A DNA stretch of 36,471 nt from Holdemania filiformis DSM 12042 (lineage in GTDB: Bacteria; Bacillota_I; Bacilli_A; Erysipelotrichales; Erysipelotrichaceae): the NCBI RefSeq assembly GCF_000157995.1, contig NZ_GG657557.1, positions 54,211 to 90,681 of the forward strand. The letters run 5' to 3'. Positions 1 to 36,471 of this stretch are shown here, one piece after another. Numbering within the stretch: position 1 is the stretch's first letter; the number at the start of each line of letters is the position of its first letter. The notes beneath the pieces were generated by a model. It did not search any database, was not told where the DNA came from, and was given only the letters and a program-made list of their open reading frames with translations. The translations under genes were made by a program, and so were the position numbers.

Positions 1-2165
<2,165 letters not shown>

Positions 2166-2242
2166 CTTCTCCTCCTTGGCCGCGGGAAGCGGCCCTGTTT
2201 CTTAACTTTCTGAGCCTGATAAATTGTCCGGCATCGGGGTAC

Positions 2243-2320
2243 AAAAAAACCTGTCGCCGCTTTCCTCCTTTTCGCTCCACGTTTAAAAACGGGATAGAAA
2301 GGGGAAAACGAACGGCAGGC
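2243..2320 (-). terminator. Intrinsic terminator controlled by LicT1, in front of the PTS gene
   Basis: On the minus strand the arm CCTGCCG (2319-2313) can pair with CGGCGACAGG (2259-2250), with a CGA bulge, and is followed by TTTTTTT. The first arm overlaps the end of the RAT at 2318-2342, so the two folds exclude each other, as in LicT/BglG attenuation. The stem is weaker than those at the two licT genes. Confidence 0.6.
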
Positions 2321-2342
2321 TTTGCCCTTGCGGTTACAATCC
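2318..2342 (-). promoter_or_regulatory. RAT antiterminator element between licT1 and the PTS gene
   Basis: The minus strand reads GGATTGTAACC-GCAA-GGGCAAAGCC, close to the BglG/LicT RAT consensus (GGATTGTTACTG..GCAGGCAAAACC). The CC/GG pair closes a GCAA tetraloop. The element starts at the licT1 stop codon and runs into the terminator, so bound antiterminator would let transcription continue into the PTS gene. Confidence 0.8.
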
Positions 2343-3187
2343 TACGCTTGGCTCTTTTCTCTTTCTGTCAGTCTCCGGATGTGAAGCATGAAGTAGAGCA
2401 TTTCCTCATGGGTCAGCTCCACGCCCAGCTTCGCGTCCAGATACGTTTTAATCCGGCTTGCGCAGGCATACGCATCCGGGTATTTTTCTTTTACCTTCTC
2501 AAACAGATAATCGTCCTCGCTGACGTTCAGCGAGCCGCGGATTCGCTGCAGGAAGAACCGGATATGCGTGATAAACCGGCTGTAATTGATCGAATTCTCA
2601 TTCAAATCGATCTTGTAATGAAACTTGATAATATTCAGGATGTCTTGAATAATCTGCGTGGCTTCTACTGTTTCGCGGATCGCTTCGCCGCTTTGCTGGC
2701 CATTGACAAAATGCATGGCGATGAAACTGGCCTCATCCTCCGTCAGCTGCAGTCCTTCGGAATACTCGATCAGCTCCAGCGCTTTCATCGAAGCGGCGAA
2801 TTCGCGCGGATAGAATTTCTTGATTTCCCACAACAGCGCGTTTTTGAGCTGTTCATTTTGTTTCGCGCGCTTGATCACAAAATGAATGTGGTCGGTCAGG
2901 CCGATGTAAATTACGTCGTCAAATTGAACGTTCAATTCCTTCTGCGCCATTTCAACGATCTTTTTTGTCAGTTCCAGATGGTTGATCGGAATTTCCTTCA
3001 TCAGTTTGACAAAATCCTCCTGCTGCTGATGCGCGGTAATTTTGAAAACCTTATCGATTTTGGATTCATCCGCCGGATCGCCCGGCTTCATGGCATAACC
3101 GATGCCGCGTCCCATCAGAATCACTTCCAGCAAGTTCTCGTCTTCGGCTAACAGAATATTGTTGTTGAACACTTTCTTTACTCGCAA
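2342..3187 (-). CDS. licT: Transcriptional antiterminator, BglG/LicT family
   Basis: An RNA-binding antiterminator with an N-terminal CAT domain (KKVFNNNILLAEDE, then MGRGIGY) followed by two PRD domains that sense PTS phosphorylation. Conserved PRD histidines are visible in LTDHIHF, FIAMHFVN, RFITHIRFF and FMLHIRRL. It should bind the RATs at 3267-3293 and 2318-2342 when the β-glucoside is present. Start: the ATG at 3193 lies one base after AGGAGG, too close. The TTG at 3187 has seven-base spacing, and starting there gives the same N-terminal length before NNN as the paralogue at 13429 (M + six + NNN). I therefore prefer TTG, giving 281 aa. It heads the operon licT1-PTS-GH1 and is autoregulated by the switch in its own leader. 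Confidence 0.9.
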   Translation of the reverse strand: MRVKKVFNNNILLAEDENLLEVILMGRGIGYAMKPGDPADESKIDKVFKITAHQQQEDFVKLMKEIPINHLELTKKIVEMAQKELNVQFDDVIYIGLTDHIHFVIKRAKQNEQLKNALLWEIKKFYPREFAASMKALELIEYSEGLQLTEDEASFIAMHFVNGQQSGEAIRETVEATQIIQDILNIIKFHYKIDLNENSINYSRFITHIRFFLQRIRGSLNVSEDDYLFEKVKEKYPDAYACASRIKTYLDAKLGVELTHEEMLYFMLHIRRLTEREKSQA

Positions 3188-3204
3188 TTTCATCCCTCCT
3201 TTCC

Positions 3205-3272
3205 AAAATAAAAGCCTAAACTACACCCATAATATCAGAAAAAGCGATCGTATGGAATATAGTTTAGGCTTT
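3205..3272 (-). terminator. Leader terminator of licT1, overlapping its RAT
   Basis: The 13-bp arms AAAGCCTAAACTA (3272-3260) and TAGTTTAGGCTTT (3223-3211) pair perfectly, followed by TATTTT on the minus strand. The first six bases are also the end of the RAT at 3267-3293, giving the mutually exclusive fold typical of LicT control. Confidence 0.85.
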
Positions 3273-3293
3273 GCCTTTTTCAAGTTACAACCC
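3267..3293 (-). promoter_or_regulatory. RAT antiterminator element in the licT1 leader
   Basis: The minus strand reads GGGTTGTAACTT-GAAA-AAGGCAAAGCC. The upper stem CTT/AAG closes a GAAA tetraloop, and the GTAAC and GCAAAGCC blocks match the RAT in front of the PTS gene, so both are likely read by LicT1. Confidence 0.85.
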
Positions 3294-3307
3294 TAAATAC
3301 ATTTGTA

Positions 3308-3336
3308 ATTCTAGCCAAAAGAACAAGTTTTGTCAA
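3308..3336 (-). promoter_or_regulatory. Promoter of the licT1-PTS-GH1 operon
   Basis: The minus strand has TTGACA (3336-3331), a 17-base spacer and TAGAAT (3313-3308). The start point would fall near 3300, a few bases before the RAT, so the RAT begins the leader RNA. Confidence 0.85.
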
Positions 3337-3345
3337 CGCTTTCTT
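3330..3345 (-). promoter_or_regulatory. cre-like site (CcpA) overlapping the -35 box
   Basis: AAGAAAGCGTTGACAA on the minus strand matches 14 of 16 positions of the cre consensus WTGNNARCGNWWWCAW and covers the -35 box of the licT1 promoter. Carbon catabolite repression of a β-glucoside operon would be expected. No CcpA gene is in the window. Confidence 0.5.
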
Positions 3346-3403
3346 CTTAGGAACAACCCGTTTCCGCTGCATTTCTTCCTGATTTCATTCAGAAAGCGGT
3401 GAT

Positions 3404-4135
3404 TTACCAGCCGAATTCCTTATAATGCGGATAAACTTCGGTATTGTTGTATTCCGGGCCGCCCGGGAAATTCGCGCTCTTTAACAACAACGGCGTCTTG
3501 CCGCTCTTCATCATTTCTTCCAAAGCGACTGCCGTCACCGACCAGAGAATGTAGGAGCTGGCGATGCCGCTGGCCGCCGCGAAGTTCGCTTCGATGCCGT
3601 CAATTTTCAGCATGGCTTCCGCTGCCGGAGCGCAGTTGTCAAGCGTCAGATCGACAAATTCATACAGCTTCTTGCCGGATGAATGCACGGCGTCCACTGT
3701 CTGCGCATAGCTCATCGAGCTCATCGCAATGACCTTGATTCCCATTTTCTTGGCTTCCCAAGCCAGGTCGACGACGCCTTTGGTCCGTCCGGAAACCGAA
3801 CCGACAAACAGAATGTCGCCCGGCCGGATCGTCGATGCCTTTAAGATATATTCGCCTAAGCCTTCCATATCGGTGTCCAGATCGCTGCGGTCGCGCTCGC
3901 GGGCATCCGACTGCACGTCCAACTTATAATGGAATGTTCTATAAAATGCCGGTCCGCCGCCGCGGTTGAACAGATCCATTTCGATGGAATGGCAGATGCC
4001 GCTGAGATAAATATTGCCGCCCGCATCGATCGTTTCCGCGATCATTTTCCCCGCGGTGATGATGTTTTCCCGCTGTGTCGTTTTGATTTGTTCAAACAGT
4101 TGGTCTACCCGTTTTTGATAATCGTCCAGTATCAT
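3404..4135 (-). CDS. SIS-domain phosphosugar-binding protein (UPF0309/COG4821 type)
   Basis: A 243-aa protein with one SIS fold, as in sugar-phosphate isomerases and MurR/GlmS-type binding domains. The phosphosugar loop is GSVSGRTKGVV and a second block is KVIAMSSMSYAQ. The start at 4135 is chosen because AAAGGAG sits eight bases upstream; an ATG at 4174 has no such site. The gene stands alone between the AT-rich island and the licT1 operon, on the same strand as the latter, so it may handle a phosphosugar from β-glucoside or amino-sugar uptake. Substrate and reaction cannot be read from the sequence, and related proteins are mostly uncharacterised. The palindrome at 4179-4199 just upstream may be its operator. 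Confidence 0.75.
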   Translation of the reverse strand: MILDDYQKRVDQLFEQIKTTQRENIITAGKMIAETIDAGGNIYLSGICHSIEMDLFNRGGGPAFYRTFHYKLDVQSDARERDRSDLDTDMEGLGEYILKASTIRPGDILFVGSVSGRTKGVVDLAWEAKKMGIKVIAMSSMSYAQTVDAVHSSGKKLYEFVDLTLDNCAPAAEAMLKIDGIEANFAAASGIASSYILWSVTAVALEEMMKSGKTPLLLKSANFPGGPEYNNTEVYPHYKEFGW

Positions 4136-4526
4136 TTTTTGTTCTCCTTTGTTTGATCTTATCATAGCAAACACCCTGCCAAATTACTACAGAATTTGGT
4201 TAAAAAATTCAATTAAAATAAATTGGTTCGGATTATAAATACGCAAGCTTGTTTTACCTATAAATGTTTTGCAGAATACCAATAGGAATGCTTCCGCACA
4301 AATAAGTCCCGGCTCCTTCGGTATTTATACTAGAGCATTATAAACATTCAGATAATCGTCAGATCCCAACTTACACTGAAGATTCTGAATAACCTAAACC
4401 AGTTAAACCAGGAAAACGAAGCGCAAGAAGATACAAAAGAGTTCTGGATATTTATAGAAGTGACAAAAATTCACTATAACTTTATTGTTTTAAAAATGGC
4501 CTGGATGATCAGAAGGTTCCAAACGA
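4136..4526. other. AT-rich intergenic region without a visible gene
   Basis: About 390 bases hold the ribosome binding site and likely promoter region of the SIS gene, the palindrome at 4179-4199, and otherwise AT-rich DNA with no ORF of note. No clear terminator for the regulator ending at 4527 was found. It marks the left edge of the low-GC island. Confidence 0.6.
4179..4199. repeat. 21-bp palindrome, operator-like
   Basis: CCAAATT and AATTTGG flank a seven-base centre, a perfect inverted repeat. It lies 44 bases upstream of the SIS gene start, where a repressor or activator could act. No regulator is assigned to it. Confidence 0.5.
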
Positions 4527-5078
4527 TTAAGGGTTATAAATTGTCATATGCATCATTGCCATTTCATCACCTATATTCTGATATGAATGGACAGCGTCTG
4601 CATTGAAACGCAGGCTGTCACCCTTTTGGATAATAAAATGTTTGTCTTTTACTTTTATTTTAACGATCCCTGAAAATAAAGTAATGAACTCAGTCGTTCC
4701 TTGTAAATGAGCCTCTGATTCCCAATAGCTCCCTTTTTCTAATTCCAAATAGTAAATGGCAAAACGACGATTTTCATCGTCAGGAAATAAGGAATAATTT
4801 CTTACTTTTCCCTCATTCTCAAACAAAGGTTGAATTTCCGAAATTTTTACAATTTCATGTTGTGTTTTTGGACGAACCGTTAATGAATCAAAGGGTACTT
4901 TCAGTCCGTTTGATATTTTCCATAATGTTGATAATGTTGGATTTCCCTCGCCTCGTTCAATTTGCGCGATCATACTTTTACTGACACTGCTGAATTTTGC
5001 CAATTCTTCCATACTGAGTTTTCTTTCTTCGCGTAGTCTTTTTATATTAGCGGCTACTATTGAATTCATATAATCCAA
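4527..5078 (-). CDS. XRE-family transcriptional regulator with cupin domain
   Basis: A 183-aa DNA-binding regulator with an N-terminal helix-turn-helix (about residues 10-65, LREERKLSMEELAKFSSVSKS and AQIERGEGNPTLSTLWKISNG) and a C-terminal cupin (about 110-180, GTTEFITLFSGIVKIKV and FIIQKGDSLRFNADAVHSY). Such proteins usually sense a small ligand with the cupin and control adjacent genes. The start is TTG at 5078: GGAGG is seven bases upstream, while the ATG nine bases further in would have 16-base spacing. It is divergent from the PLP decarboxylase, with a shared 211-base promoter region, so it most likely controls that gene. Base composition is clearly AT-rich compared with the genes at either side. 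Confidence 0.88.
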   Translation of the reverse strand: MDYMNSIVAANIKRLREERKLSMEELAKFSSVSKSMIAQIERGEGNPTLSTLWKISNGLKVPFDSLTVRPKTQHEIVKISEIQPLFENEGKVRNYSLFPDDENRRFAIYYLELEKGSYWESEAHLQGTTEFITLFSGIVKIKVKDKHFIIQKGDSLRFNADAVHSYQNIGDEMAMMHMTIYNP

Positions 5079-5289
5079 AAAATCCCCTCCCTATTGACAA
5101 TATATCGAACAAGATGTATCTTTATACCGTACATACGATATATTGGCTGTTTTGTACTATTATAATGTTTTACCAAAAAGCTGTAAAGAGGAAAGGAATA
5201 TTCTATGGTTGAAACGTAAGTGAAAAAGTCAGTTATTAAATACTTGATCGAAGAATCTATAATTTTCAAATGGAATGGAGAAAAAACTT

Positions 5290-6729
5290 ATGAATGAATC
5301 AATGAAATCTGAGTTATATCAATCTATACAGTACATTGCACAAAGCTATTTATCATCCTACGAGAGTGTTTCTGATCAGAGGGCTGTTACGATAGCGGAC
5401 AAGGAGACTATTAAAAGACTAAGAAATATAGGTTTTCCTAAAACTGGACGTCCGCTCAAAAGTGTAATTGATGAAATGATTGATGAAGTCTATGCCAACC
5501 AGGCAATCATGCAGCATCCTCGTTTTTTTGCGTTTGTACCCAGTCCCGCCACACCGGTATCTTGGCTGGCGGATGTATTGACTTATTCATATAATCCGCA
5601 TGCGGGCAGCTGGCTGCAAAGTTCAAGTGCCAGCTGTATTGAACAGGAAGTAATTCAATGGCTTTGCCAACAGGCCGGCTATCCTGATTCTGCTGGAGGA
5701 TTGTTTGTATCCGGCGGCTCTATGTCAAATCTGACAGCTCTGATCACCGCAAGAAATGTGAAATTAACAGAAAATGAATATGCCGATGGAATTGCTTATT
5801 TATCAGGACAGACACATTCTTGTGTAACAAGAAATCTGCGTATTATGGGCCTTCGGTCAGAACAGATTAGAAATATATCAACAGATGATGAATATCGTAT
5901 GAATGTTACGCAATTAGAACAAGAAATCATCAAAGATATAAAAAAAGGAAAAAAGCCATTTGTTGTCGTAGCCACCGCGGGTACGACAAACACGGGAAGT
6001 GTCGACCCACTGCATGACATTGCTGATTTGTGTGAGAAATATGATCTATGGATGCATGTCGATGGTGCTTATGGCGGTTCTGTGCTGATTTCCCCGAAAT
6101 ATAAACATTTGCTGGATGGCATAAATCGTGCTGACAGCATAACCTGGGATGCACACAAATGGCTTTTTCAGACTTACGGATGCAGTATGATTCTGATGAA
6201 GGAAGAACGGCATTTAATTAACTGTTTCAGCACTCACCCTGAATATTTGAAGGATGCTGTCACTGAAAATGATCAGAGGAATTATTGGGATTGGGGTCCT
6301 GAATTAACCCGGCCGGCCCGCAGTTTAAAATTGTGGTTTACGATCCAAGCTTTAGGAACAGAAAAATTAAGTCAAATGGTAGAGCATGGTATACAGTTAG
6401 CGGAATGGGCGGAGAGTGAAATTAAGAAATATCCAGAATGGGAAATTATTACATCAGCACAGCTCGCTATCGTTAACTTTCGATATGCTTCCTATCACTT
6501 CGACGAACACGAATTGGAGTTGATCAACGCAAAAATATCTCAAAAAATGATTGAAGATGGTTTTGCCTGCGTGTTAACTACAAAATTAAATGGAAAAACT
6601 GTTTTAAGAATATGTGCGATTCACCCTGACGCAACGGAAGCAGATATGCGAAATACAATTCATCTTTTAAATCATTACGCCAATGAAACTGGTTCAGAAT
6701 ATAAAAAACAAAATATTTCAAAGAAATAA
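5290..6729 (+). CDS. PLP-dependent group II amino-acid decarboxylase, tryptophan-decarboxylase-like
   Basis: A 479-aa fold-type I PLP enzyme that would decarboxylate an aromatic amino acid to an amine in the cytoplasm. The cofactor lysine is in SITWDAHKWLF (K290), with HPRFFAFVPSP and AGSWLQSSSASCIEQEV near the N-terminus and TAGTTNTGSVDP and HVDGAYGGS before the lysine. From memory, these stretches and the C-terminal LNGKTVLRICAIHP resemble the Ruminococcus gnavus tryptophan decarboxylase strongly; this is recall, not a search. An ATG lies at 5275, but GGAG at 5277-5280 is nine bases before the ATG at 5290, so I use 5290. No amino-acid/amine antiporter is adjacent. The AT-rich composition suggests acquisition. 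Tryptophan is the best substrate guess; phenylalanine or tyrosine is possible. Confidence 0.88.
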   Translation: MNESMKSELYQSIQYIAQSYLSSYESVSDQRAVTIADKETIKRLRNIGFPKTGRPLKSVIDEMIDEVYANQAIMQHPRFFAFVPSPATPVSWLADVLTYSYNPHAGSWLQSSSASCIEQEVIQWLCQQAGYPDSAGGLFVSGGSMSNLTALITARNVKLTENEYADGIAYLSGQTHSCVTRNLRIMGLRSEQIRNISTDDEYRMNVTQLEQEIIKDIKKGKKPFVVVATAGTTNTGSVDPLHDIADLCEKYDLWMHVDGAYGGSVLISPKYKHLLDGINRADSITWDAHKWLFQTYGCSMILMKEERHLINCFSTHPEYLKDAVTENDQRNYWDWGPELTRPARSLKLWFTIQALGTEKLSQMVEHGIQLAEWAESEIKKYPEWEIITSAQLAIVNFRYASYHFDEHELELINAKISQKMIEDGFACVLTTKLNGKTVLRICAIHPDATEADMRNTIHLLNHYANETGSEYKKQNISKK

Positions 6730-6732
6730 AAT

Positions 6733-7059
6733 TTATTTTTCAGATGCAGAAAAGCGTTCCATAATTTCTATAAGCAGTATTTTATCAGAGTCATTTAGTT
6801 TCTGTATCGACGAGAGAATTTGAGCTGTTAGCATTGGATTATCATCTTGGTTAGAAAAAAAATTAGCAGGGGTGATACCAAAATATTCACAAATAAATAT
6901 AAATTCTTTGAGGGATGGCAATGATTTCCCACTGACTATCCCGTGAATATAGGTTCTATTATGGCCTAAGTCATAACTCATTTGGTATTCACTTACATTC
7001 TTTTTAATTCTAAGATTTGTTATTCTATTCCTTACAAAGGTTGTATAGTCTGTTTTCAT
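6733..7059 (-). CDS. Small XRE-family helix-turn-helix protein
   Basis: A 108-aa protein with an HTH domain in the first ~70 residues (VRNRITNLRIKKNVSEYQM, then NRTYIHGIVSGKSLPSLKEF and ICEYFGITPANFF) and a short helical tail (LNDSDKILLIEIMERF). It is a probable transcriptional regulator of a kind common on mobile or accessory DNA. It converges on the decarboxylase gene with only three bases between the stops, and it shares the low GC of the island. A weak AAAAGAG site lies seven bases before the ATG. Its targets are unknown. It could equally be an orphan phage-type repressor or an antitoxin without its toxin. Confidence 0.75.
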   Translation of the reverse strand: MKTDYTTFVRNRITNLRIKKNVSEYQMSYDLGHNRTYIHGIVSGKSLPSLKEFIFICEYFGITPANFFSNQDDNPMLTAQILSSIQKLNDSDKILLIEIMERFSASEK

Positions 7060-7523
7060 ATTACAGCTCTTTTCTATATTTTAAATTGTAGTAAATTTTT
7101 CTTGATTGCTACCCCTTTTTTAGCGTTTGATATTTCAAAATGACGTTTATGAGATACTTCGAGAATATTGAATATGGTTTTAAGAACTATCAGCAGCATT
7201 CAAGGTAAACACAATGATTATGCACGACGATGAATTTAACAAGAGAAGACGGGAAACGCTTTACAATTAAAGCGATATTTGTAATCTTATATGATGTCGA
7301 TTTAGAATTAGTAATAGATAAACTAGCTTGTATTGGTGAAGCAGCCAGTAAATAAAATAAATTGGGTATTTTTTCATAGTCTAAATTTATCTCCCGAGAC
7401 CTATCTCTTGGGAGTATTTTAAGTTTATAAACGCCAGCTCTCCTCCAGATTCATGCGTCATCTGAATTTTAACATTGAATGTAGGACTATGCCAAAAATA
7501 ATTTCTGAATTAAAAGACAGAAA
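7060..7523. other. AT-rich stretch with no convincing gene
   Basis: Only short open frames are present, such as a 41-codon one at 7230-7355 (+) ending in KLACIGEAASK and a 22-codon one from 7140. Neither has a Shine-Dalgarno site, and I recognise no family. A 9-bp hairpin with one wobble pair (CTCCCGAGA / TCTTGGGAG, 7391-7415) is followed by TATTTT on the plus strand and may be a weak terminator. The region looks like decayed or spacer DNA at the right edge of the island. Confidence 0.45.
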
Positions 7524-7566
7524 ACAAAAAGAAGCGCCGCTTTGAACTTAGGATCCGGCGGCACTT
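7524..7566 (-). terminator. Terminator of the second β-glucoside operon
   Basis: On the minus strand AAGTGCCGC (7566-7558) pairs with GCGGCGCTT (7540-7532) over nine positions with one G-U, followed by CTTTTTG. It lies about 105 bases beyond the last gene of the operon. Confidence 0.7.
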
Positions 7567-7671
7567 CACAAATTTTTGCTTCCTGATATTGAAAAGACAT
7601 CCGATAAAACGTAGTTTTTCAAAGCGTTTATTCTGTTGATAATCCTATTTTACTTATCTTCATGCCGGTTC

Positions 7672-8427
7672 TCAGTTCTTCTCCAGGTACTGCATGAAAC
7701 TGTGCTGCGGGTTTAACAAGCTCGCCGCGTCTTTGTCTAAAACAAACGTAAGGTCCGGATGCAGCTGAAGAATCGACGCGGGAACATCAAGTGTCACAGG
7801 ACCTTCCACAACCTTTTTAACGATTTCCGCCTTCACCTTTCCGCTGGCAATCACTGTCAGTTTTTCAGCATTCATGACCGTTTTCGGTCCGAAGGTAACA
7901 TACGCGTCCGGCATATTTTCTTCCGTACCGCAAAGTTCAAGCATGCGTTTATGAATCCGCTCGTTCATCTGACAGGAAACGAGATGCGTCCCCTCGCCGA
8001 AATGCTTCAGCGTTCCGCTCAGATTGCCGCAAAAGTGACCGTCCAAGCCTAACCCCATCAGAATCCACTGCAGTCCCCCGCAGCTTTCCAACTGCTGATC
8101 AACGACATCCGCCTGGTTGACATCCAGGGAATGAAGCTGTTCCGAGGGGATTGAAGCTGGCTGAAAAAACATGGAATTTAGCGCCTGGAATGTCAATCCA
8201 GCTGCAGATTGACGAACCGGAATTTCATCAAAGCAATAATAGTCGACGTTTTCATTCGGGAACTGCCTGATGACCGGGACGATGAGTTCATACATTATCC
8301 GCGGCGTCTTTCCTGCCGTAACCGCAAGATTCTGCCGATGATTTGGATTCTTGTAAACCTGTTCCAGAAAAAGCTGCCCTGCTTTCCTGCTCATTTCCTG
8401 TTCATTTTCACATACGATAATTTTCAT
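7672..8427 (-). CDS. NagB/6-phosphogluconolactonase-family protein
   Basis: A 251-aa protein of the glucosamine-6-phosphate deaminase / 6-phosphogluconolactonase superfamily. Family landmarks are LAVTAGKTPRIMYE in place of the LATGSTP phosphate loop, YYCFDEIP in place of NMDEY, and GLGLDGHFCGNLSG in place of GxGxDGHIAFNEPG. The general-base Asp and the His are kept, but the Glu of the NEP motif of true NagB is not seen, so a different substrate is plausible. The ATG at 8427 overlaps the stop of the upstream gene (ATGA). As the last gene of the operon it may deaminate or isomerise the sugar phosphate released by the GH1 enzyme, which would point to an amino-sugar glycoside. That role is inference. 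Confidence 0.75.
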   Translation of the reverse strand: MKIIVCENEQEMSRKAGQLFLEQVYKNPNHRQNLAVTAGKTPRIMYELIVPVIRQFPNENVDYYCFDEIPVRQSAAGLTFQALNSMFFQPASIPSEQLHSLDVNQADVVDQQLESCGGLQWILMGLGLDGHFCGNLSGTLKHFGEGTHLVSCQMNERIHKRMLELCGTEENMPDAYVTFGPKTVMNAEKLTVIASGKVKAEIVKKVVEGPVTLDVPASILQLHPDLTFVLDKDAASLLNPQHSFMQYLEKN

Positions 8428-9269
8428 TCTTCCACTCCATTTTTCAGTGCTTCTTCCAACATTGGTTTGGAGTACAACAAAATTCGATCCTGATACTGAT
8501 GCCGGTAAGCCGGCCCGACAAAGGTCTCAATCAACGCATCGCCGGCATAATTACGACACAAATCGCGAACGCAGGCCATGTCGCTGTCAATGATTTCCGT
8601 TCCCAGGGGTTTCTCGCCATGCGCCGGATAGATTTCCTGGATCTGATCCCGCATCGCCGCGATTTTTTTATAGCTGGCCATCAGTACGGACAAGGGGCTG
8701 CAATGCTGCGGGAAGGCGCTGTGATTCCAGATATTATAGGCTGTGATCGTATCCCCGGTAAATAACCACTGCCGCTGGGATTCATAAAAAGCAACCGATC
8801 CCTGACTGTGTCCGGGAATCGCAATCACCTCCAACGACAGACCGCCGAGATCCAAAACATCGTTTTCCAGCAGCGGGAGAAACTGTACCTCAGCCAGCGA
8901 AGTCGCCATGAACGCTTCCTCGTTAATCTTACCTTTCAGCTGCGGCATTTTATGCAGCCGGTAATCCAAGGTCAACCGCTTAAACTGCGGATGATCGAAA
9001 GCGATCAGATCCGGTAAATCTGCGGGGTTGATATAAACCTGATCAAAATGAAAGCTACCCATCGCATGATCCGGATCGCCATGGGTAACAGCGGCCACGA
9101 GCGGTTTATCGGTGATCTTGCGGATCTCTCCAATCAGATCGCCATAGCCATACCCCGTATCCAGCACCAGCGCTTTTTCCTCGCCCAGGATCACATAAAT
9201 ATTGACGGATTCCGTTTCCCGGATACAATACAAGTCTTCATGCAATTTCTCAATCCGATAGATTTCCAA
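8424..9269 (-). CDS. Metallo-β-lactamase-fold hydrolase
   Basis: A 281-aa MBL-fold protein. Metal-site motifs are THGDPDHAMG (about 62-71), PGHSQGSV, LFTGDT and YPAHGE. The first motif reads H-G-D-P-D-H, with Asp where most family members have the second His of HxHxDH, so the metal site may differ. The start is TTG at 9269, seven bases after GGAGG; no better codon is near. It overlaps the NagB-like gene by four bases and follows the GH1 gene by 15 bases, so all are cotranscribed. Family members cleave lactones, thioesters, phosphodiesters and similar bonds. In this operon it may open a lactone or de-esterify the glycoside or its aglycone, but the substrate is not known. Confidence 0.8.
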   Translation of the reverse strand: MEIYRIEKLHEDLYCIRETESVNIYVILGEEKALVLDTGYGYGDLIGEIRKITDKPLVAAVTHGDPDHAMGSFHFDQVYINPADLPDLIAFDHPQFKRLTLDYRLHKMPQLKGKINEEAFMATSLAEVQFLPLLENDVLDLGGLSLEVIAIPGHSQGSVAFYESQRQWLFTGDTITAYNIWNHSAFPQHCSPLSVLMASYKKIAAMRDQIQEIYPAHGEKPLGTEIIDSDMACVRDLCRNYAGDALIETFVGPAYRHQYQDRILLYSKPMLEEALKNGVEE

Positions 9270-9284
9270 GCTGTTCCCTCCTCG

Positions 9285-10739
<1,455 letters not shown>

Positions 10740-11483
10740 CTATTCGTTTTCCGTGATTCCATAAACACGCTGGCAGTTGCCGCCCATGAGCGCGGCTAAA
10801 ACTTCCGGCTCTTGATGATGAATTGAGTATTCAAACGCCCGCCGGATTTTTTCCTGTTCCATCGAATACATATAGAACGGAAAGTCTGCACCCATAATCA
10901 CTTTATCCGGCACTTCATTAATCGCCCGGCGCACAGCGTTGGACGAAGCGATGCCGGTGTCGAGATATACGTTGGCATTGCGTTTGGCAACCGCAATCGC
11001 GGCGTCTGCCGCCCAGATCGCTCCCATGTGCGCCATTTGGAAAATCGCATGAGGATAGAGCCGGGCTAACGTCTCAACCCGGAAGGGATGAACGTAGGGA
11101 TCGTCCGTCGCACAATGAACCACGACCGGAAGCCGGCGGGCGTCGCAATAGTCCATCAATCCGGAAACCCGGCTTAAATCGTCGATGTGAAATTGAGACA
11201 GCGTCGGATGAAGCTTCAACCCGCGCATGCCGTGTTCCTGAATACATTGCTTCAGTTGGCTGACACAGTCCGGCTGACGGGGATCGATAAACGCCAGCGG
11301 AATGAGAAAACGATTTTCCCGCGCTAATTCAGCTAAGCGCAGATTGTCTTCAAAGCGGACGGAAAGGGGAAACGCCACGACGTGATCCGTGTGCGTCAAC
11401 GCCATTTCCTTCTTTAAATTTTCAAATGAAGCGATCGGCTGACTGCCGTCGAAACAAAGATGGGTATGTCCGTCGATAATCAT
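10740..11483 (-). CDS. Amidohydrolase-2 family metal-dependent hydrolase or decarboxylase
   Basis: A 247-aa TIM-barrel metal enzyme. Ligand motifs are complete: IDGHTHL (HxH) at the N-terminus, GLKLHPT, VVVHCA, QMAHMGA and, near the C-terminus, VIMGADFPFY with the Asp. The start is taken at ATG 11483, eight bases after GGAAGG; a GTG at 11492 would overlap the ribosome binding site. Relatives in this family include lactonases, hydratases and non-oxidative aromatic acid decarboxylases, so here it could act on the aglycone of an aryl β-glucoside or on an acyl group. It sits between the PTS and GH1 genes in one operon, which supports a role in processing the imported compound. The reaction itself is unknown. 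Confidence 0.8.
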   Translation of the reverse strand: MIIDGHTHLCFDGSQPIASFENLKKEMALTHTDHVVAFPLSVRFEDNLRLAELARENRFLIPLAFIDPRQPDCVSQLKQCIQEHGMRGLKLHPTLSQFHIDDLSRVSGLMDYCDARRLPVVVHCATDDPYVHPFRVETLARLYPHAIFQMAHMGAIWAADAAIAVAKRNANVYLDTGIASSNAVRRAINEVPDKVIMGADFPFYMYSMEQEKIRRAFEYSIHHQEPEVLAALMGGNCQRVYGITENE

Positions 11484-11525
11484 CAAGCTCACCTTCCTTT
11501 ATCACTCCCAGGGAGTCTTTCAACA

Positions 11526-11981
11526 TCAGATAATCGCGATCAGGTTATCGCCGGTGTTCACATGCCGCTGCTGCGTCTTGACGAATTCGCTGGCTCCCGC
11601 ACCGTTGGTTATAATCACCGGGGTATCCAGACGCACGCCTTTGTCCTGCAGCCGTTTCAGATTAAACGTCATGACCACGTCGCCGCGCTGAACCTGATCG
11701 CCTTCCTTCACTTTCACTTTAAACTCATTTTCAATTTTTTCTGAATCCAAACCGACATGAACCAGGATTTCCATTCCGGATGCCGTGCGGAATCCGATCG
11801 CGTGTTTTGTCGGCGGAATGACGATCACCTCGCCATCCGCCGGTGCACAGACTTTTCCTTCTTCCGGGATAATTACAATCCCGTCGCCCATCATTTTTGT
11901 TGAGAACACAGGATCACCGATATCCTCCAACGCTTTTAACGAACCAGTAACCGGGCTGGTAATTATTGATTCGTTTACGCT
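11526..11981 (-). CDS. PTS EIIA domain in the -1 frame of EIIBC (no usable start)
   Basis: A glucose-type EIIA domain (ITSPVTGSLKALED, FSTKMMGDGI, TKHAIGF and LVHVGLDSE, the last holding the phosphorylated His). The frame is open from inside the end of EIIBC down to the stop at 11526. No ATG or GTG with a ribosome binding site exists before the domain begins. A TTG at 11930 would cut off its first β-strand and has no Shine-Dalgarno. Reading through A AAA AAA at 11987-11981 with a -1 shift continues into this frame at AGC (11981), adding 151 residues and giving 617 aa in total. The annotation from 11981 therefore describes the shifted reading. A single lost A in the run would look the same. 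Confidence 0.8.
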   Translation of the reverse strand, partial: SVNESIITSPVTGSLKALEDIGDPVFSTKMMGDGIVIIPEEGKVCAPADGEVIVIPPTKHAIGFRTASGMEILVHVGLDSEKIENEFKVKVKEGDQVQRGDVVMTFNLKRLQDKGVRLDTPVIITNGAGASEFVKTQQRHVNTGDNLIAII

Positions 11982-11987
11982 TTTTTT
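11938..11987 (-). promoter_or_regulatory. Candidate -1 ribosomal frameshift signal joining EIIBC and EIIA
   Basis: Zero-frame codons read CCA AAA AAA GCG TAA, so the heptamer A AAA AAA (11987-11981) fits X XXY YYZ and the stop follows after one codon. Five bases later AACGAA (11975-11970) can pair with TTCGTT (11943-11938), with an inner CCAG/CTGG stem inside, a spacing usual for stimulatory structures. Known: such heptamers shift in bacterial dnaX and IS genes. Inferred: the same here. Confidence 0.45.
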
Positions 11988-13378
11988 GGTGCAGAGTCCG
12001 CCTTTTTTGTTTCGTCTTCGAATCCCGATTCGTCAAACCCCAGCAGCCAGGTGGCCGCAAAGGTGACGATGATCGTTACGGCAACGGCGCCCAGCGACAA
12101 ATAGAAATTATTCGGCCGGGCCCCTGTCGGATCCAGGAAATTCAGCATCGTGAAGAATCCCGGCGCGCCGAAGGCGTAGGTCACGATGCGTGTAATTGCG
12201 CAATACAGACCGTTGGCAGCACAGCCGATGAAGGTTGCGATCAGCGGCTTTTTCAAGCGCAGGCATAAGCCGTACAGCGCCGGCTCCGTCGTGCCGGTCA
12301 GAAATGCGGTTATGCCGGTTGAGAAGGCCGTTGACTTCAACGATTTATTCTTGGCTTTCAGGAAAACGGCCAGTGAAACAGCAAATTGCGAGAAATTCAT
12401 ACCGATGAACGCCGGGAATAAAATACCGTCGAACCCCAGGGTGGCAAATTCCGTCATCACCAGAGGCAGTAAGGCCAGATGACTGCCGGTTAAAACAAGG
12501 AATGGCGTTATGATACCCACAACCAGAACCGCCGCGCCCGGCATTGTGTTGTTCATCCAGGTAATCACATAACTCATCAAGGTTCCGACCCAGGAACCGG
12601 CCGGACCCGTTACGCACAACATCACGGGGACCATAACCATCATCGTTAAAAACGGCACCATGACATAGCGAATGGAATCCGGACAATACTTTTCAATAAA
12701 CCGATTGACATAAGACATTGCCCAGCACGTCAGGATCATTGGGATTAGCGAAGACGCATAGCTGGCAGCCGTAACCGGCAAGCCGAACAGCGTGATCGGA
12801 GTTCCTGTTTCCACCAGCGCGGTAAAGCTTGGATAGTTCAGCACACCGGCCAGCGCGATGGTCATGACCGGATTCAGTTTCCAATGTTTCGCGGAAGTGT
12901 ACGCGACGATAAACGGCAGGAAATACAACGGAGCCTGCGACACGCTGTAAATAATCTGATAAGTCGTGCTCTCCTCAGCCAGCCCCAGCAGTTTACCTAT
13001 TGTAGCGAGCGCGGAGAACAAGCCGGCTGCGACAATCGCCGGAACCGCCGGACCCATAATATCTGAAAGAACGTTTAGCACGACCCCAAACACATTGCCT
13101 GCAACCCGGCCGCCTTCCTCTCCAACCTTCACGTCATAGTTGGCCACGATCGCAGCATAGACTTTGGATACGTTGTTGCCGACGATGATCTGAAATCCGC
13201 CGATCGCTTTGACGACGTCCAGAACGCCGTCGATCTTTTTGATCGCCTCCACATCAAAGTTTTCTTCATGATTGACGCGCAGACGCAGACGGGTAGAACA
13301 GTGATTCAATGACGCGATGTTTCCCACACCGCCGACATGGCTCATAATTTCTTTTGCCAGCCGCAGATTGTTATCCAT
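11975..13378 (-). CDS. PTS β-glucoside transporter EIIBC
   Basis: A 467-aa permease of the β-glucoside family with EIIB (Cys27 in SLNHCSTRLRLRV) and a ten-segment EIIC that includes GTTEPALYG, the counterpart of GITEPTLYG in the paralogue. The ATG at 13378 has AGGAGG seven bases upstream; a TTG six bases further out is less likely. It follows licT2 by 50 bases and lacks a RAT of its own, so it depends on the leader of licT2. The protein stops after the linker ADSAPKKA, exactly where the 613-aa paralogue continues into EIIA, and the missing EIIA lies in the -1 frame. Without a shift, EIIBC would need EIIA from another protein. The sugar is probably a β-glycoside different from that of the first operon. 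Confidence 0.92.
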   Translation of the reverse strand: MDNNLRLAKEIMSHVGGVGNIASLNHCSTRLRLRVNHEENFDVEAIKKIDGVLDVVKAIGGFQIIVGNNVSKVYAAIVANYDVKVGEEGGRVAGNVFGVVLNVLSDIMGPAVPAIVAAGLFSALATIGKLLGLAEESTTYQIIYSVSQAPLYFLPFIVAYTSAKHWKLNPVMTIALAGVLNYPSFTALVETGTPITLFGLPVTAASYASSLIPMILTCWAMSYVNRFIEKYCPDSIRYVMVPFLTMMVMVPVMLCVTGPAGSWVGTLMSYVITWMNNTMPGAAVLVVGIITPFLVLTGSHLALLPLVMTEFATLGFDGILFPAFIGMNFSQFAVSLAVFLKAKNKSLKSTAFSTGITAFLTGTTEPALYGLCLRLKKPLIATFIGCAANGLYCAITRIVTYAFGAPGFFTMLNFLDPTGARPNNFYLSLGAVAVTIIVTFAATWLLGFDESGFEDETKKADSAPKKA

Positions 13379-13428
13379 TTCCAATCCTCCTCATAATTTA
13401 TCTCTACAATACAGGCGCCTTTGTATCG

Positions 13429-14274
13429 TTAAGATCTGTTTTTAAGCAGCCGAGCCAGATGGATGATCAGATACATGCGATCCGAATCCGTCAGTTCGTA
13501 GTTGTAGTCGAGCAGCAATCTTGCGTTCATGTGATTTAAAAACTGGTTGATCTGAGGGTATTGCGCGACCAGCATTTCATACAGACTGTCGCCTTGCAGA
13601 CTTTGATTCGTCTGCCGGCCCTGCAGCAGCATGCGCTGGATAAAAAATTTTAAATGGGTTACTAACCGCGAATAATCGAATGTCGTCGTATCTAAATGAA
13701 GTTGAAAGTAGTCTTCAATCGTCGTGATGATCATTTTTAAGACTTCCAGCATTTCGTGAAAATCAACCGGGCCTTCCTGACTTTCGCTGCTTACAATGTG
13801 GAAAGTAACGAAACCTGCTTCATTTTCGTCCAAGTTTGATTGGAATCGTTGATTCACGAGTTGAATGGCTTGCCGGCCGATATCGTATTCCTTCGGATAA
13901 AACTGACGGATTTCATTCAGCATCAAATTAGGAGTGCTGATGTTTTTTTGCGATTTGATCACAGAGTAATGAATGTGATCCGCCAGCCGCACGATCACTC
14001 CGTCATCCAGCTTGCATGCCAGACATTCTTCCGCCGCGACTTTGATCTCCTTGGCAATCTCAAAATAATCCAGCGGGATATCGGCCAAAAGTGCTTCGAC
14101 CTTATTCCGGTCCTGCTTGTCTTTTAAGACAAAGACTTTAATGATCTGTTCCGGATCGATCTCGTCGTACATCGTCTTTTTAAAAGCGATCCCCTTACCG
14201 ATGACGATCATTTCCTTGTTGTGTTCATCCTTTGTAATGACAGCGTTGTTGTTTAAAATACGATAGATTAACAT
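13429..14274 (-). CDS. licT: Transcriptional antiterminator, BglG/LicT family (second copy)
   Basis: A 281-aa antiterminator, the same length as the first copy when that one is started at TTG. The CAT RNA-binding domain spans about residues 1-55 (ILNNNAVITKDEHNKE, VIGKGIAF), followed by two PRDs with His in LADHIHY, FVTFHIVS, RLVTHLKFF and LIIHLARL. It should bind the RAT at 14337-14359 in its own leader and stop termination at 14301-14347 when its sugar is being transported. GGAAGGAG lies eight bases before the ATG. It heads the six-gene operon down to 7672. Sequence divergence from the first copy, together with the different RAT, suggests separate control of the two systems. Confidence 0.92.
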   Translation of the reverse strand: MLIYRILNNNAVITKDEHNKEMIVIGKGIAFKKTMYDEIDPEQIIKVFVLKDKQDRNKVEALLADIPLDYFEIAKEIKVAAEECLACKLDDGVIVRLADHIHYSVIKSQKNISTPNLMLNEIRQFYPKEYDIGRQAIQLVNQRFQSNLDENEAGFVTFHIVSSESQEGPVDFHEMLEVLKMIITTIEDYFQLHLDTTTFDYSRLVTHLKFFIQRMLLQGRQTNQSLQGDSLYEMLVAQYPQINQFLNHMNARLLLDYNYELTDSDRMYLIIHLARLLKNRS

Positions 14275-14300
14275 AAGTAACGCTCCTTCCCTCAGGATAT

Positions 14301-14347
14301 AAAAAAAGGCAAAACCCAGCTGCCGAAACAGCGGAAGGTTTTGCCTT
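14301..14347 (-). terminator. Leader terminator of licT2, overlapping its RAT
   Basis: The minus strand has AAGGCAAAACC (14347-14337), a loop region and GGTTTTGCCTTTTTTT (14316-14301): an 11-bp perfect stem with a long T-run. The first arm is the end of the RAT, so only one of the two structures can form. Confidence 0.9.
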
Positions 14348-14359
14348 AAGTAACAACCC
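14337..14359 (-). promoter_or_regulatory. RAT antiterminator element in the licT2 leader
   Basis: The minus strand reads GGGTTGTTAC-TTAA-GGCAAAACC (TTAC and GCAAAACC as in the consensus). The upper stem is very short, one pair closing TTAA, compared with two to three pairs in the RATs of the first operon. Confidence 0.8.
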
Positions 14360-14372
14360 TTTTTGCACTTTC

Positions 14373-14401
14373 ACTTTACCAATATCGCGGAATAATGTCA
14401 A
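14373..14401 (-). promoter_or_regulatory. Promoter of the licT2 operon
   Basis: TTGACA (14401-14396), a 17-base spacer and TAAAGT (14378-14373) lie on the minus strand. Transcription would begin near 14366, just before the RAT. No cre-like site was seen. Confidence 0.8.
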
Positions 14402-14742
14402 TAGTAATATTTTCCATTCTTATTTAAACCCATTCCTCAGCCCCGAAAAGTAATAAAAAAAATTGTTCGATAAGACGTTCAAATTGAAAAATTCGCCGCG
14501 ATATTGAGTACTAAGCAAAATTGAAGCTTATTTCCGAAAAGTATCTTCAGCGCTCTTTTTTTACTTTGTGAACATATTTTTCATCATTTTCTTAGGGGGT
14601 TATTTTTACTTTTCCGCAATATTAATAGTGTAGGGTTTTGTTGAACCGCGGATGCCCGTCCGGACAGAATCGACTTTTGGCCTTTTCAATTCGATTCAAA
14701 CCGACAGATTTTTGTCGTCTGTCATTAAAGGAGGGCAATTCT
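14402..14742. other. Intergenic region between the licT2 promoter and the small gene
   Basis: This AT-rich stretch has no ORF with a ribosome binding site. Close to the small gene, at 14701-14723, CGACA/TGTCG and GACAGA/TCTGTC form two overlapping hairpins that cannot exist together. They end 13 bases before the GGAGG of the gene at 14743. Confidence 0.5.
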
Positions 14743-14925
14743 ATGGAACATTTCCTGGAACTTTTTGTCAATGTAGTTTTGAAAGTTGGTTTGCCCTTGA
14801 TCGAATGCTCGATCAAGGTGATTGAATGCCGCTTAAAAATTATAGAGGCCAAAAAGAAAGGCGCTGTGTCAACTCCCAAGAAAACCCAGCGCTCATCTGT
14901 CCGCCGCCACACTCATAAGAGATAG
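14743..14925 (+). CDS. Small protein of 60 aa, hydrophobic N-terminus and basic tail
   Basis: I do not recognise the family. The ATG has GGAGG eight bases upstream, a strong signal that decides the start; the open frame begins further up at 14638, but with no such site. The first ~30 residues (FLELFVNVVLKVGLPLIE) are hydrophobic or amphipathic with two Cys, and the tail is rich in Lys and Arg (KKKGAVSTPKKTQ, RRHTHKR). This could be a membrane-associated peptide, a small regulator, or a toxin-like protein, but no antitoxin or antisense RNA was seen. It stands alone between two operons that run the other way. I am fairly sure it is translated and unsure of any function. Confidence 0.6.
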   Translation: MEHFLELFVNVVLKVGLPLIECSIKVIECRLKIIEAKKKGAVSTPKKTQRSSVRRHTHKR

Positions 14926-15130
14926 CGCATGACGGGTGCCGCGTTTCAGCAACACCTTACACCTTTAGTATAGACATTCCGGATGGAATTTCAACCTTTT
15001 TCTTTCATTCCTGAGTTAATTTTGCTCAATGCGTCATCGCTCGTCCTGAAACCCGCTGCTCCGCAAAAACATTCCATCGTGATCAACTGGGATTGACTTC
15101 ACCCGCTGTATCCTTCGCCCATCCCGGGCG

Positions 15131-15922
15131 TCACCGGCCCAGAATCGTCCGGTCGGACAGCGCCGCGTGTTCGCTTTCATACAAAGCCATGACGTCTTTG
15201 ACGCTCAGCCGACGGCGTTCTTCCCCGCTATAAATATGCAGCATCCGCCCCTCGTTCATGACGATGGTTTTATTGCCATACGCCAGCGCGTTTTCGATAT
15301 TGTGCGTGATCATCAGCGTTGTAATCTGATCCCGTTCGATAATCCGCTGCGTCAGTTCCATGATCGCCTGAGCTGTGCGCGGATCCAGCGCCGCCGTGTG
15401 TTCGTCCAAAAGCAGCAGTTTCGGCGTGACAACCGTCGCCATCAACAACGTCAGTGCCTGCCGCTGACCGCCCGACAAATGGCCGGCCGGCGTCTTCATC
15501 CGTTCCTCCAGCCCGAGATTCAGCGATTTCAACAGATCATAAAAGAACTGCTCGTCCTTCCGGCTGACGCCCAGCTGCAGCGACCTTCGCTTTCCCCGGC
15601 TGTACGCCAACCCCAGGTTTTCCTCAATCGTCATCGTGGGCGCCGTGCCCTTCAGAGGATCCTGAAACAACCGGCCGATCGCATGGCTGCGGCGGTGTTC
15701 CTTCATCCGCGTCATGTCCTGTCCATCCAGCACGATCTGACCCGCGCTTAACGGCAGACTGCCGGCAATCGCCCCCAGCAGCGTGCTCTTTCCCGCGCCG
15801 TTGGAGCCGATCACCGTGGCGAAGTCGCCCGCTTCCAGTGTCAGACTGACATGATCCAGCGCTGTTTTTTCATTCACTGTTCCGCCGTTAAAGACGACGG
15901 TAGCTTCGCGTACCTCAAGCAT
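15131..15922 (-). CDS. trpZ: ABC transporter ATP-binding protein of the Trp-type importer
   Basis: A 263-aa ATPase with Walker A GSNGAGKST, signature LSGGQRQAL, Walker B LLLLDEHTAALDP and the H-loop in MITHN. It energises the importer formed with the permease and lipoprotein encoded just upstream. The ATG overlaps the end of the permease gene by eight bases, and GGAGG lies seven bases before it. The three genes follow a T-box leader with a likely Trp specifier, which agrees with the TrpXYZ systems described in streptococci; the name rests on that context and on the family of the binding protein. A different aromatic substrate is possible. Confidence 0.88.
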   Translation of the reverse strand: MLEVREATVVFNGGTVNEKTALDHVSLTLEAGDFATVIGSNGAGKSTLLGAIAGSLPLSAGQIVLDGQDMTRMKEHRRSHAIGRLFQDPLKGTAPTMTIEENLGLAYSRGKRRSLQLGVSRKDEQFFYDLLKSLNLGLEERMKTPAGHLSGGQRQALTLLMATVVTPKLLLLDEHTAALDPRTAQAIMELTQRIIERDQITTLMITHNIENALAYGNKTIVMNEGRMLHIYSGEERRRLSVKDVMALYESEHAALSDRTILGR

Positions 15923-16793
15923 GACGTTTCCTCCTCCTTTTCAGCTGTCCTTGCATCTGCGGCAGCGCCAGCGCCAGGACCACCAGGGCCGCCGAGAATA
16001 ATTTCAAATCGCTGGCCGCCAGCCCCAGCGACAACGCGAAGGTCAGCACAAAACGGTAGACGATCGTGCCCGCGCAGATGGAAATCAGATGATGCGCCAG
16101 TCCCCCTTTGCCAAACAAGGTTTCGCCGATGATGATCGACGCCAGTCCCAGCACCAGCATGCCCAAACCGCCGTTGTTGTCCGCAAATTGCTGCTGCTGC
16201 GCCAACAGACCGCCGGATAAAGCGACAAAGCCGTTGGCCAGCGCCAAGCCCAGAAGCTTCATCGAATCGGTGTTGATCGACGACGCCCGGACCATTTCCT
16301 CATTGTCCCCCGTCGCCCGGAGCGACAGCCCCAGCTGGGTCTTCAGAAAGACCGTCAACAGGATCACAAGCCCGGCGACCGTGAGAAGCAGAAGCACTGT
16401 CGTCGCCTGCGGCACGCTCCCCTCAAACAAGGAAAACAACGTTTCTTTTTTATAGAGTGACAAATTCGGTTTGCCCGCCATGATTCTCAGGTTGACGGAA
16501 TACAGCGCCGTCATTGTCAGAATGCCGGCCAGAATCGGTTGGATTTTTAACCGTGTATGAAGCAGACCAGTGACCAGGCCCGCGCCCAGGCCGCCCGCAA
16601 ACGCCGCGGCCAGTCCCAGTATCGGATGTCCTGCCAGCGTCAGCACCGCGCTGATCGCCATGCCGGTCACAAAGCTACCGTCGACCGTTAAATCCGGCGT
16701 ATCCAGAATCCTGAACGAGAGAAACAACCCCAGCGCCAGCACGGAATAGACCAGACCCAGCTGCAGCGTAGATAAAAATGTATCCAGCGACAT
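15915..16793 (-). CDS. trpY: ABC transporter permease of the Trp-type importer
   Basis: A 292-aa integral membrane protein with about eight hydrophobic segments, of the BPD_transp_2 (LivH-like) permease type, for example VYSVLALGLFLSFRILDTPDL near the start and LGLALANGFVALSGGLLAQQ in the middle. The length fits the family. It forms the membrane channel for the ligand brought by the lipoprotein encoded 18 bases upstream and is driven by the ATPase whose gene overlaps its end. AAAGGAGG lies eight bases before the ATG. The short C-terminus is strongly basic (KRRRKRH), facing the cytoplasm. Substrate assignment as tryptophan is inferred from the leader. Confidence 0.88.
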   Translation of the reverse strand: MSLDTFLSTLQLGLVYSVLALGLFLSFRILDTPDLTVDGSFVTGMAISAVLTLAGHPILGLAAAFAGGLGAGLVTGLLHTRLKIQPILAGILTMTALYSVNLRIMAGKPNLSLYKKETLFSLFEGSVPQATTVLLLLTVAGLVILLTVFLKTQLGLSLRATGDNEEMVRASSINTDSMKLLGLALANGFVALSGGLLAQQQQFADNNGGLGMLVLGLASIIIGETLFGKGGLAHHLISICAGTIVYRFVLTFALSLGLAASDLKLFSAALVVLALALPQMQGQLKRRRKRHA

Positions 16794-16811
16794 TGTCGAC
16801 GCCTCCTTTCT

Positions 16812-17801
16812 TTACTGCGGATCTTTTAACGTTACCAGCTGCGCGTCTGCCGCCAGGCTTTCCGGCAGCGTCAGATGCAGCTCTTCCAAAGCGTCGGTAT
16901 TGACGTACACGCTCAGATTTTCATTAAAGACCTTGACGGGAATCGCACTGACGTCGGTTCCTTTGAGCACCTGATCGACCATCCGGGCAGTTTCCTTCCC
17001 CAGCTCGACGTAGTTGATGCCGATCGTCGCCGTGCCGCCGTCCATGACCATCGAATCCGCCCCGACATAAACCGGAATTCCGGCCGAGCGGGTGATCTGC
17101 GTAACGGTGCTCATCGCGGTCGCGACGGTGTTGTCGTTCGGCGAGAACAGCGCGTCGCATTTTTCACTCAATACCTGCGCGGCCTGAGCGACTTCCGAGG
17201 TGTTGGCCACCGGTGCTTCGATCACCGTCAGGCCCAGCTTTTCCGCCGCTTCCTTGGCCTTGGCAATGTTGGTTTGAGAATTGACTTCCCCAACGTTGTA
17301 AATCATTCCCAGTGTTTTCAGCTCCGGCTGCAGCTGCAGCGCCAGATCCAGAATCTGCGCGACTGCCACTTCATCACTGGTGCCGGTGATGTTCTGATCC
17401 GGATGCTCCAGACTGGACGTCAGCCCGGAAGTGATCGGATCGGTAACCGCCGAGAAGATCACCGGCGTCGTTTCCGCCAGCCTGGCCGCAGACTGGGCGG
17501 TCGGCGTTGCGATCGCCACCACGACGTCCAGCTTCTCCGACTGGAACGAGGATACGATCGAGCCGATATTGCTTTGTTCCCCCTGCGCGTTCTTGAAGAC
17601 GATCGTGCAGTTTTCCCCATCCTGATAACCAAGCGTTTCCAGCTCTTCTTTCAAGCTGTCGTAAATCATATTCAGCGAGGTGTGCTCCATCAGCTGGATT
17701 ACGCCGATGCGCGGACCTTCCGCCGCTTTTTCAGAACAGCCGGAGAGCATCAAGCTCAGCCCCAGCGCCGCGATCATCATCCATGATTTCAATTTTTTCA
17801 T
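16812..17801 (-). CDS. trpX: Substrate-binding lipoprotein of the Trp-type importer
   Basis: A 329-aa protein of the ABC_sub_bind (PF04392) type. A lipoprotein signal is clear: basic start MKKLKSW, hydrophobic core and lipobox LSGC with the acylated Cys22, so the mature protein is anchored outside the membrane. The core has VVVAIATPTAQSAA, PVIFSAVTDP and ALFSPNDNTVATAMS, as in this family. AAAGGAG lies nine bases before the ATG. It is the first gene of the operon, about 200 bases after the T-box terminator, with a possible short leader ORF between. The family also includes binders of other ligands, so tryptophan is deduced from the T-box specifier. Confidence 0.88.
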   Translation of the reverse strand: MKKLKSWMMIAALGLSLMLSGCSEKAAEGPRIGVIQLMEHTSLNMIYDSLKEELETLGYQDGENCTIVFKNAQGEQSNIGSIVSSFQSEKLDVVVAIATPTAQSAARLAETTPVIFSAVTDPITSGLTSSLEHPDQNITGTSDEVAVAQILDLALQLQPELKTLGMIYNVGEVNSQTNIAKAKEAAEKLGLTVIEAPVANTSEVAQAAQVLSEKCDALFSPNDNTVATAMSTVTQITRSAGIPVYVGADSMVMDGGTATIGINYVELGKETARMVDQVLKGTDVSAIPVKVFNENLSVYVNTDALEELHLTLPESLAADAQLVTLKDPQ

Positions 17802-17844
17802 TTCTCTTTTCTCCTTTGATTTTCATCCTGAACCCCGATTTCCG

Positions 17845-17875
17845 GTTCTTGACCGTCCGCCGCTCAGCGGACAGC
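17845..17875 (-). repeat. GC-rich hairpin in the trpX leader
   Basis: GTCCGC and GCGGAC flank a six-base loop on the minus strand, 20 to 45 bases after the short leader ORF ends. It has no T-run, so it is not a terminator. It could influence translation or RNA stability. Confidence 0.35.
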
Positions 17876-17891
17876 GTGTTTCTTTTTAGCC

Positions 17892-17942
17892 TTACGGCCG
17901 ACTGTGTTCTCCTTCAGTCCACATCCGGATGTTCATCGCCAT
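17892..17942 (-). CDS. Possible 16-aa leader peptide between the T-box and trpX
   Basis: ATG at 17942 has AGGAGG eight bases upstream (17956-17951), as strong a signal as for any gene here, and opens a 16-codon frame MAMNIRMWTEGEHSRP ending in TAA. It lies after the T-box terminator and 90 bases before trpX, and holds one Trp codon. It may be a leader peptide that couples translation to RNA folding, or chance. Confidence 0.35.
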   Translation of the reverse strand: MAMNIRMWTEGEHSRP

Positions 17943-17995
17943 CCTCATCGCCTCCTGTTCGTTCTGGCTTTTAAGCGAGAGGCATGACAGAGAAA

Positions 17996-18282
17996 ATAAA
18001 AAGCCCGCCCTCGCGGAAAGCATAAAACTTTCCTTCAAGGGCAGGCTGAATTTCCTGCGGTACCACCTTGTTTGAAAAAAGACGCTGTTTGTCTTTTCTC
18101 CACTCACCAAAAATGCCAACACATTTTCTGCCTTTTAACGTCGGCTCACGTCCTCAGCTACTTGGAATTCCTTTCGCCTGGCCCTCTGGGGTCCATTTAC
18201 ACAGCGGCTTCTCTGTCTGGCTTCCACCTTGCCCAAACTCTCTTTAAGCGCCTGTCCGTGCTTGATCTCCCCATCGCTGGTT
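17996..18282 (-). promoter_or_regulatory. T-box riboswitch leader, likely tryptophan-specific
   Basis: The minus strand carries the T-box signature AAGGTGGTACCGCAGG (18069-18054), which senses the 3' end of uncharged tRNA, followed by a strong terminator. Upstream is a long stem I with AGAGAG and GGTGGAAGCC blocks. In the specifier loop GTAAATGGACCCC the triplet UGG (18195-18193) is followed by A and the closing CCCC, which fits tryptophan. AUG, one base earlier, fits the pattern less well. When Trp is scarce, antitermination would switch on the importer genes. Confidence 0.9.
17997..18047 (-). terminator. Terminator of the T-box leader
   Basis: AGCCTGCCCTTG (18047-18036) pairs with CGAGGGCGGGCT (18013-18002) on the minus strand, followed by TTTTTATTTT. 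The upstream arm lies beside the antiterminator region of the T-box, as required for switching. Confidence 0.88.
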
Positions 18283-18289
18283 TATCTTC

Positions 18290-18317
18290 ATTCTACTCGC
18301 ATGCGATGAAATGTCAA
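18290..18317 (-). promoter_or_regulatory. Promoter of the T-box/trpXYZ operon
   Basis: TTGACA (18317-18312), a 16-base spacer and TAGAAT (18295-18290) on the minus strand place the start near 18282, just before stem I of the T-box. Confidence 0.8.
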
Positions 18318-18411
18318 TGGGAAAATCCCCCGCAAATTCCGGATTTTTTCTTGTTTTCGTCCTATTTCCTGTGGAATTCAGCGCTTTTTATCACTTTTTC
18401 TTCGCTCTTTT

Positions 18412-18439
18412 TTGCCAATCTAGCAGTTTGTGGTAAAAT
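18412..18439 (+). promoter_or_regulatory. Promoter of the penicillin-binding protein gene
   Basis: TTGCCA, a 16-base spacer and TAAAAT on the plus strand, about 70 bases before the start codon. It is divergent from the T-box promoter. Confidence 0.65.
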
Positions 18440-18505
18440 AAAGAATGATTCATCAAAATGGATTTCCATGGAAATCCCCCCACAGAGTAAGGAGAATCAA
18501 AACGC

Positions 18506-21007
18506 ATGTCAGAACAAAATAAATCCCTGGATCCTCAAGAATCCCAGAATAAACCCAAAACGAAAAAGCGCAAGGTGCCGCTGGGCAAAAAAATTGCGAT
18601 CTTTTTCGTCTATTTTCTTCTGATCGCCGGTCTCATCGTCGGAGGCGGCGGTCTGTATGTCGCTTCCGTTATGATCAAAGACGCGCCTGAGATCAGTCTT
18701 TCCGACTTCGAAGGTCTGGAGTCTTCCCAGGTCTATGACAAAGACGGCAACCTGATCACCGAGCTGGGCGCCTACCTGCGCGAAAACATCACTTATGACG
18801 ATATGCCGGCTTCGCTGGTCGACGCCTTCGTTGCGATCGAGGATTCGCGTTTCTTCGAGCATCCCGGCTTCGACGTCCCGCGGTTTGCGAAAGCGGCGCT
18901 GGAAAATCTGAAGTCCAAGAGCTTCGGTCAGGGCGGCTCGACGTTTACGATGCAGCTGGTGAAAAACACCTATTTCCAGGTCGACGATCTGGAGAATTCG
19001 ACGATCGCGGAAAAATCAGTCGACCGCAAGGTTCAGGAAATCTGGACGGCACTAAAGCTGGAAACGTTGATCGATAAGAAACAGATCTTCCAGCTGTATC
19101 TGAACAAGCTGAACTTCGGCGGCAACATCCGCGGCGTTCAGAAAGCGGCGCAGTATTACTTCGGTAAGAATGCCAACGATTTAAGCCTGAGTGAAAGCGC
19201 GCTGCTGGCAGGCATCATCAACCGGCCGAACGCCTACAATCCGTATGAAAATCTCGATTACGCCACCAACCGGCGCAACACCGTGCTGGATATGATGGTT
19301 TATCACGGCTACATCAGCGAGCTGGAAGCCGATCTGGCCAAGTCGATCCGCGTGGAGGATCTGTTAGTCGGCGAGGATTACACGATCTCCGAAAGCGGCG
19401 GGCCGTATCAGGCTTATGTCGACGCGGTCATCGAAGAAGTCAAGCAGATCACCGGCAAGGATCCGGCGCTGACGCCGATGAAGGTCTACACCAACATGGA
19501 CCGGACGGTTCAGGAACAGATCGACGCGATTCAAAATGGTGAGAATATCGAATATCCGGATGAGCTGATGCAGATCGCAATCGTCTCGATGGACAACCAG
19601 ACCGGTGAGATCCGCGGCCTGGGGGGCGGCCGGAATTATTCCGGAGCGCGGCTGTTGAACCGGGCGATCAGCCAGTTTAAACAACCCGGCTCCGCGGTCA
19701 AGCCGTTCTTGTCCTACGCGCTGGCCTTTGAACACCTGGGCTGGGCGACCGATCACGTCATCACCGACCGGCCGATCGTTTACCGCGGCACCAAGAAAGT
19801 CATCAACAACTTCGACGGCCAGTACCGCGGCGACGTGACGCTGCAGCAGGCTGTTGGGCAGTCGCTGAATACGCCGGCAATCCAGACGCTGCAGGAGGTC
19901 ATCGATACGATCGGGCGTTCCAAGGTCATCGACTATCTGCAAAGCCTGGGCTTCTCGCGCGTCGATAACGATCATTTCGACACCGGCTACGCGATCGGCG
20001 GTTCTTCCTTTGAAGCCAGCGCCACAGAAATGGCCAGCGCGCATGCCGCCATGGTCAACGGCGGCCGGTATGTCGAACCGCACACCGTTTCCCGGATTGA
20101 GTTCAGCGACGGCAGTGAGGATTATGTCGCAGATCCCACGGGCAAGCAAGTCATCAGCGAGGAAGCCGCCTACATGGCCAGCACGCTGATGCAGTATTGT
20201 GTTGAAGGCCCGTATTTCAACTACATGCAGGTCTTAAAGCGCAGCTATCCTGTTTACGCCAAAACAGGCACCACCGACTGGGGCAAAGATGGCCTGCGGT
20301 TTGGTATTCCGGAAGGCGCGGCCAAGGACAAGTGGATGATCGCCTCGACGAGCCAGACAACCAACGTCGTGTGGGTCGGCTACGATAAGGGTGTTAAAGA
20401 TGAAAAGACTTACTTTGACAACGAGAAAAGCCGGAAGAATATTCCGGGTCAGATCTGCGAGCTTCTGCTGGACGCCAACTATGATGAAAAGAATCCGCCG
20501 AAGGCGCTGGTTCAGCCAGCGGGCGTTGAGAACATCACGCACATCCTCGGCACCTTCCCGTATGCCGCAGTGGACGGCGTAGACCCGAATCTGTCGACAA
20601 CGGGCTTAATTAAAAAGGAATTCAACAATCTGGTTTCGCCGTGGGGAAATTCCGAACAGAAGCTGGAAAGCACGGTCAGCGGTTATATCGACGAATGGGG
20701 CGGCCTGACGATCAACTGGGGCGGCTACCGCGGCGATCTGCCGGAAAACCAGAAAGAAATCAGCCTGTCTCAAGGCGATATCTATGTTTATGCCGTCGGT
20801 CAGAAGCTGTTCGACTGGAATTGGATCCTCGGCAACCCTTACTATTACGCGAAAGTCTATCTCAACGGAAACCTGTACCACGAAGTCACCTCGGATCAAC
20901 CGACCTATTATGATTGGGTTGAAGGCGGCGGCAGCGTCAAGGTCTGCGGCTACTACGTTTACAGTACCGGCCTGCACAGTGAGGAACAGTGCGTCACCGT
21001 CCGATAA
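18506..21007 (+). CDS. Class A penicillin-binding protein (PBP1A type)
   Basis: An 833-aa bifunctional cell-wall synthase. After a basic cytoplasmic start and one membrane anchor (about 32-55), the GT51 glycosyltransferase has the catalytic E112 in VAIEDSRFF, GQGGSTFTMQLVKN and KLNFGGNIRGVQKAA. The transpeptidase has the serine S396 in GSAVK, SLN at 453-455 and KTGTT at 586-590. After about residue 650 a C-terminal extension rich in Trp, Tyr and Gly (YIDEWGGLTINWGGY) looks like an added Ig-like or fibronectin-like domain outside the cell. AAGGAG lies 11 bases before the ATG. The gene stands alone with its own promoter and terminator. It polymerises and cross-links peptidoglycan and is the target of β-lactams. 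Confidence 0.95.
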   Translation: MSEQNKSLDPQESQNKPKTKKRKVPLGKKIAIFFVYFLLIAGLIVGGGGLYVASVMIKDAPEISLSDFEGLESSQVYDKDGNLITELGAYLRENITYDDMPASLVDAFVAIEDSRFFEHPGFDVPRFAKAALENLKSKSFGQGGSTFTMQLVKNTYFQVDDLENSTIAEKSVDRKVQEIWTALKLETLIDKKQIFQLYLNKLNFGGNIRGVQKAAQYYFGKNANDLSLSESALLAGIINRPNAYNPYENLDYATNRRNTVLDMMVYHGYISELEADLAKSIRVEDLLVGEDYTISESGGPYQAYVDAVIEEVKQITGKDPALTPMKVYTNMDRTVQEQIDAIQNGENIEYPDELMQIAIVSMDNQTGEIRGLGGGRNYSGARLLNRAISQFKQPGSAVKPFLSYALAFEHLGWATDHVITDRPIVYRGTKKVINNFDGQYRGDVTLQQAVGQSLNTPAIQTLQEVIDTIGRSKVIDYLQSLGFSRVDNDHFDTGYAIGGSSFEASATEMASAHAAMVNGGRYVEPHTVSRIEFSDGSEDYVADPTGKQVISEEAAYMASTLMQYCVEGPYFNYMQVLKRSYPVYAKTGTTDWGKDGLRFGIPEGAAKDKWMIASTSQTTNVVWVGYDKGVKDEKTYFDNEKSRKNIPGQICELLLDANYDEKNPPKALVQPAGVENITHILGTFPYAAVDGVDPNLSTTGLIKKEFNNLVSPWGNSEQKLESTVSGYIDEWGGLTINWGGYRGDLPENQKEISLSQGDIYVYAVGQKLFDWNWILGNPYYYAKVYLNGNLYHEVTSDQPTYYDWVEGGGSVKVCGYYVYSTGLHSEEQCVTVR

Positions 21008-21014
21008 TTCTGAG

Positions 21015-21046
21015 CCTGCATCCGCAATGGATGCGGGTTTTTCTTT
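21015..21046 (+). terminator. Terminator of the penicillin-binding protein gene
   Basis: CCTGCATCC and GGATGCGGG form a 9-bp stem with a GCAAT loop, followed by TTTTTCTTT, beginning eight bases after the stop codon. Confidence 0.88.
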
Positions 21047-21090
21047 GCGGATTGCTTCCGGATAACCGCAGATTCATGCGGCCTGATCTG

Positions 21091-21120
21091 AAAAGGACGC
21101 CGGCGTTATCCCGGCGTTCC
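21091..21120 (-). terminator. Terminator after the 21121 gene
   Basis: On the minus strand ACGCCGG pairs with CCGGCGT, extended by GG/CC across a bulge, and is followed by TTTT. It begins directly at the stop codon of the small unknown gene. Confidence 0.65.
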
Positions 21121-21444
21121 CTATTTAGTTCTTTGGGGCTTTTCCCGCTTCGCCCAGGCTTTTCCATGTCCGGTTTGTTCACTGCCGACCGGAGTCTTCG
21201 GAGAAGTCAGCTGCTCCAGCAGCGTCCCGCGCAGATCAGACGCCGTCCGTTCCGCCGGCAGCGGCAGGTCTGTCAGATATAGCCAGACCCGCTTCCACTG
21301 ATTCAGCGGATAATCCTCGGCGTTCAATTCCTGAAGCGTCGCTAAAATCATCATGCGGTTCACCGCGGAAGGCTGGCGCAGATCGGACAGATAAAGACAG
21401 CCGCAGCGCTGCGCCAGTTTTTCTAATAAGGCGTCGTTCTTCAT
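21121..21444 (-). CDS. Unknown protein of about 107 aa
   Basis: No family is recognised. The frame codes for a soluble, mostly helical-looking N-terminal part (ALLEKLAQRCGCLYLSDLRQ, MMILATLQELNAEDYPLNQW) and a polar, basic, low-complexity tail from about residue 75 (GHGKAWAKREKPQRTK). The start is uncertain: ATG at 21444 or TTG at 21450, neither with a clear ribosome binding site. The bactofilin gene ends 26 bases upstream, so translation is probably coupled to it and the two form one operon with the terminator at 21091. The pairing suggests a role near the bactofilin polymer, but that is only context. Confidence 0.55.
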   Translation of the reverse strand: MKNDALLEKLAQRCGCLYLSDLRQPSAVNRMMILATLQELNAEDYPLNQWKRVWLYLTDLPLPAERTASDLRGTLLEQLTSPKTPVGSEQTGHGKAWAKREKPQRTK

Positions 21445-21470
21445 TTTCAAATGAGCGAATTCCGTCAGGC

Positions 21471-22190
21471 TCAGCCATTTTCAGATTCGCTGGTCGTCAG
21501 GCTGCCCGTCATCTGCGCGCCTTCCTGAACCGAGATTTTGCCGGTGATGATATCGCCCTCGACATAGCTGCAAGCCATGAGAACTAATAAGTTCTTGCAA
21601 TACAGATTACCTTTAATCCGGCCGTTCAGGGTGATCTTCTCCGCCTGCAGGTTCCCGGTGATCACACTTTGTTCCAGAACCTCCAATTCCCCGGCGCACA
21701 AGATGTCCCCCTGGATCTTTGCATGATTTAACGTAACATTCTGCGCCTGGATTCCCCCGTTGACCTCGCCGTCGACAAAGACCCGGCCTTCGCAGAAGAG
21801 ACTGCCATAAATCTGTCCGTGCACTTCCAGATCAGCCAGACACTGGAGATCCCCTTTAATCTGGGTGTCTGCCGTTAAGACCGATGTTCCGTAATCCGGT
21901 TTCAGTTCCGGAACTGCCGGCGGATTCTCCACTGTCTCCGGCGCTGGATCCCGATGGGATTCATCTGTTTGAGCCAAGCTGGACTCAAGCCCGGTCACAC
22001 TTTCTGTTTCGGCTTCGGTTAAAGCGCTGGAAGCTGATGAAACTTCCGGCGTTTCTTCCGGTTCCCTGAGCTCTGCGGGAATCAGCGGCCCGGTCTTTTC
22101 TTCCTGATTGGCTGAGCTTTGCTGCTCATGATGACTGAGAATGGTTTTCCAGGATTTCTGGAAGCTGTTTTTACCGTACTTTTTCGTCAT
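21471..22190 (-). CDS. Bactofilin (polymer-forming cytoskeletal protein)
   Basis: A 239-aa protein. Residues 1-105 are a polar, Glu/Ser/Pro-rich, probably disordered region. Residues 106-235 are the right-handed β-helix bactofilin domain (DUF583), seen as repeating blocks such as TQIKGDLQCLADLEVHGQI, SLFCEGRVFVDGEVNGGI, NHAKIQGDILCAGELEV and TLNGRIKGNLYCKNLLV. Bactofilins form filaments at the membrane and organise cell-wall enzymes and cell shape. GGAGG is seven bases before the ATG. The long disordered N-terminus is more than most small bactofilins have. It is followed by the small unknown gene. The neighbouring penicillin-binding protein on the other strand fits a cell-wall theme but is in a separate unit. 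Confidence 0.9.
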   Translation of the reverse strand: MTKKYGKNSFQKSWKTILSHHEQQSSANQEEKTGPLIPAELREPEETPEVSSASSALTEAETESVTGLESSLAQTDESHRDPAPETVENPPAVPELKPDYGTSVLTADTQIKGDLQCLADLEVHGQIYGSLFCEGRVFVDGEVNGGIQAQNVTLNHAKIQGDILCAGELEVLEQSVITGNLQAEKITLNGRIKGNLYCKNLLVLMACSYVEGDIITGKISVQEGAQMTGSLTTSESENG

Positions 22191-22286
22191 TGTTACCCCT
22201 CCTTGACCAACAAACGAGTGGATCTTTTACAGATCTGCGAATGGATTTCATCGGTTTTAGGTATTTGTCACATAAGTATACATTAA

Positions 22287-22315
22287 TTGACAACGGTTTT
22301 TAGGAACGATATAAT
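22287..22315 (+). promoter_or_regulatory. Consensus σ70/σA promoter with no gene downstream
   Basis: TTGACA, a 17-base spacer and TATAAT match the consensus at all twelve positions. The start would fall near 22322. The next plus-strand protein gene is about 3 kb away, so it may drive a non-coding RNA. Confidence 0.75.
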
Positions 22316-22321
22316 GGGATT

Positions 22322-22555
22322 ACGCATGGATTTTCCATTTTTTAGGTGATTTATAACTAATCTTGATGTTGTAACGAATCGTATGCTTTTTGCCTATGGT
22401 TCAGCTCTGCTTCTCGTTGTCTTGCTGAGAATCAGATCCTCCGCCTGCTGCCGGATTGAAGATAGAGCCTGCCCTTGATCAATAAGATGTCCGAAGAATC
22501 AAACAAAAAGGATCAGCCTCGCTATTTTGCGGACAAATCCTCTTTTTCTCTTTCT
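22322..22555 (+). ncRNA. Candidate non-coding RNA of about 230 nt
   Basis: Defined by the perfect promoter upstream and the terminator-like hairpin ending in CTCTTTTTCTC near 22555. Internal pairings include ATGG/CCAT near 22325 and TTCTC/GAGAA at 22411-22435. It matches no RNA family that I can name. A small-protein mRNA is the alternative, but the 31-codon ORF inside lacks a ribosome binding site. Confidence 0.3.
22508..22549. terminator. Bidirectional terminator-like hairpin
   Basis: AAAAAGGAT and ATCCTCTTTTT flank an imperfect inner stem (CGC/GCG and neighbours). On the minus strand it is 38 bases after the yqeY stop and ends in TTTTTG. On the plus strand it would end the candidate RNA. 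Confidence 0.55.
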
Positions 22556-22587
22556 TTCCTGGTTAAGTTCCGGTCAGAATCCAGTGA

Positions 22588-23031
22588 TTAATTCAGCACG
22601 CGCCCGACAGCGGCATTGACGGATTTCCCGTCGGTTTTTCCTTTGTAGCGCGCCATCATCGCTTTGATCAGCGTTCCTTTGTTTTTCATTACCGGCTCCA
22701 GCTGAAGCTCCGCGATCACTGCTCTGAGGGCGTCGTCCAACTCTGCTTCGCTCATCTGCGCCGGCAGATACGCTTCAATAATTTCAATTTTACGCTGCGT
22801 TTCTGCGATCAATTCCGGACGGCTGGCCGGTGTCTGCGCTAACGTATCCTTTGTCTGTTTCAGTTCTTTCTGAACGTAAGCCAGCTCTTCTTCCGCGCTT
22901 AACGGCTGACCGGCTTCCTTCTCAGCCAGCGCAATCGCTGAGATCAGTAAGCTGCATATTCCGTTTTTCACCGTGTCCTTGTCTTTCAGCGCCTGCATTT
23001 TATCTTTTCTTAATGTTGTTAGTAATGACAT
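22588..23031 (-). CDS. yqeY: YqeY / GatB-Yqey domain protein
   Basis: A 147-aa protein matching the YqeY family over its full length: an N-terminal helical part (LRKDKMQALKDKDTVKNGIC, LLISAIALAEKEAG) and a C-terminal GatB-like domain (EIIEAYLPAQMSEAEL, VMKNKGTLIKAMMARYKGK, DGKSVNAAVGRVL). Proteins of this family resemble the tail of GatB, which binds tRNA in the Glu/Asp amidotransferase, and their own role is not well established. AGGA lies seven bases before the ATG. It follows the regulator gene by 68 bases on the same strand and may share its transcript. A bidirectional hairpin closes the unit. Confidence 0.92.
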   Translation of the reverse strand: MSLLTTLRKDKMQALKDKDTVKNGICSLLISAIALAEKEAGQPLSAEEELAYVQKELKQTKDTLAQTPASRPELIAETQRKIEIIEAYLPAQMSEAELDDALRAVIAELQLEPVMKNKGTLIKAMMARYKGKTDGKSVNAAVGRVLN

Positions 23032-23099
23032 TCTTCATCCTTCTTTCTGTTTCTATTATACCTTTTTTCAGCGTCGGTTTTCAATCATCCCCAAGGCGT

Positions 23100-24254
23100 T
23101 CAATTTGCCGCCGGCTGCGAACCGCTCTGTTCAATTTTCTGCGCATGGTAGTAAACACGGACCTGATTCGTGGGATACTTACGGTTCAGCCGCTGGCTGA
23201 GCCGGCTGACCACTTTATGCACGTCGCTTTCCGCTTTGATCATCAACATCACCGCCAGCTGGCAGTTTGCCGTGCGGGTGAAAATATCGCAGGACCGCAG
23301 CTGTGTCTTGACGATCTGAATCAGCGCGTCGGTCGCCCGGGTTCCCAGTTCCGCGGAATCGCTTTGAACATCCAACACCAATAAGTAAGAATTGATATCC
23401 AGCCGTTTGCTTTCGCGCATCCGCGCCTGATACAGCTTGCGGAAAACGGGTTGTTCGCAATAAAACGCGCATTCGTCTTCGCTGGCGTTCATTTCTTCAA
23501 CTAGTTCCTGAATGGAATGCGACGGTTCGCGGTCCGAGCTTAAAAAGTAAATCAGCGACTTGGAGCGGCCTTCAAATTCGACGCCGAACTCATGATAAAA
23601 CTGTTCGGAAATTTGATCGTAATGTTTCAAAGCCCGGTTATATTCCTTCGCTTTGACCAGTTCGGATAAATACCGGTAGTTCAGCTCGTCGGAATACGGA
23701 TCCAGCGCCAGCGCCCATTGCGTCAGCTGCAGCGCCGCTTCCGCCTGCCCGGTTTGATCGAGAATTCCAGCCGTTTCCTGAACGAGCGTTTTGACTTTCT
23801 CTTTCCAAAACTCCCGAATTGGAAGAATCCACATTGAAGAATAGCCTTCCATCAATTCTCCTCTGATTAAGGCTTCAATCTGTCCGGGCTGTTTTGCCAG
23901 AAGTTCCGGCGTCAGTGATGAAAGCTGGTATAAATCGGTTTCCACCGGCGCCTGCGGTGAAAACAAATAGCCATGCTTCCCCGTCGCGATCCATTCCTGT
24001 TCCTTGGTTTCGGCATACGGCTGGGTCAGCTTCCGCAGCCGGTGTACCGCAAATTTCAAAGCGTTTTGCGGATTGACCGATTCCGGCCAGAATAATTCGA
24101 TCAGCCGTTCATGACTGACCAGTTCGCCGCGATGAATCAGAAAATAGCACAATAATTCTGTCAGCTGTTTTCCCAGGATTTCATTCAGCGGCAAAGACCG
24201 GCCGTTTTCCCGCAGTGTCGGAGTGCCCCAAAGTTTTATGAAATAGTTTTCCAC
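23100..24254 (-). CDS. BTAD/SARP-type regulator with a degenerate GGDEF-like C-terminus
   Basis: A 384-aa protein. Residues 1-95 are an OmpR-like winged helix (LTELLCYFLIHRGELVSHER, ELFWPESVNPQNALKFAVHRLRKL), then a TPR-like bacterial transcriptional activation domain (about 110-235, with ALALDPYSDELNYRYLSELV and EYNRALKHYDQ). From about 275 to 375 the sequence (YLLVLDVQSDSAE, LRSCDIFTRTANCQLAVMLM) follows the layout of a GGDEF domain, but the signature loop is TANCQ, so cyclase activity is not expected. It could act as a ligand-binding or dimerisation module. The start is GTG at 24254 after a GAGAGG site. It probably regulates transcription in response to an unknown signal. Targets are unknown. 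Confidence 0.75.
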   Translation of the reverse strand: MENYFIKLWGTPTLRENGRSLPLNEILGKQLTELLCYFLIHRGELVSHERLIELFWPESVNPQNALKFAVHRLRKLTQPYAETKEQEWIATGKHGYLFSPQAPVETDLYQLSSLTPELLAKQPGQIEALIRGELMEGYSSMWILPIREFWKEKVKTLVQETAGILDQTGQAEAALQLTQWALALDPYSDELNYRYLSELVKAKEYNRALKHYDQISEQFYHEFGVEFEGRSKSLIYFLSSDREPSHSIQELVEEMNASEDECAFYCEQPVFRKLYQARMRESKRLDINSYLLVLDVQSDSAELGTRATDALIQIVKTQLRSCDIFTRTANCQLAVMLMIKAESDVHKVVSRLSQRLNRKYPTNQVRVYYHAQKIEQSGSQPAAN

Positions 24255-24392
24255 TTTGACCTCTCCCTTCCGTAATCGAAATTCCTGTCCGAACCATCCT
24301 TTTATATTGGTTTAATTTTAACAGATCGTGCCGCGAACCTCAAGTCTGCGCTGCCGCTCTCCTTATAAAGAGATTCGCAGCGAACTGAACCG

Positions 24393-24428
24393 CAAAAGAA
24401 AAACCTGTCCTATCAAAACAGGCTTTTC
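24393..24428 (-). terminator. Terminator of dapB
   Basis: AAAAGCCTGT and ACAGGTTTT pair on the minus strand around a loop of nine bases, and the run continues TTTTTCTTTTG. It begins 65 bases after the dapB stop. Confidence 0.8.
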
Positions 24429-24492
24429 GCTTCCCCTTTCTTTTTCAGCCCGGTTCAGCTCGAACCAGATTGAGGGACTGGCGTTATTAAAA

Positions 24493-25206
24493 TCAAAGCA
24501 GCCGGCGCTGCAAAAAGCGCTGGGCAAGCAAGTCTTCCATCGAAAACAGGCCGGGTTTCAAATAGGGAATCGCCTCCACGGCTTCCAGAATCCCGCGCAC
24601 AAAGATTTCCCGGCTGTCGGCCGTGTGGGTAATTGTGATCTGTTCATGATCGCCGCACAGGATCACCGTATGTTCGCCGGCGATCTGTCGATGCCGCAGG
24701 GAAGTCACTGAAATCGGTTTTTGATAACCGTACCGGTCCGTCGCCGGTCCCTGCAGCGTTTTCTTCAGCATCAGCGCGCTCCCGCTCGGTTTGTCTTTTT
24801 TCTGTTCATGATGAATTTCCAGGATATCGCAGTCAAAATACTGCGCGATTTCCCGCTGGCAGGTCTTCAGCATTTTGTTGACGATCGTCATCCCGATCGA
24901 AAAATTACTGGTCATGACGATCGGCACCTGCCGCGCCCAATCCTCAATTGTGTTTTTCTGAATTTCATTGTACCCCGTCGTCGCCAAAACCAGCGGAATC
25001 GGCTGACGCTGCATCGCCCGTTCGATCCGGACGAAATTGTCCGGGTGACTGACGTCGACGATCACCTCGGGATGCTGCGGCAGCTCGGAAATCTCCTGAT
25101 AATAGGAGGAAGCGATCAAACCGACGCACTGCAGATCTTCCTTTTCTTCAATCCGGCTTAATAATAAATGTCCCATTGTTCCATATCCGACAATTACGAT
25201 TTTCAT
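24493..25206 (-). CDS. dapB: 4-hydroxy-tetrahydrodipicolinate reductase
   Basis: A 237-aa cytoplasmic enzyme of lysine and diaminopimelate synthesis, reducing hydroxytetrahydrodipicolinate with NAD(P)H. The Rossmann motif VGYGTMG begins at residue 6, and the catalytic block EIHHEQKKDKPSGSA carries the His pair, Lys and the PSGSA substrate loop; TSNFSIGM is also typical. I start at 25206, where GGGGG lies seven bases upstream; the frame is open further out, but the extra residues are not family-like. It is slightly shorter than the E. coli enzyme, as in several Firmicutes. The gene is alone, not with dapA. The product also feeds dipicolinate and spore cortex synthesis. Confidence 0.95.
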   Translation of the reverse strand: MKIVIVGYGTMGHLLLSRIEEKEDLQCVGLIASSYYQEISELPQHPEVIVDVSHPDNFVRIERAMQRQPIPLVLATTGYNEIQKNTIEDWARQVPIVMTSNFSIGMTIVNKMLKTCQREIAQYFDCDILEIHHEQKKDKPSGSALMLKKTLQGPATDRYGYQKPISVTSLRHRQIAGEHTVILCGDHEQITITHTADSREIFVRGILEAVEAIPYLKPGLFSMEDLLAQRFLQRRLL

Positions 25207-25266
25207 GATCATTCCCCCTTGACCAGTGTATGCCGCCCGGAAAATTTCATAACTCCGGGACATGGG

Positions 25267-25286
25267 CCCGGGTTCTTTCGCCCGGG
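25267..25286. repeat. GC-rich hairpin between dapB and the 25322 gene
   Basis: CCCGGG, an eight-base loop and CCCGGG form a perfect 6-bp stem in the divergent promoter region. It may be a 5' UTR structure of either gene. Confidence 0.4.
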
Positions 25287-25321
25287 TCGAATAGGATGTC
25301 AGTGTAAGGAGGAATTAACTT

Positions 25322-25594
25322 ATGGGAATGCCTGAAATCAGAAGTAGCAACGTCACCCGTTCACAAGCCATTACCGATATTCTGCAGTCAATTGCTTTGG
25401 AGGAAGCCGCGCTTGCGCATATCCTCAATGCCGAGGGAGAAAAATTGCAGTGCGCCGTCTCCATGGACTGCATCACGATCGACAAATTGATCGAGGTCAA
25501 CGAAACGGTTCAGAGTACGATGGAAGCCGCCGCCAAGTTCGAGCAGGCGCTGCAGGCCAAGCTGGCCAGTTTGTTCCAGGATTGCTACAAATAA
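25322..25594 (+). CDS. Small helical protein, possibly spore-surface associated
   Basis: A 90-aa protein that is almost all helix-forming, with the central block SIALEEAALAHILNAEGEKL. From recall, this pattern is common in small proteins and in the tails of collagen-like surface proteins of spore-forming Firmicutes, often with no assigned function. AAGGAGG lies nine bases before the ATG, so translation is very likely. The second half (IEVNETVQSTMEAAAKFEQA) may form a coiled coil. It stands alone with a strong terminator after it and is divergent from dapB. Presence of cotJ genes in the window shows that the organism sporulates, which makes a spore role plausible but unproven. Confidence 0.7.
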   Translation: MGMPEIRSSNVTRSQAITDILQSIALEEAALAHILNAEGEKLQCAVSMDCITIDKLIEVNETVQSTMEAAAKFEQALQAKLASLFQDCYK

Positions 25595-25617
25595 CAAATC
25601 ACTCCTGATTGTGGAAA

Positions 25618-25660
25618 AACGGCCCCGGGCCTTGAACCGGAGTCGTTTTTCTTTTTTGAT
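25618..25660. terminator. Strong bidirectional terminator
   Basis: AAAAACGGCCCCGG and CCGGAGTCGTTTTT pair at 13 of 14 positions around an eight-base loop, with CTTTTTT beyond. It ends the 25322 gene on the plus strand and can also stop transcripts from the convergent gene at 25760. Confidence 0.9.
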
Positions 25661-25759
25661 TTCAAATAAGCTGCGCTTCAGAAAGGAAGCCGCGGTTGAA
25701 TTTCAGCGATTTTTGTCCATTTCCGTATGCGGTCAGGCTTCTTCTTTACTTTCCAGGCT

Positions 25760-26563
25760 TCAGCGCGCTGCTGGACGAGACCAGGAATATACCGCACCCT
25801 GGCAACCATGCAGCTCGATATGATCCTCGTCATAAGCCGCAACGGACCAGTAAACGGTTTTTCCATTCCAGACGCAGGTCTCGCGGCCGAAGCTTTGTTT
25901 CTCAATGATTAACGGCTGAGCGGCTTCCCGGTTATCCGGAATCATAAAACTGGCCTGTCCCTGACGAATATTCTGATCGAAAACCACGCCTTCATTCACC
26001 GCCGCGAAGCGGGCCGCCCGGCAGTAGACCGAACGCGGCGAGATTTCAAAGATCAACATATGCTTATCCGTGTTGATCTGACAGCCGATCTCATGATCTT
26101 CACCTTCAATTTGAATATGTTCCCAGATCACGCCGCGATTCCATTCCCGCAGGCATTCGCCCAGATGGCCTGCCTCAGCTGGACGCCTGTCCGGGCAGGG
26201 ATCATGGAGAAAGCTTTCGTTTAACGCAAGCGGGCCAATCGTTTCCGCGTCCAGTTTCACCCAGAGTTCTTTCTCCTGCTCATCCAGCTGAAATGTCGTG
26301 TCCACCAACGGCGCCATCGACAGATCGCTGCCGCGGATCCGGCCGCGGTCAAGAAACACTGTATCGATTCGGCATGAAGATTGATGCAGCTCCATCAGCG
26401 CCGGCACTGACCGGCATACGCCGATACAAAAGAACTGTCCTTCTCTTTTAGCATAAAGCCTGGATTCCAGCCAGGCATGCTGCGGATCACGAAAAAACAG
26501 AATCGCCGCGCTATCCGTTAACCCCAGTTCGCTGTCTTTACCAATATAAATGCCATTTTTCAC
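25760..26563 (-). CDS. Unknown protein of 267 aa
   Basis: I recognise no family. The sequence looks like a soluble β-rich protein with no signal peptide or membrane segment. Visible blocks are SAAILFFRDPQHAWLESRLY, WVKLDAETIGPLALNESFLH, IWEHIQIEGEDHEIGCQI and ETCVWNGKTVYWSVAAYDED. The start is GTG at 26563 with AGAGG about nine bases before it, and an ATG further in has no such site. It converges on the small gene at 25322 across a shared terminator and is divergent from the ABC exporter at 26731. Codon use and GC match the neighbours, so it is probably native. A sugar-binding or immunity-type fold is conceivable, but there is no basis to choose. Confidence 0.6.
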   Translation of the reverse strand: MKNGIYIGKDSELGLTDSAAILFFRDPQHAWLESRLYAKREGQFFCIGVCRSVPALMELHQSSCRIDTVFLDRGRIRGSDLSMAPLVDTTFQLDEQEKELWVKLDAETIGPLALNESFLHDPCPDRRPAEAGHLGECLREWNRGVIWEHIQIEGEDHEIGCQINTDKHMLIFEISPRSVYCRAARFAAVNEGVVFDQNIRQGQASFMIPDNREAAQPLIIEKQSFGRETCVWNGKTVYWSVAAYDEDHIELHGCQGAVYSWSRPAAR

Positions 26564-26677
26564 TCGACCTGCCTCTGCTTTCTTTTCTCCATCTTACCAA
26601 GCTTTCCAGGCTTCCGCAAGCGGATCCCTTTTCCTTTGCCGCTGAACTTGAAAAACCGGCGGAAAAGGTCTGAATCA

Positions 26678-26706
26678 TTGAAGTTTTCGGCAATTTAGGC
26701 TACACT
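26678..26706 (+). promoter_or_regulatory. Promoter of the ABC exporter gene
   Basis: TTGAAG, a 17-base spacer and TACACT on the plus strand, 25 bases before the start codon. The match is moderate. Confidence 0.5.
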
Positions 26707-26730
26707 TATGTCTAACTAAAAGGGGGAATT

Positions 26731-28473
26731 GTGTTGCTTAACGCCAGAGGTAAAAAATTTCTTTCGTATTACCGGCCTTATTTAAGGCTGTTTATCGCGG
26801 ATATGGTCTGCGCCTTCATCGTCGCGGCGATCTCCTTGATCTTTCCGCTGTTGACGCGCTACATCACCAACACGGTGCTCGTATCGTCGCAGTCCGTACA
26901 GCTGGATTTGATTTTCAAGATCGGTCTGGTGATGGTCGGATTGATCATCATCGAGCTGCTCTGCAACTTCTTCATCACTTATAAAGGCCATTATATGGGC
27001 GCCATGATGGAACATGATATGCGCAACGAGCTGTTCAGTCATTATCAGAAATTGTCGTTCAGCTTCTATGACGAACAGAAAACCGGGCAGCTGATGTCAC
27101 GGCTGACTAACGATCTGTTTTCCTTAACCGAGCTGTATCACCACGGCCCGGAGGACGTCGTCATTTCGATCATCAAGTTTTTCGGCGCGTTCTTCATCTT
27201 ACTTTCCATCAACGTGCCGCTGACGTTGATCATCTTCTCAATCCTGCCGATCATGCTTGTCTTCGCCTTGTACTTTAATAAGAAAATGGGCAAAGCCTTC
27301 AAGCAGAATAAAGAACGGGTGGGCGATATCAACGCCCGGATCGAAGACAATCTGTCCGGCATCCGCGTCGTTAAATCGTTTACCAGCGAAGGCAGCGAGC
27401 TGGAGAAATTCGGCATGGAAAACAACCGGTACGTCAAGTCGCGTAAGAACAGCTACCGGATCATGGCCTATTATCATTCGGGTCTTAACGCTTTCACCAC
27501 AATGATCACCGTCGTCGTTATTCTTGCCGGATCGACGTTTATTTCGATGAAATGGATTTTGTTAGGCGATCTGTTAACCTATCTGCTTTATATCAACAAC
27601 CTGACGGAACCGGTCAAGAAGCTGATCAACTTTACCGAACAGTTTCAGGAAGGCATCACCGGCTTCCAGCGGTTTATGGAAATCATGGAAGTTGAGCCGG
27701 ACATTCAGGATGATCCGCATGCGCAGATCCTGGCTGACGTCGAGGGTGCGGTGGATTTCGAGGATGTCGGCTTTAAATATGCCTCCTCCCCGGATTACGT
27801 CCTGAAGCACATCGATCTGCATGTCGAACCGGGGGAATATCTGGCGCTGGTCGGATCTTCCGGTGCAGGCAAAACAACACTGTGTTCCCTGATTCCGCGG
27901 TTTTATGAGGTCAGCGAGGGCCGGATCCTTGTCGATGGTCAGGATATCCGCAATGTAACGATGAAATCGCTGCGTTCCTGCATCGGCATCGTCCAGCAGG
28001 ATGTGTATTTGTTCGCCGGCAACGTCATGGACAACATCCGCTACGGCCGACCGGAAGCGAGCGAGGAGGAAGTGATCGCCGCCGCCAAAGCTGCCAATGC
28101 GCATGATTTCATTATGGAGCTGCCAAACGGGTATAATACAGATATCGGGCAGCGCGGCGTTAAATTATCCGGCGGTCAGAAACAGCGCTTATCCATTGCG
28201 CGCGTCTTCTTAAAGAATCCGCCAATCCTGATTTTTGACGAAGCGACCAGCGCGCTGGACAACGAAAGTGAAAAGGTCGTTCAGGATTCACTGGAACGGC
28301 TGGCCCGCAACCGCACGACGTTCGTCATCGCGCACCGCCTCTCAACGATCCGCAACGCCAAGCGCATCGTTGTGCTGGGCGAGGAAGGGATTCTGGAACA
28401 AGGCGGTCATGCCGAGCTGATGGCCGCGGACGGCGCTTACGCGCATTTGTACCGCATGCAATTTGAACATTGA
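26731..28473 (+). CDS. ABC exporter, fused membrane and ATPase domains
   Basis: A 580-aa half-transporter of the MsbA/LmrA type. Residues 1-320 hold six membrane helices, and 335-575 the nucleotide-binding domain with Walker A GSSGAGKTT (from G375), signature LSGGQ (from L479), Walker B ILIFDEATSALD and the H-loop in VIAHRLST. Two copies, or one with a partner, form a pump that exports lipids, drugs or peptides. The start codon is GTG at 26731 or TTG at 26734, both close after AGGGGG; GTG is used here. Only one such gene is present, so a homodimer is likely. A membrane protein gene follows after 18 bases. The substrate cannot be told. Confidence 0.93.
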   Translation: MLLNARGKKFLSYYRPYLRLFIADMVCAFIVAAISLIFPLLTRYITNTVLVSSQSVQLDLIFKIGLVMVGLIIIELLCNFFITYKGHYMGAMMEHDMRNELFSHYQKLSFSFYDEQKTGQLMSRLTNDLFSLTELYHHGPEDVVISIIKFFGAFFILLSINVPLTLIIFSILPIMLVFALYFNKKMGKAFKQNKERVGDINARIEDNLSGIRVVKSFTSEGSELEKFGMENNRYVKSRKNSYRIMAYYHSGLNAFTTMITVVVILAGSTFISMKWILLGDLLTYLLYINNLTEPVKKLINFTEQFQEGITGFQRFMEIMEVEPDIQDDPHAQILADVEGAVDFEDVGFKYASSPDYVLKHIDLHVEPGEYLALVGSSGAGKTTLCSLIPRFYEVSEGRILVDGQDIRNVTMKSLRSCIGIVQQDVYLFAGNVMDNIRYGRPEASEEEVIAAAKAANAHDFIMELPNGYNTDIGQRGVKLSGGQKQRLSIARVFLKNPPILIFDEATSALDNESEKVVQDSLERLARNRTTFVIAHRLSTIRNAKRIVVLGEEGILEQGGHAELMAADGAYAHLYRMQFEH

Positions 28474-28491
28474 TCTGAAGGAGGTTTTACT

Positions 28492-29229
28492 ATCTCACAA
28501 TTCTTCTGCTTCTGGGATGAAGTGATTCCCGGCACGGCTTATGGTTTTCTAAGCCCGCTGCACATTCTGGAAATTCTAATGATTCCGCTCAGTTTGTTCT
28601 GGCTGATCCGCTGGACGCGGACGCATTCCCGGCAAACCGCCCGCCAGCTGCTTTACGGCATGGCAATCGCCGTCCCGCTTTTGGAATTAATGCGGATTTT
28701 GTGGCTGGTCTGGCTGGGTGAAGGGTATTGGGTAAAGCTGCTGCCGCTGCATTTATGCGGTCTGCAGGTGTTCTTCATTCCGCTGGCGGTGTTTTCACGC
28801 AGTCTGCCGCTGCGCAGTTATGTCTGGGCGACGTCCATTTTAGGCGGAATTACCGCAATCGTATATCCGGCGGGAATCGTCGGTACTTACCCCTTTTTTC
28901 ACTTTCAGACATTCCAGAGTTTTGCGCTGCATCTGCTTTTGATCCTGACGCCGGTTCTCATGTTTCTGGCTGACGATTATTCGCCGCGGTTAAGCCAGCT
29001 GCCTTCCGTCATCGCAATTCTGGGCGGCAGCGCGCTGTGCGCCTTCGCTGTGGACTGGATCTGGGGACAGAATTACATGTTTCTGCGGGAAGTCCCGGAA
29101 ATTGGATTTCTGCAGGCAATCATGAAGCTGGGCGGTTATCCGGCCTACTGGCTGACACTGGGGGCGGCGGTCATCGCCGGCTGCACGCTTCTGCTTGCTT
29201 TCGGTCAGTATTGGAAAAAAAGAGATTGA
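28492..29229 (+). CDS. YwaF/TIGR02206-type membrane protein with a likely ATC start
   Basis: A 245-aa protein with about seven membrane segments, of the family of uncharacterised integral membrane proteins that includes YwaF. Motifs are FLSPLHILEI, LLPLHLCGLQVFFIPL, FFHFQTFQSF and GGYPAYWLTLGAA. The frame opens upstream of the first ordinary start (GTG, 28522, no ribosome binding site). An ATC at 28492 lies exactly seven bases after AAGGAGG, and its product, (M)SQFFCFWDEVIPG, looks like the expected family N-terminus. ATC is a rare start, so either it is used or an ATG has mutated. It is cotranscribed with the ABC exporter, 18 bases downstream. Function unknown. Confidence 0.75.
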   Translation: MSQFFCFWDEVIPGTAYGFLSPLHILEILMIPLSLFWLIRWTRTHSRQTARQLLYGMAIAVPLLELMRILWLVWLGEGYWVKLLPLHLCGLQVFFIPLAVFSRSLPLRSYVWATSILGGITAIVYPAGIVGTYPFFHFQTFQSFALHLLLILTPVLMFLADDYSPRLSQLPSVIAILGGSALCAFAVDWIWGQNYMFLREVPEIGFLQAIMKLGGYPAYWLTLGAAVIAGCTLLLAFGQYWKKRD

Positions 29230-29262
29230 AAGGAGTCCCGGTCTGGGTGCTTTCAATCTTTT
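29221..29262. terminator. Bidirectional terminator between convergent genes
   Basis: AGATTGAAAG and CTTTCAATCT form a perfect 10-bp stem around 17 bases, followed by TTTTTG on the plus strand and by CTTTTTTTCC on the minus strand. It overlaps the stop codon of the YwaF-like gene and also serves the chorismate mutase gene. Confidence 0.88.
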
Positions 29263-29317
29263 TGTTTGGGCTCTTTTTTATTCTGACAAAGTGGATTATT
29301 GGAAGGGAGACCGCCCC

Positions 29318-29605
29318 TTATTCGTCCTGGGAAGCCGCTAACAGCGTCTTTTGATACCGCCGGGATAATTCCATCTGCTTGATTAACAACTCCTCGTAAT
29401 ACGGCTTTAAAACGGGATCCTGGATCCGGGCAACGCCCTTTTCAATCACGATCTGTTCCCGTGCCGCATCCAAGATCGGCAGGTTGTGTTCCTTCTTATA
29501 CGCCAGCACCTGTTGAACAGCGGTCATCCGCTTTTCAAACAATTCCGCCATCTGCGCGTCGACCTCATTGATGACTTCCCGCGCCTGTTGTAAACAATCT
29601 TTCAT
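29318..29605 (-). CDS. aroQ: Chorismate mutase (AroQ type)
   Basis: A 95-aa all-helical protein of the AroQ fold, converting chorismate to prephenate for phenylalanine and tyrosine synthesis. The N-terminal helix (REVINEVDAQMAELFEKRMT), then YKKEHNLPILDAAREQIV and the last helix (YYEELLIKQMELSRRYQ) follow the family pattern with the active-site Arg, Lys and Glu/Gln positions. The start is 29605, with GGAGG six bases upstream. The open frame runs on through the antisense of the tRNA gene, but those residues are spurious. The gene is monofunctional and alone, divergent from tRNA-Ala. By length it is a free-standing mutase rather than part of a fusion. Confidence 0.9.
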   Translation of the reverse strand: MKDCLQQAREVINEVDAQMAELFEKRMTAVQQVLAYKKEHNLPILDAAREQIVIEKGVARIQDPVLKPYYEELLIKQMELSRRYQKTLLAASQDE

Positions 29606-29624
29606 AACTTTCCTCCTTATAATC

Positions 29625-29652
29625 TTGACAATTCGAAAAATGGTGGTAAACT
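29625..29652 (+). promoter_or_regulatory. Promoter of the tRNA-Ala gene
   Basis: TTGACA, a 16-base spacer and TAAACT; the start lies a few bases before the tRNA at 29666. Confidence 0.75.
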
Positions 29653-29665
29653 TAATATCGTGTCT

Positions 29666-29741
29666 GGGGCCGTAGCTCAGCTGGGAGAGCGTTGCGTTCG
29701 CAATGCAAAGGTCGCGAGTTCGATCCTCGTCGGCTCCACCA
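29666..29741 (+). tRNA. tRNA-Ala (anticodon CGC)
   Basis: A complete cloverleaf: acceptor GGGGCCG/CGGCTCC with the G3-U70 pair that marks alanine, D-arm GCTC/GAGC, anticodon loop TTCGCAA with CGC at the centre, T-arm GCGAG/CTCGT with TTCGATC, and encoded CCA. It reads GCG codons. Confidence 0.95.
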
Positions 29742-29753
29742 GATTTCAAATCC

Positions 29754-29785
29754 GACAGGAACGTTAGTTCCTGTCTTTTATTTTG
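29754..29785 (+). terminator. Terminator of tRNA-Ala
   Basis: GACAGGAAC, a GTTA loop and GTTCCTGTC form a perfect 9-bp stem followed by TTTTATTTTG, 13 bases after the tRNA. Confidence 0.92.
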
Positions 29786-29936
29786 TATTATACACTGATT
29801 AACTGAAAAAGAAAAAGTATTTCTGCCTTTCTTGTCAGGGAAAGCGAATCAGGATCGTTGACTCCGATTCAAAGAAATAGGAAGGACGCTTGTTCGTTTT
29901 GCCTATTCTAGCCTCTCAGCGATGACCTTAAGCTTG

Positions 29937-29972
29937 AAAAAATCCAGAGACCCGGCAAGGTTTCTGGATTTT
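29937..29972. terminator. Bidirectional terminator after the PH-like gene
   Basis: AAAATCCAGA and TCTGGATTTT pair around an inner ACC/GGT stem. The minus strand ends in TTTTTTC, 38 bases after the stop at 30010. Confidence 0.85.
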
Positions 29973-30009
29973 ACTTTGAATTCGTTGTTGTGAGAAATTT
30001 GCCGCCGAA

Positions 30010-30393
30010 TTACGCCGCTTCCACACCGGCTTTTTCCGCCATAAAGTTCAGCCATTTATCCCGCTTCATTAAGGATATTCTGTCTGTGATCTGATTGCCC
30101 GTTTCCGGATCCTCATGCGTGATCGTAATGCCGATCGGCATCAGACTCTGGGAACATTTGCCCAGTTCGCGGATCGTCTTGTAGGGAATAACAATATTGT
30201 CTTCCAGCATTCCGGTAATCACGATCACCCGGCTTTCCGTAAAATACGCCCAGCCCTGTTTCCATTTGCCCAGCTTGCCTACCAACCGTTCCACATAGCT
30301 GGCCTGCAGGAAATCAACCAAGGTGTCTTCCGGTTCCATGACTCCCAGTTCAATCAGTTTCTGTTTTTGCTTCTCAAGTTTTGATGCGCCCAT
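30010..30393 (-). CDS. PH-like (bPH/GRAM) domain protein
   Basis: A 127-aa soluble protein. A short charged helix (SKLEKQKQKLIELG) is followed by a domain of β-strands and one last helix that reads like a bacterial pleckstrin-homology/GRAM fold: GWAYFTESRVIVITGMLED, IVIPYKTIRELGKCSQSLMP and a C-terminal helix DKWLNFMAEKAG. Such domains occur in membrane and stress proteins and commonly bind lipids or peptides. GGGAGG lies five bases before the ATG. The gene stands alone, with its own terminator. Function is not known, and assignment rests on strand pattern rather than on signature residues. Confidence 0.6.
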   Translation of the reverse strand: MGASKLEKQKQKLIELGVMEPEDTLVDFLQASYVERLVGKLGKWKQGWAYFTESRVIVITGMLEDNIVIPYKTIRELGKCSQSLMPIGITITHEDPETGNQITDRISLMKRDKWLNFMAEKAGVEAA

Positions 30394-30547
30394 ATGAACC
30401 TCCCTGTTAAATTTGTTTCATTATACATCTTTTCACAATTCTTTTCTTGTAAGATATACCACAAAAACCAAATTTTAAGCCATTCCTAATACTTATTCAC
30501 CTGAGATTCCGTTTTCAACCGTTTCACTCTATCCAGCAATGCTCAAT

Positions 30548-30588
30548 AAAGAGACGCTTCACGGCTATCTGCGAAGCGTCTCTTTTCT
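30548..30588. terminator. Terminator of the SBP/GGDEF-EAL operon
   Basis: AAAGAGACGCTTC and GAAGCGTCTCTTT make a perfect 13-bp stem. It begins six bases beyond the end of the GGDEF-EAL gene. The T-run is better on the plus strand (TTTTCTTT). Confidence 0.8.
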
Positions 30589-30593
30589 TTGAT

Positions 30594-33500
30594 CTATTTG
30601 TTCGTAAGCGATTGTTCTTTCTTTTTCTTGTCCACGGCTTTCCGCAAAGCTTCCATGGCTTCCGGACATGGTTCTGGCGGTACCAGCTCGCCTTTTCGGA
30701 AGTAGAACCCCTGCATATAATCCGTGCCGCATTCGATCAGCGCTTCCATTTCCTCGCGGGTTTCCACACCTTCGGCCAGAATTTTAATCTTCCGGCTGCG
30801 GAAATAAACGACTAATCCTTCGTAGAATTCGCGTCGGTTAACATCGCGGTCCAGTCCGCGGATGATGCTCATATCCACTTTGACATAGTTCGGCATGAGA
30901 TCCAGCAGCGTCGCTTCGCCGTTGTAGCCGGTGCCGTAATCATCCAGCGCGATTTCCTGATGCTGATCGATGCAGCGCTGGCGTTTATGAATCGTCGCCA
31001 TTTCCCCCATCTTTTCGCTCTCTGTCAATTCAATGACAACCTGCGAATTATAGCGTCCATACAGGCGATCCAGTTCTTCCAGATCCTCCGGGCTCAGCCG
31101 CAGACTGGAAATCGAGTTGATAAAGAGTTTCTTGCCTTGCAGCCGCTGGTGATAACGATCAACCGCCTCCATCGCCTTAAACCACGTCAGCCGCTCGATC
31201 TGATACAGACGCGACTGCGCGCGGGCGATCCGCAGAACCTCCGACGGCGTTTTCAGGTTTTCCATCTTCGGCCGCATCAGCATTTCATAACCATAGACTG
31301 TCTGCGATTCCACGTCGATAATCGGCTGGAATACAAAATCAATCAGTTCATTTTCAATCAGCCGGTTGAGGTCTTCGCTGCTGTGAAGCATAAACGAATC
31401 CTTGCGGTAGCTTTCAATTTCAAAGTCCTTGATTCCGCCCTTGACGGAGTTTTTAATCTCATACATCGCAAAATCAGCGTATTTGATCAATTCATCCAGG
31501 TTGCGGCTGTCGCGCGGATACCAGGAAACGCCAAAGGAAGCGCGGATCCGGATACTCTTGCCATCCGGCAGCTCCATTTCATAAGCAGCCATCGCTTTTC
31601 GGATTTGTTCAATCTTCTGACGGATTTGGAAATCCGTTTCATAACCGTAGAACAGAACGTAGAACTCGTCGCCCGACATCCGCGCCGCGATTTCATGCGG
31701 ACCGGCGTTATTGCGCAGCACATCTGCCGCGCTGCGGATATAACCGTCGCCGCAGTCGTGACCGTAAGTATCGTTGATATATTTCAGATTGTCCAGATCC
31801 ATCATCATAAACGCCGTAATTTTCAGCTGTTCCGGATGTTCAAAGCGCTCCTGCGCAAAACGCTGGAAAGCCCGGCGGTTCAGCAGGTTCGTCAGAACGT
31901 CGTAATCGCGTTCGTATTCGATACGATGCCGTTCAACCATTTCCGCCGTCACATCCTGCACTACGCCCAGGATCGTCTGCGCCCGCGCCGCGGTTTTTAA
32001 CCGCATCCAGCGTGATCCGCCGCCCTCCTGTTCCAGCTTGATTGTCTTTTCCCGCAGCCGGCCCAAATCCTTCAGATCCAGATCCAATAAACGCAGCTGT
32101 CCGGCAAATTCATCCAGCGTCAGCATGCGGTCTTCGTGGGCCGTCAACGGATCCAGAACGTCGAAAAAGCCAGAGGTGCAGAAAACAGAATTCTTATCCG
32201 CTTCAACCTCAAACGCTCCGATCTGGATCGAAAGCATGCCGATAATCTGCGAAAGCCGGGAACTGTTCTCCGCTACGCTCTTGCTTAATTCCTCAATCGC
32301 CTGGCTTAACTGATCAATTTCCGTAATCCGGATCGGATCCAGATGGATCGGTTTGTTCGGATCGGAGTTTCGGACCTTGCGCGCCAGCGCGCCGATCTGC
32401 CGGGATGGCCGGTAGCTCGCATACATCGTCGCGGCTAACCCCACCAGCATGGATAAAATCATAAAGGTCAGAATGCTGTTCTGCATTTTATGCGAGAAGC
32501 CATACAGCGCATTCTGCGATTCCAGTCCGACTAAAACCCAGCGCTGATGTGAAAACGGCGCGTTGGAATTGTAAAGCTCCAGCGGCTGCAGACTGCCGTA
32601 AATTTTCTGATTCAATTTGAAGGCGGACGTATGGATTAAAGCCCCTTCCCCGGACACATCGGAGTCCTTTTGGAAAAGCAGTTCTTCCGCTTCGCCGAAC
32701 ATGGCAATAAACACCCCGCCGCTGTGCGTCACCTTCTGCAAGGTCAGCCCCTGCTCCTGAGACTGCGTTTCATCGAGGATCGCAAGCATATAGGAACCCG
32801 ACTGATCCGCAAGCAGTTCCTTCGACGGCAGCAGCGATTTCAGATAATCGTCGGCCAGGGAAACCCCCATCACACCCAACACACTTCCGTCGCTGCCGAT
32901 CAGCGGCTGAGTATAGGTAATTGTTTTAATCAGATCTTCATTCAACATGGAGCCGTAACCCCAATATCCCGCGTCTTCACTGGCCAAATCCGGGTCTGAC
33001 CGAACTGCCCGCACCGGATTGTTATAGAAATAGCTCTCCGCCGTGATCTTAAAGCGCGGACTCCAGCCGACGTCCATCGCGATGTCCAAACTCTGCGCCA
33101 CATCTGTCGGCGACCGCTCCATCAACAGATCCGAATTATCATAGGGATTGTTGATCGGATCCAGATCCCGCAGATAGATTCCACTTTTTTCTGTTTCTTC
33201 AGAACCGTTAAGTTCACCCTGCGGCCCTTCAAAGACGAGAAAAACACCGGTCACCGTATTTCTGCGCATCAAAGCGATCAGATCCGGACCGATCTTTTTC
33301 AAAATATCGCTGGTCACGGCCGCCCCCGGCACCAAGTCGGCGACGGTCATGCCGGCTTCGCTGAGCTGCTGCTCAATTTCTTCCTCAATCTTCGTCTGAT
33401 AAATTGAGAAATTGCTCCAGCGCTGAATCATTTCATTTTCTAAATAATTCTTCCGATTGATGACCCGCTCGTTCAGGATTTCCTCAGCGTTGCGGTCAAG

Positions 33501-33614
33501 CTTGGTAATGACGCCGCCGCTGAAAACCAACATCCCAAACAGACTGATCTGAAAAATTTGAACGATGATCAAAGGGATCAGAATACGATTGAAAACACTT
33601 CTTTTTTTCAGCAT
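30594..33614 (-). CDS. Membrane-bound GGDEF-EAL cyclic-di-GMP enzyme
   Basis: A 1006-aa sensor protein. One membrane helix (about 10-32), a large extracellular sensing region of Cache type (about 35-375), a second helix (about 380-400), a HAMP-like linker and a PAS-like segment lead to GGDEF and EAL domains. The cyclase signature is SGDEF in ARMSGDEFYVLF, with Ser in the first position. The phosphodiesterase part has EMLMR, VIELTESE, DDYGTGY, VKVDMS and AEGVET, the metal and catalytic residues being present. No RxxD inhibitory site precedes SGDEF. It may make and break c-di-GMP under control of an external ligand. It follows the lipoprotein gene by 28 bases in the same operon. Confidence 0.92.
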   Translation of the reverse strand: MLKKRSVFNRILIPLIIVQIFQISLFGMLVFSGGVITKLDRNAEEILNERVINRKNYLENEMIQRWSNFSIYQTKIEEEIEQQLSEAGMTVADLVPGAAVTSDILKKIGPDLIALMRRNTVTGVFLVFEGPQGELNGSEETEKSGIYLRDLDPINNPYDNSDLLMERSPTDVAQSLDIAMDVGWSPRFKITAESYFYNNPVRAVRSDPDLASEDAGYWGYGSMLNEDLIKTITYTQPLIGSDGSVLGVMGVSLADDYLKSLLPSKELLADQSGSYMLAILDETQSQEQGLTLQKVTHSGGVFIAMFGEAEELLFQKDSDVSGEGALIHTSAFKLNQKIYGSLQPLELYNSNAPFSHQRWVLVGLESQNALYGFSHKMQNSILTFMILSMLVGLAATMYASYRPSRQIGALARKVRNSDPNKPIHLDPIRITEIDQLSQAIEELSKSVAENSSRLSQIIGMLSIQIGAFEVEADKNSVFCTSGFFDVLDPLTAHEDRMLTLDEFAGQLRLLDLDLKDLGRLREKTIKLEQEGGGSRWMRLKTAARAQTILGVVQDVTAEMVERHRIEYERDYDVLTNLLNRRAFQRFAQERFEHPEQLKITAFMMMDLDNLKYINDTYGHDCGDGYIRSAADVLRNNAGPHEIAARMSGDEFYVLFYGYETDFQIRQKIEQIRKAMAAYEMELPDGKSIRIRASFGVSWYPRDSRNLDELIKYADFAMYEIKNSVKGGIKDFEIESYRKDSFMLHSSEDLNRLIENELIDFVFQPIIDVESQTVYGYEMLMRPKMENLKTPSEVLRIARAQSRLYQIERLTWFKAMEAVDRYHQRLQGKKLFINSISSLRLSPEDLEELDRLYGRYNSQVVIELTESEKMGEMATIHKRQRCIDQHQEIALDDYGTGYNGEATLLDLMPNYVKVDMSIIRGLDRDVNRREFYEGLVVYFRSRKIKILAEGVETREEMEALIECGTDYMQGFYFRKGELVPPEPCPEAMEALRKAVDKKKKEQSLTNK

Positions 33615-33642
33615 ATTCCGGTTACTCCTTTTCTTAAAAACG

Positions 33643-35103
33643 TTACTCCTGGACGATTTCCTGCATCTTTTGGCTCAGCGCTGCGAACCAGGCGTCAAAA
33701 TAAGCGTCTGTTTCGAATTCAGCGGCCGCTTCATCGAGGCTCTGCCCCTGCGCCAGACGTTCAATCACCTGTTCGCGGTCCGCTTTAGCCAGATCCTGCA
33801 TCGAGGTATCCAGCAAAGACCGCGCGTCATTGCCGCCTTCAAAGGCTTTCGTCGTATACAGCTGAACTTCGCTCAGCTGTTTCTCCGCCACTTCGACAAC
33901 GCCGATCATTTCAGCCGATCCCAGCTCCGCATTGTTTTGCATGACTTTTTTAATCGTTTCAATATCATTGGCGGCTTTCTTGACCGGCAGATAACCGGAA
34001 GACAACGAGAATTCAATGTTGCGCTCTTCTTCAGTAAACCATTTTAAGAAAAGAACTGATGCGTATTCATGCTGGGTATCCGAAGCCGTCACGACCATGC
34101 CGGCCCCCTGCTGAACCGCAATCTTCTCGCCTTGCTCAAACATCGGAGCCGGAGCGAGAACGGATTCAATCGGATAGCTTTCGACATCGCTCACCGCCAC
34201 TTCTTTCGGAAAATAAGCCGCGCCGCTGCTGGAACCCACCAGCGCGATCAAATCGCCGGTCTTCGCGTCGTCGGAACGGAAACGTCCCTGCGCCGTAAAG
34301 TAGCCGCGAATATACGGAACATAATAATTATCCCACAGTTTTTTGAAGATCTCGCGATCCAGATTCAGCGTTACCTCATTTCCCGTTACCGCAAAGATCT
34401 CCTTGCCCAGCTGCCGGCTGCCGATGATCATATAGTTCGCCATCGCATCCCGGCCGAAGAACGCCTTGCCGTCGTTTGGCTGCGGCGTCAGACTGTCGGT
34501 CCATTCGTAATAAGCGCGGGCCACCTTCGTCACACCCTCAATGGTCTTCAGATCCTCCAGCGTCGCGCCGCTGGCTTCCGCAAAACGATCCCAGTCGGTT
34601 TTGTTCAGCATCATCAATTCCGTCGACTTGGCAATCGGGAATATTTTCAGACTGCCATCTTCGCCGATCTGCCCTTCGCTTACATATTCGTCACGATAGG
34701 AGTCCAGCTCCGCTTCGCTCATATACTTGTCAATCGAAGCAACCAGTCCTAATTTATCAACTTTATACGCTGTATCGGCATACGCCGCAAAAATATCAGG
34801 AATTTCACCGGCGCCGACCTTCTTTTCCGCCGCTTCCTCAACTTTAGTGATCAGATCATTGACGTTGCCCTGGCTGTAGGCCTCGACAACGATTCCCTTC
34901 TCCGCGCCCACAGTCTCATTGAATTCCGTAACCAGCTCGTCAAACGCCGCCTTCTGCGTTCCGTTGTAATACGTCCAGATTTCCAGCGTCACCGGTTTAT
35001 TCGGATTCAGCAGGCTGTCATAGTTCTCTTCTTTAGCGTCGCAGCCCTGCATCAGCAGCATGCACGCCGTCGCCAACACCCCAAATTTCGTTATTTTTTT
35101 CAT
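33643..35103 (-). CDS. Extracellular solute-binding lipoprotein (family 1)
   Basis: A 486-aa lipoprotein: signal peptide MKKITKFGVLATACMLLM and lipobox MQGC with Cys21. The mature part has the SBP family 1 layout (LEIWTYYNGTQKAAFDELV, GEIPDIFAAYAD, FPIAKSTELMMLNKTDWDR, SVLFLKWFTEEERN), as found for sugar and oligosaccharide binders. There are no permease or ATPase genes beside it; instead a membrane GGDEF-EAL sensor follows 28 bases downstream. It may therefore be a ligand sensor for that protein rather than part of an importer, or may use a permease encoded elsewhere. An AAAGGTG site lies about eight bases before the ATG. No sugar can be assigned. Confidence 0.88.
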   Translation of the reverse strand: MKKITKFGVLATACMLLMQGCDAKEENYDSLLNPNKPVTLEIWTYYNGTQKAAFDELVTEFNETVGAEKGIVVEAYSQGNVNDLITKVEEAAEKKVGAGEIPDIFAAYADTAYKVDKLGLVASIDKYMSEAELDSYRDEYVSEGQIGEDGSLKIFPIAKSTELMMLNKTDWDRFAEASGATLEDLKTIEGVTKVARAYYEWTDSLTPQPNDGKAFFGRDAMANYMIIGSRQLGKEIFAVTGNEVTLNLDREIFKKLWDNYYVPYIRGYFTAQGRFRSDDAKTGDLIALVGSSSGAAYFPKEVAVSDVESYPIESVLAPAPMFEQGEKIAVQQGAGMVVTASDTQHEYASVLFLKWFTEEERNIEFSLSSGYLPVKKAANDIETIKKVMQNNAELGSAEMIGVVEVAEKQLSEVQLYTTKAFEGGNDARSLLDTSMQDLAKADREQVIERLAQGQSLDEAAAEFETDAYFDAWFAALSQKMQEIVQE

Positions 35104-35405
35104 ATTCCCACACCTTTTCTTTATTAGTCTAATTATAATAGTTTCATATTCAAATTACCATATTTTTACGGTGATACGAAATGTTCTTACCTAACCTGAA
35201 ACCAATAAAGTAAAAGCTGATGGTTCATTCCTTTTCTGAGGAATCCTTATATAAATCTTGACTCCCTGCCTGCGCCCGGCCCCGCTTGCCCCGAATCTCT
35301 TCCGCAGGACTGCGCTAACCGGCCGGCGGAATGAATTCCATTGATCTTCAGGGTTTTTCACTTTTATGATGTAAAGGGCGGGAGAATTCCCGCCTTTGCT
35401 TTTGA
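35104..35405. other. Intergenic region before the SBP/GGDEF-EAL operon
   Basis: It holds a possible -10 box (TATAAT on the minus strand near 35136) for the lipoprotein gene, and the hairpin at 35373-35397 after cotJC. Nothing else is recognised, and no ORF has a ribosome binding site. Confidence 0.5.
35373..35397. terminator. Terminator after cotJC
   Basis: GGCGGGA, a four-base loop and TCCCGCC form a perfect 7-bp stem flanked by AAA/TTT. On the minus strand it lies nine bases after the stop codon, with a short T-run (CTTTAC). Confidence 0.65.
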
Positions 35406-36002
35406 TCAGCGGTCAAAAGCCGGATTGTAGCGATAGAAATTACGGCAGTCCAGATCCTTGCGGACAAAGTCAAGCGCTTCGCCGAAACGCTGGAAATGCA
35501 CGATTTCACGCTGACGTAAGAACAGCAGCGGGCCGTAGACTTCCGGATCCTTCGCTAAGCGCATCAGGTTCTCATACGTCGTGCGGGCTTTCTGTTCCGC
35601 TGCCAAATCCTCGGACAGATCGGTGATCGGATCCCCCTTGGACTGGATATACGCGGTTGTGTACGGCATGCCGTTGGCTCCCTGCGGATAGACGCCGGCT
35701 GTGTGATCGACGTAGTAATCCGCGGCGTTGGCCGCTTTGATCTGCTGAGCTGAACAACCCTTGAGCAGCTGGTAAACCATCGTCGCGATCATTTCTTCGT
35801 GCGCCATTTCTTCCGTGCCGATATCGGTCAATAATGCCCGGATTTCTGGATACGGCATCGCGTAGCGTTGATTCAGATAGCGGTCAGACGCGCCCTTTTC
35901 ACCATCCGAGCCGCCCAGCTGGGTAATGATCAGCTTGGCCATCGCCGGGTCCGGCTTCTGGATATTCACAGGATACTGCAGTTTTTTCTCATAGATCCAC
36001 AT
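35406..36002 (-). CDS. cotJC: Spore coat protein CotJC (manganese-catalase family)
   Basis: A 198-aa protein of the manganese catalase family found in the spore coat. The start MWIYEKKLQYPVNI is typical of CotJC. Ferritin-like helices carry the metal-site Glu/His residues in ALLTDIGTEEMAHEEMIATM and in LAAEQKARTTYENLM with REIVHFQRF. The length agrees with CotJC of other spore formers and is shorter than stand-alone Mn catalases. GGGAGGG lies eight bases before the ATG. It follows cotJB by three bases, so cotJABC is one operon, expected to be expressed late in the mother cell. It shows that the organism makes endospores or recently did. Confidence 0.95.
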   Translation of the reverse strand: MWIYEKKLQYPVNIQKPDPAMAKLIITQLGGSDGEKGASDRYLNQRYAMPYPEIRALLTDIGTEEMAHEEMIATMVYQLLKGCSAQQIKAANAADYYVDHTAGVYPQGANGMPYTTAYIQSKGDPITDLSEDLAAEQKARTTYENLMRLAKDPEVYGPLLFLRQREIVHFQRFGEALDFVRKDLDCRNFYRYNPAFDR

Positions 36003-36005
36003 GGT

Positions 36006-36251
36006 TTATCCCTCCCTTTCCCACGGCCATGGACTATTGACCCAATCCCAGCGGCGTCCGCGGCTGTCGCGGCTGGTCAGCGGTCCGCAGACGCGGTTGT
36101 ATTCTTCCGCAGCTTTGCGGCGCAAGCCGGTAACGTAACGATAGTAGCTCAGCGCCACCTCGCTGCGGGGATGAGTGTCCAGAAATAAGACAGCTTCCTG
36201 AATCGCAAAATCCAACTCCTGCAGCTCCCGCAGCAGCTCGTTTTTATTCAT
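36006..36251 (-). CDS. cotJB: Spore coat protein CotJB
   Basis: An 81-aa protein matching CotJB: LRELQELDFAIQEAVLFLDT, HPRSEVALSYYRYVTGL and a C-terminal WDWVNSPWPWE block rich in Trp and Pro. The family is found next to CotJC in Bacillus and Clostridium-type spore formers and belongs to the inner coat. The ATG lies eight bases after a run of six G, and the start overlaps the end of cotJA by eight bases, so translation is coupled. Its molecular activity is not known; it probably helps assemble the coat with the other two CotJ proteins. Confidence 0.93.
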   Translation of the reverse strand: MNKNELLRELQELDFAIQEAVLFLDTHPRSEVALSYYRYVTGLRRKAAEEYNRVCGPLTSRDSRGRRWDWVNSPWPWEREG

Positions 36252-36471
36252 CCTGACAGCCCCCCTTTCCTGTAAACGGCATATCCAGTTCTACGAACAG
36301 CGTTCCTCTTAATAAGGCGCGCGGACGATTATAGATTTCCCGTTTTCCATTCCACTGTTGGCGGGCGACATACGGCATCGCCAGGCTCATATCCGGACAG
36401 CGGTGATGATTACCGCAGCCATCGTCCTGGTCATGATCGTCATCACAGTCACAGTTGCAGCCGCAGCCTGG
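36244..36471 (-). CDS. cotJA: Spore coat protein CotJA, N-terminally cut by the window
   Basis: 75 residues are visible, the start being beyond the window. The C-terminal part (LAMPYVARQQW, then REIYNRPRALLRGTLFVELD and MPFTG) has the CotJA pattern. It is preceded by a stretch with many Cys, Asp and His (PGCGCNCDCDDDHDQDDGCG, then NHHRC), which is unusual and looks metal-binding. It is the first gene of cotJABC as far as can be seen and overlaps cotJB by eight bases. The promoter lies outside the window. CotJA is known to be needed for CotJC assembly in the coat of Bacillus subtilis. Confidence 0.85.
   Translation of the reverse strand, partial: PGCGCNCDCDDDHDQDDGCGNHHRCPDMSLAMPYVARQQWNGKREIYNRPRALLRGTLFVELDMPFTGKGGCQDE

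Follow-up and report, generated by a model that had tools for sequence, protein, structure and literature searches.

One PTS permease gene of Holdemania filiformis DSM 12042 probably gives rise to two proteins, EIIBC and the longer EIIBCA, through programmed -1 ribosomal frameshifting, as judged from sequence comparisons. The mechanism itself is known, and its use in a gene of this class appears to be new. Few cellular non-mobile genes of bacteria use programmed -1 frameshifting. The gene pair, EIIBC and EIIA, is located on the minus strand of the analysed 36,471-nt stretch of DNA, hereafter referred to as the window. The features of the locus are listed in Table 1.

Table 1. Features of the EIIBC/EIIA locus of H. 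filiformis DSM 12042 (positions in the window)
Feature	Position	Strand	Evidence or comparison
Amidohydrolase, immediately downstream	10740..11492	-	Syntenic in Dielma, 59% identity
EIIA domain (glucose/crr type), -1 frame, start-less	11526..11987	-	Pfam PTS_EIIA_1 5e-44; TIGR00830
Predicted hairpin, possibly stimulatory, starting 5 nt past the heptamer	11938..11975	-	-11.3 kcal/mol; lower 9-bp stem same in Dielma
EIIBC stop codon TAA (zero frame), one codon past the heptamer	11975..11977	-	Dielma equivalent GCT TAA
PTS EIIBC, zero-frame product, 467 aa	11975..13378	-	Pfam PTS_EIIC 4.3e-29, PTS_EIIB 9.1e-10
Slippery heptamer A_AAA_AAA, in phase with EIIBC	11981..11987	-	Same sequence and phase in Dielma fastidiosa L009
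SD-like AAAGGCGGA, ending 9 nt before the heptamer	11997..12005	-	-7.0 kcal/mol duplex with anti-SD
Second in-phase heptamer A_AAA_AAG, in the frame overlap	12002..12008	-	Not conserved in Dielma
LicT/BglG-type antiterminator (CAT-RBD + PRD), upstream, same cluster	13429..14274	-	Syntenic in Dielma, 52% identity

The EIIBC gene starts with the ATG at 13378, preceded at a spacing of 7 nt by the ribosome binding site AGGAGG (13386-13391), and its 3' end reads CCA AAA AAA GCG TAA. A -1 slip on A_AAA_AAA is predicted to yield a joined EIIBCA protein of 617 aa with the junction peptide SVNESIITSPVTGSLK. This joined protein covers positions 4-617 of the 618 positions of the EIIBCA model TIGR01995 with a score of 585.9 bits, which is below the curated cutoff of 614.7 bits; EIIBC alone scores 418 bits. 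A fused paralogue encoded in one continuous frame at 324-2165 is 613 aa long and scores 702.3 bits.

The EIIA domain is complete and belongs to the glucose-type PTS EIIA family (NCBIfam TIGR00830, PTBA; score 125.7 bits, cutoff 97.5), with the PDB relatives 1ax3, 2gpr, and 1f3g. Both active-site histidines are present (TKHAIGFR, LVHVGLD). The EIIA frame is open from 45 nt 5' of the heptamer down to the TGA at 11526-11528, and upstream of the domain it contains no ATG, GTG, or TTG. A TTG at 11930 was rejected as the start, being located within the domain and not conserved in Dielma. Differences between the EIIA coding sequences of the window and Dielma are distributed over codon positions 1/2/3 as 57/26/84, indicating that the EIIA frame has been under purifying selection since the split. 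Kept functional and lacking a start, it must therefore be entered from EIIBC. The preliminary description had given the same 3' end of EIIBC, had placed EIIA in a start-less -1 frame open through the A run, and had noted that a 617-aa EIIBCA would be close in length to the 613-aa paralogue; the sequence, the frame coordinates, and both lengths agree with these statements.

Where the two frames overlap, A_AAA_AAA represents an in-phase slippery heptamer of the X_XXY_YYZ type. Together with A_AAA_AAG, it accounts for 72% of the heptamers of the IS1 and IS3 families (PMC4066793), and in E. coli A_AAA_AAA is less shifty than A_AAA_AAG (PMC5009743). Two further elements had been overlooked in the preliminary description. 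The first is the A_AAA_AAG located 21 nt upstream of the conserved heptamer, where a slip would likewise yield full EIIBCA, with another linker. The second is the SD-like AAAGGCGGA. Its Dielma counterpart, CAGTGAGGA, is predicted to pair with the anti-SD at -6.5 kcal/mol and has the same 9-nt spacing. Equally good SD-like matches, with a spacing window of 5-12 nt, occur at 3.6% of the gene positions in the window and at 2.0% in Dielma. An SD-like element located some 10 nt 5' of the slip site is common in this class of signals, though not obligatory, and a candidate for it is present in both genomes.

The minimum-energy hairpin downstream of the heptamer, AACGAAUCA.UAAUU/GGUUA.UGGUUCGUU, has a predicted energy of -10.0 kcal/mol in Dielma. 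It begins 5 nt past the heptamer in both genomes; in signals of this class the 3' structure lies about 5-9 nt past the slip site. The changes between the two genomes are mostly in or near the loop, the lower nine pairs being identical; since the pairs are conserved and do not covary, compensatory support for the stem is absent. An AACGAA/TTCGTT stem with inner CCAG/CTGG pairing had been proposed earlier. Its position 5 nt past the heptamer was retained, but the pairing proved to be a weaker alternative (-6.3 vs -11.3 kcal/mol) and was rejected as the main fold. Compared with shuffled sequences, the window hairpin has a z of -2.36, with 3 of 200 shuffles as stable, and the Dielma hairpin a z of -2.3; synonymous recoding gave p values of 0.05-0.11. 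A fold of equal stability is predicted for 17%-23% of the 45-nt stretches of these genes, and for about 4% with the stem in the equivalent place. The predicted fold by itself is thus only moderately unusual. No element was found at the junction by an Rfam search. By analogy, the heptamer, the SD-like sequence, and the hairpin would form a putative three-part -1 signal similar to those of dnaX and IS911.

The same layout was found in Dielma fastidiosa (L009, same assembly as G174), a member of another genus of the same family, whose EIIBC and EIIA are 66% and 58% identical to those of the window. The Dielma EIIBC ends with CCA AAA AAA GCT TAA and is followed by a start-less EIIA at -1. The two frames overlap by 22 nt, and A_AAA_AAA is the sole X_XXY_YYZ heptamer within this overlap. 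The gene order antiterminator, EIIBC, EIIA, amidohydrolase is common to both genomes. The best-conserved 52-nt block (46 of 52 positions) in the 1848-nt alignment of the window and Dielma reaches from the slippery site to the hairpin's 3' end, despite a GC content of 50% in the window and 37% at the Dielma locus. Within it, the codon is identical for 12 of the 14 shared residues, vs 41% elsewhere (P ~0.001). At the sequence level, the same arrangement in a second genus confirms that the layout is beyond chance; the conservation of the site between diverged orthologs is based on one ortholog from a single Dielma assembly. Beyond Dielma, orthologs with EIIA were not found in samples of the genus, the family (273 genomes), the class, and the phylum, and the junction DNA pattern was absent from the viral contigs searched. 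In relatives with 44%-49% identity (L010-L024), EIIA was absent after EIIBC where the downstream sequence was readable. Two other EIIBC relatives, L026 and L027, are reported to contain one in-frame TAA each within the matched stretch. In Dielma, only about 60 C-terminal residues are left of the operon's GH1 gene (L102, about 11190-11590), and two other GH1 genes are located nearby.

The comparison with Dielma bears on the possibility that an in-frame A8 fusion suffered an ordinary one-base loss or an assembly error, EIIA being silent or miscalled. A-runs are mutable, the GH1 gene of the Dielma operon has been reduced to a remnant, and broken PTS genes do occur in the H. filiformis genome, since a second PTS gene there, the EIIBC gene L098 (G000:C35:41000-45500), carries a plain indel. 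However, the same state is present in two genera, and the junction nucleotides are over-conserved. Intact ORFs contain runs of 7-8 A or T at five places in the window and at eight in 20 kb of Dielma, so both assemblies call A7-A8 runs correctly. A plain one-base loss is quite unlikely because purifying selection has continued to act on EIIA in its -1 frame since the split. The preliminary description had proposed examining the A-run in sister genomes, where A8 would speak for an in-frame fusion: the sole EIIA-bearing ortholog in the collections searched, that of Dielma, has A7 in the same phase, followed by the stop, the -1 EIIA, and the hairpin. This finding supports the programmed -1 frameshift reading proposed there. 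Of the two look-alikes it had warned of, one-base loss has become improbable, and slippage of RNA polymerase is disfavoured, with some probability left to it.

Under transcriptional slippage, RNA polymerase would add one A to the A7 run, or drop two, and the A8 transcripts would be translated normally into EIIBCA. This is a known alternative at bacterial A runs (PMC1088944), it would give an identical protein product, and both genera have kept the homopolymer run. However, the run has a length of 7 in both genomes, below the threshold of about 9, sometimes 8 (PMC1088944). In a large share of genomes, slippage is evidently selected against at nine A/T, and runs of 8 A are described as non-slippery in the pseudogene cases studied, though productive in a few organisms (PMC1088944). 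Moreover, slippage by RNA polymerase requires neither a conserved hairpin nor an SD-like element. Since A7 is shorter than 8-9 nt and both of these elements have been kept, a ribosomal slip is preferred, and transcriptional slippage is considered unlikely.

A separate EIIA could also be produced by reinitiation past the EIIBC stop at a near-cognate AUA or AUU/AUC codon. The sequence ATA ATT/ATC is conserved right before the domain in both genomes, and in E. coli translation has been inferred to start at a low level from AUA when an SD-like sequence precedes it (PMC4066793). Nevertheless, an SD at a usable distance is absent here, and the near-cognate codons are located inside the predicted stem. 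A survey of 82 non-fused EIIA ORFs from the family and the class likewise speaks against this route, which is very improbable. A start with an SD was found in 70 of these ORFs. After inspection, a usable ATG or GTG was absent only in the window, Dielma, and one further locus, L075; the remainder have an ATG or GTG start, in most cases preceded by an SD. Three more candidates were rejected: in L127, of a mollicute, TGA is read as Trp, which reveals an ATG start; in L067 the frame break lies inside EIIC; and L098 has an indel without a slip site. The EIIBC of L098 is split within EIIC (HPFL/VMMG), which is probably a real or assembly lesion.

The L075 locus (G283:C34:11400-14600, minus strand) encodes a different EIIBC in another genus. 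This gene ends with ACC ACA AAA AAG TAA, the slip site being A_AAA_AAG, and the EIIA at -1 has TTG without an SD as the sole start candidate. The SD-like element is weak, and the main hairpin is located 23 nt away. No ortholog of L075 was found in the 273 family genomes. It represents a possible independent case of A_AAA_AAG frameshifting in a PTS permease, or it could be an indel.

The proposed programmed -1 frameshifting has several counterparts. As at the PTS site, where the hairpin is a prediction, dnaX of E. coli contains an in-phase A_AAA_AAR with an SD-like sequence upstream and a hairpin a few nt downstream, and in the reversed dnaX of a few bacteria the zero-frame stop directly follows the shift site, so that the longer protein, tau, needs the shift (PMC5009743). 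Unlike in dnaX, a different gene, the last letter of the PTS heptamer is A, not G, and the shift would add a catalytic PTS domain. Transposases of the IS3 and IS1 families (e.g., IS911) also use A_AAA_AAA or A_AAA_AAG with SD-like and stem-loop stimulators, two ORFs being fused at -1 (PMC4066793), whereas the PTS gene is not a mobile element and its upstream ORF encodes a full transporter. The genes copA of E. coli and cso2 of the carboxysome are likewise non-mobile cellular genes that yield two products with a common N-terminus (PMC5009743), but neither is a PTS gene, and the frameshift in copA yields the shorter protein. The beta-glucoside type EIIBCA proteins (TIGR01995, e.g., the paralogue at 324-2165) have the same B-C-A domain order and are in the same length range (617 vs 613 aa), while in the studied gene A is reached only through a change of frame and the joined score is just under the family cutoff. 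No frameshift case in a PTS was found in frameshift surveys, a review, and a full-text search, all covering the main text of freely accessible papers; the preliminary description had also known of no described case among PTS permeases.

According to the proposed scheme, the majority of ribosomes would read the 3' end of the EIIBC gene in the zero frame and release EIIBC of 467 aa. Some ribosomes would pause over A_AAA_AAA, the pause being held by the hairpin, which begins 5 nt downstream, and by pairing of the anti-SD with the SD-like element some 10 nt upstream. Both Lys-tRNAs would then slip back one base, and the ribosome would enter the EIIA frame and produce EIIBCA. A subunit that lacks EIIA could have its EIIB charged by the EIIA of its partner in a mixed dimer, or in trans, and a minor fraction of EIIBCA may therefore suffice. 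The frequency of such slips would set the EIIBC:EIIBCA ratio, which could matter for transport or for signalling to the PRD antiterminator. It is conceivable, though rather doubtful, that the efficiency of frameshifting at the PTS junction is regulated, e.g., by growth state or Lys-tRNA charging, the ratio serving to adjust both sugar uptake and the phosphorylation state of the adjacent PRD antiterminator, and that this trick has arisen more than once in PTS permeases (A_AAA_AAA in the window and Dielma, A_AAA_AAG in L075).

Annotation pipelines would label such genes as EIIBC plus a missing or pseudogene EIIA. If the frameshift takes place, this transporter would have its phosphoryl-donor domain supplied in a set fraction of molecules, and it would make it possible to test directly whether a dimeric permease needs EIIA on each of its subunits.
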